A stretch of DNA of 64,000 nucleotides. Origin: Paeniglutamicibacter sulfureus. Its GTDB lineage: Bacteria > Actinomycetota > Actinomycetes > Actinomycetales > Micrococcaceae. Below the pieces are notes generated by a model. It worked only from the letters and a program-made list of their open reading frames with translations, did not search any database and was not told where the DNA came from. Both the position numbers and the translations under genes were made by a program. The stretch is taken from assembly GCF_039535115.1 (NCBI RefSeq), contig NZ_BAAAWO010000001.1, positions 992,001 through 1,056,000 on the forward strand, written 5' to 3'. Position 1 is the stretch's first letter; each line of letters starts with the position of its first letter. Positions 1 through 64,000 of this stretch are shown piece after piece.

Positions 1-69
1 CTTCAAAGACGTTCCAAGAGGTACCCGGGAGGCGTGCAGGGCACGCTAATTATTTACGATTACGGGACG

Positions 70-1665
70 TTAGTCCGCGAGGTTGATTTCGCGGGCAACC
101 GTGGCGCCAATGGCGGCACGCACGATGTCCAGGACGCCGGCGGGGAGGGCCGAGTCGATGGCCAACACGGCGACAGCCTCGCCGCGCTCTTCCTTGCGGG
201 CCACCTGCATGCCGGCAATGTTCACGCCTTGCTCGCCCAACACGTTGCCCAAGGTGCCAATGACACCGGGACGGTCTGCGTAGCGCAGGACGATCATGTG
301 GTCGATGATCGGGATCTCGATTTCGTAGCCGTTGATGCCGACCAGCTTTTCGATCTGCTTCGGGCCGGTCAGCGTGCCGGCCACCGAAAGCTGGGTGCCT
401 TCGGTCGAAGCGCCCGCGACCGTGAGCAGGTTGCGGTACTCCGGGGAATCCGGGGTGGTGACCAAACGAGTGGCCACACCACGCTGTTCGGCGAGCACCG
501 GGGCGTTGACGTAGGAAACCTGGTCGGAGACAACGTCCATGAAGACGCCCTTGAGGGCCGAAAGCTCCAGCGCCTTCACATCCAGGGAGGCGATTTCGCC
601 GGCAACAACCACATCGATGCTGGTGAGGGATCCAACGGTCAACGCGTTGAAGATGCGTCCCAGCTTCTCCATCAGCGGGATGCCCGGGCGGACGTTCTCG
701 TCAATGATGCCTCCGGCAACGTTGACCGCGTCCGGGACCAGTTCGCCGGCCAAGGCCAAGCGAACGGACTTGGCCACGGAAACGCCTGCCTTTTCCTGGG
801 CCTCATCCGTGGAGGCTCCCAGGTGCGGGGTGACGGTGACGTTTTCGAATTCAAAGAAGGGAAGGTCCGTGCTCGGCTCCTGGACGAAGACGTCAATGCC
901 GGCACCGGCAATTTCCTCGTTCTTCAGTGCAGTGTAGAGCGCGTCCTGGTCAACCAGGCCGCCGCGGGCCACGTTGATGACGTAGGCGGAGTTCTTCATC
1001 TTGGCGAAGGCCTCCTTGCCGAGCATGCCCACGGTTTCAGGAGTCTTGGGCATGTGGATGGTCACGAAGTCGGACTCGGCCAGGAGCTCGTCCAGATCCA
1101 CCAGGGTGACACCAAGCTGCTGTGCGCGTGCCGGGGTGATGTAGGGGTCGTAGGCAAGGATTTCCATACCGAAACCCTGCAGGCGGGCAGCGACCAGCGC
1201 ACCAATGCGGCCCAGGCCAATAATGCCGGCCTTCTTCTCGAAGAGCTCCACGCCAGTGTAGGAGCTGCGCTTCCAGGCGCCGCTCTTCAGCGATGCGTTG
1301 GCAGCGGGAATGCGACGGGCCAGGGACACGATGTGGCCCACGGTCAGCTCGGCTGCCGAAATGATGTTGGAGGTCGGGGCATTCACGACCATGACGCCGG
1401 CCTGGGTGGCTGCCTTGATGTCCACATTGTCCAGACCCACACCCGCGCGGGCGATGATCTTCAGGTTCTTGGCGGCCGCAATGGCTTCTGCGTCGACCTG
1501 GGTTGCGGAGCGCACGAGGATGGCGTCAACATCTGCAATCGCGGACAGCAACTGGGAGCGGTCCGCACCGTCGGTCTGGCGAATTTCGAAATCGGGACCC
1601 AGGGCCGCAACGGTTGCGGGCGAGAGTTCTTCGGCCAATAGGACGACTGGCTTGTTTACAGACAC
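70..1665 (-). CDS. serA: D-3-phosphoglycerate dehydrogenase
   Basis: First step of serine synthesis: oxidises 3-phosphoglycerate to 3-phosphohydroxypyruvate with NAD+ in the cytosol. The 531-residue length fits the long actinobacterial form: substrate/NAD catalytic core (residues about 1-310), an intervening ASB-type domain, and a C-terminal ACT domain from about residue 455 (PGVIGTLGNVLGEQGVNIAGM). The nucleotide-binding GLGRIG motif and the catalytic VARGG arginine are visible. The start is GTG with AAGGTG about 8 nt upstream. It is monocistronic here. The ACT domain suggests feedback control by serine, as known for the mycobacterial enzyme; that control is inferred. Identification is secure. 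Confidence 0.96.
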   Translation of the reverse strand: MSVNKPVVLLAEELSPATVAALGPDFEIRQTDGADRSQLLSAIADVDAILVRSATQVDAEAIAAAKNLKIIARAGVGLDNVDIKAATQAGVMVVNAPTSNIISAAELTVGHIVSLARRIPAANASLKSGAWKRSSYTGVELFEKKAGIIGLGRIGALVAARLQGFGMEILAYDPYITPARAQQLGVTLVDLDELLAESDFVTIHMPKTPETVGMLGKEAFAKMKNSAYVINVARGGLVDQDALYTALKNEEIAGAGIDVFVQEPSTDLPFFEFENVTVTPHLGASTDEAQEKAGVSVAKSVRLALAGELVPDAVNVAGGIIDENVRPGIPLMEKLGRIFNALTVGSLTSIDVVVAGEIASLDVKALELSALKGVFMDVVSDQVSYVNAPVLAEQRGVATRLVTTPDSPEYRNLLTVAGASTEGTQLSVAGTLTGPKQIEKLVGINGYEIEIPIIDHMIVLRYADRPGVIGTLGNVLGEQGVNIAGMQVARKEERGEAVAVLAIDSALPAGVLDIVRAAIGATVAREINLAD

Positions 1666-2320
1666 AGGGGTGGCACCTTTGCTATTTCAGTGGGCTGGAT
1701 GCTTGGACCGGATTGAGACGGGCCAGATACCAGAATATCGTCCGCCCCGTCATAATCCCGGCTCGATAGGGCGATGTTACGGCACAAATCCGGGCCACTG
1801 TGCGCATAGTCACAGACACTTGGCTTACGGGGCAATACGTGGCTTGGACCATCCCAGCCATGCTCCCAGTCTCCAAACGCGGCTATCGCCCGGCCCGGGA
1901 TCCGCCCATCGTTTTGAAATCCGCCCACCGAATTAGGCCGGCGGGTTGGCGACACCATCGTGGTGCCACCCGGCGGCAGGCTCAGGCATCCTGCCCACGA
2001 CGCTGGCGCGGTAGAGTCCGCACGCGCCATGCCCCGGGGGCCACGCTTCAAGCGATTGGGGCCAACAGGCAACGCCCACCGTCTGCAGTTCACGGCGCAA
2101 CGGTTCCACCAGGCGCAGCACCTCGTTGATCGCGTCGAAGGAGTGATTCCGGAGGATACGGCCAAGGGTGAAGGACCACGGGTTTCGGGTTGCCCACTGG
2201 AGCGGTGATGTCCAGCGGCCCAACCAAGATCTACGGACAACGACACGTAGCTGGCTACGTGTCGCTGTCCTTTGGGACGTCCGGGACTTGACGCAACCCC
2301 GAACGAGGGCCAAAGAGCGC
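1666..2320. other. Gap between serA and the ABC-F gene
   Basis: About 650 bases with no convincing gene. It should hold the serA promoter in its left part. A minus-strand open frame crosses 1933-2320 and its middle looks protein-like (amphipathic stretch FDAINEVLRLVEPLRRELQ), but it has no plausible start or ribosome site. It may be a gene remnant or chance. A strong hairpin at 2235-2270 is listed separately. Confidence 0.4.
2235..2270 (-). terminator. Hairpin downstream of the ABC-F gene
   Basis: Sixteen-base arms (2235-2250 and 2255-2270) pair with one G-U and a 4-base loop, 50 bases past the stop of the ABC-F gene. There is no U-run on the minus strand, as is common for actinobacterial terminators. 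Function is inferred. Confidence 0.5.
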
Positions 2321-3913
2321 TCAGGCGCCGCGCACCGCGACTTCGCCCGACTTCGCGTGCTCCGTTCCGAACACGAGATAGCGGTTGGCGATCTTCTCGG
2401 TGAAGAATCGGTCGTGGCTGACCACCACCACGGCACCCGGGAAATGCAGCAGCGCTCGTTCCATCACTTGGGTGCTGGACATGTCCAGGTGGTTCGTGGG
2501 CTCATCCAGAATCAGCACCGAGGCTCCAGAGAGCAGACACATTGCCATGGCCACACGGGCACGTTGGCCGCCGGACAGATTTCCGATGCGGTTCTTCAAG
2601 TCGGCCTCGGAGAACTGGAACATGGCCAGGAACCGGTTCACCGACTTTTTTGTCGCACTGAACGCCAGGGAATTCGGCATGGCATTGACCGCGTGAGTGA
2701 CGGTGTCGTTTGGATCCAATTCGTCAAGGATCTCGTTGTAGGAAACGACCGCGGCGCCCTTGGTCCAGGTGACGTATCCCGAATCCTGCTTTTCCTGTTC
2801 GGTCAGCACACGGAGCAGTGTGGACTTGCCACTGCCGTTGGCACCGAGGATCACCATGCGGTTGCCACGGCGGACCTCGAAGCTGAGGTCAGTGAAAAGG
2901 GTCTTCTCCCCATAGGACTTCGACAAGCCCTCAACTCGACAAAGGGTGTCCTTGATGTGCAGGCCACCGTAGATTTCGGTGATGATCTTGTCCACGGGCC
3001 GCGGGGCGCGTGACTTCTTGATTTTGGAAAGCTTGTTCTCCAGGCCCTTGCTTGCAGCCTTGGCTGCTTCCCGGCGGTCGGAGATGCCTTCGGCTTCAAA
3101 GGCGAGGAGCTCCGACTCGTGAACGAACTGGGACTCAAGGGACTTGAGCTTGAACTGCTTGGCCACCACGTACTCGGCGAAGTTTCCCGGGTATTCGTGG
3201 AGGTGGAAATTCTCGACCTCGATGATCCTGGTAACCACCGAGTCCAGGAACTTCCTGTCGTGCGAAACGATGATTGCCGCGCCCTTGAAGGACTTGAACC
3301 AGTTCTCCAGCCATTCAACACCCGCAACATCGAGGAAGTTGGTTGGTTCATCCAACAGCAGCACATCCGGGTCCTCGAGCAGGATCTTTGCCAGTGCAGC
3401 ACGGTTCCGCCAACCGCCGGACAAGGAATCGATGGGGCAAACCCGATGGGCCTCGTCGAAGCCCAACTTGGTGAGCACGGTGTCGATGGAGCGGGGGTAG
3501 TCCCATCCATCCATTCGATCCATGGATTCAAACAGTTCGGACTGGCGGTGAATCAACCGATCCATTTCATCGGCCTTGGGGTCGGCAGCAATGGCCACGT
3601 CGATCTCGGCGAGTTCCGCTTCAATCGCCTTGACCTCGGCAAAGAGTTCGTCAAGCACCTCGGAGATGGTGGACGCCCCGTTGAGCTCCGAGAACTGGGA
3701 GAAGTAGCCGATCTTTGTTCCATGTTCCACCGCCACGGTGCCGGCGTCCGGCTCCACTTGGTCAAGGATCAGTTTCAGCAAGGTGGACTTGCCCGAACCG
3801 TTCCTGCCGATAAGCCCGACCCTGTCCCCCGCTTCGAGCTTGAAGAATGCCTCGCGCAGGATCTGGTTGTTTTCAAATCGCACGCTGACATCGTTTAGCC
3901 GGATCAAGCTCAT
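2321..3913 (-). CDS. ABC-F family ATP-binding protein
   Basis: Soluble twin-ATPase of the ABC-F class, which acts on ribosomes rather than in transport. Two full ABC cassettes are visible: Walker A GRNGSGKS (residues 36-43) with signature LSGGW and Walker B LLLDEPTNFLD, then GANGSGKS with LSGGQRARVAMA and LILDEPTNHLD. A charged inter-domain linker (about 240-310) carries the basic stretch KLSKIKKSRAPRP. There are no membrane segments. Length (530 aa) matches the YbiT/EttA size class. Antibiotic-resistance ABC-F members also exist, and the sequence alone does not separate housekeeping from resistance roles. It is transcribed alone, with a hairpin 50 bases after the stop. Confidence 0.9.
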   Translation of the reverse strand: MSLIRLNDVSVRFENNQILREAFFKLEAGDRVGLIGRNGSGKSTLLKLILDQVEPDAGTVAVEHGTKIGYFSQFSELNGASTISEVLDELFAEVKAIEAELAEIDVAIAADPKADEMDRLIHRQSELFESMDRMDGWDYPRSIDTVLTKLGFDEAHRVCPIDSLSGGWRNRAALAKILLEDPDVLLLDEPTNFLDVAGVEWLENWFKSFKGAAIIVSHDRKFLDSVVTRIIEVENFHLHEYPGNFAEYVVAKQFKLKSLESQFVHESELLAFEAEGISDRREAAKAASKGLENKLSKIKKSRAPRPVDKIITEIYGGLHIKDTLCRVEGLSKSYGEKTLFTDLSFEVRRGNRMVILGANGSGKSTLLRVLTEQEKQDSGYVTWTKGAAVVSYNEILDELDPNDTVTHAVNAMPNSLAFSATKKSVNRFLAMFQFSEADLKNRIGNLSGGQRARVAMAMCLLSGASVLILDEPTNHLDMSSTQVMERALLHFPGAVVVVSHDRFFTEKIANRYLVFGTEHAKSGEVAVRGA

Positions 3914-4094
3914 GGTGGTGTGGTCCTATCAAGAGAATCGGGGGTGGAACGACGGGCATATTTCCCCATATGGAGGTTTGCTCGGTGACATGGACACGAG
4001 CCAATACCGCGAAACACCACTATCAATTCTACAAGGCGGGGCCCGGTGGTGCCTTTCACCTTCCAATGCCAGACTGGGGGTGAGGAGGCGAGCC

Positions 4095-4331
4095 GTGGCT
4101 GGAAACGAATTCACCGGTTCACGTGACAGCTCTGCCCACGAACAACTGATCTGGGAATACATCGAGTCGTTGCCCGAGAATGAGATCGACGGCATCCTCG
4201 CACGCGCAGAGCGCAAGGTTGAAAAAATCGCCCATGGCATGTCGATGGCCGGACGGCCTCTCGAGCCAAAGATCCGCGACCGGCTGATTCAGGCGGCCAT
4301 CCTGCGAGAACTAAATACCCGCGCTGGATGA
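4095..4331 (+). CDS. Small hypothetical protein (78 aa)
   Basis: Unrecognised small cytosolic protein. GTG was chosen as the start because GAGGAGG lies at the right distance upstream. The frame stays open further upstream but without protein-like composition. The product is charged and largely helical (EYIESLPENEIDGILARAERKVEKIA), with no membrane segment or cysteines. It is divergent from the ABC-F gene and convergent with the SH3b gene. Confidence 0.65.
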   Translation: MAGNEFTGSRDSSAHEQLIWEYIESLPENEIDGILARAERKVEKIAHGMSMAGRPLEPKIRDRLIQAAILRELNTRAG

Positions 4332-4373
4332 CATCCGGGATGCACGCCCATCCTTGGGACCATCGTGCGGGCA

Positions 4374-6932
4374 CTATTTCACCAGCGGTGCCCCGGTCCC
4401 GGAATTTCCATACGTCTCCGCATGGATGTGGTCCAGATGTCGCGTCGTATCGTTCCAGTTGTTGACGAACTGATTGCCGTACTTGCCGGATTTGGAGTAC
4501 TCTTCCCACCCCTTTGCCGGGCCCAACCAGATCTTGTCTTTCCAAATCAAGTAATAGATGCCGAGCGAATCGCGGTTTGCAATGAGGAACCGGGCAATCT
4601 CATCGCCGTTCCTGATACCTTGGGCGCTCTTGTAGTCCTTGATCATGAGGTCCGTGGCCACGCCGCTGCTGTGGCCGACGGAACCCGCGCGGACACCGCC
4701 ATAGGCTGAAACGTAGCCCGCATACCTTTGCTTCACTGCTGCATTGACGGCAATGGTATCCGGCTGGAGCGTTGCCACTGCTTTCGTGGAAAGGTAATCC
4801 TCGCTCATCCATCCGGTGCCTCGGCTAGTCACCACGCGTGCCCATCCACTCTTGGACTGCAGGTAGGTGACACGTTCCCCGGCGGGAACCAAGCCCATAA
4901 TCGGGTACACCGTCGAATTGCCGGCGCGCAGGTTAACGTTGCCGGCTGCCCAACGGTACTGGGTGGTTACCGGAGGCGGTGGCGCCACGGTGGACAGATA
5001 AATTACGCTCACCCACCCCGTGCCCTTGCTGGTCTTGACATTGGCCCAGCCACCCGAGGAACGGCCAAGGAGGACCCGCTCGCCCTTGGGAACCACAGCC
5101 ACGGAACCATAGCGGGTTCCTGCACCCGAGCGGAGATTCAGATTCGCAGTGGTCCAGCGCGGGGCGCTGAAGGTGACTAGATCGGGCTTCGGTGGATTCG
5201 GCTTCACTACCGGAGGCTTTGGCGCCACGGTCGAAAGATAGCCAGCGCTTATCCAGCCCGTGCCCTTGCTGGTCTTGACATTGGCCCAGCCACCCGAGGA
5301 ACGGCCAAGGAGGACCCGTTCACCCTTGGGAACCACAGCCACGGAACCATAGCCGGTTCCTGCACCAGAGCGAAGGTTGAGATTCGCAGTGGTCCAGCGC
5401 GGGGTACTAAAAGTGACTGTCGTCGTTGGAGGGATAACCTTGATCGCGGTGGTGGACAGCTTGCTGGACTGGATCCAGCCAATGCCCGCACCGGTACGCA
5501 CCTGCTGCCACGAACCCGAGGTCCGCAGCCACTGGATCCTCGTGTTGTTCGAAAGCGTGCCGATCCTCTTGCCCGAGGACTTGGCGGCTTGATAAACGGG
5601 CTGCTTGCCCTTCACCCAGCGATAGACGTTCGAGGGATTGGACGTGCCCAGGCTGCTCGCCGGCACAAATCCCGCCTTCCCCGCGGCAAGGACCCTGGTC
5701 CAGGAACCGCTCCTGCCCAGCACCTCCACCTGAGTCTGGCGGTGCAGCGAAAGAACACTCGCCGAGGAACTCGACGCCTTGGCCTTCACCGTGGTGAATA
5801 CCTTCGTGTAGTTGTAGACCTTGGCCGGAGGCTTGATCGCGGCAGTGGACAGCTTGCTGGACTGGATCCAGCCAATGCCCGCACCGGTACGCACCTGCTG
5901 CCACGAGCCCGAGGTCCGCAGCCACTGGATCCTCGTGTTGTTCGAAAGCGTGCCGATCCTCTTGCCCGAGGTCCTGGCGGCTTGATAAACGGGCTGCTTG
6001 CCCTTCACCCAGCGATAGACGTTCGAGGGATTGGACGTGCCCAGGCTGCTCGCCGGCACAAATCCCGCCTTCCCCGCGGCAAGGACCCTGGTCCAGGAAC
6101 CGCTCCTGCCCAGCACCTCCACCTGAGTCTGGCGGTGCAGCGAAAGAACACTCGCCGAGGAACCCGACGCCTTGGCCTTCACCGTGGTGAATACCTTCGT
6201 GTAGTTGTAGACCTTGGCCGGAGGCTTGATCGCGGCAGTGGACAGCTTGCTGGACTGGATCCAGCCAATGCCCGCACCGGTACGCACCTGCTGCCACGAG
6301 CCCGAGGTCCGCAGCCACTGGATCCTCGTGTTGTTCGAAAGCGTGCCGATCCTCTTGCCCGAGGTCCTGGCGGCTTGATAAACGGGCTGCTTGCCCTTCA
6401 CCCAGCGATAGACGTTCGAGGGATTGGACGTGCCCAGGCTGCTCGCCGGCACAAATCCCGCCTTCCCCGAGAAAATAATCCGCGTCCAGGAACCGCTCCT
6501 GCCCAGCACCTCCACCTTCGTCTGGCGGTGCAGCGAAAGAACACTCGCCGAGGAACCCGACGCCTTGGCCTTCACCGCGGTGAACACCTTCGTGTAGTTG
6601 TAGACCTTGGACTTCGCCACTGAAACGGATGTCAGATAGTCGCCGGAAACCCAACCGGTTTTCGACTTGAAGGTAACTTGGTGCCAGGTGCCGCTGACCC
6701 TGAGGATGGTGAGCTTCGTGTTCTTGGGAATGAGCACCAATGAAGCCGACTTCACGGTCGCGTTCTTGCGAAGGTTCAGGTTCGCGGTGGTTTGCTTGAC
6801 CGCCTTCACCTTGGCAGTGCTTATGCTCACCGCGGCCGTCGGTGCCAAAGGCTGGGCGGTGGCCACGGTAGTCGGCCCGCCGATCAGTGCCACGGCAAGG
6901 GCCAGCACTACTCCAAGGTATTTACTTTGCAA
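4374..6932 (-). CDS. Secreted multi-SH3b-domain protein with LAS-type peptidase-like C-terminus
   Basis: Exported cell-wall protein of about 852 residues. A TTG start with AGGAG 7 nt upstream gives a classic signal peptide (MQSKYLGVVLALAVALIGG, cut near ATAQP). An in-frame ATG 17 codons upstream lacks a ribosome site. The body is ten SH3b-like modules: one leader copy, three near-identical 131-aa units of two modules each, two near-identical 80-aa units, and one final copy. The C-terminal 120 residues resemble the ARB-07466/M15-like domain, with HSSGVATD and LDHIHAE as likely zinc ligands. This suggests peptidoglycan binding and possibly hydrolysis. The substrate is unknown. Confidence 0.85.
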   Translation of the reverse strand: MQSKYLGVVLALAVALIGGPTTVATAQPLAPTAAVSISTAKVKAVKQTTANLNLRKNATVKSASLVLIPKNTKLTILRVSGTWHQVTFKSKTGWVSGDYLTSVSVAKSKVYNYTKVFTAVKAKASGSSASVLSLHRQTKVEVLGRSGSWTRIIFSGKAGFVPASSLGTSNPSNVYRWVKGKQPVYQAARTSGKRIGTLSNNTRIQWLRTSGSWQQVRTGAGIGWIQSSKLSTAAIKPPAKVYNYTKVFTTVKAKASGSSASVLSLHRQTQVEVLGRSGSWTRVLAAGKAGFVPASSLGTSNPSNVYRWVKGKQPVYQAARTSGKRIGTLSNNTRIQWLRTSGSWQQVRTGAGIGWIQSSKLSTAAIKPPAKVYNYTKVFTTVKAKASSSSASVLSLHRQTQVEVLGRSGSWTRVLAAGKAGFVPASSLGTSNPSNVYRWVKGKQPVYQAAKSSGKRIGTLSNNTRIQWLRTSGSWQQVRTGAGIGWIQSSKLSTTAIKVIPPTTTVTFSTPRWTTANLNLRSGAGTGYGSVAVVPKGERVLLGRSSGGWANVKTSKGTGWISAGYLSTVAPKPPVVKPNPPKPDLVTFSAPRWTTANLNLRSGAGTRYGSVAVVPKGERVLLGRSSGGWANVKTSKGTGWVSVIYLSTVAPPPPVTTQYRWAAGNVNLRAGNSTVYPIMGLVPAGERVTYLQSKSGWARVVTSRGTGWMSEDYLSTKAVATLQPDTIAVNAAVKQRYAGYVSAYGGVRAGSVGHSSGVATDLMIKDYKSAQGIRNGDEIARFLIANRDSLGIYYLIWKDKIWLGPAKGWEEYSKSGKYGNQFVNNWNDTTRHLDHIHAETYGNSGTGAPLVK
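5455..6600 (-). repeat. Three tandem 393-bp repeats inside the SH3b gene
   Basis: A 393-bp unit (131 codons) starts at 5455, 5848 and 6241. The first two copies are almost identical in DNA, including silent positions; the third diverges after about 6470. A shorter 240-bp repeat pair begins near 5021 and 5261. The spacing is an exact multiple of three, so copy number can change without a frameshift. Confidence 0.95.
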
Positions 6933-6983
6933 TGCGGGCTCCTGGCCAAGCGAATGACGAACAATGCACAATATTACCCACAA

Positions 6984-7238
6984 TCACCACGCGGACCAGT
7001 GGATTTGCGGCGCTTTCTGATATGAGTTCGCGTGATGTTCACTGAAGGTGGTCACGGGTGGATTCTCGCCATTGACTGGGCCAGCGAAGGTCCCGTCCCG
7101 AACCGGCGCCGATAGAGGCACCTTTCACGGTCGGATCCGCTTCAAGAAGCACCTTCGCGCACGGCCGCACGGCCGCACGGGCGTGATGACCGCACGTGGT
7201 CCAGCCACAAACGGCCATCGCGCCCCCGAATGGCGGCC
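6984..7238. other. Gap between the SH3b gene and rpmJ
   Basis: About 250 bases with no gene seen. It contains the short direct repeat of CGCACGGC near 7157-7180 and would hold the SH3b gene promoter. Confidence 0.4.
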
Positions 7239-7361
7239 TTAACCCTGACGGGCCTTCATGCGCGGATTCTTCTTGTTAATCACGAAGACCTTCCCGCGGC
7301 GCCGGACAACCTGGGCGCCCGGAATCTTCTTGAGTGCTCGGATGGAGTTGCGTACTTTCAT
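7239..7361 (-). CDS. rpmJ: Alternative ribosomal protein L36 (zinc-free type)
   Basis: Forty-residue L36 of the YkgO type, too short for usual gene calls. It runs from [15 protein letters not shown] to [14 protein letters not shown]. The zinc-ribbon cysteines of ordinary L36 are absent, which marks the paralog that replaces the zinc form during zinc starvation. Two ATG codons are adjacent; the second fits the AAGGA site better. It lies 53 bp downstream of the COG0523-like gene on the same strand and probably shares its transcript. Confidence 0.93.
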
Positions 7362-7414
7362 CATTTTCCTTCGGTAGTTATTGCAGTAAAAATAGTCGTC
7401 GTCGGACGCGAATT

Positions 7415-8527
7415 TCAGCTCAAGTCAGTGAGGCGCAATGCGTCCTCGAACGTATGGGGCGACCTGAGGATTTCGGCATCTGACAATTCGCAGGAGCCCA
7501 GGATCTCCGCGAGCTCCGATGCATCGTTGCTGTCGCTGGTCAGTGCAATGTGGGTGCGAGCCGTCTCGGCACCCCACTTGCCTTGGCTCTCCAGCCAGAC
7601 GAATGGACCGGCACCGCCGAGCACCATTTTGGTTTCCGGCGCGCTCCCGATCCAGAAGGTGCCTCGCAACCACACGCAGCCTTCAGCCATCCGGTGCAAC
7701 GCGTCCTTGAGCCGTCCCGGATGCAACGGGCGCTCCGCATGAAGTTGCACCGTGGTGAATTCCCGGCCCTGCGCCGTGTCTTCCACGCCGTCGCTGGTCT
7801 CGGCGGCATCACGGAGAATGATGGCGCCAGGCGATGCGCGTCGGCGCGCAGAGTCCGGCTCATAGGTCGCGAGAACCAGATCCTCGTCCGGATGGGTTAC
7901 CGCCAGGTGCGGTCCCATCTCAGTGAGCAGCTGCGTCCCGCGCAGGAAGAGTCCTCCCCCGGATTGGCAACCTGGCGCCTCCGATTCAAATAGGTGGGCA
8001 AAGAGGCCCTCAAGCATCAGGGACGTGTCCGCCCAGGCGATCTCCTTGACGAGGAATTCCCCTGCGGTCCTGTCGTCTTCCTCCACGCTGCTCAGACCGG
8101 CCTGCCAGAGCGTGCGAGAGTCCCACATCTGGTCCTCGAGCGCGGCCGGGTCCAGTGCAAGACAGATCGAGTCAAGTACTTTCCCGCGCAATGCCAGCTG
8201 CGGTTGAAGGTATTCCAGGACCATGTCCGCGTTGACGCTGGGCGGCAATCCGACGATCACGTCCTCGGGCAGGGAATCGAGGATACGGGTCACCGTGGGC
8301 AAGACGTCAAGCCTCACCGTGCAGGTCAGGCAGCCGTGTTCCAAGGGGATTTCATAGCGTTCCAGGCTTGCCGTTCCCCTGGACACGCGACGCAGCACGC
8401 GTTCGCCTTCCAGCAAATCGTGGCGAACCACCATCGCGTTGGGCATCGACGCCACCAAGGAGTCGAGTGCCTTGTCGCGGATGTGGGATTCGAGCGATGT
8501 TACAAGTATGAGAGTCACGACCAACAC
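7415..8527 (-). CDS. COG0523/CobW-like putative zinc-homeostasis protein
   Basis: Related to the CobW/COG0523 metal-chaperone GTPases by its layout, the HGCLTCTV motif (about residue 65) in place of the usual CxCC, and a C-terminal CobW-like half ([15 protein letters not shown], then [11 protein letters not shown]). The N-terminus has no GxxGxGKT P-loop: it reads [19 protein letters not shown] where the loop should be. It probably does not bind GTP in the normal way. It precedes zinc-free L36 and follows a Zur-like box, so a zinc-limitation role is likely. The GTG start lies close behind the box with no clear Shine-Dalgarno, so the mRNA may be leaderless. The start is uncertain. Confidence 0.75.
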
Positions 8528-8533
8528 AATAGC

Positions 8534-8550
8534 TAAGAATGATTCTCATT
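8534..8550 (-). promoter_or_regulatory. Zur-like operator palindrome
   Basis: Palindromic element TAAGAATGATTCTCATTA, core AGAAT-G-ATTCT, of the form bound by actinobacterial Zur/Fur proteins. It sits just upstream of the COG0523-like gene and would cover its promoter; TAGCTAT next to it could be the -10. Zinc repression is inferred from the operon content. Confidence 0.65.
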
Positions 8551-8672
8551 AGCAAATCGTTCGCTTCTCCCCCACCATCGCGCTCACAGACGATTATGCA
8601 TTGGCCCTCGGCCAGGGGAATCCACCCGGATCACCTAAAAGTGCATGGCATCGCTGCCGACAACCAGCGCCG

Positions 8673-9170
8673 TCAGGAGGCTTCGTGATGGACGGGGACC
8701 ACAACCACGGGCAGCTGCTGGTGCGCAATAACGTGGTGTGCGGTAGTCCCGTTGAGCAGTTCCGACACCCGGGCCCCGACACCCTTGTGCCGGGTGCCCA
8801 CCACGATCATCCGCGCGTGCAGTTCATTGCCCAGCCGGGCCAGTGCCTTGCCGGGATCCCCCGCCATGACCCGCAATGACCATTCGATCTTGGTCCCCGC
8901 CATGGCACTGTCCAGGATCCGCAGGACGTCGCGGGCATCCTCGGTCATGTCGTCGTCGATCTCTCGCGGATGCAGGGAATTGCCGCGGATCTCCTCCTTG
9001 AGTTCCCACTCGACCAGGTAGCTGTTGATCTCCACATAGGCGAAGACCAGGGGTGCGCCGAGTGCCTCGCCAAGTGTCCGCGCCTCGAGCACCACGCGCC
9101 TGGGCTGTTTGGGCAAGACGCCCACGACGATCGGGCCCATTCCCCCGACATGTGGGGCTTCCTTGTTCAT
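8673..9170 (-). CDS. Universal stress protein (UspA family)
   Basis: Single-domain Usp fold of about 165 residues. It starts with a PIVVGVL strand and has the ATP-binding signature GTRHKGVGARVSELLNGTT near the C-terminus, followed by LPVVVVPV. Two ATG codons are adjacent. The second is preferred because GGGAGG lies 5 nt upstream of it. It is probably an ATP-binding stress or dormancy protein. The target is unknown. Confidence 0.9.
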   Translation of the reverse strand: MNKEAPHVGGMGPIVVGVLPKQPRRVVLEARTLGEALGAPLVFAYVEINSYLVEWELKEEIRGNSLHPREIDDDMTEDARDVLRILDSAMAGTKIEWSLRVMAGDPGKALARLGNELHARMIVVGTRHKGVGARVSELLNGTTAHHVIAHQQLPVVVVPVHHEAS

Positions 9171-9363
9171 CATGACCTCCCGGATTGCGTGCTATGCCAG
9201 CGCGCTCTACTCGTCATTTTCCGCTCATATCAGCGGAAGGGGAATACCGGCATCTGCCGTCTTCCATGTCCGACCGCACCCAACAGACTCTCGCCTTCTG
9301 CGCAAGAATTTCCGCGACGCCCGCTCCGGCAGCGCGAACCGGAACATCCTCCTAACAACAGAA

Positions 9364-9389
9364 AACGCCCGACCTACAGGTCGGGCGTT
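9364..9389 (-). terminator. Intrinsic terminator after the HAD gene
   Basis: Perfect 12-base arms AACGCCCGACCT/AGGTCGGGCGTT with a 2-base loop. On the minus strand it is followed by a short U-rich tail, 28 bases past the HAD stop codon. Confidence 0.85.
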
Positions 9390-9416
9390 CCTTTGGTTTT
9401 GGCGGCGGGCTCGGGA

Positions 9417-10265
9417 TCAGATCAGTCCCAGCTCGGCGAAGGCGGCGGCGATCCCGTCGCGGCTGGGCGGGAGCGCAGTGCGGTCGGCCAGGACCAGCAG
9501 CCCGGGATGCGATCCCTCGATGGCCACGCCGAGCCCCGCGTAGGCGATCATTTCCAAATCGTTTTCCCCGTCGCCGAAGGCGATGGTGTCAGCCCTGTCA
9601 ATACCCAGGCGTTCAATCGCCACGGCGACGCCGTCGGCCTTGGAAATCCCGCGCCGGAACAGCTCCCCGGTATGGCGGCCCTCGTCGGCGATGGAGTTTT
9701 CGACCACTGCCACGTCCGCCCCGATCTCCGCGGCAATGCTGCCCACCGAAACCGGGGCCTCGAACACGGAAATCTTTGCGAAGGAGGGATCTGCCGGGAT
9801 GGTGGTCAGGGAACCCAGGATGGCCGAGGAACCGGTCTTCCGGCCATCGGGGCGCTGGCTGAAGTGCGATTCGATGATTTCCCTCAGGCGTGGTTCGGCA
9901 GATGCACGGACGTGGAGTGCCTCCGGGGATTCAAGGACATAGATGGCATCGTGCACATCGAGGGCGGCAAGGGTCCGGGCCGCCATTTCTGCGGGGAACC
10001 GCCGGTCCATGAGCACCTCGCCGTCCACCTCGACGTAGGCGCCGGCACTGGCCACCAGTCCGTCGAATCCGGCTTCGAGGATGTGCTCGGGGAGCATGGC
10101 AACCGGCCGGCCGGTACACAGCAAGACCTTGTGACCGGCTGTCCGGGCAGCCCGGACGGCCCGGGCATGGGACTGGGGAACCACCCCGTAATCCGCATAG
10201 GTGCCGTCGACGTCAAGGAAGACGGCATGGATGGTCTTGGTGGGCGCGTGCGGTTCGGCGTGCAT
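9417..10265 (-). CDS. Cof-type HAD hydrolase
   Basis: Haloacid-dehalogenase-superfamily phosphatase of 282 residues. Motif I is FLDVDGT (nucleophile Asp), motif II is near LLCTGR, and motif IV is GDGENDLEM. A large cap between them places it in the Cof/sugar-phosphatase group. The ATG was chosen because the sequence before it is not protein-like. It follows a glycosyltransferase and a debranching-type enzyme on the same strand, so a sugar phosphate is a plausible but unproven substrate. Confidence 0.88.
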   Translation of the reverse strand: MHAEPHAPTKTIHAVFLDVDGTYADYGVVPQSHARAVRAARTAGHKVLLCTGRPVAMLPEHILEAGFDGLVASAGAYVEVDGEVLMDRRFPAEMAARTLAALDVHDAIYVLESPEALHVRASAEPRLREIIESHFSQRPDGRKTGSSAILGSLTTIPADPSFAKISVFEAPVSVGSIAAEIGADVAVVENSIADEGRHTGELFRRGISKADGVAVAIERLGIDRADTIAFGDGENDLEMIAYAGLGVAIEGSHPGLLVLADRTALPPSRDGIAAAFAELGLI

Positions 10266-10353
10266 AGTCACGGAGTCTACCGGCGCGCGATGACGCTGTC
10301 GCATCCGGGCCACCGGGATGACGCCGGTCCCCCACGTCGCCCGGCCGTTTCCG

Positions 10354-11397
10354 CTAGACCGGCACGGGACAGGGATCGGGCTCCCGGGCCAGGCACCTCT
10401 CATAGAAGTCCACGTGCTCGAGCGCCATCCGCCTTGCACTGAATATTGTTTCCGTCGAGGCGCGACAGTCCTCCCGCTTCAGGTGGGCGCATTCGGGCAG
10501 TGCCGCTGCGAGTGCCCGGGGTGTGTCCCTGATGAATCCGGTGACTCCGTCGTCAACGATCTCCGGGGCGGAGCCGCGGGAAGTGCACAGCACCGGGGTG
10601 CCTGTGGCCATGGCCTCGATCATGACCATGCCAAAGGGCTCGGCCCACTGGAGGGGGTTCAACAGGGCCAGGGATTCCCCGAGCAGCCGGAACTTTTCCC
10701 CGGCCCGCAATTCCCCAACGTATTCGATGTCCCCTCCCAACTTCGGGCGGATCACCTGGGTGAAATATTCGTGTTCCCCGGTGCTGGCCATCTTCGCCGC
10801 GATCCGCAACGGCACCCCGGACCTCCTGGCCACCTCAATGGCCGTGAGCACGCCCTTGTTCGGGTGCATCCGGCCCAGGAAGCAGGCATAGCCGCCGCTG
10901 CCGGTGCCAAGGGGAATGCTGTCCGCATCGATGCCGTGGTGGATCACCCGGCAGATGTCCACCCCCCGCGCGCTGGTGGCCTGGTGCCTGGAGATGGCCA
11001 GCAGCGAGGCGTGCCCGGCGATCGCGCGATAGATCGGCAAGGTGAGGGCGTCCATGGGATTGTGGGCGGTGGACACCACGGGGATCGCCCCGGACGCGCG
11101 CATCAACAGCGGACCGGCGAGCGTGTTGTCGTGGATGATCTCCATCCCGTCCAGCCGTCGATAGGCGTTGATGACATGCCGCAGCTCATCCTGGGTACGG
11201 CCCAGGTGCCGGGGATCCGGCGGAAAGCTGCCCGCTGCCAGGGCCACCGGGCTGGCGCTGCCCGAGGCGGCTGCCAGCAGCACCTCGTGGCCCAGTGCCG
11301 CCAGCCCGCGGGCCAGCACATCGATGACGGTTTCGGTGCCGCCGTAGCCCTCCGGCGGCACGGTGAGCCACGGAGAGGCAATGATCCCGATACGCAC
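10354..11397 (-). CDS. GT4-family glycosyltransferase
   Basis: Retaining GT-B glycosyltransferase of 347 residues. The N-terminal domain carries the glycine-rich acceptor loop (PPEGYGGTETV). The C-terminal domain has FLGRMHPNKGV and the EX7E-type donor site PFGMVMIEAMATGTPVL. The GTG start has GGAGG 6 nt upstream. It begins 20 bp after the debranching-type gene, so the two are almost surely co-transcribed. Donor and acceptor are not evident. The pairing suggests glucan or glycoside metabolism. Confidence 0.88.
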   Translation of the reverse strand: MRIGIIASPWLTVPPEGYGGTETVIDVLARGLAALGHEVLLAAASGSASPVALAAGSFPPDPRHLGRTQDELRHVINAYRRLDGMEIIHDNTLAGPLLMRASGAIPVVSTAHNPMDALTLPIYRAIAGHASLLAISRHQATSARGVDICRVIHHGIDADSIPLGTGSGGYACFLGRMHPNKGVLTAIEVARRSGVPLRIAAKMASTGEHEYFTQVIRPKLGGDIEYVGELRAGEKFRLLGESLALLNPLQWAEPFGMVMIEAMATGTPVLCTSRGSAPEIVDDGVTGFIRDTPRALAAALPECAHLKREDCRASTETIFSARRMALEHVDFYERCLAREPDPCPVPV

Positions 11398-11417
11398 CTA
11401 TGGCCTCCGTCCCGGTT

Positions 11418-13574
11418 TCATGGGCGGGCCGCCGTGACATCGAGCATGTCGGCCAGCGGACCGCGCAGACCGTGCACCACTTCCAACCCTGCCGGCGCCC
11501 CCTCGATGCGGAACCGCGTGCCGTTGGCGGTGATGTTGATCTTGTCCTTGCCCACGGAGATGTTTCGCAGGTGCACCTCGCCCCATTCGGCCGGCAGCAC
11601 CGGGTCGATGAAGAGCTTCCCCTCGGTCAGGACCGGGTCGAAACGCAGCATGATCCGCAGCAGGTGCATGGGTGCCGCAGCCGCCCAGGCCTGCGGCGAG
11701 CAGGAGGTTGGGTAGGGCACGGGGACCGGATGGCTGCCGCGGTCCAGTCCGCAGAAGAGTTCCGGCAGCCTGCCGTTGAGGAATCCGGCCGCTTGCATCA
11801 GGGCCGTGGCGATGCGCTGGGATTCCTCGACAAAGCCATAGCGCATCAGGCCACCGGCTATCAGTGCGTTGTCGTGGGGCCACACCGAACCATTGTGGTA
11901 GCTGGCCGGGTTGTACGCCTTCATCTTGCTCGAGAGCGTCCGCACGCCCCAGCCGGTGAACATGTCCCGGGTCATCAGTGCCTTGGCCACCTGCGGGGCC
12001 AAGGCACTGTCAACGATCCCGCTCCACAGGCTGTGGCCCATGTTCGATGCGCATGAGTCCACCTGTCGCTGGTCGCCGTCAATGGCCAGGGCAAGGTAGC
12101 CGCGGTCGGAAAGCCAGAATTTTTCGTTGAAGGCTTCCTTGAGGCGTTGGGCCTTGGCCGCATACTTCAGCATCAATGTCGTGTCGTTGGATTGCTGGGC
12201 AATCAAGGCCCGCGCGAGGTAGGCGGTGTACACGTAGCCCTGCACCTCGCACAGGGCCAGGGGCGCCTCGGCAATGCTGCCGTCGGCGAAGGTGACGCCG
12301 TCCCAGGAATCCTTCCACCCCTGGTTGGCAAGGCCCGTGGGCGTCGAGCGCTGGTAGGTCAGGAAGCCGTGGGGATCCTTCGCGGTGGTGCGTTCGATCC
12401 AACCCAGGGCCTTGTCCATCGACGGCATCAAGCGCTCCAGGGTTTGCCCGCCCACGCCCCACCTGGTCATTTCCCCGGCCATCGTGACAAACAACGGCGT
12501 GGAGTCGACGGAGCCGAAGTAGGCCCCGGTGCCGCCGAGCTCCTTTGACGGCGAGGACCCCATGCGCACCTCGTGGAGGATCTTGCCCGGTTCTTCCTCG
12601 GTGGGTGGATTGGTTTCCCTGCCCTGGCGTTCGGCGAGGGTTTGTATGGTTCCCAGCGCCAGGGAGGGGTCGACGCTCAGCGACAGGAACGAGGCCAGCA
12701 GCGAATCCCGCCCGAAAAGCGCCATGAACCATGGGGCCCCCGCGGCAACCACCACCCGCTCCTCGTCTTCGGGGTCGAAGATGCGCAGCGATCCAAGGTC
12801 CCCGCGGCCGGTCTGCAGGGCTTCGCCCACCCCGCGGTCCTGTATTTCCGCCGTGGGAACGCGTTCCTTCCACGCCTGTTGGCGCATGGCCGGGAGATCG
12901 ACGGCGCCCGCTGCCTGGCCCATGGGGGCATCGTCCCCGGGGCCTTGGCCGTCGATGGACGGGTCCACGACCACCTCCGTCGACCACTCGCCCTGGGGCG
13001 CCAACACCATGTCGTACTCGAGGCCGCCGGCGGAAGGCATGGCATGTTCGTCCCGGATGCCAACGGCCAGCCGGTGCCCGCCAACGGTGCCGGTGAATTC
13101 AAGACCTCCGTGGCCGGTATGCGACAACGATCCGTTCGTGGAGCGGCGGATCCCCGCCTTGACGTCAAAGAGGTCCGCGAAGTCGGCTGCCACTTCCAGA
13201 AAGATCGTGGCGGCAAACTCGGCCTTCGAATAGTTGTGGATCACGATTCGTTCTTTCAGGCCGCCGTTGAGGCTTCGGTGGCGTTCCACCAGCACGTGGC
13301 TTTCATTCTCCAGGCTGCTTCCGGCCACCCGGCCGACGAACATGGCCTTGTAGGGTTCGATGGCGGTCCCCACCAGGGGCTCCATGTCCTTGCCGTTGAT
13401 CCGCAGCCGCCAGCCGGAGATGAAGCGGGTGTCGCGGAAGAAGAACCCATGCGGGCGGGTTCCGTCCATGTCGCCGTTGGCGGCCGCCAGGGCGAACGTC
13501 GTTCCGTGCAGGATGGTGACCGCCCCCGGTCCCGCCAGCTGGGCGCCAACCCCTGAGGTCCAGGCGCTCACCAT
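11418..13574 (-). CDS. Glycogen-debranching-type amylo-alpha-1,6-glucosidase
   Basis: Protein of 718 residues. It has an N-terminal glycogen-debranching beta-domain (TILHGTTFALAAANGD, FFFRDTRFISGWRL) and a C-terminal (alpha/alpha)6 toroid (FMALFGRDSLLASF, YNPASYHNGSVWPHDNALIAGG). The carboxylates in GRDS and WPHDN fit this clan. The frame is open 148 codons further upstream but is not protein-like, so the ATG next to VSAWTSG is taken as the start; another ATG lies 9 codons before it. It heads an operon with the GT4 gene. The substrate (glycogen, trehalose-like or other glucan) is not settled. Confidence 0.85.
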   Translation of the reverse strand: MVSAWTSGVGAQLAGPGAVTILHGTTFALAAANGDMDGTRPHGFFFRDTRFISGWRLRINGKDMEPLVGTAIEPYKAMFVGRVAGSSLENESHVLVERHRSLNGGLKERIVIHNYSKAEFAATIFLEVAADFADLFDVKAGIRRSTNGSLSHTGHGGLEFTGTVGGHRLAVGIRDEHAMPSAGGLEYDMVLAPQGEWSTEVVVDPSIDGQGPGDDAPMGQAAGAVDLPAMRQQAWKERVPTAEIQDRGVGEALQTGRGDLGSLRIFDPEDEERVVVAAGAPWFMALFGRDSLLASFLSLSVDPSLALGTIQTLAERQGRETNPPTEEEPGKILHEVRMGSSPSKELGGTGAYFGSVDSTPLFVTMAGEMTRWGVGGQTLERLMPSMDKALGWIERTTAKDPHGFLTYQRSTPTGLANQGWKDSWDGVTFADGSIAEAPLALCEVQGYVYTAYLARALIAQQSNDTTLMLKYAAKAQRLKEAFNEKFWLSDRGYLALAIDGDQRQVDSCASNMGHSLWSGIVDSALAPQVAKALMTRDMFTGWGVRTLSSKMKAYNPASYHNGSVWPHDNALIAGGLMRYGFVEESQRIATALMQAAGFLNGRLPELFCGLDRGSHPVPVPYPTSCSPQAWAAAAPMHLLRIMLRFDPVLTEGKLFIDPVLPAEWGEVHLRNISVGKDKINITANGTRFRIEGAPAGLEVVHGLRGPLADMLDVTAARP

Positions 13575-13977
13575 GATGGCGCGCCGCCGGATTCGGTGCA
13601 TGGCACAGGCGTGGGATATGACGGCGCGAAGAGGGCTGCACGGCGCGGGGCACCCGACGCTGGGCCCAATGTAGTGCTGTGGCGTGGATCTGGCATGATC
13701 AATTTCCGGCAATAGTGCATCTTGCGGCCCACTGCTTGACCACACTCCCCAGCATAGGCCGGTGCCCCTGCCGGAGGAACAGTTTCGATCCCCTCCTCCA
13801 CGGAGGTGTGCGGGCTGACGTCGGGATTCGGCGCGGCGAGGCCGCAATTTCCTTCCGCGCTCCGTGCCTTGGCCGTAGTGTGGAGAAAGGTTGCCGTCAC
13901 GAGTGCGCGGCCAGCATTCCCTCCGGTGCCCGGCTCGCCGGGACAAGTCCCACCCATGTCGAATCCGAGGAGCAATC
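13575..13977. other. Divergent promoter region
   Basis: About 400 bases between the divergent debranching gene and the unknown/FAD pair. Open frames here have no protein-like character. Promoters for both directions must lie here, but no clear -10/-35 was read. Confidence 0.4.
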
Positions 13978-14481
13978 ATGAATGATTTCCGGGGCGTCAG
14001 CCACCAGACCTTGTCCAACTACCTCAACGAGCACTTCCTGGGATCCGAGGGAGGCGTCAATGCCTTTCGCGCGGCTGCCGACACCTGGAAGGGAACCGCG
14101 CACGAGGCGGCGTTGCTCTCCCTCTGCCGACAGGTCATGGCGGATCGGGAGGACCTGCGGAGCCTCATCGACCGGCTGGGCTATGAGGGGCACCCGCTGA
14201 AGATCACCTTCACCCATGTGGTGCGCCTGGTGGGTCGGGTCAACCCGGTGAACCTGCTGCGTCGGCGGCAGGCCGGCCTGGCACAGGTCGAATTGGACGT
14301 GCTGACCGGGATGTTGAGCGCCAAGCTTGCCATGTGGGAAACCCTGCTCCTGGTGGCCACCAAGGATCCCCGCTTCGACGCCGCATTGCTGCGCGACCTG
14401 CAGGCCCGCGCCACCGACCAGATCAACCAGGTGCGCGGGATCATCGAGGCCACCTGGGAGGAACGCTTCTTCGCAGGATAG
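13978..14481 (+). CDS. Hypothetical all-helical protein (167 aa)
   Basis: Unrecognised cytosolic protein starting at an ATG with GAGGAG 5 nt upstream. Composition suggests a helical bundle, with several long amphipathic helices (EAALLSLCRQVMADREDLRSL, AKLAMWETLLLVATKD). It has no transmembrane segment or signal peptide. It ends 23 bp before the FAD oxidoreductase gene and is probably co-transcribed with it, which hints at an accessory role to that enzyme. Confidence 0.8.
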   Translation: MNDFRGVSHQTLSNYLNEHFLGSEGGVNAFRAAADTWKGTAHEAALLSLCRQVMADREDLRSLIDRLGYEGHPLKITFTHVVRLVGRVNPVNLLRRRQAGLAQVELDVLTGMLSAKLAMWETLLLVATKDPRFDAALLRDLQARATDQINQVRGIIEATWEERFFAG

Positions 14482-14504
14482 CCACCAGAAAGGAAGCCAC
14501 CACC

Positions 14505-15929
14505 ATGACACGAACCGCGATCGTCGTCGGCGCCGGTCCCAATGGCCTTGCCGCGGCCGCCCGGTTGGCCGAACACGGGGTTCAGGTGACCGTTTACGAG
14601 CAAGCGGGAAAGGTCGGCGGGGCCGCGCGTTCGGCCGACACGCTGGGTCCGGGCACCACTGTCGACCTGGGTGCTGCCGCCCACCCCTTCGGCGTGGGAA
14701 GCCCCGCCTTCTTGCATCTTGGCCTGGAGAGGCACGGGCTGCGCTGGCTACGCCACCGCTATCCGATGGCCCACCCGCTGGATAACGGACGCAGCGCCGT
14801 GCTGCATCCCGACCTCGAGACGACTGCGGCAGAGCTTGGCGTTGACGCGGCCGCATGGCGGACGCTGCACCGCGCGGTGGCAGGCCACCCGCTCGAATCC
14901 CTGGAAAACGCCACCGGACCGCTGTTGCGCATCCCGCCGCATCCATTGCTCATGGCCGGCTTCGGGGCGCGGGCACTGTGGCCCGCCGATGGCCTGGCGC
15001 GCCTGGCCTTCCGAACCGAGGCCGCACGGGCCCTGTTTGCGGGTTCGGCGGCCCACTCGATGCTTCCACTCAACCACGTGTTCACCTCAGGCTTCGCAGT
15101 GCTCTTCGGCGGGCTGGGCCAGTCGTTGGGTTGGCCGGTGGCACGGGGCGGAACCAACGCGATCATCCACGCGCTGGTGCAGCAGCTGGCCCTGGACAAC
15201 GTGGTCATCCACACCAACAGCCCGGTGGGCGACCTGCGCGAGCTGCCTGCCAGCGATGCAGTGTTGCTGGACTTGACACCGCGGCAGGTCCTGGAACTGG
15301 CAGGGACCGGGATCGGTGGACGCTACGCCTCCCACCTGCGACGCTGGAAGTACGGGCCGGGGGCCTTCAAGGTCGACTACCTGCTGGACGGGCCAGTCCC
15401 CTGGCGGGACGAACGCACATCGCACGCCGGGACAGTGCACGTGGGCGGTTCCCTGGCCGATGTGATTCAGGCCGAGCGGGATGTGGGCAGGGGCAAGGTT
15501 CCCGCGAGGCCCTTTGTCATGCTGGCCCAGCCTTCCGCGGCGGACGAATCCCGGGCGCCGGCGGGGCAACAAGTCATCTGGAGTTACGCCCACGTGCCAA
15601 ATGGCTGCGACGCCGACGTCGGGCCGCTGGTTGACCGCCAAATCGAGCGTTTTGCCCCGGGTTTCGGGGACCGGGTCATCGGACGGGTCGAGACTCCGCC
15701 GCGTGCTCTGGAGGACTGGAACCCGAACCTGGTGGGCGGGGACATCGGCGGCGGCTCGTTGCGGGGAACCCAGCAAGTGCTGCGTCCGGCGCCCACGTTG
15801 CGGCCCTACCATACAGGGGCACCCGGGCTCTACATCTGTTCGTCCTCGACTCCCCCGGGCGGTGGCGTGCACGGCATGGCCGGCTGGCATGCGGCCGATG
15901 CCGTGCTGCGGGATCTGGGCATCGGCTGA
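14505..15929 (+). CDS. FAD-dependent oxidoreductase, phytoene-desaturase-like
   Basis: Flavoprotein of 474 residues with an N-terminal Rossmann motif (VVGAGPNGLAAAARL), VYEQAGKVGGAAR, and a C-terminal FAD segment (GLYICSSSTPPGGGVHGMAG). This is the layout of the phytoene-dehydrogenase/amine-oxidase superfamily. ATG was chosen because the Rossmann strand begins right after it, with AAGGAAG upstream. No other carotenoid genes are nearby, so a carotenoid substrate is unsupported. It is convergent with the GAF-ANTAR gene. Confidence 0.85.
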   Translation: MTRTAIVVGAGPNGLAAAARLAEHGVQVTVYEQAGKVGGAARSADTLGPGTTVDLGAAAHPFGVGSPAFLHLGLERHGLRWLRHRYPMAHPLDNGRSAVLHPDLETTAAELGVDAAAWRTLHRAVAGHPLESLENATGPLLRIPPHPLLMAGFGARALWPADGLARLAFRTEAARALFAGSAAHSMLPLNHVFTSGFAVLFGGLGQSLGWPVARGGTNAIIHALVQQLALDNVVIHTNSPVGDLRELPASDAVLLDLTPRQVLELAGTGIGGRYASHLRRWKYGPGAFKVDYLLDGPVPWRDERTSHAGTVHVGGSLADVIQAERDVGRGKVPARPFVMLAQPSAADESRAPAGQQVIWSYAHVPNGCDADVGPLVDRQIERFAPGFGDRVIGRVETPPRALEDWNPNLVGGDIGGGSLRGTQQVLRPAPTLRPYHTGAPGLYICSSSTPPGGGVHGMAGWHAADAVLRDLGIG

Positions 15930-15975
15930 CGCATCCCCCTGGCCGTGGCCGTGGAACACTTACCGTCCCGGCGGC

Positions 15976-16692
15976 CTACGCATCAAAATGGGTGCCGATC
16001 GGCTGGTTGGTGGTGGAGGCGATGACCGCCTCCGCAACATGGCGCAGTTTGATGTTCCTGGAGCTGGAAGCCGACTTCAGGATCTCGACCGCCCGTTCCT
16101 GGCTGCACTTGTTCTGGCCCATGATGATGCCCACCGCCAGGTCAATGGTGGTTCGGGATTCCATGGCGAGCCTGAGGTTTTCTTCGTTGTCGCGGTGCCT
16201 GGCCAACCGAACGGCCAGGTTCAACAGTGCCGAGGCCTGCTCGGCGTAACCTTCCACCTGTGTCACGTCCTGTTGATCAAAGGCGTTCTTACTCATCGAG
16301 TAGATATTGATCGCAGCGGTGTCCTCGGAATCCAGGCTGAACGGAACGGCCAGCATGGATCGGACCCCTGCGGAGGAGATGGCCTCGAAGTACGCGGGCC
16401 AGCGGCCGTCTCGTTCAATGTCGTTGATCAGAATGGTCCGTTGCTCCTTGCACGCAGAGAGGCACGGTCCTTCGCCAAAGCTGTACTGGATCTCGTCGAG
16501 TTCCTGGGCCAAGGCGCTGTTGCTGGCCACCGTGCCCGCCCGCTTGTGCCGCCGCAGGGTAATGCCGCAATGGACCGGCTCTCCGGACTCGGACAAGGCC
16601 TGGGCACTGACATGTGTCAGCGCATTGAGAAATGATTCGAGATCATGGGTTTCAAGAAGGAGATCTCGCATGTATTCGTTTACGGCAATCAT
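15976..16692 (-). CDS. GAF and ANTAR domain regulator
   Basis: Protein of 238 residues. An N-terminal GAF sensor (about 20-160, LSESGEPVHCGITL to AVPFSLDSEDTAAINIYS) is followed by a C-terminal ANTAR RNA-binding domain (about 170-232, TIDLAVGIIMGQNKCSQERA). ANTAR proteins bind paired hairpins in mRNA leaders and prevent termination. The GAF ligand is unknown. It stands alone, facing a divergent small gene, and is convergent with the FAD gene. A direct target cannot be named. Confidence 0.92.
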   Translation of the reverse strand: MIAVNEYMRDLLLETHDLESFLNALTHVSAQALSESGEPVHCGITLRRHKRAGTVASNSALAQELDEIQYSFGEGPCLSACKEQRTILINDIERDGRWPAYFEAISSAGVRSMLAVPFSLDSEDTAAINIYSMSKNAFDQQDVTQVEGYAEQASALLNLAVRLARHRDNEENLRLAMESRTTIDLAVGIIMGQNKCSQERAVEILKSASSSRNIKLRHVAEAVIASTTNQPIGTHFDA

Positions 16693-17034
16693 CGTTCAAC
16701 CTTTCTAGCGGTGTCCCCCCACCGATCCAGGTTGAGGCTACCGCAGATTCAGAAAAGCACGGTACCAAACTGACGATCGTCTAAATCAGAGCGGGAATAA
16801 CGATCTGTTTTCCCGTCACCATCAATCTAAAGACTACTTCCATTTCCCCCACAAACAATAGCTTCCTCGGCCGAGGCACGTCATTGCAGACACCGGTGCC
16901 CACCCGTGGCAAGCGGAGAACGGACATTGGTCATTCCAGGTTGCTTTCCCGGGCCCGGGCGAGCCCCAAAATTCGTTGGTCCTGCGCGTTGCAAAAACCA
17001 AGACCGCACTGCCGAATCGGTCTACGCTTAATCC
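16693..17034. other. Gap upstream of the GAF-ANTAR gene
   Basis: About 340 bases between divergent genes. It is relatively AT-rich near 16760-16860 and should hold promoters. No gene or repeat seen. Confidence 0.4.
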
Positions 17035-17334
17035 ATGACACGGAACCTGGAACTGGATTGGATTGATTCGCTGACCGCGCACGTGACCAACCGAACCGGT
17101 AGCCCGGTGTTTGACGTTGATCTCCGCACCACGGGAAAAGTCACGGTGGAGGGGGAAGCGGACTGGAGCTTCTCGGCCGAGCAATTGCCGGACGGGGAAT
17201 TCATTGGCCTCAACCGGGTCAAGGACGACGTCGGTTGGGCAACCGCCCCACCCTTTCTGGAAATATCGTGGCGCAACGAGGACTCAACGGAGCAAAATTA
17301 CCGGCGCGTGCCGCTGCACCACGCAAAGGAATAG
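17035..17334 (+). CDS. Hypothetical protein (99 aa)
   Basis: Unrecognised small protein with good coding character: polar, beta-rich (SPVFDVDLRTTGKVTVEGE), and free of membrane segments. There is no Shine-Dalgarno before the ATG. The composition suggests a small beta-sandwich, but no family is claimed. Confidence 0.65.
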   Translation: MTRNLELDWIDSLTAHVTNRTGSPVFDVDLRTTGKVTVEGEADWSFSAEQLPDGEFIGLNRVKDDVGWATAPPFLEISWRNEDSTEQNYRRVPLHHAKE

Positions 17335-17463
17335 GGCCGCGGCGGCTACACGTCCGCACTGGATCGGTGCCAGCCATGGGCGGGGCGGGAACCTAGGAGG
17401 ATTCGGGCACAACTCCCGCCGGTTCCCTGCCATTCGTCCCGGGACTCGTCCGACAATGTGACA

Positions 17464-19293
17464 TCACGATCCGAAGAGTGCCTCTTCTTGCGAAGCGTAT
17501 TCGTCGAGCAGTCGCAGTGCCCTCTGCCCGGCTTTCCCTTCCTGGCCCAATGCCGCCCGCATGGTGGGCAACTTCTTGGCACCTTGCGGGAAGGGCGGCA
17601 GCAACGGCACCGAGGCATCGGTGTGGACATCGATGACCACCGGGCGGTCGGCCGACAACGCCTGGCTCCAGGCCCCGCCAAGATCCCCAGGATCCTTGAC
17701 CTCGATCCCCCGCATGCCCAGAAGTTCCGAGTAGCCTGCGAAGGGAAAATGTGGCAGATGCTGTGTGGCACCGTAGCGCGGATCCCCTTCTGTTTCCCGT
17801 TGTTCCCACGTCACTTCCGCAAGATCGCCGTTGTTCAGGACGCACACCACAAACCGGGGATCCGTCCAGTCCTTCCAGCGCGCGGCCACGGTGATGAGTT
17901 CCGCCACTCCGCTCATCTGCATGCCGCCGTCACCGGCCAGCACCACCACTGGCCGCTCCGGATTCAACAGCTTTGCTGCAAGCCCATACGGAACCCCGCA
18001 ACCCATCGAAGCCAATGTGCTGCAGAGGTGCGCTGGAACCGTCGGTGGCAGCACCAGCTGTCGGGCATACCAATATACGCAACTGCCCACGTCAAGAGCC
18101 ACCTGCGCGTCGTCGGGAAAGACCGCGGAGAGCTCGCTGAAAACCCGTTCGGGGTTGACCGGATCTGCCGCTGTCAGGGCACGCTGCCGCGACAGGTCCC
18201 GCCAGGCAGACACCCGTTCGCGGACTTCGGTGCGCCAGGGTTCCCGTTCACCTTGGTCAGGGGCAAGGCGCCCGGCTAGGGCCTGCAGCGTTTGCGCCGC
18301 ATCCCCCACGAGCGCCACCTCGACGGGGTAGCGATTGCCGGGCCGTTGGGCGGAAATGTCGATCTGCACTGCACGGGCGTTTCCCGGGGCCGGGTAGAAC
18401 TCGGTCCAGGGATCGTTTGATCCCACGATCAGCAGCGAATCGCAGCGCCCCAGCAGTGCAGCGCTGGCGGAAGTGCCAAGGTGACCCATGACACCGGCGG
18501 CGTTCGGCAGCGTTTCATCGACATATGGTTTGCCCAGCAGGCTCGTAACAACCGCGGCACCGAGCCGTTCGGCCATTCCGGCCACCTCGGTACGGGCATT
18601 GCGGGCCCCTTGGCCCACTAACATCACGATGCGCTTGCCGGATCGAAGCAGGTCTGCAGCCGCGTCCAACTCGGCATCCCGCGGCAGCACCTGCGGGGAC
18701 TCCCACACCGGTGCCGTGGCAATCTCGGCATGGTCACCCGATGGCTGCGACGCGGGCTGTTGCTGCACATTGTGGGGAATGATCACCACACACGGTGTGG
18801 ATGTGGCCAGGGCCGTGCGGAAGGCGCGGTCCAATACACCGGAAACCTGCTCAGGCGTGGAAATTTGTTCGCAATACCCGGCCACGTCCTTGAAAAGCGC
18901 GGGGAGGTCGATTTCCTGTTGATACCCGGATCCCAGCGCCTTGAGGTCCTGCTGTCCGACGATGGCAACCACCGGAATGCCATCGAGCTTTGCGTCGTAG
19001 AGTCCGTTGAGCAAGTGGACTGCGCCGGGTCCCTGGGTGGAAACCATGACCCCGATGCCCGGCCCTCCGTCGAAATCGGCACCATACTGGCCCACCCCGT
19101 ATTTGGAATGTGCCACGGCCATGAATGCGGCATTTTCCTCGTGGCGTGCCTGGACAAATTCGGGAGCGTTGTCATGACGGCGCAGCGCCCCCAGGAAGGT
19201 ATTGATCCCGTCCCCGCTGTAGCCAAAGATTCGCCTGACGCCCCAGGCATTGAGCCTGTCAACCATCTCATCTGCCACCAGTCGTTCAGCCAT
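17464..19293 (-). CDS. Thiamine-pyrophosphate-dependent enzyme, pyruvate-oxidase-like
   Basis: Three-domain ThDP enzyme of 609 residues. The N-terminal PYR domain carries the catalytic Glu region (QARHEENAAFMA) and STQGPGAVHLLNGLYDA. The middle domain has LIVGSNDPWTEF. The C-terminal PP domain has the GDGGMQMSGVAE(x)nN cofactor motif, ending at VLNNGDL. The pattern fits the PoxB/acetolactate-synthase-like group of actinobacterial ThDP-requiring proteins. The exact 2-keto acid is uncertain. The second of two close ATGs is chosen for its 7-nt spacing from AGGAGG. It is not the biosynthetic acetolactate synthase, which is encoded at 21196-23073. Confidence 0.85.
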   Translation of the reverse strand: MAERLVADEMVDRLNAWGVRRIFGYSGDGINTFLGALRRHDNAPEFVQARHEENAAFMAVAHSKYGVGQYGADFDGGPGIGVMVSTQGPGAVHLLNGLYDAKLDGIPVVAIVGQQDLKALGSGYQQEIDLPALFKDVAGYCEQISTPEQVSGVLDRAFRTALATSTPCVVIIPHNVQQQPASQPSGDHAEIATAPVWESPQVLPRDAELDAAADLLRSGKRIVMLVGQGARNARTEVAGMAERLGAAVVTSLLGKPYVDETLPNAAGVMGHLGTSASAALLGRCDSLLIVGSNDPWTEFYPAPGNARAVQIDISAQRPGNRYPVEVALVGDAAQTLQALAGRLAPDQGEREPWRTEVRERVSAWRDLSRQRALTAADPVNPERVFSELSAVFPDDAQVALDVGSCVYWYARQLVLPPTVPAHLCSTLASMGCGVPYGLAAKLLNPERPVVVLAGDGGMQMSGVAELITVAARWKDWTDPRFVVCVLNNGDLAEVTWEQRETEGDPRYGATQHLPHFPFAGYSELLGMRGIEVKDPGDLGGAWSQALSADRPVVIDVHTDASVPLLPPFPQGAKKLPTMRAALGQEGKAGQRALRLLDEYASQEEALFGS

Positions 19294-19607
19294 GGGCATT
19301 CCTCCTTGCGTGTCGATTCGCTCCTGGACGCCGGCTTCCCAGGTGGCGCAGGCAGGATCGTTCCTTCAACAATCCGTGCCATCTCCTGCCTACCATGGAC
19401 GTTGCAGGCGCCACAACGATTCGGCAGGCACACAGGAGGAAAGAGCAGCATCATGGTCCGGTACCGGCCGTGCCCTCGTAGGGAATCCTCCTTCGTGAAG
19501 CAGCCTTCCATCAACGACAATGCCCGCCCCGACAAACGTCGGGACGGGCATCGTCATGTCGACAACCAGCGGCTCGAGGCCGCGGTCACCAAGTGATTCA
19601 GCGTGCC
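19294..19607. other. Gap between the ThDP gene and ilvC
   Basis: About 310 bases holding the ThDP promoter side and the ilvC terminator hairpin. No gene seen. Confidence 0.4.
19520..19551 (-). terminator. Terminator after ilvC
   Basis: Fourteen-base arms ATGCCCGCCCCGAC/GTCGGGACGGGCAT with one G-U pair and a 4-base loop, about 60 bases past the ilvC stop. It has no long U-run. Confidence 0.75.
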
Positions 19608-20648
<1,041 letters not shown>

Positions 20649-20670
20649 TCAGTGTGAAGATTATTGCGTT

Positions 20671-21189
20671 TTAGGCAGAGACGGAACGCAGGGCGCGGTC
20701 CGACATCGATTTGGAGCCGCGTCCGACGGCAAGGGTGCCCGCCTGGACGATCTCGCGGATGCCGAACGGTTCAAGCACAGCGAGCAGTGCGTTGATCTTT
20801 TCGGCGTTGCCGGTGGCCTCAATGATGAGTGAATCGGTGGACACGTCCACCACGGAGGCACGGAAGAGGTCTGCGGCCTGGGTAACCTGCAGTCGGGTGG
20901 CCGCATCGGCTCGCACCTTGACCAGGATATGGTCACGCTGCACCGAAGCCTCGGGCATCAGCTCAACGATCTTGATGACGTTGATGAGTTTGTTGAGTTG
21001 CTTGGTGACCTGCTCGAGCAGGTCGCCTTCGGCGTCGACGACCACGGTGATCCGGGAAATTCCCTTGATCTCCGTGGGGCCCACTGCCAGCGAGTGGATG
21101 TTGAACGCGCGGCGGGCAAAAAGACTTGCCACGCGGGTCAATACGCCCGGTACGTCCTCGACGAGCACGGAAAGAGTGTGACGTGCCAT
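20671..21189 (-). CDS. ilvN: Acetolactate synthase small (regulatory) subunit
   Basis: Regulatory partner of IlvB that carries valine feedback. The 172 residues have an N-terminal ACT domain (LSVLVEDVPGVLTRVASLFARR, then FNIHSLAVGPTE) and the typical C-terminal ALS_ss domain (LEPFGIREIVQAG). It starts 6 bp after the ilvB stop, which indicates translational coupling. Confidence 0.97.
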   Translation of the reverse strand: MARHTLSVLVEDVPGVLTRVASLFARRAFNIHSLAVGPTEIKGISRITVVVDAEGDLLEQVTKQLNKLINVIKIVELMPEASVQRDHILVKVRADAATRLQVTQAADLFRASVVDVSTDSLIIEATGNAEKINALLAVLEPFGIREIVQAGTLAVGRGSKSMSDRALRSVSA

Positions 21190-21195
21190 GGGTTT

Positions 21196-23073
21196 CTAGT
21201 CCTCTTCTTCCCACTCGGGCGTCATGCCGCGAGCAATCTGGATCTGGTCGTTGCTCACGCCGGAGGGCACCATGGGCCAGACCATGGAATCGCGGGAGAC
21301 CACGAAGTCGATGATCACCGGGCGGTCATTGATTTCCAATGCCTGCTTGATGGTCGCGTCGATGTCCTCGTCGCGTTCGCAACGCAGCCCCACGCAACCA
21401 TAGGCGTCGGCGAGCTTGACGAAGTCCGGGACTCGCGCGGTGCCGTGGCCGGTGTTCAGGTCGGTGTTGGAGTAGCGGGAATCGTAGAACAGGGTCTGCC
21501 ACTGGCGGACCATGCCCAGCGACGAGTTGTTGATGATCGCGACCTTGATCGGGATGTTGTTGATGACGCAGGTCGCAAGTTCCTGGTTGGTCATCTGGAA
21601 GCAGCCGTCGCCGTCAATGGCCCAGACCACGCGGTCGGGGTTGCCGACCTTCGCGCCCATGGCCGCCGGAACGGAGTAGCCCATGGTGCCCAGACCCCCC
21701 GAGTTCAGCCAGGCATGCGGGCGCTCGTACTTGATGAACTGCGCCGCCCACATCTGGTGCTGTCCCACGCCCGCGACGTACACGGCCTCCGGGCCGGTCA
21801 GTTCGCCGATGCGCTGGATCACGTTCTGCGGCGCCGAGAGACCGTCGTTGGTTTCGGTGAAGCCGATCGGGTAGGTCTCGCGCAGCCGGCCGATGGTGTT
21901 CCACCAGGTCGACAGGTCCGGGGCGCCGGCATCGGCGAAGAGCGTGCGGCAGGCCTCGGTGAGCTCCGGGATGATTTCCTTGACCGAACCGACGATCGGG
22001 ATGTCGGCGGTGCGGTTCTTGGAGATTTCCGCCGGGTCGATGTCAGCGTGGATGACCTTGGCATTGGGGGCAAAGGTGTGCAGCACCCCGGTGACGCGGT
22101 CATCGAAGCGGGCGCCCAGGGTGATCAAGAGGTCCGACTGCTGCAGCGCGGTGACGGCGGAGACCGAGCCGTGCATGCCGGGCATGCCCACATGCAGCTC
22201 GTGGGAATCCGGGAAGGCTCCGCGGGCCTGCAGGGTGGTGACCACCGGGGCGCCGACCAGCTCGGCAAATTCCTTGAGCTCCGCCGAGGCGTGTCCCTTG
22301 ATCACGCCGCCGCCGACGTAGAACACCGGGCGGGAGGAGGCGGCAATGAGCTTGGCCGCCTCGCGGACCTGCTTGTTGTGCCCGCGCACCACGGTCTTGT
22401 AGCCGGGCAGGTCGATCTTCGGCGGCCAGGAGAACATCGCCTTGGACTGCTGGGCGTCCTTGGTGATGTCCACCAGCACGGGGCCGGGACGGCCCGTGGC
22501 GGCGATGTGGAAGGCGGAGGCCAGGATCCGCGGGATGTCCTCGGCCTTGGTGACCAGGAAGGAGTGCTTGGTGATGGGCATGGTGATGCCCACGATGTCG
22601 GCTTCCTGGAAGGCGTCGGAGCCGATGAAGGCGCTGTGCACCTGCCCGGTGATGGCAACCATGGGGACCGAGTCCATGTGCGCGTCGGCAATGGCGGTGA
22701 CCAGGTTGGTGGCCCCGGGGCCGGAGGTGGCGATGCACACCCCGACTTCGCCGGTGACCATGGCGTAGCCCTGGGCCGCGTGGCCCGAGCCCTGTTCGTG
22801 GCGGACCAGGATGTGGTTTATCTTGGTCGAGTCCATGAGCGAGTCGTAGGTGGGCATGATGGCCCCGCCCGGCAACCCAAAGACGTCCTTGACGCCCAAT
22901 TCTTCCAGTGAGCGAACAATGGCTTGTGAGCCAAGCATCTCGGTGGGAGCAATGATGTTGTTCGGGCCCTGTACCAGGCTCGATGCTTCCACGACGGAAG
23001 AGACAGCGGCATCCTTGCTACGGTTGGCGGGTTTGGCCGGCAGCGAGGGGCTGGCGGTGGTTCCGTTACTCAT
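21196..23073 (-). CDS. ilvB: Acetolactate synthase large (catalytic) subunit
   Basis: ThDP- and FAD-dependent condensation of two pyruvates, or of pyruvate and 2-oxobutyrate. The 625 residues include [15 protein letters not shown], the catalytic Glu in [14 protein letters not shown], and the ThDP motif [14 protein letters not shown](x)nNN. The start is the ATG at MSNGTTASP with AAGGA upstream. The frame is open 33 codons further but runs through the attenuator, so that stretch is leader. An extension of about 45 residues precedes the conserved domain. Expression is probably controlled by the leader-peptide attenuator upstream. Confidence 0.96.
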
Positions 23074-23112
23074 GGGGATATATCCTTCTCTATCTCTTCT
23101 AACCCTGCACAT

Positions 23113-23150
23113 AAAAAAACCCCAAAGGCACCTTGCGGCGAATGGGGTTT
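23113..23150 (-). terminator. ilvB attenuator terminator
   Basis: On the minus strand AAACCCCA ... TGGGGTTT closes a GC-rich hairpin and runs straight into seven U. It lies between the leader peptide and ilvB. A second hairpin at about 23164-23186 is the likely pause or alternative pairing. This layout is transcription attenuation. Confidence 0.85.
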
Positions 23151-23191
23151 GCGCGTCACCGAAGCCCTCCATGTTTCGGAGGGGCCCAAGC

Positions 23192-23233
23192 TCAGCGCTT
23201 GATAACTAGTAGTACTTCGGTGCGGATATGCAT
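23192..23233 (-). CDS. ilvBNC leader peptide (13 aa)
   Basis: Encodes [13 protein letters not shown], with seven of thirteen residues Ile, Val or Leu and five in one block (VLLVI). It ends in TGA 42 bases before the attenuator hairpin. Ribosome stalling when Ile, Val or Leu tRNA is uncharged would favour readthrough into ilvB. The same logic is known for corynebacterial ilvBNC. The ribosome site is weak. Confidence 0.85.
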
Positions 23234-23306
23234 GTGTCCAGTTTGGTCGCCGCCAAAGCCAGAGTCAAACGCCCACGCCCACAATCTCACTATTTGAGAC
23301 TGTTGT

Positions 23307-23343
23307 CCGAAGGGTGGACGCTTTGGTGGCGTCCGCCCTTCGG
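23307..23343 (-). terminator. Terminator after ilvD
   Basis: Fifteen-base arms (23307-23321, 23329-23343) with one G-U pair and a 7-base loop, just past the ilvD stop. It separates ilvD from the ilvB leader transcript. Confidence 0.8.
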
Positions 23344-23356
23344 TTCAGGCTATGTC

Positions 23357-25060
<1,704 letters not shown>

Positions 25061-25177
25061 GCCCTTGATTGTATGGCTGAGAGGCACCGAGGCCGAACCC
25101 GTGACGGTGCACCGACATAATTCGCCGTGCGTAAACGGGACATGTGTTCGAAACCTCCATTGGATAGGGTGGAAGAC

Positions 25178-25645
25178 ATGGAGACACTCAATGTTGGATC
25201 CGACGACGTCCTCAAGCAGCTCTTGCACGAGGCTTTCGACACCCAGATCCCCAACTTCGGCAGCTACAACCTGGTGGCTGCCGTGGGCAGCTCCGGATCC
25301 GCGGGGCTGAAGGTGATCGGCTTCCGCCGCGAGCCGGCCGAACTCATTCTTTGCCCGCTGAATCCCGAAAACCTGCAGCCTACTGAGCGCGCGATATCGG
25401 TCAACAACACCAACGTCTCCCACGTGGCATTGGTCCTCGACGGCGGCTACGAGGTCGGCACCAGCACCGGACGCGTCTACCGCTTCAATGTCCCGGCCCG
25501 GCTGTCCCTGAATATCCCCGCGGTCGGGCACGAAGGCACGCGACAGCCGACTTCCGGCATCCTCGCCCAGGACGACGACGCGCAAGAATTCGCCGAATTC
25601 ATGAATGCGTTCATGGACAGTCTCGATCCCGCGATCACTCCGTAG
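25178..25645 (+). CDS. Hypothetical protein (155 aa)
   Basis: Unrecognised soluble protein, divergent from ilvD. The ATG has GGTGGAAG upstream. Composition is balanced and beta-rich ([34 protein letters not shown]), ending in an acidic helix. No membrane segment, signal or known motif was read. Coding character is good throughout. Confidence 0.8.
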
Positions 25646-25690
25646 GTCTGGCCCGCGGCCCGGAACTCAAGGGACCCGTTAATCGCCTCG

Positions 25691-26053
25691 TTAGAACTGT
25701 TCCCCCTCCGGGGCATCCGGCGGCAGGGGCCGGCCAAGGGCGTCAAGACCTCCGGCTTCCTGTCCTGCGGCATCGGTGGGTTCCTCAACCCGTGCACCAG
25801 CAGGAGTTTCCAGGTCTTCCTGCGCCGCCGCCCGGTCCTCCTCATTCAACGGAAGCGCATCTTGGGCACGCGCCTCGTTGCCGACCAAGGCGTCCGCTGC
25901 GCGATGTTCATCGCGCAGCGGGTCCATGGTGTCGAGGGTTCGCGGATCGTCGGAGGAGCCTTCCTGCACCGGCTGTCCGTCCCGGCCGTCCATGGGGTTT
26001 CCTTCTGCTTCTTCATCGCGGCCCGGTTCGCGTTCGGGGGTATTCAAAGACAT
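25691..26053 (-). CDS. Acidic, disordered hypothetical protein (120 aa)
   Basis: Very acidic, low-hydrophobicity protein rich in Glu, Asp, Ala and Pro, so probably unfolded and cytosolic. It contains RTLDTMDPLRDEHRAADALVG, which resembles TLDSFDPLRDAETLLDNG in the small protein at 56823-57011. It lies in a run of small stress-type genes. Function unknown. Confidence 0.75.
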   Translation of the reverse strand: MSLNTPEREPGRDEEAEGNPMDGRDGQPVQEGSSDDPRTLDTMDPLRDEHRAADALVGNEARAQDALPLNEEDRAAAQEDLETPAGARVEEPTDAAGQEAGGLDALGRPLPPDAPEGEQF

Positions 26054-26132
26054 GGTGAACTCCTCGTGCTGGGTAATGGCTGATTCCTGATACGAAAGGC
26101 CACGGGGCCTGCCGCGGGCCCGCGAGGCCGGG

Positions 26133-26396
26133 TTACATGGGTTCGTTGGTTGTCCCGCCCCTGGGGTTGTCGAGCATGCCGGGTCCCTTCAACGCCCGGT
26201 ATAGGCCGTATCCGGCCATCCCCAGGCCAATGAGGACGCCAATCCACATGGGGGTGTTAAGGCCCTCGCCAGGTTGCTTGCCCGCGATGATGAACAATCC
26301 AAAGACAATCACCAAGAGGACACCGGTGACCATGAGTGGGGCTCCCCTCCTTTGGAAGAAGGACTTCTTGCTGGGTTGTCCCGGCTGGGTGCTCAT
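26133..26396 (-). CDS. Small two-helix membrane protein (87 aa)
   Basis: Two membrane helices are clear: LMVTGVLLVIVFGLFIIAG (about 21-39) and MWIGVLIGLGMAGYGLYRAL (about 50-69). A basic N-terminus (KKSFFQRRG) predicts it is inside. No family recognised. It sits between the acidic protein and the isochorismatase-type gene on the same strand. Confidence 0.8.
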   Translation of the reverse strand: MSTQPGQPSKKSFFQRRGAPLMVTGVLLVIVFGLFIIAGKQPGEGLNTPMWIGVLIGLGMAGYGLYRALKGPGMLDNPRGGTTNEPM

Positions 26397-26435
26397 GTCA
26401 TGCTCCGTTCCTGTTCAGTGCTTCCAATGATTCGA

Positions 26436-27062
26436 CTACTTGGTGCCATGCCCCTGGACTTGCTTGGCCAGATGCCCCTCGTGGGCAGCAAGTAGGGATT
26501 CGGTGGTGATGATGTGTTGGCGGTACTCGGCTTGAAGCAGCCCCAAGGTGGATTTTTCGAAATCGGGATCGGATGAGGCAATGGCATCGGAAACCAACCA
26601 GACGCGAAGATCGTCGGCATAGGCATCCGCCGCGGTCGAAGCAATACATGTATGGGACGAGACGCCAGTCACAATGACGTACTCCACTCCACGCCGTCCC
26701 AGTTGCTCACTCAGGTCGGTCCGCCAAAAGGCGCTGTCTCGTCGCTTGAGGATCTCCTGGGAATCCTCGACATCGAGTCCCTTCAGGTTTTGCGCCTGTT
26801 CACTGCCCTCAAACAAAAAACCCTGGTCGTCATCGAGCATGCTCAGTGTCCAGGTGGTTTTGTCCCGCGCATGTTCGGTCCTGATATTGAAGATGGGCAT
26901 CCCCGTCGAACGCGCGAGCCGTGAGAGTTCGTTGCAATTTCGCACCAAGGACTCGCGGTGCCGGGCCAGCATCGGGTCTTCGAAGAAGGCGTTCTGCATG
27001 TCGACGATGAGCAGGGCTGTTCGCTCGGAAAGCGGCGGAAATTCTTGCACTGGCACTCCCAT
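26436..27062 (-). CDS. Isochorismatase-family cysteine hydrolase
   Basis: Cysteine hydrolase of about 208 residues. The catalytic triad candidates are visible: Asp in ALLIVDMQNAFFED, Lys near ILKRRDSAFWRTDL, and Cys in VSSHTCIASTAADAYADD. This family includes nicotinamidases and isochorismatases; the substrate is not evident. The ATG at 27062 has GAGG directly before it, so the GTG two codons later, with better spacing, may be the real start. Confidence 0.85.
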   Translation of the reverse strand: MGVPVQEFPPLSERTALLIVDMQNAFFEDPMLARHRESLVRNCNELSRLARSTGMPIFNIRTEHARDKTTWTLSMLDDDQGFLFEGSEQAQNLKGLDVEDSQEILKRRDSAFWRTDLSEQLGRRGVEYVIVTGVSSHTCIASTAADAYADDLRVWLVSDAIASSDPDFEKSTLGLLQAEYRQHIITTESLLAAHEGHLAKQVQGHGTK

Positions 27063-27537
27063 CCTCGGTGGTTCCGGGGTTTTGGACCTTGCGTCTACCG
27101 TAGGCCGGGCATTTGGTGCGCGCAACGTTTCCGACAGGTTGGGCAGCTTTGGCGAGCGTGCCGCCTACCCGTTACCCAACCACCACCGAGTCTCGCGGGA
27201 CGGCTAGTCCGCGCAAAACACAGGACAGACGAGGAATTGCTTGGGGTAATTTTCGGAGCAATTAGACAATTACCGAAGAAATGTCGTTGCGCGTGGATTA
27301 TGCAAACGGCATCCAGCCGGTCTTGGAATTGCTTGGGGAGCGGTGCTTCGGAAGAAAGAAGCATGACTGGATCCACGCTGGTGCCCGGTGCCCGGATCAA
27401 GCGTCGACCGATCCGGGGATTCCGATTTTCAGGGGTTGCATTTAGCTTCCTATCTGCACTTTCCTCGTTGTAGGGTCAAAGAGTGCATCGCCACAATGAT
27501 GCTGAAACTGGACCTTCATCCGAAAAGGAGAAAAGTT
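27063..27537. other. Gap between the isochorismatase-type and GlsB-type genes
   Basis: About 475 bases between divergent genes. Open frames here lack ribosome sites and protein-like composition. It should hold both promoters. Confidence 0.4.
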
Positions 27538-27798
27538 ATGGGTTTCATTGGTTGGATAGTTCTAGGGCTGATTGCCGGAGCCATTGCAAAGGCAATTAAA
27601 CCGGGTGACCAAGGTGGCGGCTGGCTCACCACCTTGCTTCTTGGAATCGTCGGCGCCGTTCTTGGCGGCTGGATCGGTTCGGCAATCTTCGGTGTTGGGA
27701 TCAACGAATTCTGGTCCCTCTCCACTTGGTTGCTGGCCATCGGCGGAGCGTTGCTTGTCCTGATCATTTGGGGCCTTCTGACGCGCAAAAGAGCCTAA
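27538..27798 (+). CDS. GlsB/YeaQ/YmgE-family stress membrane protein
   Basis: Eighty-six residues with three membrane helices: IGWIVLGLIAGAIAKAI, WLTTLLLGIVGAVLGGWIGSAIF and LSTWLLAIGGALLVLIIWGL, with the family loop KPGDQGGGW between the first two. AAAAGGAGAAAAGTT precedes the ATG. Members are induced by general stress; their biochemical role is unknown. It is followed by a good terminator. Confidence 0.93.
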   Translation: MGFIGWIVLGLIAGAIAKAIKPGDQGGGWLTTLLLGIVGAVLGGWIGSAIFGVGINEFWSLSTWLLAIGGALLVLIIWGLLTRKRA

Positions 27799-27810
27799 CC
27801 GCTGCACATT

Positions 27811-27842
27811 GGGGTTGCCTCGGCCAATGCCGGGGCAACCCC
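27811..27842 (+). terminator. Terminator after the GlsB-type gene
   Basis: Thirteen-base arms GGGGTTGCCTCGG/CCGGGGCAACCCC with one G-U pair and a 6-base loop, followed by TTCCTC. It lies 12 bases after the stop. Confidence 0.85.
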
Positions 27843-28023
27843 TTCCTCATGATCCCGAGTCCCTGTGCCAAGTCCAAGGCCCCGCGATGGCATTCTGCCG
27901 CTGGGGATATCCCGCGATTCCCCGCCGGGGCGGTCATTTCAGCCGACTTCGCCGAAGCCCGCGTTCGCCACGCCGGGGCGCTGTTCCCTTTACGCAGATC
28001 GCCAGAAGCCATACGCTCGCGTC

Positions 28024-28107
28024 ATGAAGACTCAATTTACGTTGTGGCTTGGAATGATTCTTAGCGGGCTGACATTGATGGCCATCGTCAGTTTTTCCGG
28101 GAGGTGA
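28024..28107 (+). CDS. Possible 27-aa membrane peptide
   Basis: Short frame coding one hydrophobic helix (TLWLGMILSGLTLMAIVSF). There is no ribosome site upstream. Its stop lies inside the GGAGG site of the next gene, which suggests translational coupling. It could be a real micro-protein or chance. Confidence 0.4.
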   Translation: MKTQFTLWLGMILSGLTLMAIVSFSGR

Positions 28108-28113
28108 TATTTG

Positions 28114-28791
28114 GTGTCAAAGGCAATCAGAAACCAAGCCCTCGGGATCGGTTTCGCTATTCTTTTCATCGGCGCCCTCATAGGTCAGTCTTTTGCGGGG
28201 CTTGCGGTGTACAACGACGACCAAACACTTCATGGGTCTTCCCCCGTTGGGTACTGGGACTTCGTCACCTCAAGCAATTTCGTCGTTGACGTCGCGGAAA
28301 ACTGGCAATCGGAGTACCTGCAGTTTTTCCTCTTCATACTGGCGACCGTGTGGCTTGTCCAGCGCGGGTCCCCGGAATCCAAAAAGCCAGGCGATGAGGG
28401 ACTTGACAGCGACGAGAACCAAATGGTGGGCCGTTTCGCCAAACCCAATTCCCCCAAGTGGGCAAAGGACAACGGCTGGCGGCGACACGTCTACTCCAAT
28501 TCCCTGCTCTTGGTCATGGGAACGGTCTTCCTGCTTTCATGGTGGCTGCAGTCAGTCGCCGGAACCGTGGTTTTCAACGCTGACCAGGTGTCCCATGGGC
28601 AGCCGGAAGTCGGATGGATCGAATACGCCACAAGCGCCGATTTCTGGGACCGGACGCTGCAGAACTGGCAATCCGAATTCCTCGCAGTCGGAAGCATGGT
28701 TTCCCTCTCCATCTACCTGCGACAGCGCGGTTCGGCTGAGTCCAAGCCTGTGGGCACCCCACATGACGAATCCGCCACCGAAGGGGAATGA
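28114..28791 (+). CDS. DUF6766-type membrane protein
   Basis: Membrane protein of about 225 residues with four helices in two similar halves. Each half has a helix, a loop with (Y/F)NxDQxxHG, WxxY/F and NWQSE(Y/F)L, then a second helix ending in (V/L)xQRGSxESK. GTG with GGAGGTGA 6 nt upstream is chosen; a TTG lies one codon earlier. It overlaps the next gene by four bases (ATGA). The family assignment is from memory of this repeated pattern. Function unknown. Confidence 0.75.
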   Translation: MSKAIRNQALGIGFAILFIGALIGQSFAGLAVYNDDQTLHGSSPVGYWDFVTSSNFVVDVAENWQSEYLQFFLFILATVWLVQRGSPESKKPGDEGLDSDENQMVGRFAKPNSPKWAKDNGWRRHVYSNSLLLVMGTVFLLSWWLQSVAGTVVFNADQVSHGQPEVGWIEYATSADFWDRTLQNWQSEFLAVGSMVSLSIYLRQRGSAESKPVGTPHDESATEGE

Positions 28792-29936
28792 CAACGTTGG
28801 CTGAACAACGCCTTTCCGAACGCCACCGAAGCGACCATGAAATACCGGCACAGCGGTCCCGGGCAGCAAAGGGCCCGAAGGCATCTGCGGTTGCCGTCTC
28901 CTTCTCAACACCGGCCATGGCTTCGCACCTGGAATGGAATCTGGCACCTGCTCTCATCAATGCCGCTCGCACGTGCGCCGGCGATCCGGAGCCAATTCTC
29001 GGGCTACTGGCCTCCTGCCCGGAGTCGCCACCCACTCCGGGCCAAGGGCGAACTGTCGCCCTGTGGGAGTTCCTGGCCACGCTGGCCAGCGTCGACCTCG
29101 CGGCCGCCCGAACGGTTGAGCCGCATCTGGACGCCGCGGCAATCCTCGCGCAGGCGGGACTCCCCTGGCCGGCCGGGTGCACCTGGGGAGTCTTTGCCGC
29201 CGAGGGCCGGCCCAAGCTTGTTGCCGCCGCCCCGGCACAACCGTCACGCCCCTGGGTTCTGGAAGGACAAAAGCCATGGTGCTCGCTGGCCGCGACACTG
29301 GACCGTGCCGTCGTCACGGCCCATGTCCCCGGCGGGCGCCGAGCCTTCATGGTGGACCTGAAGCAGCCTGGCGTGATCGCGCACCATGGTCACTGGGCCA
29401 GTCACGGCCTGAACAAGATCCACAGCGAGGCAGTGCAATTTAACGGTGCCCGCGCCTTTCCCATTGGTCCCACCGATTGGTACCTGGCCCGGCCCGGATT
29501 CGCCGTCGGGGGCGTCGGCGTCGCCGCCTGCTGGTTCGGCGGCGCAGTCGGGATCTTCCGCGACCTCTTCCGCTCCGCCCAGTCTCGCGAACCCGACCAA
29601 TTGGCCCTGGCTTGGCTTGGCGAAGCCGACCGAATGCTGGCCTCCGGGGCCGCCATGCTTCACCGCGCGACGCAGGAGGCCGACCAGGGAAGCCTCGACG
29701 AAGTTTCCGCCCAGCGGGTGCGTGGACAGGTGGCGGGGCTGTGCGAACGGATCATCGCCATTGCCGGACAGGCCATGGGACCCGGTCCCCTGGGCTTTGA
29801 CCACCAGCACGCCCGAAGGGTCGCCGATCTTGGAATCTATATCCGGCAACACCACGCCTCCCGCGATGACGCAGCACTGGGTGGGCTGCTGTTGAAGGCC
29901 CCCCAAGCGGCGGAAGGTGGTTCGCGCCCATGGTGA
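28788..29936 (+). CDS. Acyl-CoA-dehydrogenase-like protein
   Basis: Protein of 382 residues resembling the acyl-CoA dehydrogenase fold: helical N-terminal half, a beta-domain around LEGQKPWCSLAATLDRAVVTA, and a helical C-terminus (QVAGLCERIIAIAGQAMGPGPLG). The usual catalytic Glu/Arg motifs are not obvious, so dehydrogenase activity is uncertain. ATG overlaps the preceding stop by four bases and the 3' end overlaps the next gene by seven. It forms a tight cluster with a PIG-L/methyltransferase fusion and a GT2 enzyme. Confidence 0.75.
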   Translation: MTTLAEQRLSERHRSDHEIPAQRSRAAKGPKASAVAVSFSTPAMASHLEWNLAPALINAARTCAGDPEPILGLLASCPESPPTPGQGRTVALWEFLATLASVDLAAARTVEPHLDAAAILAQAGLPWPAGCTWGVFAAEGRPKLVAAAPAQPSRPWVLEGQKPWCSLAATLDRAVVTAHVPGGRRAFMVDLKQPGVIAHHGHWASHGLNKIHSEAVQFNGARAFPIGPTDWYLARPGFAVGGVGVAACWFGGAVGIFRDLFRSAQSREPDQLALAWLGEADRMLASGAAMLHRATQEADQGSLDEVSAQRVRGQVAGLCERIIAIAGQAMGPGPLGFDHQHARRVADLGIYIRQHHASRDDAALGGLLLKAPQAAEGGSRPW

Positions 29937-31303
29937 GCTTCACCCATCTGGACCCGGGCACCGAAGAGACCCTCTGGATGGAAGCCGGTGTGACGAAGTT
30001 GCCCGCGCTGGTCTTGGACGACATTGCCGGGGTGTCACGCCCACTGGTGGTGCTCTCCGCGCACCCGGACGACGAAACCCTCGGCGCAGCAGGCCTGATC
30101 CACCAGGCGTTGCGCGCCGGAGCGGCAGTCCACGTGATCGTGGCCACCGCCGGCGAGGCCTCCCATCCCGATTCGCCCACCCACTCGCCCGAACGCCTCG
30201 CCGGCATCAGGGTCGACGAACTGGCCCGGGCACTCGGGGAGCTCACTCCCCACTCCCCCGGCGCCGGCACCCTCACCTTCGAAACCCTGGGCCTGCCGGA
30301 CGGCCAGCTGGCTCAACACCAACCGGACGTCGAATCAGCCATCAGGAAGGCCACGGCAAACGGCCGAGTCATGCTGGTGGCTCCGTACCGCCACGACGGC
30401 CATACCGACCACGACGCGCTCGGTACGCTGGCGGCAAGCCTCGCCGAGGAGCTGGGCCACGGCCTGCTGGAATACCCCATCTGGTACTGGCACTGGGCCA
30501 CGCCGGAGCGGAACCCCGAGTGGGCGCACTGGAGATCCCTGAACCTGGACGTCGACACCACGCGGGCCAAGGCACGGGCCACCGCAGCCCACCGATCACA
30601 AGTGGCTCCGCTGTCCGATGCACCGCAGGACGCTGCCCTGCTTCAGGAAACCTTCATTCAACACTTCCAGCGCTCCGGTGAAACGTTCCGATTCACTCCC
30701 CCGGGACTTCGGGATTCCGCCACGGCATCCGCCACCTTTGACGGACTATATGAGCATCGGCCCGATCCATGGGACTACTTGGGAAGCGCCTACGAACGAC
30801 GCAAGCGCGCGATCACGCTCGCGTCGCTTCCCCGGTCCCGGTACGGCGCCGTCATGGAGCTCGGCTGTTCGATCGGGGTGTTGAGCCGGGACCTTGCACA
30901 ACGTGCCGACACCCTGCTGGCCGTGGATGCGAGCCGGGTTGCCCTGGAATCAGCCGCCGAGCGCATGGCCGGCTTCAACCACGTGGTGCTCCGGCACGCG
31001 GTACTGCCCCACGAGTGGCCCGATGTGAAGCCCGGATCCCAGGACCTGGTCGTGGTCTCGGAAATCGGATATTTCCTGGCCGCCGACGAACTTGACCTCT
31101 TGTACGCGCGTTGCCTCGAAGCGCTTTCCGCAGGAGGGCACCTGCTCCTGTGCCACTGGCTGCATCCGGTGCGCGGCTGGCCGATGGACGGCGCCCAGGT
31201 GCATGCCGCCGCGCAAGGTCTGGGCCTGAAGACCAAGGTGCTGCACCGGGAAACAGATTTTGTGCTGGAGGTCCTCGAAAAGCCAGGCGGGCACAATGGA
31301 TGA
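29930..31303 (+). CDS. PIG-L deacetylase / SAM methyltransferase fusion
   Basis: Two-domain enzyme of 457 residues. Residues about 35-235 are a PIG-L/LmbE-type zinc deacetylase: AHPDDETLGAAG gives the zinc-binding HPDDE motif and HDGHTDHDA the second zinc region. Residues about 285-455 are a class I SAM methyltransferase with VMELGCSIGVLSRDLA as motif I. It would remove an N-acyl group from an amino sugar and methylate the same or a related product. The substrate is unknown. It overlaps both neighbours, so it is part of a single operon. Confidence 0.88.
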   Translation: MVSFTHLDPGTEETLWMEAGVTKLPALVLDDIAGVSRPLVVLSAHPDDETLGAAGLIHQALRAGAAVHVIVATAGEASHPDSPTHSPERLAGIRVDELARALGELTPHSPGAGTLTFETLGLPDGQLAQHQPDVESAIRKATANGRVMLVAPYRHDGHTDHDALGTLAASLAEELGHGLLEYPIWYWHWATPERNPEWAHWRSLNLDVDTTRAKARATAAHRSQVAPLSDAPQDAALLQETFIQHFQRSGETFRFTPPGLRDSATASATFDGLYEHRPDPWDYLGSAYERRKRAITLASLPRSRYGAVMELGCSIGVLSRDLAQRADTLLAVDASRVALESAAERMAGFNHVVLRHAVLPHEWPDVKPGSQDLVVVSEIGYFLAADELDLLYARCLEALSAGGHLLLCHWLHPVRGWPMDGAQVHAAAQGLGLKTKVLHRETDFVLEVLEKPGGHNG

Positions 31304-32057
31304 CAAACTCTCGGCCATCCTCATTGTGGTGCCTGTACGCAACGAGGAGGAATTGCTTGGCGCATGCCTCTTGCGTCTGCGCAAGGCCATGGACCGGTTG
31401 AACCGTGCCAGGCCCGAGCTCGAGCTCCGGCTGACGGTGGTCCTTGACCAATGCCGGGATTCGTCACCAGCGCTTGCGGCATCCTTTGCTGCCAACGACC
31501 CGCGTCTGTCGGTGCTCTCGGTGGGATGCGGGGTGGTAGGTGCCACCCGTGCCGCCGGAATAGATTTTGCCCTCGAATCCCTGGCAGCTGATACCCCGGC
31601 GCGTCATTCGCGCGAACGCATCTGGATTGCCTGCACGGATGCCGATACCCGGGTCCCGGTGCACTGGTTGACCCGCGCCGTGAAGCTGGCAGAGTCCGGG
31701 TCAGACGCTATCGCCGGCACCGTGGAGCCTGACAGTTCCGACATTGACCAGGCATTTTTTGCATTGTGGTCGCGAGACCATGACCGCGGAGAAGGCCATG
31801 GCCACATCCACGGGGCAAACCTGGGTTTCCGGGCCTCGGCCTATTGCGCGGTGGGCGGGTTTGATCCGGTTCCGGTGGCCGAGGACGTCCTGTTGGTTGA
31901 AAAGCTGCGCAAAAACGGGGCCAGGGTCACGGCCACCGGAAAAATCCACGCAATCACCTCCGGGCGAATGCAGGGAAGAGTGGGGTCCGGCTTCGCTGGA
32001 TATCTTCGAAACCTGGCGCAGCGCCACGTGGGGCATGCCGGAGAACACGGTTCCTGA
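31296..32057 (+). CDS. GT2-family glycosyltransferase
   Basis: GT-A glycosyltransferase of 253 residues. The N-terminal strand is ILIVVPVRNEEELLGACL, the metal/donor motif is WIACTDADTRVP (DxD-like), and GGFDPVPVAEDVLLVEKL holds the ED base motif. There are no membrane helices. ATG overlaps the end of the deacetylase/methyltransferase gene by 8 bases. It presumably supplies the glycosyl unit handled by that enzyme. Confidence 0.88.
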   Translation: MDDKLSAILIVVPVRNEEELLGACLLRLRKAMDRLNRARPELELRLTVVLDQCRDSSPALAASFAANDPRLSVLSVGCGVVGATRAAGIDFALESLAADTPARHSRERIWIACTDADTRVPVHWLTRAVKLAESGSDAIAGTVEPDSSDIDQAFFALWSRDHDRGEGHGHIHGANLGFRASAYCAVGGFDPVPVAEDVLLVEKLRKNGARVTATGKIHAITSGRMQGRVGSGFAGYLRNLAQRHVGHAGEHGS

Positions 32058-32190
32058 GGGAGCACCGCAATCCCCTTGCCACTTCGTGGTGATGCGCATA
32101 TGTTGGCCACAGGGGCCCATGATCCCGGCCTTCAGGGCATCCTCCCGCAGTTCCTTCAATTCGGCTCCGCACCGAGAAATGGGGAAGCAA

Positions 32191-32532
32191 ATGGTTGAAA
32201 ACCCGGGGAAACGTGCCGAACCGGACTCCGTGTCCGGGAAACCCATTCGTCATCGGCCAACCAAGAACGTCACGGCGACGACACGTGCAGGGGTTATCTG
32301 GACATTCACCATCGTCGCCATCGTGGTGCTGATCCTCCTGGTGATATTCATGATGCAGAACCAGACCCAGGCGACCGTCAACTTCCTCGGATTCCAGGGG
32401 CAGATGGCCCTCGGTGTGTCCATGTTGCTTGCGGCCGTGGGCGGGGCAGTCGTCGTGGCCATTGTCGCGGCGGTACGCATCATCCAGTTGCGAAGCCGCG
32501 CAAGTACCGCGGCCAAGCGCCGGGAAGCCTGA
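32191..32532 (+). CDS. LapA-domain membrane protein
   Basis: Protein of 113 residues with two helices: VIWTFTIVAIVVLILLVIFMM and GVSMLLAAVGGAVVVAIVAAV, with the LapA-type loop QNQTQATVNFLGFQGQM between them. ATG with GGGGA 5 nt upstream; another ATG lies four codons earlier. Role in envelope or surface assembly is unknown. Confidence 0.85.
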   Translation: MVENPGKRAEPDSVSGKPIRHRPTKNVTATTRAGVIWTFTIVAIVVLILLVIFMMQNQTQATVNFLGFQGQMALGVSMLLAAVGGAVVVAIVAAVRIIQLRSRASTAAKRREA

Positions 32533-32596
32533 CCAAAATCGCATCCGTTGTGGGCGACCGTATTTTCACATGTCAGCAGTCAGAGAGGATCCAACG

Positions 32597-33022
32597 ATGC
32601 ATGATCTCGAAAAACAAATGAAAACGATCCAGACCCAGCTCAAGCACTGGGCGGAGAAGGCAAAGCAGGAGTATCCCAGCCAGTTGGAGGCCTCCGTGCG
32701 CCACGCCGTGGACCGGATGGACCCGGCCGGGCTGGCCCGGGCATCCGAGGAGGTCGTGGCCACCGTGACCGGCAACCGCAAGACCGCCCGCCGTGCCCGG
32801 AAAGCCGTCGAAGAGTCCTTGCGCAAGGCCCAACGGAAGGCTGGCAGCAAGCACAACGGGCATGGTCGGCTATTGGCGGTCCTTGGCACCTTGGCAGTCA
32901 CCGGAATCCTCGTCGTGATCGTGCTACGCCGCGCCGCAGGACCCCACGACCGCAATCTGGGAGCAGTTAAGTTGCACGTCGACGACACGACGGAGGGCAT
33001 CGATCCCGATCTGGGGGAATAA
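32597..33022 (+). CDS. Hypothetical helical membrane-anchored protein (141 aa)
   Basis: Charged amphipathic N-terminal half, probably coiled (EKQMKTIQTQLKHWAEKAKQ), then a basic stretch and one membrane helix (LLAVLGTLAVTGILVVIVL, about 96-114), with an acidic tail. GAGAGGATCC precedes the ATG. No family recognised. Confidence 0.78.
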   Translation: MHDLEKQMKTIQTQLKHWAEKAKQEYPSQLEASVRHAVDRMDPAGLARASEEVVATVTGNRKTARRARKAVEESLRKAQRKAGSKHNGHGRLLAVLGTLAVTGILVVIVLRRAAGPHDRNLGAVKLHVDDTTEGIDPDLGE

Positions 33023-33048
33023 TCCCCGACTCGGCCGACCCTATCGAC

Positions 33049-33109
33049 AGAGCCCCGGTAGCACCCTTGCTCTCCCTTGGCGGGAGCGTTCAGGGGGTTC
33101 CGGGGCTCT
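33049..33109 (+). terminator. Stem-loop terminator before the ABC importer
   Basis: AGAGCCCCGG pairs with CCGGGGCTCT across a nested hairpin (GCTCTCCC with GGGAGC), followed by TCGCC. It closes the stress-gene run. Confidence 0.6.
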
Positions 33110-33288
33110 TCGCCGTCCCGGAAACCTGGAAGTATTCCGGCACCGTGTGCGAAAACATGGACTCTCCCCGCACGTGCACCTACCGTGAGATCCATTAGCG
33201 GCGGACACTTATGCGATCGATGTTTTTACAAAAGGCTTCAGACCGCACCCGTACCGCGCACTGGCCAATGACATTACGAGGAGAGATC

Positions 33289-34749
33289 ATGTCAGTTTCG
33301 GATTCACGTCAACCGGCTCTCCGGACGGAGAACTTCGGACACCTACGGCGAGTCGGAGCCGCAGCGATGGCGTTTGGCCTGGTTCTGACCGGGTGTGCCA
33401 CGGGGTCCCAGCCCGATGCCGCAGCTCCCAGTGAAAACCAGTTCACCGCAGACGCACCGCTGGAGAGCGAACTTAACATCATGGGCTATAACGCGGATGC
33501 GGATGAGGTGGCCCGCACCCGGGCGGACCTTGCAGAAGCGGCCATCGAGCCGGCCACCGTCAAGGCTGTTGAAGGTGAACTCGACGTCCAGCAGTTCCTC
33601 TCCGCCGTGGCAGCCGGGGATGCCCCTGATTAGATCTACGCAAATCGCGACCAGTTAGGCACTTTTGCCGCACGCAAGGCCATCATGCCCTTGGACCAGT
33701 GCGTCTCCGGCGAGTCAATTGCTATTGGTGATTTCCGCGCACCGGCCGTATCCCAGGTAACCTTCAACGGCCAGGTCTATGGCATCCCGGAATTCAACCA
33801 GGTCCAGATCCTGATGGCGAACCGGGAACTGCTCGAACAGGAGGGCCTTGCGACCGAGGACGTTGACGGCTCAAACTGGCAAGCGGTGACAGATGCGAAT
33901 AAGAAGCTGATGAAAAAGGAAGGATCCAAGCCCTCCGTCATTGGCTTTGACTCCAAGCTTCCCGAGTTCCTTCCCCTGTGGGCCAAGGCCAATGGTGCCG
34001 ACCTCATTTCCGCCGACGGGCGGACAGCACAGCTTGATGACCCCAAGGTCGTGCAGGCCCTGGAATTCGGAGTGGGGATCTATGCTGACCAGGGTGGATT
34101 CGGGTCGGTCAAGGCGTTCCGCGATTCGGCCGACTTCTTCGGGAAGGAAAACCAGTATGCAACCTCGGTGCTGGGGGCGATGCCCATGGAACAGTGGTAC
34201 GTGAACATTCTCAACGACGTATCCCCGGACGCCCCCATGGCTTTTGCTACGTTCAAGACCACCACTGGCCAACCGCTGAGCTTCGGCTCGGGTTCGGCAT
34301 GGGCCATCCCGGCAGCCGGTAAGAACCCGGAAGCCGCCTGCCGTTACATCAAGACCATTACGCAGACCGCTTCCTGGCTCGCGGCCGCCGAGGCGCGGGC
34401 GACGCAGCGCGAAAAAGACGGGAAGCCGTTCACCGGGCTCTTCACCGCCAACCAGAAGGCCGACGAGGAAATCAAGACCAAGTATGTTGATTCGTCCACA
34501 GACCTGGATTCCCCGTGGAAGGAGGCCGTTGCCGCTTCCTACGAGGCAAATGATGCCTCGTTCTCGTTGCCGGCGAGCCCGGCGGACGCGCAGTTCAAGC
34601 AAGCTTGGCTTGACGCGGTGAATCGGGTGCTCAATGGCGAGGCGACTCCCGCCGAATCGCTGGGCCGCGCACAGGAGGAAGCGCAACGTGCACTCGATGA
34701 GGCTTGGCAGACGCTGGAGAATGCCGGCTCTGCCGACAGCGAAGGCTAG
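33289..34749 (+). pseudogene. Carbohydrate ABC binding lipoprotein with in-frame amber stop
   Basis: Extracellular sugar-binding protein (SBP family 1). A lipoprotein signal ends in VLTGCA, then the mature domain. TAG at 33631-33633 interrupts it after SAVAAGDAPD; the same frame continues at once with IYANRDQLGTFAARK and stays open to 34749, about 372 more codons with normal coding character. A single substitution (for example TTG to TAG) explains it. The permeases downstream are intact. It may be a recent null allele, a read-through codon or a sequencing error. ATG with GAGGAGAG upstream. Confidence 0.85.
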
Positions 34750-34760
34750 GAGGTCCCATC

Positions 34761-35690
34761 GTGGCCACCGCCCGCACCTACACGTTGCGTTCGCGCAACA
34801 GACGGCAGACACGAAATGCCATGCTTTTCATTTCGCCGTGGATCCTGGGTTTCCTGGTTTTCACCCTGTGGCCGATCCTCTACAGCGGCTACCTATCGCT
34901 GACCGACTACGACGTGCTCAGCGACCCGAACTACATCGGCCTGGAGAACTACAGGGAGTTGGCGGAGGACCCCCGTGTTGTACTTTCACTGCGCAACACA
35001 CTCTTCTATACCGCGCTTTCCGTTCCCCTCCATGTGGGCATCTCGCTTATGCTGGCCATGCTGCTTATGCGGGCACAGCGCGCCACCGGCTTCTTCCGGA
35101 CCGCGTTCTACCTGCCGAACATGACGCCACCGGTCGCTGTCGGCATCCTATTGCTATTGCTCTTCAACGGGCATGACGGACTTGTCAACGCGGTGTTGGG
35201 GATTTTCGGGATCCCCGGGCCGGACTGGACCACCGACAGCACCTGGATCAAGCCCGGGCTGGTCTTGATGAGCCTGTGGACGCTGGGCGGGTCAACCATC
35301 ATCCTCCTGGCCGCCCTCAACAACGTGCCGCGCGACCTGTATGACGCGGCGCTCGTGGACGGCGCCGGAGCCTGGCGCCGGTTCATCACCGTCACTGTGC
35401 CGATGATCTCCGGGACGTTGTTCTTCTTGGTCATCGTCAACACCATTGCTGCCCTGCAGTCCTTTACCGAGGCCTACACCGCGTATTTCGGTGCCGGAAA
35501 CGGAACCTACAGCAACGATGCCGCGCTCTTTTACGTCATCTATCTTTTCCGGCAGGCTTTCGAATTCCTCAACATGGGCTTTGCCTCCGCCATGGCTTGG
35601 CTGTTGTTCGGCATCATCATGGTGATCACCGCCGTTCAGTACGTGGTGGGCCGCAAACTCGTTTTTTACGAAGGAGAAGACGGTGGCTAG
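34761..35690 (+). CDS. Carbohydrate ABC permease (MalF-type)
   Basis: Inner-membrane permease of 309 residues with about six helices and the EAA loop (AALVDGAGAWRRFITVTVPM). GTG has TAGGAGGT upstream. It starts 12 bp after the binding-protein stop and overlaps the next permease by 8 bp. No ATPase is encoded here, so it probably shares an MsiK-like ATPase, as is usual in actinobacteria. Confidence 0.93.
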   Translation: MATARTYTLRSRNRRQTRNAMLFISPWILGFLVFTLWPILYSGYLSLTDYDVLSDPNYIGLENYRELAEDPRVVLSLRNTLFYTALSVPLHVGISLMLAMLLMRAQRATGFFRTAFYLPNMTPPVAVGILLLLLFNGHDGLVNAVLGIFGIPGPDWTTDSTWIKPGLVLMSLWTLGGSTIILLAALNNVPRDLYDAALVDGAGAWRRFITVTVPMISGTLFFLVIVNTIAALQSFTEAYTAYFGAGNGTYSNDAALFYVIYLFRQAFEFLNMGFASAMAWLLFGIIMVITAVQYVVGRKLVFYEGEDGG

Positions 35691-36600
35691 CATCCCAACG
35701 TTGAAGCAAGTCCCGGACGCGCCCGTGGCACCGGTTCCCTCCGGCACACCGCCGCAGGCTGTCCGCGGCAGACGTCGGCTACGCGCACGGATACTACTGC
35801 TGACCACGATGGTTGCCGCGACGGCGGTGTTCGTCTATCCGCTGATTTGGCTGGTCTCGGCCTCATTCAAGCCGCAATCGGAGGTCTTCGACAACCGGCT
35901 GATACCCCGGTCCCCCACACTGCAAAACTACGTGGAAATCTGGAATGCCGCGCCGTTGGCACTTTGGATGGGCAACACGGTACTGGTCACCGTGCTTGCG
36001 GCCGTAGCCGTGACGCTGAGCAGTTCCATGGTTGCGTGGGGATTCGCGTACTACCGTTTCCGCGGACGCAACGCCCTCTTCTTTCTTGTGCTTGCCACCA
36101 TGATGCTTCCCGGTGCCGTGACCTTGATCCCGACCTTCCTGATATGGAACGCGCTGGGCCAGGTCGGCACGCTCACCCCGCTGTGGGCAGGGAACCTCTT
36201 CGGCTCCGCGTTCTACATCTTCTTGCTGCGGCAGTTCTTCCTGGGGCTTCCCCGTCAGATCTTCGAGGCTGCGCGCACCGACGGCGCCAACGACTGGCAG
36301 CTATTCCGCCATTTTGCCCTGCCCTTGTGCAAGCCGGCGCTGATCGTAACCCTGCTCTTTGAAGCCCAGGCGGCTTGGACCGACCTGATGCGGCCGTTGA
36401 TCTATCTGCGCGATTCCGATACGTTTACGGTCCCCCGCGGCCTCAAGGCCATGGTGGACCAGTTCGGTTTCGCCGGAAACTGGCATTGGGAACTCATTGT
36501 GACCGCCAGCGTCATCACCACGCTGCCGATGATCGTGCTGTTCTTTGTGGGTCAGCGCCACTTCATTGAAGGGGTGGCCACCACCGGGGTAAAAGGGTAG
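35683..36600 (+). CDS. Carbohydrate ABC permease (MalG-type)
   Basis: Second permease of 305 residues with six helices, from LLLTTMVAATAVFVYPLIW to MIVLFFVGQRHF, and the EAA loop (EAARTDGANDWQLFRHFALPL). The C-terminal VATTGVKG ending is typical of this subfamily. The GTG start overlaps the upstream permease. Confidence 0.93.
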   Translation: MASIPTLKQVPDAPVAPVPSGTPPQAVRGRRRLRARILLLTTMVAATAVFVYPLIWLVSASFKPQSEVFDNRLIPRSPTLQNYVEIWNAAPLALWMGNTVLVTVLAAVAVTLSSSMVAWGFAYYRFRGRNALFFLVLATMMLPGAVTLIPTFLIWNALGQVGTLTPLWAGNLFGSAFYIFLLRQFFLGLPRQIFEAARTDGANDWQLFRHFALPLCKPALIVTLLFEAQAAWTDLMRPLIYLRDSDTFTVPRGLKAMVDQFGFAGNWHWELIVTASVITTLPMIVLFFVGQRHFIEGVATTGVKG

Positions 36601-36619
36601 CCCGGTGACGGCTTGAGGA

Positions 36620-39046
36620 TCAAGCTTCCCAGACCACCTGGCCGGGGTCCTTATCCTCGCGCCAGCCGCGCCAGACCGGATGGCGCAGCCTACCGCCGCC
36701 GGTCGTCTCGCCATAGCGCACTTCGCCGACGAGCTTGGGCGACACCCATACCGCGTCATGGCTGTCGACGGGCGGAACGTCCTTGGCCGCCGGTGTCTTG
36801 CGCCGCAGCTTCTCCAGCTTGGTCCGGGCCGCTTCCAATTGGCGGTCGGTGAATCCGGTGCCCACCCGCCCGGCATAATGCAATTCGCCTCCCTTGGGAA
36901 CTGCCAGCAATAAGGATCCCACCGTGTCTGCGCGGTTTCCCTTCCCATGACGCCAACCAATGACCACGACTTCCTGGTGGCGCTCGTGTTTGACTTTCAT
37001 CCAGTCCCCCGAGCGCTTTCCGGGTCGGTACCGGCCATCGAGCCGCTTGGCCACGACTCCTTCCAATCCGAGTTCCGTGCTGGTTTCCAACGCCTCTTGC
37101 AGGGAACCGTCATGGGCCTCGGGGATGTGCACGTGCTTGCCCGTGCGTACCTGGGAGATCAACAACTTGCGCCGCTCGGCGTAGGACCGGTCCGTGAGGT
37201 CTTCCAGTTTCCCGGTCTTGGCGCTCGGCAAACGCAGGGCGTCGAACAGCATCAAGTGCACCGGCGCCGATTTGGCGCTCTTCCCACCGTTGCCGGAGTT
37301 GCGGCTTTGCAGCAACCCGAAACTGGGTCGGCCAGCTGCGTCAAGTGCAACTATTTCCCCGTCCAACACGGCCCCGTCCGGGGCCAGCCCCGCTATTTCC
37401 TGCAGTTCGGGGTAACGTCCCTCCAGGGCTTGGCCATTGCGGCTGCGCAGGGTCGCCGTGGATCCGTCAACCGTGGCCAGTGCGCGGTACCCGTCCCATT
37501 TCATTTCAAACGCCCACGCCCCGTCCGCATCGATGTCTTCCTCGGTTCCTGCCTGGGCGAGCATTGGCCCCGGCACGGAGGCGGACCGGGCATCGGGTAC
37601 ATCGTCGTGGGCTTCCGAATCGGGTGCGGGTGGTTTCTGCGACGTGGGCTGCTCCTTCATCAGCTGCAACAGCCAGTTCTTCGCATCCCCCATCCCCGGC
37701 GTGTTGATCAGCGCGTAGCGCCGCGGCACCCCTCCCAGTCCCCCGTCCGGGCGGCCATGAAGCACGGCAATCACTTCGGAGTCCTCCCGCCATTTCTCGA
37801 TCTCGCAGTCCCCGGAGTCCCAGAGCTTGACGGTCCCGGCGCCGTATTGCCCGCGCGGGATCTCGCCCTCGAACTCGGCGTAGTCAAGCGGGTGGTCCTC
37901 CGTCATGACAGCAAGCCGGTTCTTCTTGGGTTCCAGCGGCGGGCCCTTGGGCACGGCCCAGGAGACCAACACGCCAGAATGCTCAATCCTGAAATCCCAG
38001 TGCAAGGCCCGTGCGTGGTGTTCCTGGATGACAAACGTGGAGCTGCTTCCGGGTCCCGCCGGGTGGGGTGCGGGCGCCGGAACCGGCTCGGGGGTTTGGT
38101 CCGGGTCGCGCTTGGATCGGTATTCTGCAAGTCGGTCAGGGGTGGCCACGGGGATCTTGCCCAGCGCTGCGAGAGGATCGATGGAATCCTGCACACGCTC
38201 CAAGACCTCATGGAAGTCGAGTTGGGCCAGCCTGGGTTGACCGATCTCGTCCCAGGTCCGCGGTGCTGCCACGGTGGGATGTGTTCGGCCGCGCAGCGAG
38301 TATGGACAGATGGTGGTCTTGGCGACGCTGTTCTGGCTCCAGTCCAGCAACACCTTGCCTTCGCGCAGGGACTTCTTCATGTCGGCGACCACCAGGTCCG
38401 GGTGCTCGCGCTGCAATTGGGACGCCAGTTCCTTGGCCACCAGCGAGACTTGTTCGGAGGTGTGTTTCCCATCCAGTGCGGCATAGAGGTGGATGCCCTT
38501 GGACCCGGACGTCACCGGGTAGGCGACCAGATCCATGCCCTCGAGCAGTTCCCGGCACAGGAAGGCGACCTCGGCGCATTCGGCCAGTCCCGCGCCGGGC
38601 CCCGGATCCAGGTCCAACACCATCCGGTCCGGATTCATCGGCTTCAAGTGTTCGTCAAAGCGCCACTGCGGAACATGGACCTCGAGGGCAGCCAACTGCG
38701 CGAACCACGCCAGCACCGCGGGTTCGTTGACCATAGGGTAGGTGTTCACATGGTCCTTGTGGGTGATGTTGGCGCGCGGGGTCCATTCGGGGGCAGAGTC
38801 CTCCAGGTCCTTGCGGAAGAACACCTTGCCCGGCCTCTCCCCGGTCCCGACTCCGTCGACCCAGCGCTTGCGCGTTGCCGGCCGCCACGCCGCCTGCGGA
38901 ATCAAGACGGTGGCCACATCCGCGAAGTATTGCATGACTTCGCCCTTCGTGGTCCCGGTCTCCGGATAGAGCACCTTGTCCAGATTGCTGACCTTTAGCC
39001 GCCTGCCCGCCACCGAGACAGTCTGTTCCTTGGCACGCGTTGCCAT
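36620..39046 (-). CDS. ligD: ATP-dependent DNA ligase LigD (POL-PE-LIG)
   Basis: Non-homologous end-joining ligase of 808 residues. The N-terminal primase-polymerase (about 10-290) has MVLDLDPGPGAG with the paired Asp and TSGSKGIHLY. The phosphoesterase (about 345-470) has FVIQEHHARALHWDFRIEH. The C-terminal ligase has the adenylation lysine in FEMKWDGYRALA and EGVVAKRLDGRY. The domain order matches mycobacterial LigD. ATG with AAAGGAA upstream. Ku is not next to it. It is convergent with the ABC importer. Confidence 0.95.
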   Translation of the reverse strand: MATRAKEQTVSVAGRRLKVSNLDKVLYPETGTTKGEVMQYFADVATVLIPQAAWRPATRKRWVDGVGTGERPGKVFFRKDLEDSAPEWTPRANITHKDHVNTYPMVNEPAVLAWFAQLAALEVHVPQWRFDEHLKPMNPDRMVLDLDPGPGAGLAECAEVAFLCRELLEGMDLVAYPVTSGSKGIHLYAALDGKHTSEQVSLVAKELASQLQREHPDLVVADMKKSLREGKVLLDWSQNSVAKTTICPYSLRGRTHPTVAAPRTWDEIGQPRLAQLDFHEVLERVQDSIDPLAALGKIPVATPDRLAEYRSKRDPDQTPEPVPAPAPHPAGPGSSSTFVIQEHHARALHWDFRIEHSGVLVSWAVPKGPPLEPKKNRLAVMTEDHPLDYAEFEGEIPRGQYGAGTVKLWDSGDCEIEKWREDSEVIAVLHGRPDGGLGGVPRRYALINTPGMGDAKNWLLQLMKEQPTSQKPPAPDSEAHDDVPDARSASVPGPMLAQAGTEEDIDADGAWAFEMKWDGYRALATVDGSTATLRSRNGQALEGRYPELQEIAGLAPDGAVLDGEIVALDAAGRPSFGLLQSRNSGNGGKSAKSAPVHLMLFDALRLPSAKTGKLEDLTDRSYAERRKLLISQVRTGKHVHIPEAHDGSLQEALETSTELGLEGVVAKRLDGRYRPGKRSGDWMKVKHERHQEVVVIGWRHGKGNRADTVGSLLLAVPKGGELHYAGRVGTGFTDRQLEAARTKLEKLRRKTPAAKDVPPVDSHDAVWVSPKLVGEVRYGETTGGGRLRHPVWRGWREDKDPGQVVWEA

Positions 39047-39523
39047 GGGCAATTCCTTTCCCTTGCCTTCAACTGTGCCGTGACCCTGACCCGATGGCCA
39101 GCCTTTGTACCCCGGCAAAGCAAGTTTCCCCCTCGCGGCAAGCCATAGCCATTTGCCGGTCGACAGGGTGCAATTCCCTAGACATGGCCGCGCTGTGCTG
39201 CGTAGCGTTGAAACTGTTGAACACCGGTCGTACTCAGGCACCGCCAGGCCGGTCACCGAGGGTTGGTTCGTCTCTGGCCCAGCCACCCACCACATCAATC
39301 CGCCACCTTTCCGGGTCGCGGCGGCTTGTCCGGCAAGCTGCGGCGGCCTTGCGCGAACGAAGCATGAACTCCGCAAAGGTTGCCGGTGACTTGGTGAAGA
39401 TGCACAATCCGGTGGGTGCTTGAACCATTGATCCGCGCCGAGCCCTCGAAGGCAACAAAGGGGATACTCCCCCGTTGCCAGCCCCAATCACCAACACACG
39501 GAATCAAACACGTAGGAGGAACA
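39047..39523. other. Gap upstream of ligD
   Basis: About 475 bases between ligD and the divergent CBS gene. Open frames on both strands have no ribosome sites or recognisable content. No gene is called. Confidence 0.4.
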
Positions 39524-39940
39524 ATGGCAACCGCACGAGAAATCATGACAGGCTCGGCCGAATGCATCGGGGAAAACGAAACGCTGGAAGAAGCAGCACG
39601 CAAGATGCTTCAACTCGATGTCGGATCATTGCCGATTTGTGGGGAGGACAACCGGTTGAAGGGGATCATTTCCGACAGGGACATTGTCACCAAATGCGTG
39701 GCCCAGGGCGGAGACCCGCGCACTACCCGAGCCGGAGAACTCGGCGAGGGCAAGCCAGTGACCATCGGTGCCGACGACAGCATTGAGGAAGCCATCTCCA
39801 CCATGCAGTCCCACCAGGTCAGGAGACTTCCCGTTATCGACGGACATGAACTGGTCGGAATGCTCAGCCAAGCCGACATTGCCAAGAACTACCCCGAAGA
39901 CAGGGTCGGCGATCTCGTCAAGTTCATCTCGCTCGACTGA
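39524..39940 (+). CDS. CBS-domain pair protein
   Basis: Protein of 138 residues with two CBS domains: LQLDVGSLPICGEDNRLKGIISDRDIV and MQSHQVRRLPVIDGHELVGMLSQADIA, the adenine-nucleotide-binding fold. ATG with AGGAGG upstream. Such stand-alone CBS proteins sense energy or stress; the partner is unknown. Confidence 0.92.
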   Translation: MATAREIMTGSAECIGENETLEEAARKMLQLDVGSLPICGEDNRLKGIISDRDIVTKCVAQGGDPRTTRAGELGEGKPVTIGADDSIEEAISTMQSHQVRRLPVIDGHELVGMLSQADIAKNYPEDRVGDLVKFISLD

Positions 39941-40375
39941 GCGCCAGCCAAAATAGGCCGGCCCCACCAACATCCGTTGGGTTGCGCCCGCAGGATTTCC
40001 CTGCGGGCCGCGCGGTGTTTCGACCTGCTCAACGGCACGCCCCCCGGGGTATCGGGCGGCGTGCCGGCAACGCGGTCCGTCTCATCCGCGAATACTCCAG
40101 GGTTCCCTTGCGTGCTCCGTTCTTCATCAAGCCTGCGTCCCAACGCATGGACGCGGCAATGCTCTCGGTCCGGCGGCTAACGGCTCGGTGCCCGTGTTTG
40201 CACACGGGCACCGGACTCCACCCATGCCGTCGCGAGGGCAGGAATTGAGCGAAACAAACGCCGATGATTCAACGAACGATACGAAACTTTCGCGGTATTG
40301 CCTTCATCGGCACTTCTTTGTAACCTAAAAGTGGTTCAGCAGTGGGCCGTGGATCCTTCGAAAATGGAGCACTCC
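39941..40375. other. Gap before the GNAT gene
   Basis: About 435 bases. A hairpin of CCCGCAGG/CCTGCGGG near 39987-40007 may end the CBS transcript. No gene seen. Confidence 0.4.
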
Positions 40376-40507
40376 ATGAACCTGCCCGTTGGCATATCGC
40401 CGTGTGAACCCGCAGTACGATTCCTCCCCTCCAGTTCTCCGCATGGACCAGGCACGGGCGGGCACGCCCGCAGCCCCCTGACTGCAGAGCGCAGGTTGGC
40501 GCGATGA
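40376..40507 (+). CDS. Possible 43-aa upstream ORF
   Basis: ATG has GGAG 6 nt upstream, and the stop overlaps the GNAT start as ATGA. The peptide is unrecognised (MNLPVGISPCEPAVRFLPSS). The GNAT gene lacks a good ribosome site of its own, so this may serve as a coupling leader. Composition gives little support. Confidence 0.3.
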   Translation: MNLPVGISPCEPAVRFLPSSSPHGPGTGGHARSPLTAERRLAR

Positions 40508-40962
40508 GGGTCATTGAGAACAACCAGGAATTGCTCCGATACCAGCTCTATGAGTTGGGGGATTTGGCCGGCTTCGTCCAATACAGCATGCAAGGCGACG
40601 AACTTTGGCTGCACTACACCCAACTCAAGCGCCGGTACAAGTCGGCGGAAATCATCGAGGAGCTGCTGCTCCACGTGCTGGATGATGCACACCGCCGGCG
40701 CCTGGCGGTCATGCCGTTCTGCCCGGCCATGCGGCTCTTCATAGCCGATCATCCTCACTACCGGCGCATCGTTCCGGAGGCCTGGCAGGATCGTTTCCTT
40801 TCAGCGCAGACGGCCGCGCTCAGACCGATGGACAAGGTCCGCTACACCGGTTCCCCGAAACGGCGCAGCACCGCTGCCCATGCACGCGCGGCCACGCCGG
40901 TCGGCCTCGAGCCTTCATATACGGGCTCCCGGCAGGCACAACCACGCCTGAGCGGGACCTGA
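40504..40962 (+). CDS. GNAT-like acetyltransferase (short YidJ-type)
   Basis: The N-terminal 95 residues follow the compact GNAT pattern: strand, LWLHYTQLKRRYKSAEIIEELLLHVLDDA, then LAVMPFCPAMRLFIADHP. The usual acetyl-CoA loop (R/Q-x-x-G-x-G/A) reads KRRYKS here, so activity is doubtful. The C-terminus is a basic unstructured tail. It ends at a strong shared terminator. Confidence 0.65.
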   Translation: MRVIENNQELLRYQLYELGDLAGFVQYSMQGDELWLHYTQLKRRYKSAEIIEELLLHVLDDAHRRRLAVMPFCPAMRLFIADHPHYRRIVPEAWQDRFLSAQTAALRPMDKVRYTGSPKRRSTAAHARAATPVGLEPSYTGSRQAQPRLSGT

Positions 40963-40975
40963 GACCAAGTCCCGG

Positions 40976-41023
40976 CAAACAACGGCGGGTGCGGAAACCT
41001 TCTTCCGCGCCCGCCGTTGTTTG
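40976..41023. terminator. Bidirectional terminator between the GNAT and catalase genes
   Basis: Twenty-one-base arms (40976-40996 and 41003-41023) with a single mismatch and a 6-base loop. It lies between convergent genes with A/T-rich ends on both sides. Confidence 0.9.
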
Positions 41024-41030
41024 CCTCCGC

Positions 41031-43148
41031 CTAGGACGTCGGGATGTCGAACCGCTCCCAGACCCGGTGCGAGGCCAACAGGGTTGCTGTGTCCTGGATC
41101 GCTGATTCGATGGTCGCCTTCACCAACCCGGGGCCCATGGCGGGCAATCCGATGTCCTCAAAGAAGCCCTCGTCCTGCTCCACCGTCACGATGGCCTTGC
41201 CTTGCCTGTATGCCTCTTGTAGCAGCAACACCAATCGCGGGTCCAGCTCTTCGGCGCCCGGGGGACGGATGACCCCTGCCTTGGCGTCAAGATCGACCCT
41301 GGAATCCGGTGCCGGGGACAACGCCGCTGCGACCACTATGGCGTCGAACTCGATGGACCGCGCCGTGAGTAGCGTACGGTCCACGGGGGAACCGTCCGCG
41401 AGGCTGCCACCGGTGGGTGCCAGCAGCAGTGGCTTCAGGCCCCGCAGGTTGGCGTTGGCCACCAGCAACTCAATGGCTTTCGCCGGGGTGGAATGACTTG
41501 CCACGATGCCCAGCACCCTGCCATCGATCGGCCACATCCCACCCATTTGCGAGACCGAAGGGCAGAGCTCGGATTCCGGCACTTCGGTGTCCGCCTCGGG
41601 GGCCGGCAGGCCAAGTTCATGTGCAACAGCGGCGCACAGCCCGGCATCGATGTTGGCCAAGGCCTGCAGTTGGCGTTTGCGGACCTGTTCGCTGGCGCAC
41701 TTGCCCAGTTCAAACGAGTAGGCCTGTTGGACGTGCAGTTGTTCCTGTGTGTCCAGTGAACGGTAGAACATCGTCACTTGGCTGAAGTGGTCCTCGAACG
41801 ACACCGGGTTGCCACGTTCCTTGAGTGCTTCGGCGACATGCTCGGGAACGTCGATGAATGGCGGACGGATATTGTCCCCCTCCCCGGCCATGAAGGGGCA
41901 GCCGCCGTCCAGCGAATTGGGATGATAGGGCGCGATGCCTTCGTGCACGTACGTCTGGTGCATGCCATCGCGCAGCATGTCATTGACCGGCGCGTGTGGC
42001 AGGTTGATGGGCAACTGCGAAAAGTTCGGCCCGCCCAGCCGCGTGATCTGGGTATCGATGTAGGAGAAGAGCCGCACCTGGAGCAGCGGGTCGTTGGTGA
42101 CGTCGATGCCCGGCACCAGGTGCCCGGGGTGGAAGGCGACCTGCTCGGTCTCGGCGAAGTAGTTGGCAGGATTCCGGTCCAGGACCATCTTGCCGATCAA
42201 TTGGACAGGAGCAAGCTCCTCGGGAACGAACTTGGTGGGATCCAGCAGGTCGATGCCCTCGAACATCTGTTCCTCGTTGTCTTCGAAGACCTGCACGCCC
42301 AGTTCCCATTCCGGGAATGCGCCTGCCTTGATGGCCTCGGCGAGGTCGCGGCGGTGGAAGTCGGGATCGGCGCCATTGGCCAGCAAAGCCTCCTCCCACA
42401 CCAGGGAGTGCACGCCAAGCCGCGGCTTCCAGTGGAACTTCACCAGGGAGGTCGTCCCGTCCGGGGCGACCATCTTGAAGGTGTGGACTCCGAATCCCTC
42501 CATCATGCGGTAGGACCGCGGGATGCCCCTGTCACTCATGAACCACATCGTGTGGGCCTGGGCCTGGGTGTGTTCGGAAACGAAATCCCAGAAAGTGTCG
42601 TGGGCGGACTGCGCCTGGGGTATCTCCAGGTCCGGGTGCGGCTTCACGGAGTGCACGACATCGGGGAATTTGATGCCGTCCTGGATGAAGAACACCGGAA
42701 TGTTGTTCCCCACCAGATCGAACACGCCCTCCTCGGTGTAGAACTTGGTGGCGAAACCGCGGGTGTCTCGGACGGTGTCGGCCGATCCTCGCGATCCGGC
42801 GACGGTGGAGAACCTGACAAACACCGGGGTTTCCACGCCCTCGGCCAGGAACCCGGCACTGCAGATCCGCGAGCCGGTGCCGTAGCTGATGAACCGGCCG
42901 TGGGCCCCGGCGCCGCGGGCGTGGACCACGCGCTCGGGGATCCGTTCATGGTCGAAGTGCGTGATCTTTTCCCGCAGGTGGTGATCCTGCAGCAGGATCG
43001 GGCCACGCGGACCGGCCTTCAGCGAGTGGTCGGTATCCCGCAGTGGTGTCCCTTGGCTGGTGGTCAACGCGGTTCCCTGCGGATGGGTGGGCCGGGCGCT
43101 TTGCTTCGGACCGGATTCGCCCGACGCTTCAGGAGTTGGAGTGGACAT
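41031..43148 (-). CDS. Large-subunit catalase (HPII type)
   Basis: Haem catalase of 705 residues. The distal His region is ERVVHARGAGAHG and the proximal haem Tyr is in RLFSYIDTQITRLG. Residues from about 555 form the DJ-1/PfpI-like C-terminal domain (RVLGIVASHSTPAKAIELL) that defines the large clade II enzymes. It disproportionates hydrogen peroxide in the cytosol. ATG is taken at MSTPTPEAS. It stands alone, convergent with the GNAT gene. Confidence 0.96.
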   Translation of the reverse strand: MSTPTPEASGESGPKQSARPTHPQGTALTTSQGTPLRDTDHSLKAGPRGPILLQDHHLREKITHFDHERIPERVVHARGAGAHGRFISYGTGSRICSAGFLAEGVETPVFVRFSTVAGSRGSADTVRDTRGFATKFYTEEGVFDLVGNNIPVFFIQDGIKFPDVVHSVKPHPDLEIPQAQSAHDTFWDFVSEHTQAQAHTMWFMSDRGIPRSYRMMEGFGVHTFKMVAPDGTTSLVKFHWKPRLGVHSLVWEEALLANGADPDFHRRDLAEAIKAGAFPEWELGVQVFEDNEEQMFEGIDLLDPTKFVPEELAPVQLIGKMVLDRNPANYFAETEQVAFHPGHLVPGIDVTNDPLLQVRLFSYIDTQITRLGGPNFSQLPINLPHAPVNDMLRDGMHQTYVHEGIAPYHPNSLDGGCPFMAGEGDNIRPPFIDVPEHVAEALKERGNPVSFEDHFSQVTMFYRSLDTQEQLHVQQAYSFELGKCASEQVRKRQLQALANIDAGLCAAVAHELGLPAPEADTEVPESELCPSVSQMGGMWPIDGRVLGIVASHSTPAKAIELLVANANLRGLKPLLLAPTGGSLADGSPVDRTLLTARSIEFDAIVVAAALSPAPDSRVDLDAKAGVIRPPGAEELDPRLVLLLQEAYRQGKAIVTVEQDEGFFEDIGLPAMGPGLVKATIESAIQDTATLLASHRVWERFDIPTS

Positions 43149-43365
43149 GTCAGAACCCGCTTTCGTTCCGTGCCCGCAGTGGGGCGCGTGCGATGGAATG
43201 TTGACTTCCGGCGGCGTTTCGCATGTTTGCGTGGAGGTGGCTCATCTCGCAGGCGCCGCCACCTCCACCGTAGGCCCGGGTCCCCGGGGCACGTCAAGGA
43301 AAGTGCGCCTGGCACAGTGTCGGTCTCTGCTGCGGGCATTCTTCGGCCATGCCCGGCCTTTTCGC

Positions 43366-44304
43366 CTATTCCGGTTTACGGACCAAGTTCTCCGGTTCGG
43401 TTCCGTTGGCCCAGGCGACCAACTGGCGCTTCAGCAGTGCCGTCATGCGCGGAAGAAAGGCCTCGGTGTTGCCGCCGTTGTGGGGAACAATCAAGGCGTT
43501 GGGCAAGCTCCAGATCGGGTGGTCCCCAGGCAAGGGTTCGGGATCAAAGACATCGGAGGCGCAGCGCAGCCGGCCCGTGCTCAATTCCGCGACGAGTGCA
43601 TCGGTGTCGACAACCGGGCCGCGGGCCACATTCACGATCACCGCGTCGTCGGGCAGGGCGGCCAACAACTCGGCGTCCACCAGGTGGTGGGTGCCCGGGT
43701 TGTGGGGCACGATCAGGATCAGCACCTCGATGTCCTTGGCATACTCCAGCAGGTCATCGATCGCCAGGACCTCGCCGTGGGCATCGGTGCGGGCGCGGGT
43801 GCCGAAACGGCTCATTTCGACCTCGAACGGCACCAGCCGCTTGCGGATTTCCTCACCGATGCCGCCGACGCCCACGATGGCGACCCTGCGGTCCGCCAGG
43901 CCCGGCCAGCGCCGGGGGTTCCAGCGGCCCTCCGCCTGGTCGCGCACTGACTCGCCAATACCGCGCAGCGAAGCCAGGGCCAGCCCCACGGCCAGCTCTG
44001 CGGTTGCCGCGGCGTGGACTCCGGCTGCCGTGGCGACAGCGACATCGGGACCCACCAACTCGTGCACGCCGTCGAACCCGGTGGTCTGCGTCTGAACTAG
44101 TTGGAGATTCCCGGCCCGCCCTATGCCCTTGAGCATCGACATATTGGCCATGTACGGGAAGATGGCCACGTCGATCTCATCGAGCTCCACCCCTACCGGT
44201 TCCCCGGCAATGTCCCAGATGCCAGCCTTGATCCCTGCGGGCAACGGGCCCACGGCGTCAAGTAGTTCGGTATTGGGAAATGACACAACGTGGATTTGCT
44301 TCAT
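43366..44304 (-). CDS. D-2-hydroxyacid dehydrogenase
   Basis: Protein of 312 residues with the D-isomer 2-hydroxyacid dehydrogenase fold. The NAD site is VAIVGVGGIGEEI, the catalytic Arg is in IVNVARGPVV, Glu is in DVFDPEPLPG, and His is in LIVPHNGGN. The substrate is not evident. It is shorter than SerA and lacks an ACT domain. It stands alone, upstream of the tRNA-Lys region. Confidence 0.9.
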   Translation of the reverse strand: MKQIHVVSFPNTELLDAVGPLPAGIKAGIWDIAGEPVGVELDEIDVAIFPYMANMSMLKGIGRAGNLQLVQTQTTGFDGVHELVGPDVAVATAAGVHAAATAELAVGLALASLRGIGESVRDQAEGRWNPRRWPGLADRRVAIVGVGGIGEEIRKRLVPFEVEMSRFGTRARTDAHGEVLAIDDLLEYAKDIEVLILIVPHNPGTHHLVDAELLAALPDDAVIVNVARGPVVDTDALVAELSTGRLRCASDVFDPEPLPGDHPIWSLPNALIVPHNGGNTEAFLPRMTALLKRQLVAWANGTEPENLVRKPE

Positions 44305-44548
44305 AGGCCCTAGCCTAGGTTGGCCCAGTACGCCGCCCCAAGGGCATAACGCTCAGCGTCGTAAAGGATGGACACACACACGACGTGCCTCCCCCGCGAC
44401 ATCGAAACAGTCCAACGACCCTACTCAAGGTAATATTTGTGACCTCGATCCCAAAGGATCGATTCGGTTTGCTTTCCGCCCGCAAGCTGGTAGAGTTTCA
44501 TGTCGTTGCAGAGCGCGGGAGCCACGAACTTCCAGCGAAACAACAGTC

Positions 44549-44621
44549 GCACCTCTAGCTCAATTGGCAGAGCAATTGACTCTTAATCAATGGGTTTCGG
44601 GTTCAAGTCCCGAGGGGTGCA
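44549..44621 (+). tRNA. tRNA-Lys (CTT), copy 1
   Basis: 73-nt cloverleaf. The acceptor GCACCTC pairs with GGGGTGC (one T-G), the anticodon loop is CTCTTAA with anticodon CTT, the T-loop is TTCAAGT and the discriminator is A. CCA is not encoded. Body identical to the copy at 45278. Confidence 0.97.
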
Positions 44622-44627
44622 CATACA

Positions 44628-44663
44628 GGAAGGTCCGGTTTGCTAAAGCGAACCGGACCTTCC
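44628..44663 (+). terminator. Terminator after tRNA-Lys copy 1
   Basis: GGAAGGTCCGGTT pairs with AACCGGACCTTCC across a 10-base loop, followed by GCTTTTC. Confidence 0.9.
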
Positions 44664-44670
44664 GCTTTTC

Positions 44671-45277
44671 CGACAGGAAGTGAGCTTGCCGCCATGCGGC
44701 ATCCCCACCGGCCGGCACGCCGCAAACTCCGGCCACCGCGAGTTTCGCGCAACGGTGCACTGTCCGGAAAGCGGAGCGATAGCCTATGGCGTTCCGGGTC
44801 TCACAGAATTCAACAGTCACGCTGAAAACATTCAGCCATGAATTTGGGCACCCAGCGCTCAACTGCGGATGGACATGCAGGGCCCCGGATCCCGGCCGCC
44901 CGTCGACGGCATCCGCCCCCGGATCCACCGCGCAGGGCGGTGGCCTGGATACGACACCTACATCGGCGGTGTGGTGATATTTCATCCCGGAGACACCCCG
45001 GGACACACCTGTCAAGGATCGGGGAGTCCGGGCCCCGGAACCGCTGGACCCGATAGCCCTAGACGGTGTGCGCGCAATCACACATCGAATTCCGGGAATT
45101 CCGATCCGAAACTCCGGGCAATTCCGGGCCAACAACCCCGCAAATCCCCGAGTTATCGGCATTTTTGCCTCACCGCCCAGACCCTCCTCGCCGATTTTAT
45201 TTCCTGGGTGTTTTCTGGTTATGATTATCTGCGTCGCAAGGACGGGCTCCGCATGGAGCGCTGACCAGAGCGACTCA
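44671..45277. other. Gap between the tRNA-Lys copies
   Basis: About 600 bases with no convincing gene. Several short GAATTCC/ATTCCGGG runs lie near 45090-45140. There is no integrase or inverted repeat to suggest a mobile element. Confidence 0.4.
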
Positions 45278-45350
45278 GCACCTCTAGCTCAATTGGCAGA
45301 GCAATTGACTCTTAATCAATGGGTTTCGGGTTCAAGTCCCGAGGGGTGCA
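45278..45350 (+). tRNA. tRNA-Lys (CTT), copy 2
   Basis: Same 73-nt sequence as copy 1, with anticodon CTT. The flanks differ, so the duplication does not extend past the tRNA body. It is followed by its own terminator. Confidence 0.97.
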
Positions 45351-45356
45351 CGGTGA

Positions 45357-45392
45357 GAAAGACCCGATCTGTTTCGACAGATCGGGTCTTTC
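45357..45392 (+). terminator. Terminator after tRNA-Lys copy 2
   Basis: Perfect 15-base arms GAAAGACCCGATCTG/CAGATCGGGTCTTTC with a 6-base loop, then GTTTTTC. Confidence 0.92.
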
Positions 45393-45692
45393 GTTTTTCT
45401 CAGCGCTCCCAGCCCATCGCGAATCGACTCTCGGCCCGTTCCCTTGCCCCGGCATCCGCCATTGCGTGCGGTCATACCTGCAGATCGCGAGCCTCCGCTG
45501 TCGGATGCCACAGCGCTATGGACCCTTGCCGCTTGGGATCCCCCGAAATCCGCAGACCACCCCATCCCTGCGACAACACCGTCCGGTCACATATTCGATA
45601 GGCTCATGGGTAGACCCTCACCGAAGATTCGATTCGCCGCTGTATTCAACTGCTCACGCCGAATCCACCATACCCAGGGAGTACCCATATTC

Positions 45693-46190
45693 ATGAGTGA
45701 TAACGCCACCACCGAAGCCGCCCGCCTCTCCGCCGGAGACACCGCGCCGGACTTCACCCTGCCCGATGCCCGGGGCCAGGAACTCGCCCTTTCCTCCCTA
45801 CGCGGGAAGAAGACGATCGTGTACTTCTACCCGGCGGCTTCCACCCCGGGCTGCACCAAGCAGGCCTGCGACTTCCGCGATTCCCTCGAGTCGCTGACGG
45901 CGGCCGGCTACCAAGTCGTGGGCATCTCCCCCGACGCGCCGGCCAAGCTGGCCAAGTTCACCGCCAAGGAAGAACTGACCTTCCCGCTGCTGGCCGACGA
46001 GGACCACGCCGTTGCGGCCGCCTATGGCGCCTGGGGTGAAAAGAAGAATTACGGCCGCACCTACGAGGGCCTGATCCGATCCACCGTCGTAGTGGATGAG
46101 CAAGGGAACGTCGAATTGGCACAGTACAACGTGAGGGCCACCGGACACGTCGCAAAGTTGCGTCGTGATTTGGGTCTCGATCCAAAATAA
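45693..46190 (+). CDS. bcp: Bcp-type thiol peroxidase
   Basis: Peroxiredoxin of 165 residues that reduces peroxides with thioredoxin. The peroxidatic Cys is in STPGCTKQACDFRD, with the resolving Cys five residues on, the 2-Cys BCP pattern. AHAP-type opening is APDFTLPDARGQE. The ATG is chosen by homologous length. It is upstream of a tRNA-Leu on the same strand. Confidence 0.93.
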   Translation: MSDNATTEAARLSAGDTAPDFTLPDARGQELALSSLRGKKTIVYFYPAASTPGCTKQACDFRDSLESLTAAGYQVVGISPDAPAKLAKFTAKEELTFPLLADEDHAVAAAYGAWGEKKNYGRTYEGLIRSTVVVDEQGNVELAQYNVRATGHVAKLRRDLGLDPK

Positions 46191-46280
46191 AGTTTCGCCC
46201 ACAGCCCAAAAGCCACAAATCGGGCCAAAATTCTCCGCTAGACTGATTTCTGCCGAACTTCGAAAGCGGTTCGCTGCCTT

Positions 46281-46362
<82 letters not shown>

Positions 46363-46402
46363 CACAAACGCCATATGTATCGTCTGATACCTACGGCACC
46401 AC

Positions 46403-46434
46403 GCAGGGCCCCCGGATACTGCCGGGGGCCCTGC
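46403..46434 (+). terminator. Terminator after tRNA-Leu
   Basis: GCAGGGCCCCCGG pairs with CCGGGGGCCCTGC across a 6-base loop, followed by GCTTTAA. Confidence 0.88.
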
Positions 46435-46495
46435 GCTTTAACATTGAGCAGCGGCCGCCATCATTTGGAGCCCAAAACACTGACGAGGAGTCTTG

Positions 46496-48337
46496 GTGCC
46501 AGACCAGCCGCACAGCCCGGATCGACCCAGGGCCACGCGCCGAACCTTCCTTGCCGGCGGTCTGGGTCTCACGGCGCTGGTCCTAACCGGCTGCAATTCC
46601 AAGGACACCACGGCACCTTCCAGTCCGACCGGCAGCGCCGAACCGGCGATCCGTACTTTTCACTTTGGTTCCGCCGCCGACCCGGCAGGACTGGACCCCG
46701 CAATCTCCGGGGACAATGAGACCTTTCGCATCACGCGCCAGATCTACGAGGGCCTCATCGGGGTGGACCGCGAAACCGGGGCGCCGATCCCGCTGCTCGC
46801 CACCGACTGGATCGTGAGTCCGGACCGACTGCAATACACCTTCATCTTGCGCCGCGGAGTCAAGTTCCACGACGGCACGGACTTCGATGCGCAGGCCGTG
46901 GTCACCAATTTCGAACACTGGATAGCGCTGCCGATAGAGGTGCGCGCCAACTCGGACCAGGGCTTCACCCAAGTTTTCCGCCACAACGAGCAGCTCCCGG
47001 TGCTTCCCAAGTCCATCCCCGAACCCAAGGCAACCGCGAACGAGGACGGCAACGAATCCGTTGACCCCCAAAAGCTCGTTGAGCACGCGGCGCAGACGGC
47101 GTTGCTGACTTCGCTCCGTGAACAGCTCAGGGCAAATCCGTTCGTGGGGACCAGCGTCGGTGGCACCGCCAGCTACTTCGGATCCATCAAGGCCGCAGAC
47201 ACCCACACCGTGGTGCTGACCCTGCGCCAGCCGATCTCCGGACTCATCGAGGCGTTGACGCTGCCCGGCCTGGCCTTGGCCTCGCCCAAGGCGCTTGCCA
47301 CCCCCGCGACATCGAACGACCAGGTGTCCTACCTGTCAACCCAGCCGGTAGGCACCGGGCCGTACAAGTTCGTATCTTGGAAGGACGGGGCGGTGACCTT
47401 ACGCAGCTTCCCCGAATACTGGGATGCCGCCGCCGTGGAAGCCAACGCCACCGCTCCCACCCTGGTCGTCTTCCGTGAAATCCGTACGCCCTCCGGGCGC
47501 CTGGGTGCCTTGGACCGCGGCGAGATCGACGGCTTCGACCTGGTCGCGGTAACGGGGTTGCGCGAATTGGTGCGCGAGGGCAAGCTCATCGTGCAGCGAG
47601 ACCCGTACTCCGTGACCTATTTGGGGATGAACCAGAAAAACAAATGGTTGGCCAAGGAGGAATTCCGCCAGGCGATTGCCCACGGAATCGACAGGCAAAA
47701 GATCATTGAACAGTTCTACATCTCCGGCACCAAGGAAGCCCGGGGCTTTTTGCCCGCTTCGCTGGGGATCAAGACCTCGGACACGTACTACGGCCCGGAT
47801 TCCAACCGTGCCAAGGACCTGCTCGAATCCTGCGACTACGACGGAAGCCCCATCCCGTTCCTGTACCCCTTGAACATCTCCCGGGCCTACCTGCCCCTGC
47901 CCGAACTCATCTATGCAGAAATCTCACGGCAGTTGGCCCTGGTCGGAATCAAGATCGCACCGGTGCCGATGGACTGGAACGACGGCTATGTCGCCGCGGT
48001 CCGCTCCGGGGACACCCCTGGCCTTCACCTGCTGGGTTTCAACGGCGGCTATCGGGACCCGGATGACTTCATGAGCGCACTCTTTGCGGACAACAAGCAG
48101 CAATTCGGCTACGACTCCCCCGTCCTTTCCGCGCAGGTGCTGCTGGCTCGTTCCATGCCCTCCGGAGAGCAGCGCATCAACGCATACCAGGACCTTTCCA
48201 ATACCTTGGCCAAGGACTTGCCAGCTCTTCCCCTGGCCTTCCCCATCTCCGCGTTGGCCTTCAACGATTCCGTAAGGAACTACCCCTCGTCCCCGGTTTT
48301 GGACGAAGTCTTCACCGATGTGAGGATGAACACTTAA
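46496..48337 (+). CDS. Peptide-type ABC binding lipoprotein (SBP family 5)
   Basis: Protein of 613 residues. It has a Tat-like, lipobox signal ([22 protein letters not shown]) and then an SBP_bac_5 domain ([39 protein letters not shown]). Twin arginines plus a lipobox suggest a Tat-exported lipoprotein. GTG with GAGGAG 5 nt upstream. No permease or ATPase is beside it, so it is an orphan binding protein or uses components encoded elsewhere. Substrate unknown, likely oligopeptide or a small organic molecule. Confidence 0.9.
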
Positions 48338-48429
48338 TCAGCCCGCTGTCAAGGGACCAATTTCTTGGACACCCCCGGATGGCGCTAGTCTTGCCTAGAG
48401 TCAAGACGAACTTTCAATGGAGAACCCCC

Positions 48430-49911
48430 GTGCCTTCTGAATCCACCAATCAGTCTTTCGACGTCGTTCTCATCGGCGCCGGTGTCATGAGCGCGACGCT
48501 CGGCACCATGATCAAGCAGCTGGAGCCGGGGTGGAGCATTGGCCTTTTCGAGAACCTGGACCAGGCCGGCCTCGAGTCTTCCTCCCCTTGGAACAACGCG
48601 GGAACCGGCCACTCGGCACTCTGCGAACTGAACTACACCGCGGCCGGCCCCGACGGCAGCGTCGACCCGGCCAAGGCCATCGGCATCAATGAGCAGTTCC
48701 AGGTCTCGCGCCAGTTCTTCTCGCACCTGGTGAAGAACAAGCAGGTTGGCGATCCCTCCACGTTCATCAACGCGCTGCCGCACATGAGCTTCGTCATCGG
48801 CGACGACCACGCCAACTACCTCAAGACCCGTTACGAAGCGCTCAAGCCCCACACGCTCTTCAACGAGATCGAGCACACCGAGGACCTGGACACCATCAAG
48901 TCCTGGGCCCCGCTGGTGGCCAACGGCCGCGACGAGTCCCAGCGCGTTGCAGCCTCCCGCGTGGTCTCCGGCACCGACGTGGACTTCGGTTCGCTGACCC
49001 GCCAAATGACCGAGAACCTTGCGGCCAACGGAGCCGAGGTCAACTTCGGTCACCGCGTTACCGGCATCAAGCGCGACGGCGCCGGATGGGATGTTTCCGT
49101 GCGCGACAACGCCACCAAGGCCAAGCGCACCGTCAAGGCGAAGTTCGTGTTTGTGGGCGCCGGCGGCGGTGCACTGGGCCTGCTGCAGAAGGCAGGCATC
49201 GACGAAATCAAGGGCTTCGGCGGCTTCCCTGTCTCCGGCCAGTTCCTGCGTTGCACCGACGATGCGATCATCGACCAGCACCATGCCAAGGTCTACGGCC
49301 AGGCCTCGGTCGGCGCCCCGCCCATGAGCGTGCCGCACCTGGACACCCGCTTCGTCGACGGCAAGCGCTCGCTGATGTTCGGCCCCTACGCTGGCTTCTC
49401 CACCAACTTCCTGAAGACTTCCTCGCTGCTGGACCTCCCGGCCTCGATCCGAGCGCACAACATCCTGCCGATGCTGGCCGTGGGCAAGGACAACCTGGAC
49501 CTCACCGTGTACCTGATCAAGGAGGTGCTCAAATCGCGCGGCAAGAAGGACGACGCGCTTCGCGAGTACCTGCCCGAGGCCACCGGCGAGAAGTGGGAAT
49601 TGATCACCGCCGGACAGCGCGTCCAGGTCATCAAGAAGGACTCCAAGAAGGGGGGCGTGCTGCAGTTCGGCACCGAGGTCATTACCTCCGCCGACGGCAC
49701 CATCTCCGGGCTGCTCGGCGCCTCCCCGGGAGCCTCGACCGCGACCCCGATCATGATTGGGCTGTTGGGCCGCTGCTTCCCGAAGCAGTTTGCCGGCTGG
49801 GAATCCAAGCTCAAGGAGATCATCCCGTCCTATGGGGTGAAGCTCAACGAGAATGCCTCGCTCTACGCCGAAGTGCGTACCGAGACCGACAAGGTCCTCG
49901 GCCTCGCTTAA
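48430..49911 (+). CDS. mqo: Malate:quinone oxidoreductase
   Basis: Membrane-associated FAD enzyme of 493 residues that oxidises malate to oxaloacetate and passes electrons to quinone, as an alternative to NAD malate dehydrogenase. FAD motif is [19 protein letters not shown]. Family segments [20 protein letters not shown] and [13 protein letters not shown] are visible. GTG start with GGAG about 8 nt upstream. It stands alone downstream of the orphan binding protein. Confidence 0.96.
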
Positions 49912-50338
49912 CCAGTAGGTGCGCCGGCACCCCCTCCGGTTGGACCAAGACAGAAGCCCGATTCGTGGTTTTCCCTTTCGCATAGCGTGACGGGATCATT
50001 GAATCGGGCTTTTGCCATCCCGTCCCCCCATGCATTCCCACCGCATGGACGCCGGGTTCAGGGTCTGCACCCAAGACACCTCCTGCTGAGCATCTTCATC
50101 GCTCGGGGTTCATGAACCCCAGTCGCCCGCCCAAATTAGCGCGTCCCATCCGTTGAGCAAACCACCCGAAACATTGCGACGCGGACACAATCCCGCTCGA
50201 GCCCTTTACAGTGCCCTGTCCGCGGACCATACTGACTTCAATACTTGGGAAGTATTTACATCGTTGGGATTATCTCCGGTTCTTGGCTAACCCGGAGATT
50301 GCTTGGGAATTTGGGAACTTGGGGAGGTTGTACCAGCC
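49912..50338. other. Gap between mqo and the oxidase cluster
   Basis: About 425 bases with no gene. AAGCCCGATTC (49954-49964) pairs with GAATCGGGCTT (50001-50011) across a 36-base loop before a TTTT run, a possible mqo terminator. A promoter for the oxidase cluster should lie near 50200-50300, but no clear boxes were read. Confidence 0.4.
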
Positions 50339-50992
50339 ATGCTTGAAACTTGGGGAAATCGCGCTGCTCCGCGCCATCACAACATCGGGTCGCGACCCGT
50401 GACACCGGAATCCGCTAGACCACTGCTTTCGCGACGCTCTTTCGGCATCACCATTGGAGCCTCACTCGTCCTGGGCGCGGGCGGCATCGCTGCATTGGCA
50501 GCCGCATTCACCGCCGCCGGACCGTTGGGCACCACCACCGTACAAACCAGCTTCGGACAGGCGCGGATATCTCGGGCCGAGCGCCAAGCAAGACTGGCAT
50601 CCGGCGCCGCCACCGGAGGCGGCCACTCCGGGCACCAGTCGACAGTCGACGGAACCCGGCAACCGGTCAACATGACATTCGGGGACCATTTGCTTCTCCA
50701 GCTCGAGGTCTTCAATGAAAGTGACGAGGACCAAATGTTCTCGCCGGGGCTGCTGCGCATCCAAGGCAACAGCCAACCGTGGCTCGTCGTCAACCGTTGG
50801 AACGACCTCACCCCCGGTTTGATGGCCCCGGGGTCACAGGTTCGGGCCAATATCAGTTTCCTGGTTCCATCCGATGCCACGGCGTTCACAGCCCTATTCG
50901 ATGACATCGCAAATCCAGGCGGAAACCCCGTAGAACTACCCTTGCCGGCCGTGAACTGGCGTCCCGGATTCCTGGAGGAAGCACATGTCTAG
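50339..50992 (+). CDS. Tat-type exported protein of the oxidase cluster
   Basis: Unrecognised exported protein of 217 residues. It carries an intact twin-arginine motif LLSRRSFGITIG followed by a hydrophobic stretch (ASLVLGAGGIAALAAAF). The mature part is a beta-rich domain (MTFGDHLLLQLEVFNESDED, LMAPGSQVRANISFLVP) without copper ligands. It overlaps the first oxidase gene by 8 bp. The start could lie upstream at TTG 50303, but ATG is preferred. Proposed role: exported partner or chaperone for the two oxidase proteins. Confidence 0.8.
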   Translation: MLETWGNRAAPRHHNIGSRPVTPESARPLLSRRSFGITIGASLVLGAGGIAALAAAFTAAGPLGTTTVQTSFGQARISRAERQARLASGAATGGGHSGHQSTVDGTRQPVNMTFGDHLLLQLEVFNESDEDQMFSPGLLRIQGNSQPWLVVNRWNDLTPGLMAPGSQVRANISFLVPSDATAFTALFDDIANPGGNPVELPLPAVNWRPGFLEEAHV

Positions 50993-52430
50993 CGATAGCG
51001 TGCCCACAAAGACCAACGGCACAGAACCCGCGTCCACAACCGATTCCCACCCGGATGATCCCGGTCTCGATCGGTCCAGTGTATTGAAGCTCGGTGCCGC
51101 AGCGGCCCTGGGAACTGCCGCAGCCATGGCGGCAGTGGCCCGACCGGCCACAGCGGCCCCACCGCGCAGGGCCCGTGCCGCGGTTCCCGTGGCCGTCACC
51201 CCGCTGCCAGGGGTACTGGACCTCTACATCAACGAGGGCTACACAAGGATGGTCGATGATTCCCTGGTCTACCAGCGTGGATTCGGCGACCAGCCAACGG
51301 CCCTTCGGGACGCCAATCCGTCACTGCGCATCGTTCCGAAGATCTTCACCCGTGCCGGACAGGTGGTGGAATCACGGACCTATCCATTGAACGCGGCGCT
51401 TCCTCCCAACGGGACGCCGACACCTGCCGGACCGGACCCCGCGAACCCGGGCCAGTTCTTTATCCGGAGAAACCACTGGGCCAGCTATTTCCCGCAACGC
51501 ACCATCATCGTCGAGACCGGTTCCAAGGTGCGGTTGCGCATTTTCAACCGCCTTGCCGGCACGCACCAGTTCACCGTTGCCCAGGGTGCCCACGGCCGCA
51601 GCGACATCACCACGGGACCGATACCTCCAGGCGGGGAAGCGCGGTTGGACTTCGACGCACCATACGCCGGCACCTACCTCTATTACGATCCAACGAATGC
51701 GCCGGTCCAGCGTGCGCTCGGGCTCTTCGGATCCATTGTCGTGGTGGACCCCGAGGACGCCTGGCGGGTCGCGCCCAACCAGATGGGCTTTGAAAGGCAA
51801 TGGCTGTGGGTCACTCATGCCATTGACACCAAGTGGGCCAACATCGAGGCAGCCGGCGGTACCGTTGACCCAGTGGCAACCCCCGCCGTACCCCGCTACT
51901 TCCTGCTCAACGATCGCAGCGGATATGAGGCCTTGGGCCATTCACCCAACCGGGATATCAATCGACTGGCCCACGAGGAGTCGCTGATCTCCGGCTATCC
52001 GCGACAAGTCGATGTACGCGATTTCGGGGAAGACCTGACTCTGGGCACCATCCGCGGCGGGCAGGTGGTCAGGATGGTCAATGCCGGAATAGCGTTCCAC
52101 CAAATCCACTTCCACGGCAACCATCTGTGGACGGTGCGCCGCAACAACGTCGAATGGCCGCGTGAATTCGGCCACGTGGATGAGGACGGACACGTGGTGC
52201 TGCAACAGTGGGAAGACGTGATCCAGCTCGAACCCATGGATCGGAAAGACTGCATCATCCCCATGAAGCGACCACCAGACGCCACAGACCAGGTCTGGTA
52301 TGCCCGGACCGAAGACTGGAAATATCCCATGCACTGCCATGCCGAGATGTCGCAGACTGCGGCCGGCGGCATGTACCCCGGTGGGCTGGTTGCCCACTGG
52401 GAGCTTAAATCACCGGTGATCGGAGGCTAA
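50985..52430 (+). CDS. Multicopper-oxidase-like protein with only the C-terminal copper motifs
   Basis: Protein of 481 residues with a multicopper oxidase fold. The C-terminal motifs remain: HQIHFHGNHLW (about 370) and PMHCHAEMS (about 448). The N-terminal motifs are lost: the HWHG position reads THQFTV and the WYHPH position reads LYYDPTN. In the second motif the usual third His (HCHxxxH) is Ser. The signal-like N-terminus reads DRSSVLKLGAAAALG, with the twin arginine absent. It needs complementary ligands from elsewhere, probably the next gene. Confidence 0.85.
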   Translation: MSSDSVPTKTNGTEPASTTDSHPDDPGLDRSSVLKLGAAAALGTAAAMAAVARPATAAPPRRARAAVPVAVTPLPGVLDLYINEGYTRMVDDSLVYQRGFGDQPTALRDANPSLRIVPKIFTRAGQVVESRTYPLNAALPPNGTPTPAGPDPANPGQFFIRRNHWASYFPQRTIIVETGSKVRLRIFNRLAGTHQFTVAQGAHGRSDITTGPIPPGGEARLDFDAPYAGTYLYYDPTNAPVQRALGLFGSIVVVDPEDAWRVAPNQMGFERQWLWVTHAIDTKWANIEAAGGTVDPVATPAVPRYFLLNDRSGYEALGHSPNRDINRLAHEESLISGYPRQVDVRDFGEDLTLGTIRGGQVVRMVNAGIAFHQIHFHGNHLWTVRRNNVEWPREFGHVDEDGHVVLQQWEDVIQLEPMDRKDCIIPMKRPPDATDQVWYARTEDWKYPMHCHAEMSQTAAGGMYPGGLVAHWELKSPVIGG

Positions 52431-52434
52431 GACC

Positions 52435-53946
52435 ATGAGAACAACATTTTGGGATGCCATTAGCGCAGCTGCGGGTAAGGTCCGCGATTCCCGCCGGGAC
52501 GACGACGACAAGAAGGGGTCTTCACGCAAGCCACGAGCCACAAAGTCACCCAAGCCCACGCCGACGCCGACACCCAAGTCGACGCGAAAAAGCACTCCAA
52601 AGCCGAAGCCGACCAAGTCCGCGACGCCAAAGCCAACGCCGACCAAATCGGTAACGCCAAAACCAACGCCGACCAAATCCGCAACACCAAAACCGACGCC
52701 GACCAAGGCCTCCACCCCGACGCCAACACGCAGCTCCACGGGGCCAACCTCCACCAGCAAGTCTGCGACGACATCGCCCAGCTCGACGGCGCCGTCGCCA
52801 CGGCCCACGAGCGCCACACCATCCGATGACGATGGCGAAGAAAGGGATTACGACTCCCAAGCCGATTTCGCATCGCACCAGATGCAGCAGGACAATCCGG
52901 AGACGCTTTTTCGCCAGACTCCCCATTTGGAAGTCAACATGGACCTGTCGAGCCGCGACTTGCGTTTTCCCGACGGTGCGGAATTCGAGATGTGGGTCTT
53001 CCACAAGAGCGACTCGGGGCGCGGTTTCCCTGGCCCAACCTTGCGACCCATGGAAAAAAACATCTTCCATGCCACGGTGGAACCCAGCATGGGGCCACAC
53101 ACCATCCACTGGCATGGCATGGAGCCCGACCCCCGAAACGACGGCGTGGGACACACCTCGTTCGAAATCGACGACTCATACACCTATCAGTGGCAGCCCG
53201 AACCGGGGCGTGCACACGACCCGAACTACGGCGCGGCAGGCACCTATTTTTACCATTGCCACGTCAACACCCCGCTACACGCCCAGATGGGGCTGCTGGG
53301 CCCGCTGGTCATCGATCCCATCGTGCTGCCCGAATTCCCGGTTTCCCCGGGAAACCGGCGCGCCTTTGCCGACGGACCCGAATACGACATCGCCACTGAG
53401 TCGCTGATCATGCCGTTCTCGATCGATCCACGGTGGCACGAGATGGGACATGCTGCTGGCCTTTCGGGCGAAGATGTCGGGCTGAACCGTTTTGAACCCA
53501 CCCACTTCTACATCACCGGCGGTCTTTTGGCCCAGCGCAAGGAACGGGAAGAAGAAGTGTGGGCACCGACCCAGCTGCCGATCAATGTGAAGGGAAACGG
53601 GAAGGCGCCAAGCCTGATGCGCTTCTGCGACGGGAACTACCTCCCCAACAGGATCACGTTCCTCCACGAAGACGGAACGCCGGCGCGCATCGCCGAGCTC
53701 ATTGCCCACGATGGCCGGCCCTTCCGGCATACTTCGGCCCCCGGGCAACCGGCAATCCCCACCAGCATGCACCCGGATTCCAGGGCTCGTTTGTTCACCC
53801 ATACCCTTACCATGGGTGCTGCGGAAAGATACGACATGCTTCTGCATCCGCCTGCGGCAGGAAACTACACGTTGAGAATTGACTGGAATGATTGGATCAC
53901 CGGTCAGAGGGTAGGTCGCCGGGAGTTGAAGCTTATCGCCTCCTGA
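52435..53946 (+). CDS. Multicopper-oxidase-like protein with only the N-terminal copper motifs
   Basis: Protein of 503 residues. Residues about 30-130 are a Lys/Thr/Pro linker of KPTPTKSxTP repeats, with no signal peptide. Then a cupredoxin domain has HTIHWHGMEP and GTYFYHCHVNTPLHAQMG, the N-terminal oxidase motifs plus a Cys that could serve a type 1 site. The C-terminal half has none of the C-terminal motifs. It follows the previous gene by 4 bp. Together the two proteins carry the motif set of one complete oxidase. Confidence 0.85.
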   Translation: MRTTFWDAISAAAGKVRDSRRDDDDKKGSSRKPRATKSPKPTPTPTPKSTRKSTPKPKPTKSATPKPTPTKSVTPKPTPTKSATPKPTPTKASTPTPTRSSTGPTSTSKSATTSPSSTAPSPRPTSATPSDDDGEERDYDSQADFASHQMQQDNPETLFRQTPHLEVNMDLSSRDLRFPDGAEFEMWVFHKSDSGRGFPGPTLRPMEKNIFHATVEPSMGPHTIHWHGMEPDPRNDGVGHTSFEIDDSYTYQWQPEPGRAHDPNYGAAGTYFYHCHVNTPLHAQMGLLGPLVIDPIVLPEFPVSPGNRRAFADGPEYDIATESLIMPFSIDPRWHEMGHAAGLSGEDVGLNRFEPTHFYITGGLLAQRKEREEEVWAPTQLPINVKGNGKAPSLMRFCDGNYLPNRITFLHEDGTPARIAELIAHDGRPFRHTSAPGQPAIPTSMHPDSRARLFTHTLTMGAAERYDMLLHPPAAGNYTLRIDWNDWITGQRVGRRELKLIAS

Positions 53947-54139
53947 ATCTCATCCCTGCCCACTCGAGCCTGTTACCTCCCGTTGCCCTTGAATGCATGG
54001 GTGCTCGGTGCTTTGCTTGCAGTGGATAACCCGTCACTCCGGATGCCCAGGTCGGCTTGCCCCTCCTGGGCATCCGTGTTCGCGCAGCCGCGTGGTACGG
54101 ATGGTGGGAACGGGTGGAAAATCCAGGAAGGACACAGAC

Positions 54140-54475
54140 ATGCTGGGCCACGGCTACCTGAACGCATTGAAGAATGCCAAGAGCACTGTCTATGGTCCGG
54201 CGAGGGAAAAGATCGGGACCCTCGGGAACATTTTCATGGACGTGCGCACCGGGGACGCGGACTTCGTGACTGTTCGTCTCGGCCTGTTCGGAGCGGAGGA
54301 GCTCCTCGTCTCCCTCAGGGGTGCGGTGATCACTGACGGCCACCTGCAAGTTCGGTTCTCCAAGGATGTCATCAGGCACGCGCCAAAGGTCGACCCGGCT
54401 TCCGTGCTCGATGACGCGGAGAAATCGCTGCTGGATGGCTACTACTCGGTGATGGACCCGGACACCGGCGGATAG
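54140..54475 (+). CDS. PRC-barrel domain protein (111 aa)
   Basis: Small PRC-barrel protein (KSTVYGPAREKIGTLGNIFMD to DGHLQVRFSKDVIRHAPKVDP), closely similar to the N-terminal half of the next protein. ATG with GGAAGGACAC upstream. PRC-barrel proteins bind RNA or protein partners; target unknown. Confidence 0.87.
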   Translation: MLGHGYLNALKNAKSTVYGPAREKIGTLGNIFMDVRTGDADFVTVRLGLFGAEELLVSLRGAVITDGHLQVRFSKDVIRHAPKVDPASVLDDAEKSLLDGYYSVMDPDTGG

Positions 54476-54896
54476 GCCCGTATGGCCCGGGTGGTGATTC
54501 TCACCGTCGCTGGACAACGATGATGATCCCCTCGCGGGACTCCCGGCCCGGGGCATCGTCGTATTGGGATTTTCTCGATGCCCAGTTGTGGATGTTTCCA
54601 GCCGTCTCCTAGTGGTGCGACACTTTCTTGAATTGCGATGCCGGCAGTGTTTGGCTTGCGGCATGGGCGAGGCTGCGGGTCACACGCTTCCCGTTTGCCA
54701 GTCCGTGGCTGAGGTCGTGCGGGGAGGAAGTAGATGCCAGTAACTGGGCCGATCGTGGGCGGAGTAAGTCTCCGCTTCCGGGCGACTACGGCACAGGACA
54801 TGACATGCCCGTTCCCCGCCACGCAGAAGAATCGTTCACGATACTGCGCCGGCCACTTCGAATCTCCTCCCGAGCTCCCCCGGAAAGGAAAACACC
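54476..54896. other. Gap between the PRC-barrel genes
   Basis: About 420 bases with no gene seen. Short open frames here lack ribosome sites. Confidence 0.35.
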
Positions 54897-55589
54897 ATGC
54901 TGAACAACGAAGATCTCAAGCCCCTGCTGGAAACCAAAGCCAACGTGTTTGGCTCCGAAGGAGAAAAGATCGGTACCCTCGGTCAGATTTATCTTGACGA
55001 TGGAACCGACCTCCCACACTTCGCTACCGTGAAAACCGGTCTGTTCGGTTCGTCTGAAAACTTTGTGCCGCTGGATGATGCGGAAATCTCCAATGGACAG
55101 CTCTACGTCAGGTTCACCAAGCAATTCGTGAAGGACGCGCCCAACGTCGATCCCATGGGGCATCTGAGTCCCGAGGACGAGGATCGCCTCTACGACTACT
55201 ACTCGCAGGCCGGTCTGGGCGCGAACCGTGGAGTCACTGAACCCGAAACACCAGAGACCCCGAGAGACCAGGACAACCTCGAACCCGTAGGACTGAACCA
55301 AGACACCCCGCAGGGCGCCGAAGAACATGTGCACACCATCGGCCCCACGTCCGGACGTCCCCGAATCCGGAAGTACGTGGTTACCGAGCATCCAGTGGAC
55401 GCATCGGCGTCCGAACAAGCAGGGGCATCCTACGGCCTTTCCGGGGAGCATGGCGCGTACCTCGATGGACCGCAAACGAACGACGTGGAGCGGAACGGAA
55501 ACGAATCACTTTCCGAAGGTGACCGTAGTGCGACGGAAGACGGGCCTGAAATGAAGCGTCCCCGCAGCGGCGAACGGATGGATCCCTGA
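54897..55589 (+). CDS. PRC-barrel protein with acidic tail (230 aa)
   Basis: The N-terminal PRC-barrel (KANVFGSEGEKIGTLGQIYLD to QLYVRFTKQFVKDAPNVDP) is a paralog of the 54140 gene. It continues into an acidic, Pro/Glu-rich, probably disordered tail containing RPRIRKYVVTEHPVD. This resembles PRC/DUF2382 proteins of actinobacteria, but no complete DUF2382 is present. ATG with GGAAAGGAAAA upstream. Confidence 0.82.
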   Translation: MLNNEDLKPLLETKANVFGSEGEKIGTLGQIYLDDGTDLPHFATVKTGLFGSSENFVPLDDAEISNGQLYVRFTKQFVKDAPNVDPMGHLSPEDEDRLYDYYSQAGLGANRGVTEPETPETPRDQDNLEPVGLNQDTPQGAEEHVHTIGPTSGRPRIRKYVVTEHPVDASASEQAGASYGLSGEHGAYLDGPQTNDVERNGNESLSEGDRSATEDGPEMKRPRSGERMDP

Positions 55590-55665
55590 GAAACGGCCTT
55601 GGGGCACGAGCAGCTCCTTGCGAGGCAATACCTAACGGGTGACAAATCAAGAAAGAGGTCGTTTG

Positions 55666-56277
55666 ATGGAAACCACGGGTTCAGGTTCGAGTACTTCCAG
55701 CTATCGAGCCAACGAGAGGTTGGCTCGGGAACGCAGCCAATTCGGTGGCGTCAAGGTCGGCAGTGCGTTCTTTGGCTGGGTGACCGCCATGGGAATCACT
55801 GTCCTGCTCACGGCGCTCATCACAGCCTTTGGTGCCGGCGTTGGTTTGGCCACCGACACCGATCTGGGTACCGCCACCGAAAGCGTTGCCGGCAATCCGG
55901 ATGCCACCGCCTGGATCTCCGCCATTGTCTTGGTGTTGGTCCTGCTTCTTGCCTACTTTTGCGGCGGCTACGTAGCTGGCAGGATGGCACGCTTTAACGG
56001 GATGCGGCAGGGAATGGCCGTCTGGCTTTGGGCGATCATCGCCGCGATTGCCGTAGCCGCGCTCACAGTCCTTGCCAACGTCAAGTTCGAGGCCTTGGGG
56101 CAACTAAACGGCATCCCACAACTTCCCATGGACGGCGCAATGTCCGCTCTTGGTTGGATCGCGCTGGCAATCGCAGTCATCGTCCCGCTGCTCGGAGCAA
56201 TCCTCGGAGGCCAAGCCGGGATGCACTACCACCGGCGGGTGGATCGCAACAGCGAAAACATCTATCGGGCGCCCTAG
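55666..56277 (+). CDS. Four-helix membrane protein (203 aa)
   Basis: Four membrane helices: FFGWVTAMGITVLLTALITAF, WISAIVLVLVLLLAYFCGGYV, MAVWLWAIIAAIAVAALTVLA and LGWIALAIAVIVPLLGAILGG. The N-terminus is a Ser/Arg-rich cytosolic segment. ATG with AAGAGG upstream is preferred over a GTG nine codons earlier. Family unknown; it lies among stress-type genes. Confidence 0.82.
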   Translation: METTGSGSSTSSYRANERLARERSQFGGVKVGSAFFGWVTAMGITVLLTALITAFGAGVGLATDTDLGTATESVAGNPDATAWISAIVLVLVLLLAYFCGGYVAGRMARFNGMRQGMAVWLWAIIAAIAVAALTVLANVKFEALGQLNGIPQLPMDGAMSALGWIALAIAVIVPLLGAILGGQAGMHYHRRVDRNSENIYRAP

Positions 56278-56459
56278 CTCGGCCGGATACAAGTTCGCGG
56301 AAAGGGAGGCGGGCAGGACATCGATGAATTTGTGGGCACGTCATGCGGGTTCAATACCCGAAAGCGGCTGTCGCGCTTCCGGGGCACGGCTCGCGGCCAC
56401 TGTGGCCATGCACGTTACCGAATGTACAAAAATCTGGAACCAATCCTAGGAGGACCCCC

Positions 56460-56645
56460 GTGGGTATCGGAGACAAAATCGGCAATAAGGCGCAAGAGGC
56501 CGTAGGCAAGATCAAGAAGAATACCGGCGACGCAACCGACAACGAAAGCCTGCAGGCGGAGGGCGCAAGGGAAGAGGCTGAGGCCAGGGCGAAGCAAGCC
56601 GGCGAGCACCTCAAGGACGCCGCCCGGGACGTCACCGACAAGTGA
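56460..56645 (+). CDS. CsbD-family stress protein
   Basis: Sixty-one residues of the charged helical CsbD type (DKIGNKAQEAVGKIKKNTGDATDN, then GEHLKDAARDVTDK). GTG with TAGGAGG upstream. CsbD proteins are among the most abundant general-stress proteins in bacilli; function unknown. Confidence 0.93.
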   Translation: MGIGDKIGNKAQEAVGKIKKNTGDATDNESLQAEGAREEAEARAKQAGEHLKDAARDVTDK

Positions 56646-56822
56646 GCAATCCACGCAGGGCTAAGGTTGCTCTTGCCTGCAGGACCTGGAAGGTGGGGTC
56701 GACCGCATCAGCCGTCGACTCCACCTCCGTCTTGTAATGCACGGGTTACTTCTGCCCTACGCCGCGCTGCTTTACCCAGCATCGAAGCGTGCGTCGTCTT
56801 CGTTCGAGTCTTCGGGCCCGCG

Positions 56823-57011
56823 CTAATTTGAACCGGGAGCTGTACTTCCCGGTTCTCCGAGCAAGTCCGCATCTCTGTCCTTGGCTTCTTCGTTCCTCGG
56901 GGTGCCGTTGTCCAGCAACGTCTCGGCGTCGCGCAGCGGATCAAAACTGTCCAGCGTCGGAGGAACGGACGTTTGGTCCTCCTGATCCCCGTCGGCATTC
57001 TTGTGAGTCAT
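56823..57011 (-). CDS. Acidic, disordered hypothetical protein (62 aa)
   Basis: Small acidic protein with TLDSFDPLRDAETLLDNG, which shares the TLDxxDPLRD motif with the protein at 25691-26053. ATG preceded by GAGGAGGCAGAAA. It is probably unfolded. Function unknown. Confidence 0.75.
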   Translation of the reverse strand: MTHKNADGDQEDQTSVPPTLDSFDPLRDAETLLDNGTPRNEEAKDRDADLLGEPGSTAPGSN

Positions 57012-57019
57012 TTTCTGCC

Positions 57020-57063
57020 TCCTCGTTGTCAGTCAATTCGTCTCCTCGTTGTCAGTCAATTCG
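57020..57063. repeat. Tandem 23-bp direct repeat
   Basis: TCCTCGTTGTCAGTCAATTCG occurs at 57020-57040 and again at 57043-57063. It spans the ribosome site of the acidic gene and the stop of the next gene. Confidence 0.8.
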
Positions 57064-57330
57064 TTAGGAATTTCGCAGCGAATCGATCAGTTCCTTCTTG
57101 TTCTGCTTCGAGTAACCACTCAACCCGATTTCCTTGGCCCGGGCCTTCAGCTCTGGAACAGTCCAGTCTTCGTAGTCGCCTGCCTTTCCGCCCCGCTTCC
57201 CTACTTTCGACCTTCCGTCGCGGGCAGCCGCGTTGGCGATTCGAGCGGCTTTTTGCTTGGAATTTCCTTCGTCGCGCAACTTTTCATAGAGTTCATCGTC
57301 CTTGATCTGCGGAGTCTTGTCCTTTGGCAT
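57064..57330 (-). CDS. Rho-N-type small basic protein (88 aa)
   Basis: Contains IKDDELYEKLRDEGNSKQKAARIANAAA followed by a Rho-termination-factor N-terminal-type motif (WTVPELKARAKEIGLSG). This matches the DUF7218/Rho_N pattern of actinobacteria. The second of two close ATGs fits the AGGGAG spacing better. Likely nucleic-acid-binding; role unknown. Confidence 0.85.
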   Translation of the reverse strand: MPKDKTPQIKDDELYEKLRDEGNSKQKAARIANAAARDGRSKVGKRGGKAGDYEDWTVPELKARAKEIGLSGYSKQNKKELIDSLRNS

Positions 57331-57549
57331 TGTCATGCTCCCTTCACATCGAACTGTCCCTGGCCACTCCCTTTGATGTGTCGAACACGCACACTTCCGC
57401 CCGGAAGGCAGAAGGACATTCGGCCACAAATGGGTGCTGGTCCCTTCCAGCGCAGTGGGGCGGTCCCCGGGGCTGTGTCTGCCACGCTACTTGGCCGTCT
57501 TCGGGATTCCAACCTTTTTGCATCCCTTTGATGCGGGGCCTGCCGGTGT

Positions 57550-58590
57550 CTAGAGTTCAGTCAGCGGCGTGTCGAGCATCCAGGCAAGTGAAGTTCCATC
57601 CACCCGCCCTTCGCGCATTCCTTTGAGATGTGCGCTAAACAGGTCGAAGGGTATCCGCGGCGATCGATAGGCGCGCGCTCGATCATGGCTGAGGCAATCC
57701 GGGTTGTGCCAAACGAGCAATTGAAGCGTTCCCTCGTCGGCATGCACAAGGGCCGGTCCGCGTTGGATCCCCAAGGCATCCAGCCGCTGGGCAAGGGCCT
57801 TGGCGGACACCCCTCTTTCCCACAGGAAGGCAGCCAGCTCGCGGGGGGACTGCTTGTTCCAGTCAATCGACTGCACGGTCTCTTCGGGGAGTAAAAGAGC
57901 ATAAGCAAATTCCTTCGACCATTGGTCCCTGCGTCGTGCCCGATGGCCGATTTCCGGTTGTCTTCCGCCCACCAACTCCCCGAGTTCACGCGCAAGCACA
58001 AGGTTCGCTTGGTACCAAGCGCCCGTGCCGCGCACCACCACGTACGTGACCTCGCCGGCGACCATGGCCCGGGCGTCGAATGCGGGCCCCTCGGCCACCA
58101 CGAAAACCCCGATGCCGTAGGCATTTTCAATGGCGGCGGGTAAGTCCTGCATGAAAGGTTGCGAGGAGCCGCGCGAGAGTAGGGAAGCTACGTGGGTCGC
58201 GGCTTCTTCGGGCGTTAGCCCCGTGGGCGGCACGGGCACAGACGGCGTAGTCAAGGCAACTTCCCGGTAGGCGCCCGCAGGAAAGGCAACGGTCTCGGCC
58301 ACCCGGTCCAATCTGCCTCGGACATATGGCGGTCCTTCGGAATTGTGGGCGTCGGCCCGCGGGTCTCCCGTGATCAGCCATTGGAGCGAGACCTTCAGGA
58401 TCTTGGCCAGAGCTGCCAGCTCACTGGCGCTAAAATTTCGTTGTCCGCTCAGGGAACGGCTTAAAGCATCTTGGCTCATGGCTGCTTGGCGTGCGATGCC
58501 TGATTGATTCAATCCTTCGGTGTTTGAACTGATGGCATCCCTGACGCGCAGACGAATTTGGTTCACCGGAATCGAGTCCTCCTTTCCCAT
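57550..58590 (-). CDS. XRE regulator fused to degenerate ImmA/IrrE domain
   Basis: Protein of 346 residues. The N-terminal helix-turn-helix (about 10-75, GLNQSGIARQAAMSQDALSRSLSGQRN) is followed by an ImmA/IrrE-like domain. The zinc protease motif HExxH should be in LAHELGHL, but here it reads LARELGELV, so the catalytic His are lost. It is probably a ligand- or partner-controlled repressor without protease activity. Start ATG is followed by GKEDSIP; the ribosome site was not clear. Confidence 0.82.
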   Translation of the reverse strand: MGKEDSIPVNQIRLRVRDAISSNTEGLNQSGIARQAAMSQDALSRSLSGQRNFSASELAALAKILKVSLQWLITGDPRADAHNSEGPPYVRGRLDRVAETVAFPAGAYREVALTTPSVPVPPTGLTPEEAATHVASLLSRGSSQPFMQDLPAAIENAYGIGVFVVAEGPAFDARAMVAGEVTYVVVRGTGAWYQANLVLARELGELVGGRQPEIGHRARRRDQWSKEFAYALLLPEETVQSIDWNKQSPRELAAFLWERGVSAKALAQRLDALGIQRGPALVHADEGTLQLLVWHNPDCLSHDRARAYRSPRIPFDLFSAHLKGMREGRVDGTSLAWMLDTPLTEL

Positions 58591-59157
58591 CGTTCTTTTC
58601 CCAACTCATCGGTGTATGTGGCCGCAACCTCCCCCCGGGGGCTGTTCCCAGCATTGCCGCCCATCCGGGCCCGTGTAAAGATAAATGCATGGTGGCGTTC
58701 AAATGCCCTTTCCCCAAGCGGGCGAGCCGGAATCCGGCAACGTGCGGGAAGATACCCTCCGTCATGACCGAAAATCCACGCACCGCACCGAGGAACCAGC
58801 CCACCGGCTGGCCGTGAAAGCGGGTGAGGCAAGTTCAAGGGAGCCGTTCGCAACAGACCGATTTTCCCGTGGGGCTGGCTTCGCAAAGAATACGGTCGAG
58901 CCCAGTGGCACTTGAACGGGTGTCTCGTGGGAGCAGCCCGTGTTCGCCCATTGTCCGGGCACCGAATCGGCACGCTCGCACGTCAATATCCCGCATTCAA
59001 TCCCTCCTTCCGCATACAACGTCCATTGATACCGCACTCCTTGACCCGAAAACTCGGAAAGCATGTCGGCCGAGTGCGGCACACCGTTCCACCCCGATTC
59101 CGCTCCCTCGCCATGGGGCTTCGACTTCCGGCTGCGGGTTACTGTAAGGAGTTCACC
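58591..59157. other. Gap between the XRE and YbdK genes
   Basis: About 570 bases with several short open frames on both strands and none convincing. It should hold the promoters of both divergent genes. Confidence 0.35.
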
Positions 59158-60240
59158 ATGAGTACCTTTGGCATCGAAGAGGAATTCTTTCTCATGGATC
59201 CCGAAACCGGATTGCCCGCTGCTCCCAGTGAGAAGGCCCGCGAGGCGCTCATGTCCCTACGTGCGGGAGAGAGCAGTTCACAGCACGAGCTCCTGGATTG
59301 CCAGATCGAAATGGCCACGCCCGTTTGCTCCTCCGCGCAGCAGGCCCTGGATTCTGTCCGTGGCTTCCGGCAAGGCCTTGCGAGGACTGCATCGGGGCAC
59401 GATCTGCTTGCAGTCTCCCTGGGCACAGCCCCGCTGATCGGGGCATCCGCAGCCGGGATCGCCCCAACCGAACGCTACAGGGAGATACACCGGTACCTGC
59501 CTGGCATCAGCAGCGAGCAATATGTATCGGGTCTGCACGTGCACGTCTCGATCCAGGATTCCGAGGCCGGGGTGCACGCCCTCAACGGCATCCGTAGATG
59601 GTTGCCCGCGCTGGCGGCTCTGGGCGCAAATTCACCGTTCTGGCGCGGGCAAGACTCGGGGTTCGCCTCGTGGAGGAGTATCCACTACCGTCAATGGTCG
59701 GTGCAGGGAATTCCGCCCTATTTCACCGGAGCGGATGACTACTTCAAGCGGCTAGAACGAATACTTGGTTCAGATGTGGTTCTTGATGCCGGCCATATCG
59801 GGTGGGCGGCCCGCCTTTCAAACCATTATCCGACCATAGAAATCCGGATTTCCGATGCCCAATTGCGGGCCGACGAGTCGGTGACGTTGGCGTTGATCAT
59901 CAGGGCACTGGTGGAGACGATCATCCGTGAACCCGTTCCGCAGGATGGAATACATCCTGAGATGCTTGATCTCGCCTTCTGGCAGGCGGCTAAGAACGGC
60001 CTGGAGGGCAACCAATTGCACCCCGAGACCGGCGATAGAGTACCGTCCGATCAACTTGTGCGAGTCCTGCTCGGCCATATCGGCGATGCGCTGGATGAGA
60101 ACGGCGACCTCGAGTTCGTGAAAGCCGCCACGGACCAACTTCTGACTCGCGGCAATGGTGCCCGGCGACAACGAGAGAGCATGGCCCTGGGCGGAATCGA
60201 CCGGGTCATCAATGACGCGGCAAGCGCGCTTACGGCCTGA
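59158..60240 (+). CDS. YbdK-type carboxylate-amine ligase
   Basis: Protein of 360 residues of the GCS2/YbdK family. The N-terminal FGIEEEFFLMD acidic motif and the ATP-grasp-related catalytic region are visible. YbdK-type proteins show weak glutamate-cysteine ligase activity; in actinobacteria the natural substrate is uncertain. ATG with AAGGAG upstream. Confidence 0.88.
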   Translation: MSTFGIEEEFFLMDPETGLPAAPSEKAREALMSLRAGESSSQHELLDCQIEMATPVCSSAQQALDSVRGFRQGLARTASGHDLLAVSLGTAPLIGASAAGIAPTERYREIHRYLPGISSEQYVSGLHVHVSIQDSEAGVHALNGIRRWLPALAALGANSPFWRGQDSGFASWRSIHYRQWSVQGIPPYFTGADDYFKRLERILGSDVVLDAGHIGWAARLSNHYPTIEIRISDAQLRADESVTLALIIRALVETIIREPVPQDGIHPEMLDLAFWQAAKNGLEGNQLHPETGDRVPSDQLVRVLLGHIGDALDENGDLEFVKAATDQLLTRGNGARRQRESMALGGIDRVINDAASALTA

Positions 60241-60354
60241 GTTCTGGCCCGCCCCTCGAAGACGGGCAAGCCCCAGGCAGCGAAGGGCGGGATGCGTTTC
60301 GGTGCCGCATCTCACCGAAGCCGATCCGCACAGCATCCTCTCTCGTGAAACCGA

Positions 60355-60672
60355 CTAATCCATCGACGGTGGCCTGGTGGTCGGGTCGGGGTGCGGCATG
60401 GGGTCTGGCCCCGGGGCCGGGCTCGGCGAGGGGAACGGGTCCGGGTCCGGGTCCGGCGAAGGATCGGGAATAGGCGATGGATAGGGCCCGGGTTCCGGAT
60501 CGGGATGGGACGGGGGCCCTGGCGGAAAGTCGGGACCTGGTACCGGGTATTCCGGATCCGGACCCGGCGGCGGGCCCGGTGGGGTCTCAGGCGCGGGCTC
60601 GTGCTCCGGAGGAAGCGTGAGGCCCTGGGGATCGCGGAATTCTGGCGTTCCTTGGCCGAACTGCTTGAACAT
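60355..60672 (-). CDS. Proline-rich hypothetical protein (105 aa)
   Basis: Short N-terminal sequence (MFKQFGQGTPEFRDPQGLTL) followed by about 70 residues of Pro/Asp/Gly/Ser repeats such as PDPEPGPYPSP. GAGGAG is well placed before the ATG. It is highly disordered with no signal peptide. Function unknown; the repetitive composition is unlike its neighbours. Confidence 0.7.
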   Translation of the reverse strand: MFKQFGQGTPEFRDPQGLTLPPEHEPAPETPPGPPPGPDPEYPVPGPDFPPGPPSHPDPEPGPYPSPIPDPSPDPDPDPFPSPSPAPGPDPMPHPDPTTRPPSMD

Positions 60673-61437
60673 ATTTTCTCCTCTGACTGTGGGAGTAGAA
60701 AGTCGTTCCTTCGCGGATTCCACTGGCAGCCGGGCACCATGACCCGGCTCGTTTGACCGTTCGTCAATCGTTGCACGGGACGCAGAGGTCAGTCCACCGT
60801 ATCGACATCACGACTGTCGAAAGCGCCAGCGCCAGCGCTTCCGGCAGGCAATATCCAAGCGCATCGAGGTTTTACCAACACGCGGTGCAGGAGCCCGAAC
60901 AAATCGGCCAAATATTTTTCGGGTTTCCTGTTCCCCGCGTCCGTCGTTCGATAATGTCTCCTGCATAGAAACTAGCCAGAAAGAAGATTCAGGAATCACA
61001 TAGTGGCCCCACGACCTCTTAGAAATTACCCGGGCATGGGCCCGGTGGGGCGATTACGGGCAGCTATGGGCAATCCACTCGTGGGAAGTCATTCCACCCA
61101 AGGTCGTTGCACGTGCGTTCGACGACCGGGTTCCACCACATAGTGTTCATACGCTGGATCTTCAGCACAGCGTCACACTGCATCCCTCCGGGATACGCAC
61201 GCAAAAGTCTCCTTCGAGGGGTGCAGGGAATAACATTGGGGGATCCTGCACCCCTCGAAGGAAAAGGTCCCAGACTCCGGTGCCAGGGAGACCTTTTCCG
61301 CCATGAGCGCCCCAGCGATGGCGTGTGGCTCTTCCCGGAAATCAAGGTACGCCTCTGGGTGCATTCGCGACCGCCGCAGGCCAACTAGAGTTGTTCTCGG
61401 AGCAATAGCGAACAAGACAAACTTTCTAGGATGGCAG
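60673..61437. other. Gap upstream of the RND pump
   Basis: About 765 bases with no gene. It contains the paired inverted repeats at 61210-61299 listed separately. Promoters for both the proline-rich gene and the RND gene should lie here. Confidence 0.35.
61210..61299. repeat. Two adjacent perfect inverted repeats upstream of RND pump
   Basis: The first has 18-base arms (61210-61227 and 61245-61262) around a 17-base spacer. The second has 10-base arms (61260-61269 and 61290-61299). They are about 140 bases before the RND start codon. They could form consecutive RNA hairpins in its leader or on the other strand. Confidence 0.85.
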
Positions 61438-64000
61438 ATGCACCGGCTGGCGGCACTATCCCTGGGCAATCGCGCCCTCATCGCATTGATCACGGTCTTT
61501 GTGGCGGTGTTTGGCGTGATCACCATGGGGCAGCTCAGGCAGGAGCTCATCCCCGCACTCGAGTTCCCGCGGATTTCGGTGCTGGCATCCCAGCCTGGAG
61601 CTTCTCCGGAGGTCATCGACAGGCAGGTGGCCCAGCCACTCGAGGGCGCGCTCCAGGCAGTGGAGGGCTTGGAATCCTCCTCCTCCACCTCGCAAACCGG
61701 CTTCACGACCCTCTCACTGTCCTTCGCCTACGGAACCGATCTGGACCGGGCGCGCGCCCAGGTCGACAAGGCCATCTCCAATGCCAAGTCCTCGCTTCCC
61801 GAAGACGTCGAACCCTCGGCCTTTGCCGGTTCCATCGCCGATTTCCCCATCGTCTATCTCGCGGTTTCCGGGGGCGGAAACCTGAACGACCTGCGCGCGG
61901 ACGTCGAGCGTCTGGTGCTGCCCAAGCTCTCCAAGGTGGAGGGCGTACGTACCGCAGAAGTTTCCGGCGGCACTTCCCAGCACATCGCAGTGCTTCCCGA
62001 TACCGCAAGGCTTGCCACCGAACGCCTCAACGGCAACGACCTGAAAAAGGTCATCGAGGAAGGCTCCGGACTGATGCCGGTGGGCCGTCTGGACACAGAG
62101 GGCCTTGACCTGCCCGTCACCTCCGGCTCCACCATCGATTCCCTTGACGCCGTCAAGTCGCTGCCGGTGCGGGGAGCCAGTGGCGTTCACGAGCTTTCGG
62201 AGCTGGCCGATGTCAGCATGCAAGAAGACGCCGCCACCTCGATCACGCGCACCAACGGGATCGAGACGCTGGCCGTGTCGGTGACCAAGAAGCCAGACGG
62301 GGACACCGTGGGCATTTCCCATGCAGTCGCCGCGCTGCTGCCCGAGCTCGCCGCGCAGCTGGGGCCCGACGCGACGTTCACCACGGTCTTCGACCAGGCC
62401 CCCTTCATCGAGCAATCCATCCACGATCTCACCGTCGAGGGACTGCTGGGACTGGGCTTCGCCGTCGTGGTCATCCTCATCTTCCTGCTTTCGGTGCGCT
62501 CCACCCTGGTCACTGCGATCTCCATCCCGCTGTCCCTGCTGGTAACCTTCATAGGCCTGCGCACCGGCGGCTACACGCTGAACATGCTCACCCTGGGCGC
62601 GTTGACCATCTCCATTGGCCGCGTGGTGGACGACTCCATCGTGGTCATCGAAAACATCAAGCGCCACCTCGCCTATGGCGAGGAAAAATCCAAGGCCATC
62701 CTCACCGCCGTGCGCGAGGTGGCCACGGCGGTGGCAGCCGCGACGCTGACGACCGTGGCAGTGTTCCTGCCCGTGGCCCTGGTCGGCGGCATGGCCGGGG
62801 AACTCTTCCGACCGTTCGCGCTGACCGTGACCATTGCCCTGCTGGCCTCGCTGTTGGTTTCCCTGACGATTGTCCCGGTGCTGGCCTATTGGTTCCTGGG
62901 CCACAGCCGGCCAGGGGCCGCCGATGCCGCAGCGGCCAGGGCGGCTGCCGAAAAGAGGGAAGCGAAGTCCTGGCTGCAGCGCGGCTACTCCCCCATCCTG
63001 CGCAAGACGCAGAAACACCCCGTCATCACCTTGACGGCCTCCGTTCTCCTGCTGGGACTTACCGTCGTCTTGATCCCGCTGGTGCCCACCAACCTGCTGG
63101 GCGGCACCGGGCAAAACACCTTCTCCGTCACCCAAAAGCTGCCGGCCGGTTCTTCCCTGGAAACCACCATGAAGGAGGCCGAGCCGGTGGAGGAGGCGCT
63201 GCGCGGGCTCGATGGCGTCGTGGATGTGCAGCTGACGGCAGGTTCCCCGTCCGGCGGCTTCGCCGCGTTCCAGGGTGGCGCGACCGACACTGCCGGTTTC
63301 ACGGTCATGACCGATGCCGACGCCGACCAGGAAGCCATCCAAGCCGCCGCCCGCGCCGCGGTGGCTCCCCTGGGCGGCGACTCCGAGATCTCCATCTCCG
63401 CCGCCGAGGGCGGCCGGGGCGGCTCCTCCGCGATCACCGTTCAGGTCGGTGCGACCACCCCGGAGCTGCTCACCGAGGCAACCCATGTCACTGTGGCGGC
63501 CCTGACCGGAATCGAAGGCTCGACAGACATGGGCGACAACCTCTCCGAGGCGCGCCCCCAGGTCTCCATCGACATCGACAGGGCCGAGGCAGCCGCCGCC
63601 GGGCTCTCCGAGGAACAGATCGGCGCGCTGGCGGCCGGGACGCTCTCCCCCGTCCCCGCGGGCACCATGCGCCTTGGCTACACGGACTACCCGGTGCTCA
63701 TCGGCGAGGGAACCGAGCTCACCGATCTTGACCAGCTGCGGAACCTGGTGCTGCCTGCCGCGGGCGGCACCGTGAAACTGGGCGACGTGGCGACGGTGGA
63801 GCGCTCCGAATCCCCTGCAACCATCACCTCCTCCAACGGGGATCGCATCGCCACGGTCTCCGTCACCCCGGGGGAAAACGATCTGGGTGCGGTTTCCGCC
63901 GAGGTTGCCAAGCGCCTCGAGTCGCTCACCCTGCCCGCTGGAGCCACCGCGGAACTGGGCGGGGCGGCCACCGAGCAGGCCGAGTCCTTCGGCCAGCTCT
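61438..64000 (+). CDS. RND efflux permease (AcrB/HAE-type), 3' truncated
   Basis: Resistance-nodulation-division pump, 854 codons within the window and open at the right edge. First membrane helix ALIALITVFVAVFGVITMG, the periplasmic porter region (ISVLASQPGASPEVID), then six-helix membrane part with the essential TM4 Asp pair in ISIGRVVDDSIVVIENI. GGATGGCAG precedes the ATG. Full members are about 1050 residues, so some 200 are missing. Preceded by the paired inverted repeats. Substrate unknown. Confidence 0.92.
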   Translation, partial: MHRLAALSLGNRALIALITVFVAVFGVITMGQLRQELIPALEFPRISVLASQPGASPEVIDRQVAQPLEGALQAVEGLESSSSTSQTGFTTLSLSFAYGTDLDRARAQVDKAISNAKSSLPEDVEPSAFAGSIADFPIVYLAVSGGGNLNDLRADVERLVLPKLSKVEGVRTAEVSGGTSQHIAVLPDTARLATERLNGNDLKKVIEEGSGLMPVGRLDTEGLDLPVTSGSTIDSLDAVKSLPVRGASGVHELSELADVSMQEDAATSITRTNGIETLAVSVTKKPDGDTVGISHAVAALLPELAAQLGPDATFTTVFDQAPFIEQSIHDLTVEGLLGLGFAVVVILIFLLSVRSTLVTAISIPLSLLVTFIGLRTGGYTLNMLTLGALTISIGRVVDDSIVVIENIKRHLAYGEEKSKAILTAVREVATAVAAATLTTVAVFLPVALVGGMAGELFRPFALTVTIALLASLLVSLTIVPVLAYWFLGHSRPGAADAAAARAAAEKREAKSWLQRGYSPILRKTQKHPVITLTASVLLLGLTVVLIPLVPTNLLGGTGQNTFSVTQKLPAGSSLETTMKEAEPVEEALRGLDGVVDVQLTAGSPSGGFAAFQGGATDTAGFTVMTDADADQEAIQAAARAAVAPLGGDSEISISAAEGGRGGSSAITVQVGATTPELLTEATHVTVAALTGIEGSTDMGDNLSEARPQVSIDIDRAEAAAAGLSEEQIGALAAGTLSPVPAGTMRLGYTDYPVLIGEGTELTDLDQLRNLVLPAAGGTVKLGDVATVERSESPATITSSNGDRIATVSVTPGENDLGAVSAEVAKRLESLTLPAGATAELGGAATEQAESFGQL

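Follow-up and report, generated by a model that had tools for sequence, protein, structure and literature searches.

Neighbouring Paeniglutamicibacter sulfureus genes that each encode half of a putative multicopper oxidase copper centre

In the soil bacterium Paeniglutamicibacter sulfureus, two neighbouring genes, B and C, share out the copper-centre motifs of a multicopper oxidase (MCO), one half each. Together with a further gene, A, they quite likely form an operon for one heteromeric MCO, with its trinuclear copper cluster at the B-C interface and probable export by the twin-arginine (Tat) route. We can point to the copper motifs and their conservation, to the co-occurrence and coupling of the genes, to natural fusions and to a two-domain fold of the B half visible in a predicted model; from these we infer copper binding, interface geometry, export route and electron path. 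That B and C join into a single oxidase is indicated by relatives in which both are one long gene. The features lie as follows in the window, the whole 64,000-nucleotide stretch analysed.

50339..50992, + strand: gene A; twin-arginine (SRRSFG) N-terminus, His-containing linker, weakly DUF4352-like domain
50985..52430, + strand: gene B; two-cupredoxin MCO half with copper motifs in the second domain only; single-Arg leader LDRSSVLKLGAAAALG
51561..51578, + strand: B domain 1, place of the first motif, lost (THQFTV), by sequence and alignment
51678..51698, + strand: B domain 1, place of the second motif, lost (LYYDPTN), by sequence and alignment
52098..52118, + strand: B domain 2, HQIHFHG; two cluster His and a type-1-like His, the His invariant in the alignment
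52332..52352, + strand: B domain 2, HCHAEMS; two cluster His and a conserved Cys, with Ser in the place of the second type-1 His
52435..53946, + strand: gene C; two-cupredoxin MCO half with copper motifs in the first domain only; no hydrophobic leader
52435..52839, + strand: N-terminal extension of C, ~135 residues of low-complexity Lys/Pro/Thr, absent from the fused relatives aligned
52597-52706: 30-base tandem repeat inside that extension
53098..53118, + strand: C domain 1, HTIHWHG; type-1 His and two cluster His
53254..53289, + strand: C domain 1, HCHVNTPLHAQM; two cluster His and the type-1 Cys, His and axial Met

The A and B reading frames overlap by 8 bases; promoter and terminator scans stayed at chance level. 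An earlier note on this DNA had reported the B and C frames and their motifs, all of which are present in the sequence at those positions. The span it marked opens with A (50339-50992), a third member of the module. B and C each match the MCO model Pfam PF07732 above its cut-off (E 3.2e-9 and 4.1e-9, respectively), and an NCBIfam search gave no family above cut-off. Membership in the MCO superfamily is indicated by these MCO-profile cupredoxin domains and by the eight cluster His of B and C, four from each.

Each protein looks like a two-domain unit, making four domains in all. The earlier note had envisaged a standard three-domain oxidase split between the genes, with domain-1 and domain-3 motifs divided accordingly. 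The two-plus-two layout rules out a three-domain laccase in pieces: the motifs are in the second and third domains, that is, the second of B and the first of C. The domain-1-type motifs ascribed to C are there, but they are not simple motifs of that type; HTIHWHG plus HCHVNTPLHxQM makes a full type-1 site together with half a trinuclear site. The type-1 ligands H, C, H and M of C are complete in 26/26 split pairs. The best solved match of C is the two-domain MCO 3g5w, which has the same first-domain motif set. In other C-like loci of the phylum that carry motifs, these have a nitrite-reductase-type or three-domain MCO look, L214 and L240 excepted.

The reading of B as keeping both domain-3 motifs, including HCHxxxH, was wrong, because its second type-1 His is a Ser (HCHAEMS). 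The alignment has 61 rows, of which 26 are split, 30 fused, 2 B-only and 3 C-only. Every split (26/26), fused (30/30) and B-only (2/2) row has Ser in this place, and Thr was seen at one additional locus, L113. Set against the full type-1 ligand set His, Cys, His, Met/Leu, B alone falls short at the Ser, and these rows rule out a B with a full site. The invariant His and Cys that are left there may hold a further, unusual copper.

Relatives were surveyed at 63 loci, the window plus 62; leaving out five that are broken or fragmentary (L202, L203, L204, L205, L209) gave a table of 58 scored loci, with 29 fused, 26 split and 3 other. One row tabled as B-only (L175) is in truth fused but frameshifted, which leaves two genuine B-only rows (L164, L168). 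The window and L148 are near-identical rows from one species, and both were counted. In the fused form B and C make one chain of ~790 residues (cores 768–811) with four domains. Every split pair (26/26) and all but one fused row (29/30) of the 61-row alignment have all eight cluster His, bearing out the complementary half-sites that had been proposed from the window alone. Start and stop codons of B and C are closely coupled in 25/26 split pairs, and comparison with three relatives gave pN/pS of 0.12–0.21 for B and C, indicating purifying selection. Because it recurs in 26 split pairs and both genes are under such selection, the division of ligands between B and C is not a chance one. The same findings bear on whether a four-domain oxidase was simply broken here by a stop or frameshift. 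Broken or fragmentary copies do occur in other genomes (L175, L202–L204 and L209, with G215 a remnant), but decay is largely refuted by the purifying selection and the recurrent coupled pairs, and the split is the same in L148, another assembly of the species; we regard decay as very improbable.

C was found in 27/27 family genomes with B. This answers the earlier note's call to look for the pair elsewhere, and with the natural fusions and tight gene coupling it supports the co-assembly that the note had proposed. The note had also held that homologs found alone with intact activity would speak against such an oxidase. Solitary copies do exist: in family genomes there are four solitary B with open frames and one broken, and there is one solitary C. 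The intact ones in family genomes, however, are in genomes with a complete set elsewhere. Within the sequence of plasmid pTC1 there is one B (with A) and no C beside it. These copies, and the resemblance of B alone and C alone to NirK/MCO units, could be taken to mean that the proteins work separately with no common cluster, C as a blue-copper electron carrier or a homotrimer with another activity and B as a copper-binding or structural relic. We consider this improbable, given that all 26 split pairs keep the cluster His of both halves, which neither protein would need by itself, and given repeated fusion, co-occurrence and low pN/pS in both.

Whether two genes or one came first was addressed with trees of 55 and 57 rows. 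Rooting on a distant split pair favours an older two-gene state followed by three fusions: the change count is 3 with split older against 5 with fused older, on an outgroup branch of length 1.09 and with SH-aLRT <80 at some deep forks. The outgroup pair and the deep branches L200 and L177 are all split. Conversely, a four-domain single chain could be ancestral and the window pair a lineage-specific fission still working as a heterodimer; fused loci are about as common as split ones (29 versus 26), and the window's genome itself carries a fused B-C copy. We think fission unlikely in view of the split outgroup and deep branches and the change count, a case that is not conclusive because of the long outgroup branch and the weak deep forks.

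Clustering of neighbouring genes (65 sources; ORFs of at least 110 residues; clusters present in at least 5) returned A, in 41/65 sources, as the sole conserved neighbour; the remaining clusters were either the B/C family or artefacts from overlapping frames and the reverse strand. A adjoins 25/26 split pairs and 16/29 fused loci. It was not found at the other 13 fused loci, among which L198 alone is cut too close to tell. An RR motif occurs in 40/43 A proteins, so that a small protein with a Tat-like signal is encoded beside a leaderless copper enzyme. By hydropathy C has no leader at any of the 26 split pairs; 21 of these were scored, and the other 5 are too short to contain one. In Streptomyces MelC1/MelC2 tyrosinase and E. 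coli HybOC and PaoABC a leaderless protein likewise leaves by Tat complexed with a signal-bearing partner, and MelC1 is also required for copper loading, according to PMC2758597 and PMC4273604. These enzymes are unrelated to B and C, and A is likened to MelC1 by analogy; on that analogy we propose A as an export and copper-loading partner, and the complex is probably exported via Tat with it. Against the export view, B of the window lacks the twin Arg, split B of L183 and L197 have no leader, and fused chains have none except L190. A might instead be a structural subunit of a heterotrimeric enzyme, as its standing as the only conserved neighbour would allow. This is possible but doubtful: A has no Pfam cupredoxin match, its DUF4352 match (E 0.009) is below the Pfam cut-off, and it was not found at many fused loci.

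In the heteromeric oxidase that we favour, B and C would be diverged paralogous two-domain units with divided roles, B giving the second-domain half-site alone (four His) and C the first-domain half-site alone (four His) plus the type-1 copper. Electrons from the substrate would first reach the type-1 copper of C and then, through its HCH Cys, the interface cluster between B and C, which would reduce O2 to water. The folded, copper-loaded complex would leave by Tat on the signals of A and/or B, C having no visible export signal. A ring of three units would require a further partner.

Known two-domain MCOs place the trinuclear cluster between the second domain of one subunit and the first domain of the next, and the subunits are alike. 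Like B and C, these enzymes (types A/B/C; 3g5w, a blue copper oxidase of Nitrosomonas; 2zwn, a metagenome laccase; SLAC) have two cupredoxin domains per unit, with half a trinuclear site per domain and the cluster between units, an arrangement that the motifs suggest for B and C too. They are described as trimers of one protein with both half-sites in one polypeptide, whereas the B/C half-sites are split over two proteins or over two halves of a four-domain chain. PMC13151041 divides MCOs into two-, three- and six-domain classes, the two-domain ones being trimers with each cluster common to two protomers, and applies type C to a type-1 site in the N-terminal domain, which fits C.

Foldseek matched the fused model best to ceruloplasmin and factor V/VIII, moderately (TM by query 0.42–0.49, rmsd ~9–18 Å) and with the C half barely covered in the alignments shown. 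A separate model limited to the two middle domains (pLDDT 58.0, pTM 0.60) was too poor for structure search. Ceruloplasmin, MnxG-type oxidases and factor V/VIII have tandem two-domain units in one chain, as do the fused B-C relatives. Ceruloplasmin and MnxG-type oxidases have six domains, however, and the fused relatives four; the ceruloplasmin cluster lies between domains 1 and 6, while that of fused B-C is predicted between domains 2 and 3. Copper nitrite reductase NirK has type-2 copper and no trinuclear cluster; by contrast B and C keep all eight cluster His.

A literature search, with most subscription journals outside its coverage, returned nothing relevant on MCOs that are heteromeric, split or built of four domains. 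An oxidase whose half-sites are divided over two genes, and its four-domain fusions, would be outside the two/three/six-domain scheme. We give even chances to a broader proposal, that these loci represent a widespread, unrecognised class of heteromeric MCOs: subfunctionalised two-domain paralogs with half a trinuclear cluster each, put together in the cytoplasm and taken out by Tat along with a partner that bears the signal, ancestrally two genes and on at least three occasions merged into one four-domain chain, perhaps with the further, unusual copper in B. If true, this would supply the step that is missing between homotrimeric two-domain oxidases and those with several domains in a single chain, and a natural case of a homo-oligomeric metal site becoming hetero-oligomeric and then single-chain, in which the order of steps is testable. 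Half-site proteins annotated as stand-alone oxidases or hypothetical proteins may then be inactive without their partner; an Indioceanicola plasmid provides an example of such annotation.

The window carries three genes on the same strand, arranged head to tail:

50339-50992, gene A, small protein with a Tat motif
50985-52430, gene B, Pfam multicopper oxidase (MCO) match, overlapping A by 8 bases
52435-53946, gene C, Pfam MCO match, starting 4 bases past the end of B

The first domain of B has lost both copper motifs and its second retains HQIHFHG and HCHAEMS; the first domain of C carries HTIHWHG and HCHVNTPLHAQM and its second has none. The eight His of the trinuclear copper site are divided four to B and four to C, bearing out the earlier note's claim of complementary half-sites, and the full type-1 (blue copper) set sits on C. 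That note had also read the pair as a three-domain enzyme cut in two. Instead, among solved structures C best matched domain 1 of 3g5w, a two-domain MCO (E 5.5e-11); this match and the complementary motifs identify B and C as two two-domain units with complementary losses; B and C are related to each other at 99.3% probability over 270 columns (HHalign). Nor is the HCHxxxH motif of B intact, as had been supposed: its second type-1 His is Ser in all 58 B-bearing alignment rows (26 split into two genes, 30 fused into one long gene of ~790 residues, 2 B-only), and Thr in the B of one further locus, L113. This type-1-like site of B, at 52332-52352, has invariant His and Cys despite the Ser, and is possibly a further metal site.

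The arrangement is real and unusual, a heteromeric MCO whose trinuclear cluster most likely lies where two distinct gene products meet. The proposed B-C enzyme would work like the trimer of two-domain MCOs, but that family keeps both half-sites in one polypeptide, and B-C does not. A PRC-barrel domain ORF (54897-55589) lies downstream of the A-B-C operon.

Conservation was strict. All eight cluster His, both HCH Cys and the type-1 His, His and Met of C are invariant in 26 of 26 split pairs, and over the 30 fused rows except L175, which has a broken frame. Both G225 copies, L123 and L124, have Leu instead of Met as the axial residue; in HTIHWHG the Trp is replaced by His in Terracoccus L190 and by Leu in L177. 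Ratios of pN/pS against three relatives were 0.12–0.20 for B and 0.14–0.21 for C. Another genome of the species, P. sulfureus As4PL (L148), is identical to the window across the B core.

A scan of 84,980 species, one genome each, yielded 62 loci, most of them in Micrococcaceae, with a few in Microbacteriaceae, Intrasporangiaceae and Nocardioidaceae and one in an unplaced Actinomycetota MAG; the scan used two 8-residue patterns only, so distant kin escape it. Scoring of 58 loci gave 29 fused and 26 split; the other 3 were B-only, including a frameshifted fused gene. Among 198 order-level genomes, G005 and the window's own genome have B-C as one open frame of 792–830 residues, the B half leading. 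The latter gene (G000:C1:4368324-4370684; L046 8328-10688) encodes a four-domain relative 54% identical to B and 51% to C, with an A homolog just upstream; one cell may therefore hold both split and fused forms.

Among 295 family-level genomes (E <= 1e-20), B-like matches were found in 27, C-like in 28 and both in 27. The single C-only genome, G215 (L147), has a 66-residue C end and a full-length A match without an adjacent B match, and looks like an internal deletion scar that removed most of B and C. Solitary B genes with open frames and B motifs occur in G306, G346, G359 (L125–L127) and G249 (L128 4553-5755), and G306 has a further, broken copy (L146); no C adjoined any of these in the fetched flanks. 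L164 and L168 are the named records of two of these copies. One solitary C (L123 4606-5688 in G225) has neither B nor a clear A beside it. Each of these genomes with a solitary B or C also has a complete set elsewhere.

In an unrooted tree of 55 rows, 22 split pairs form one clade (SH-aLRT 100) and four fall outside. The alphaproteobacterium Indioceanicola profundi has, on plasmids, a distant split pair about 29% identical in B and about 35% in C that retains every ligand (B, HSPHIHG and HCHNEIS; C, HTIHWHG and HCHKNTVLHFEM). With this pair as root (57 rows, 628 columns), a two-gene ancestor requires 3 changes, all fusions (L190, a clade of 22 and a clade of 6), and a fused ancestor 5, counted by hand. 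The two-gene state is thus favoured as ancestral, short of proof because the outgroup branch is long (1.09). Two further pairs outside the window's class, in G681 (L269, L270), run C-like then B-like with a similar half-site division: the C-like protein has HTVHWHG or HTIHWHG and YHCHWEDVEHIQ, and the B-like protein HPFHPH or SPFHPH and HSH, the latter replacing HCH. L240 in G569 is probably a third such reverse-order pair, its B-like protein truncated by the contig end. A Halomarina plasmid, by contrast, encodes a single two-domain chain with both half-sites, the arrangement to be expected in an ancestral type.

Only gene A emerged as a conserved neighbour (41 of 65 sources). It was found at 25 of the 26 split loci (L166, the one without it, begins at a contig end) and at 16 of the 29 fused loci, in two on the opposite strand. 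A Tat-type RR motif occurs in 40 of 43 A proteins and a His cluster in the linker of 29; DUF4352 matched weakly, under threshold. Most split B proteins have a hydrophobic leader (hydropathy 1.21–1.95) that bears either one Arg, the window's B included, or RR (L157, L177, L200); L183 and L197 lack one and L166 is cut. No leader was found on C: over 21 scorable extensions (one only partly readable), peak 17-residue hydropathy was 1.12 in L157 and <=0.73 in the rest. In the clade of 22, apart from L156 (7 residues) and L158 (partly unreadable), C has 87 to 226 residues ahead of its domain, either rich in Lys/Pro/Thr or charged and coiled-coil-like; with the 8-residue extensions of the other four split pairs, five of the 26 have just 7–8. 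As a guess, the long extension may be flexible and basic, acting as a tether or wall anchor. Most fused chains begin at the domain or up to about 60 residues before it, without a strongly hydrophobic stretch; fused L190 has an RR leader.

The A-B-C pattern resembles Streptomyces MelC1/MelC2, in which, according to PMC2758597, a signal-bearing helper is needed both to load and to export the copper enzyme, itself leaderless, and also HybOC/PaoABC (PMC4273604). By this analogy A or B would be the signal-bearing export partner of C. Of the 26 split pairs, 20 have a 4-base overlap between B and C, five have +4 spacing and one is undetermined; the overlap favours equal synthesis of the two.

No neighbour gave a firm hint of substrate or physiological role. 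Paenarthrobacter aurescens plasmid pTC1 has A and B, with C absent within the fetched stretch; C matches covering more than 80% of the query occurred in three plasmid records, none of them pTC1. Close to B on pTC1 (L245) there is a gene for an Nramp-type Mn/Fe transporter, and another close to the broken B-C gene of an Arthrobacter plasmid (L248 4989-7336), which is annotated as two overlapping CDS and is probably one frameshifted fused gene. An Nramp-like ORF, judged by eye, lies near the solitary B of L126.
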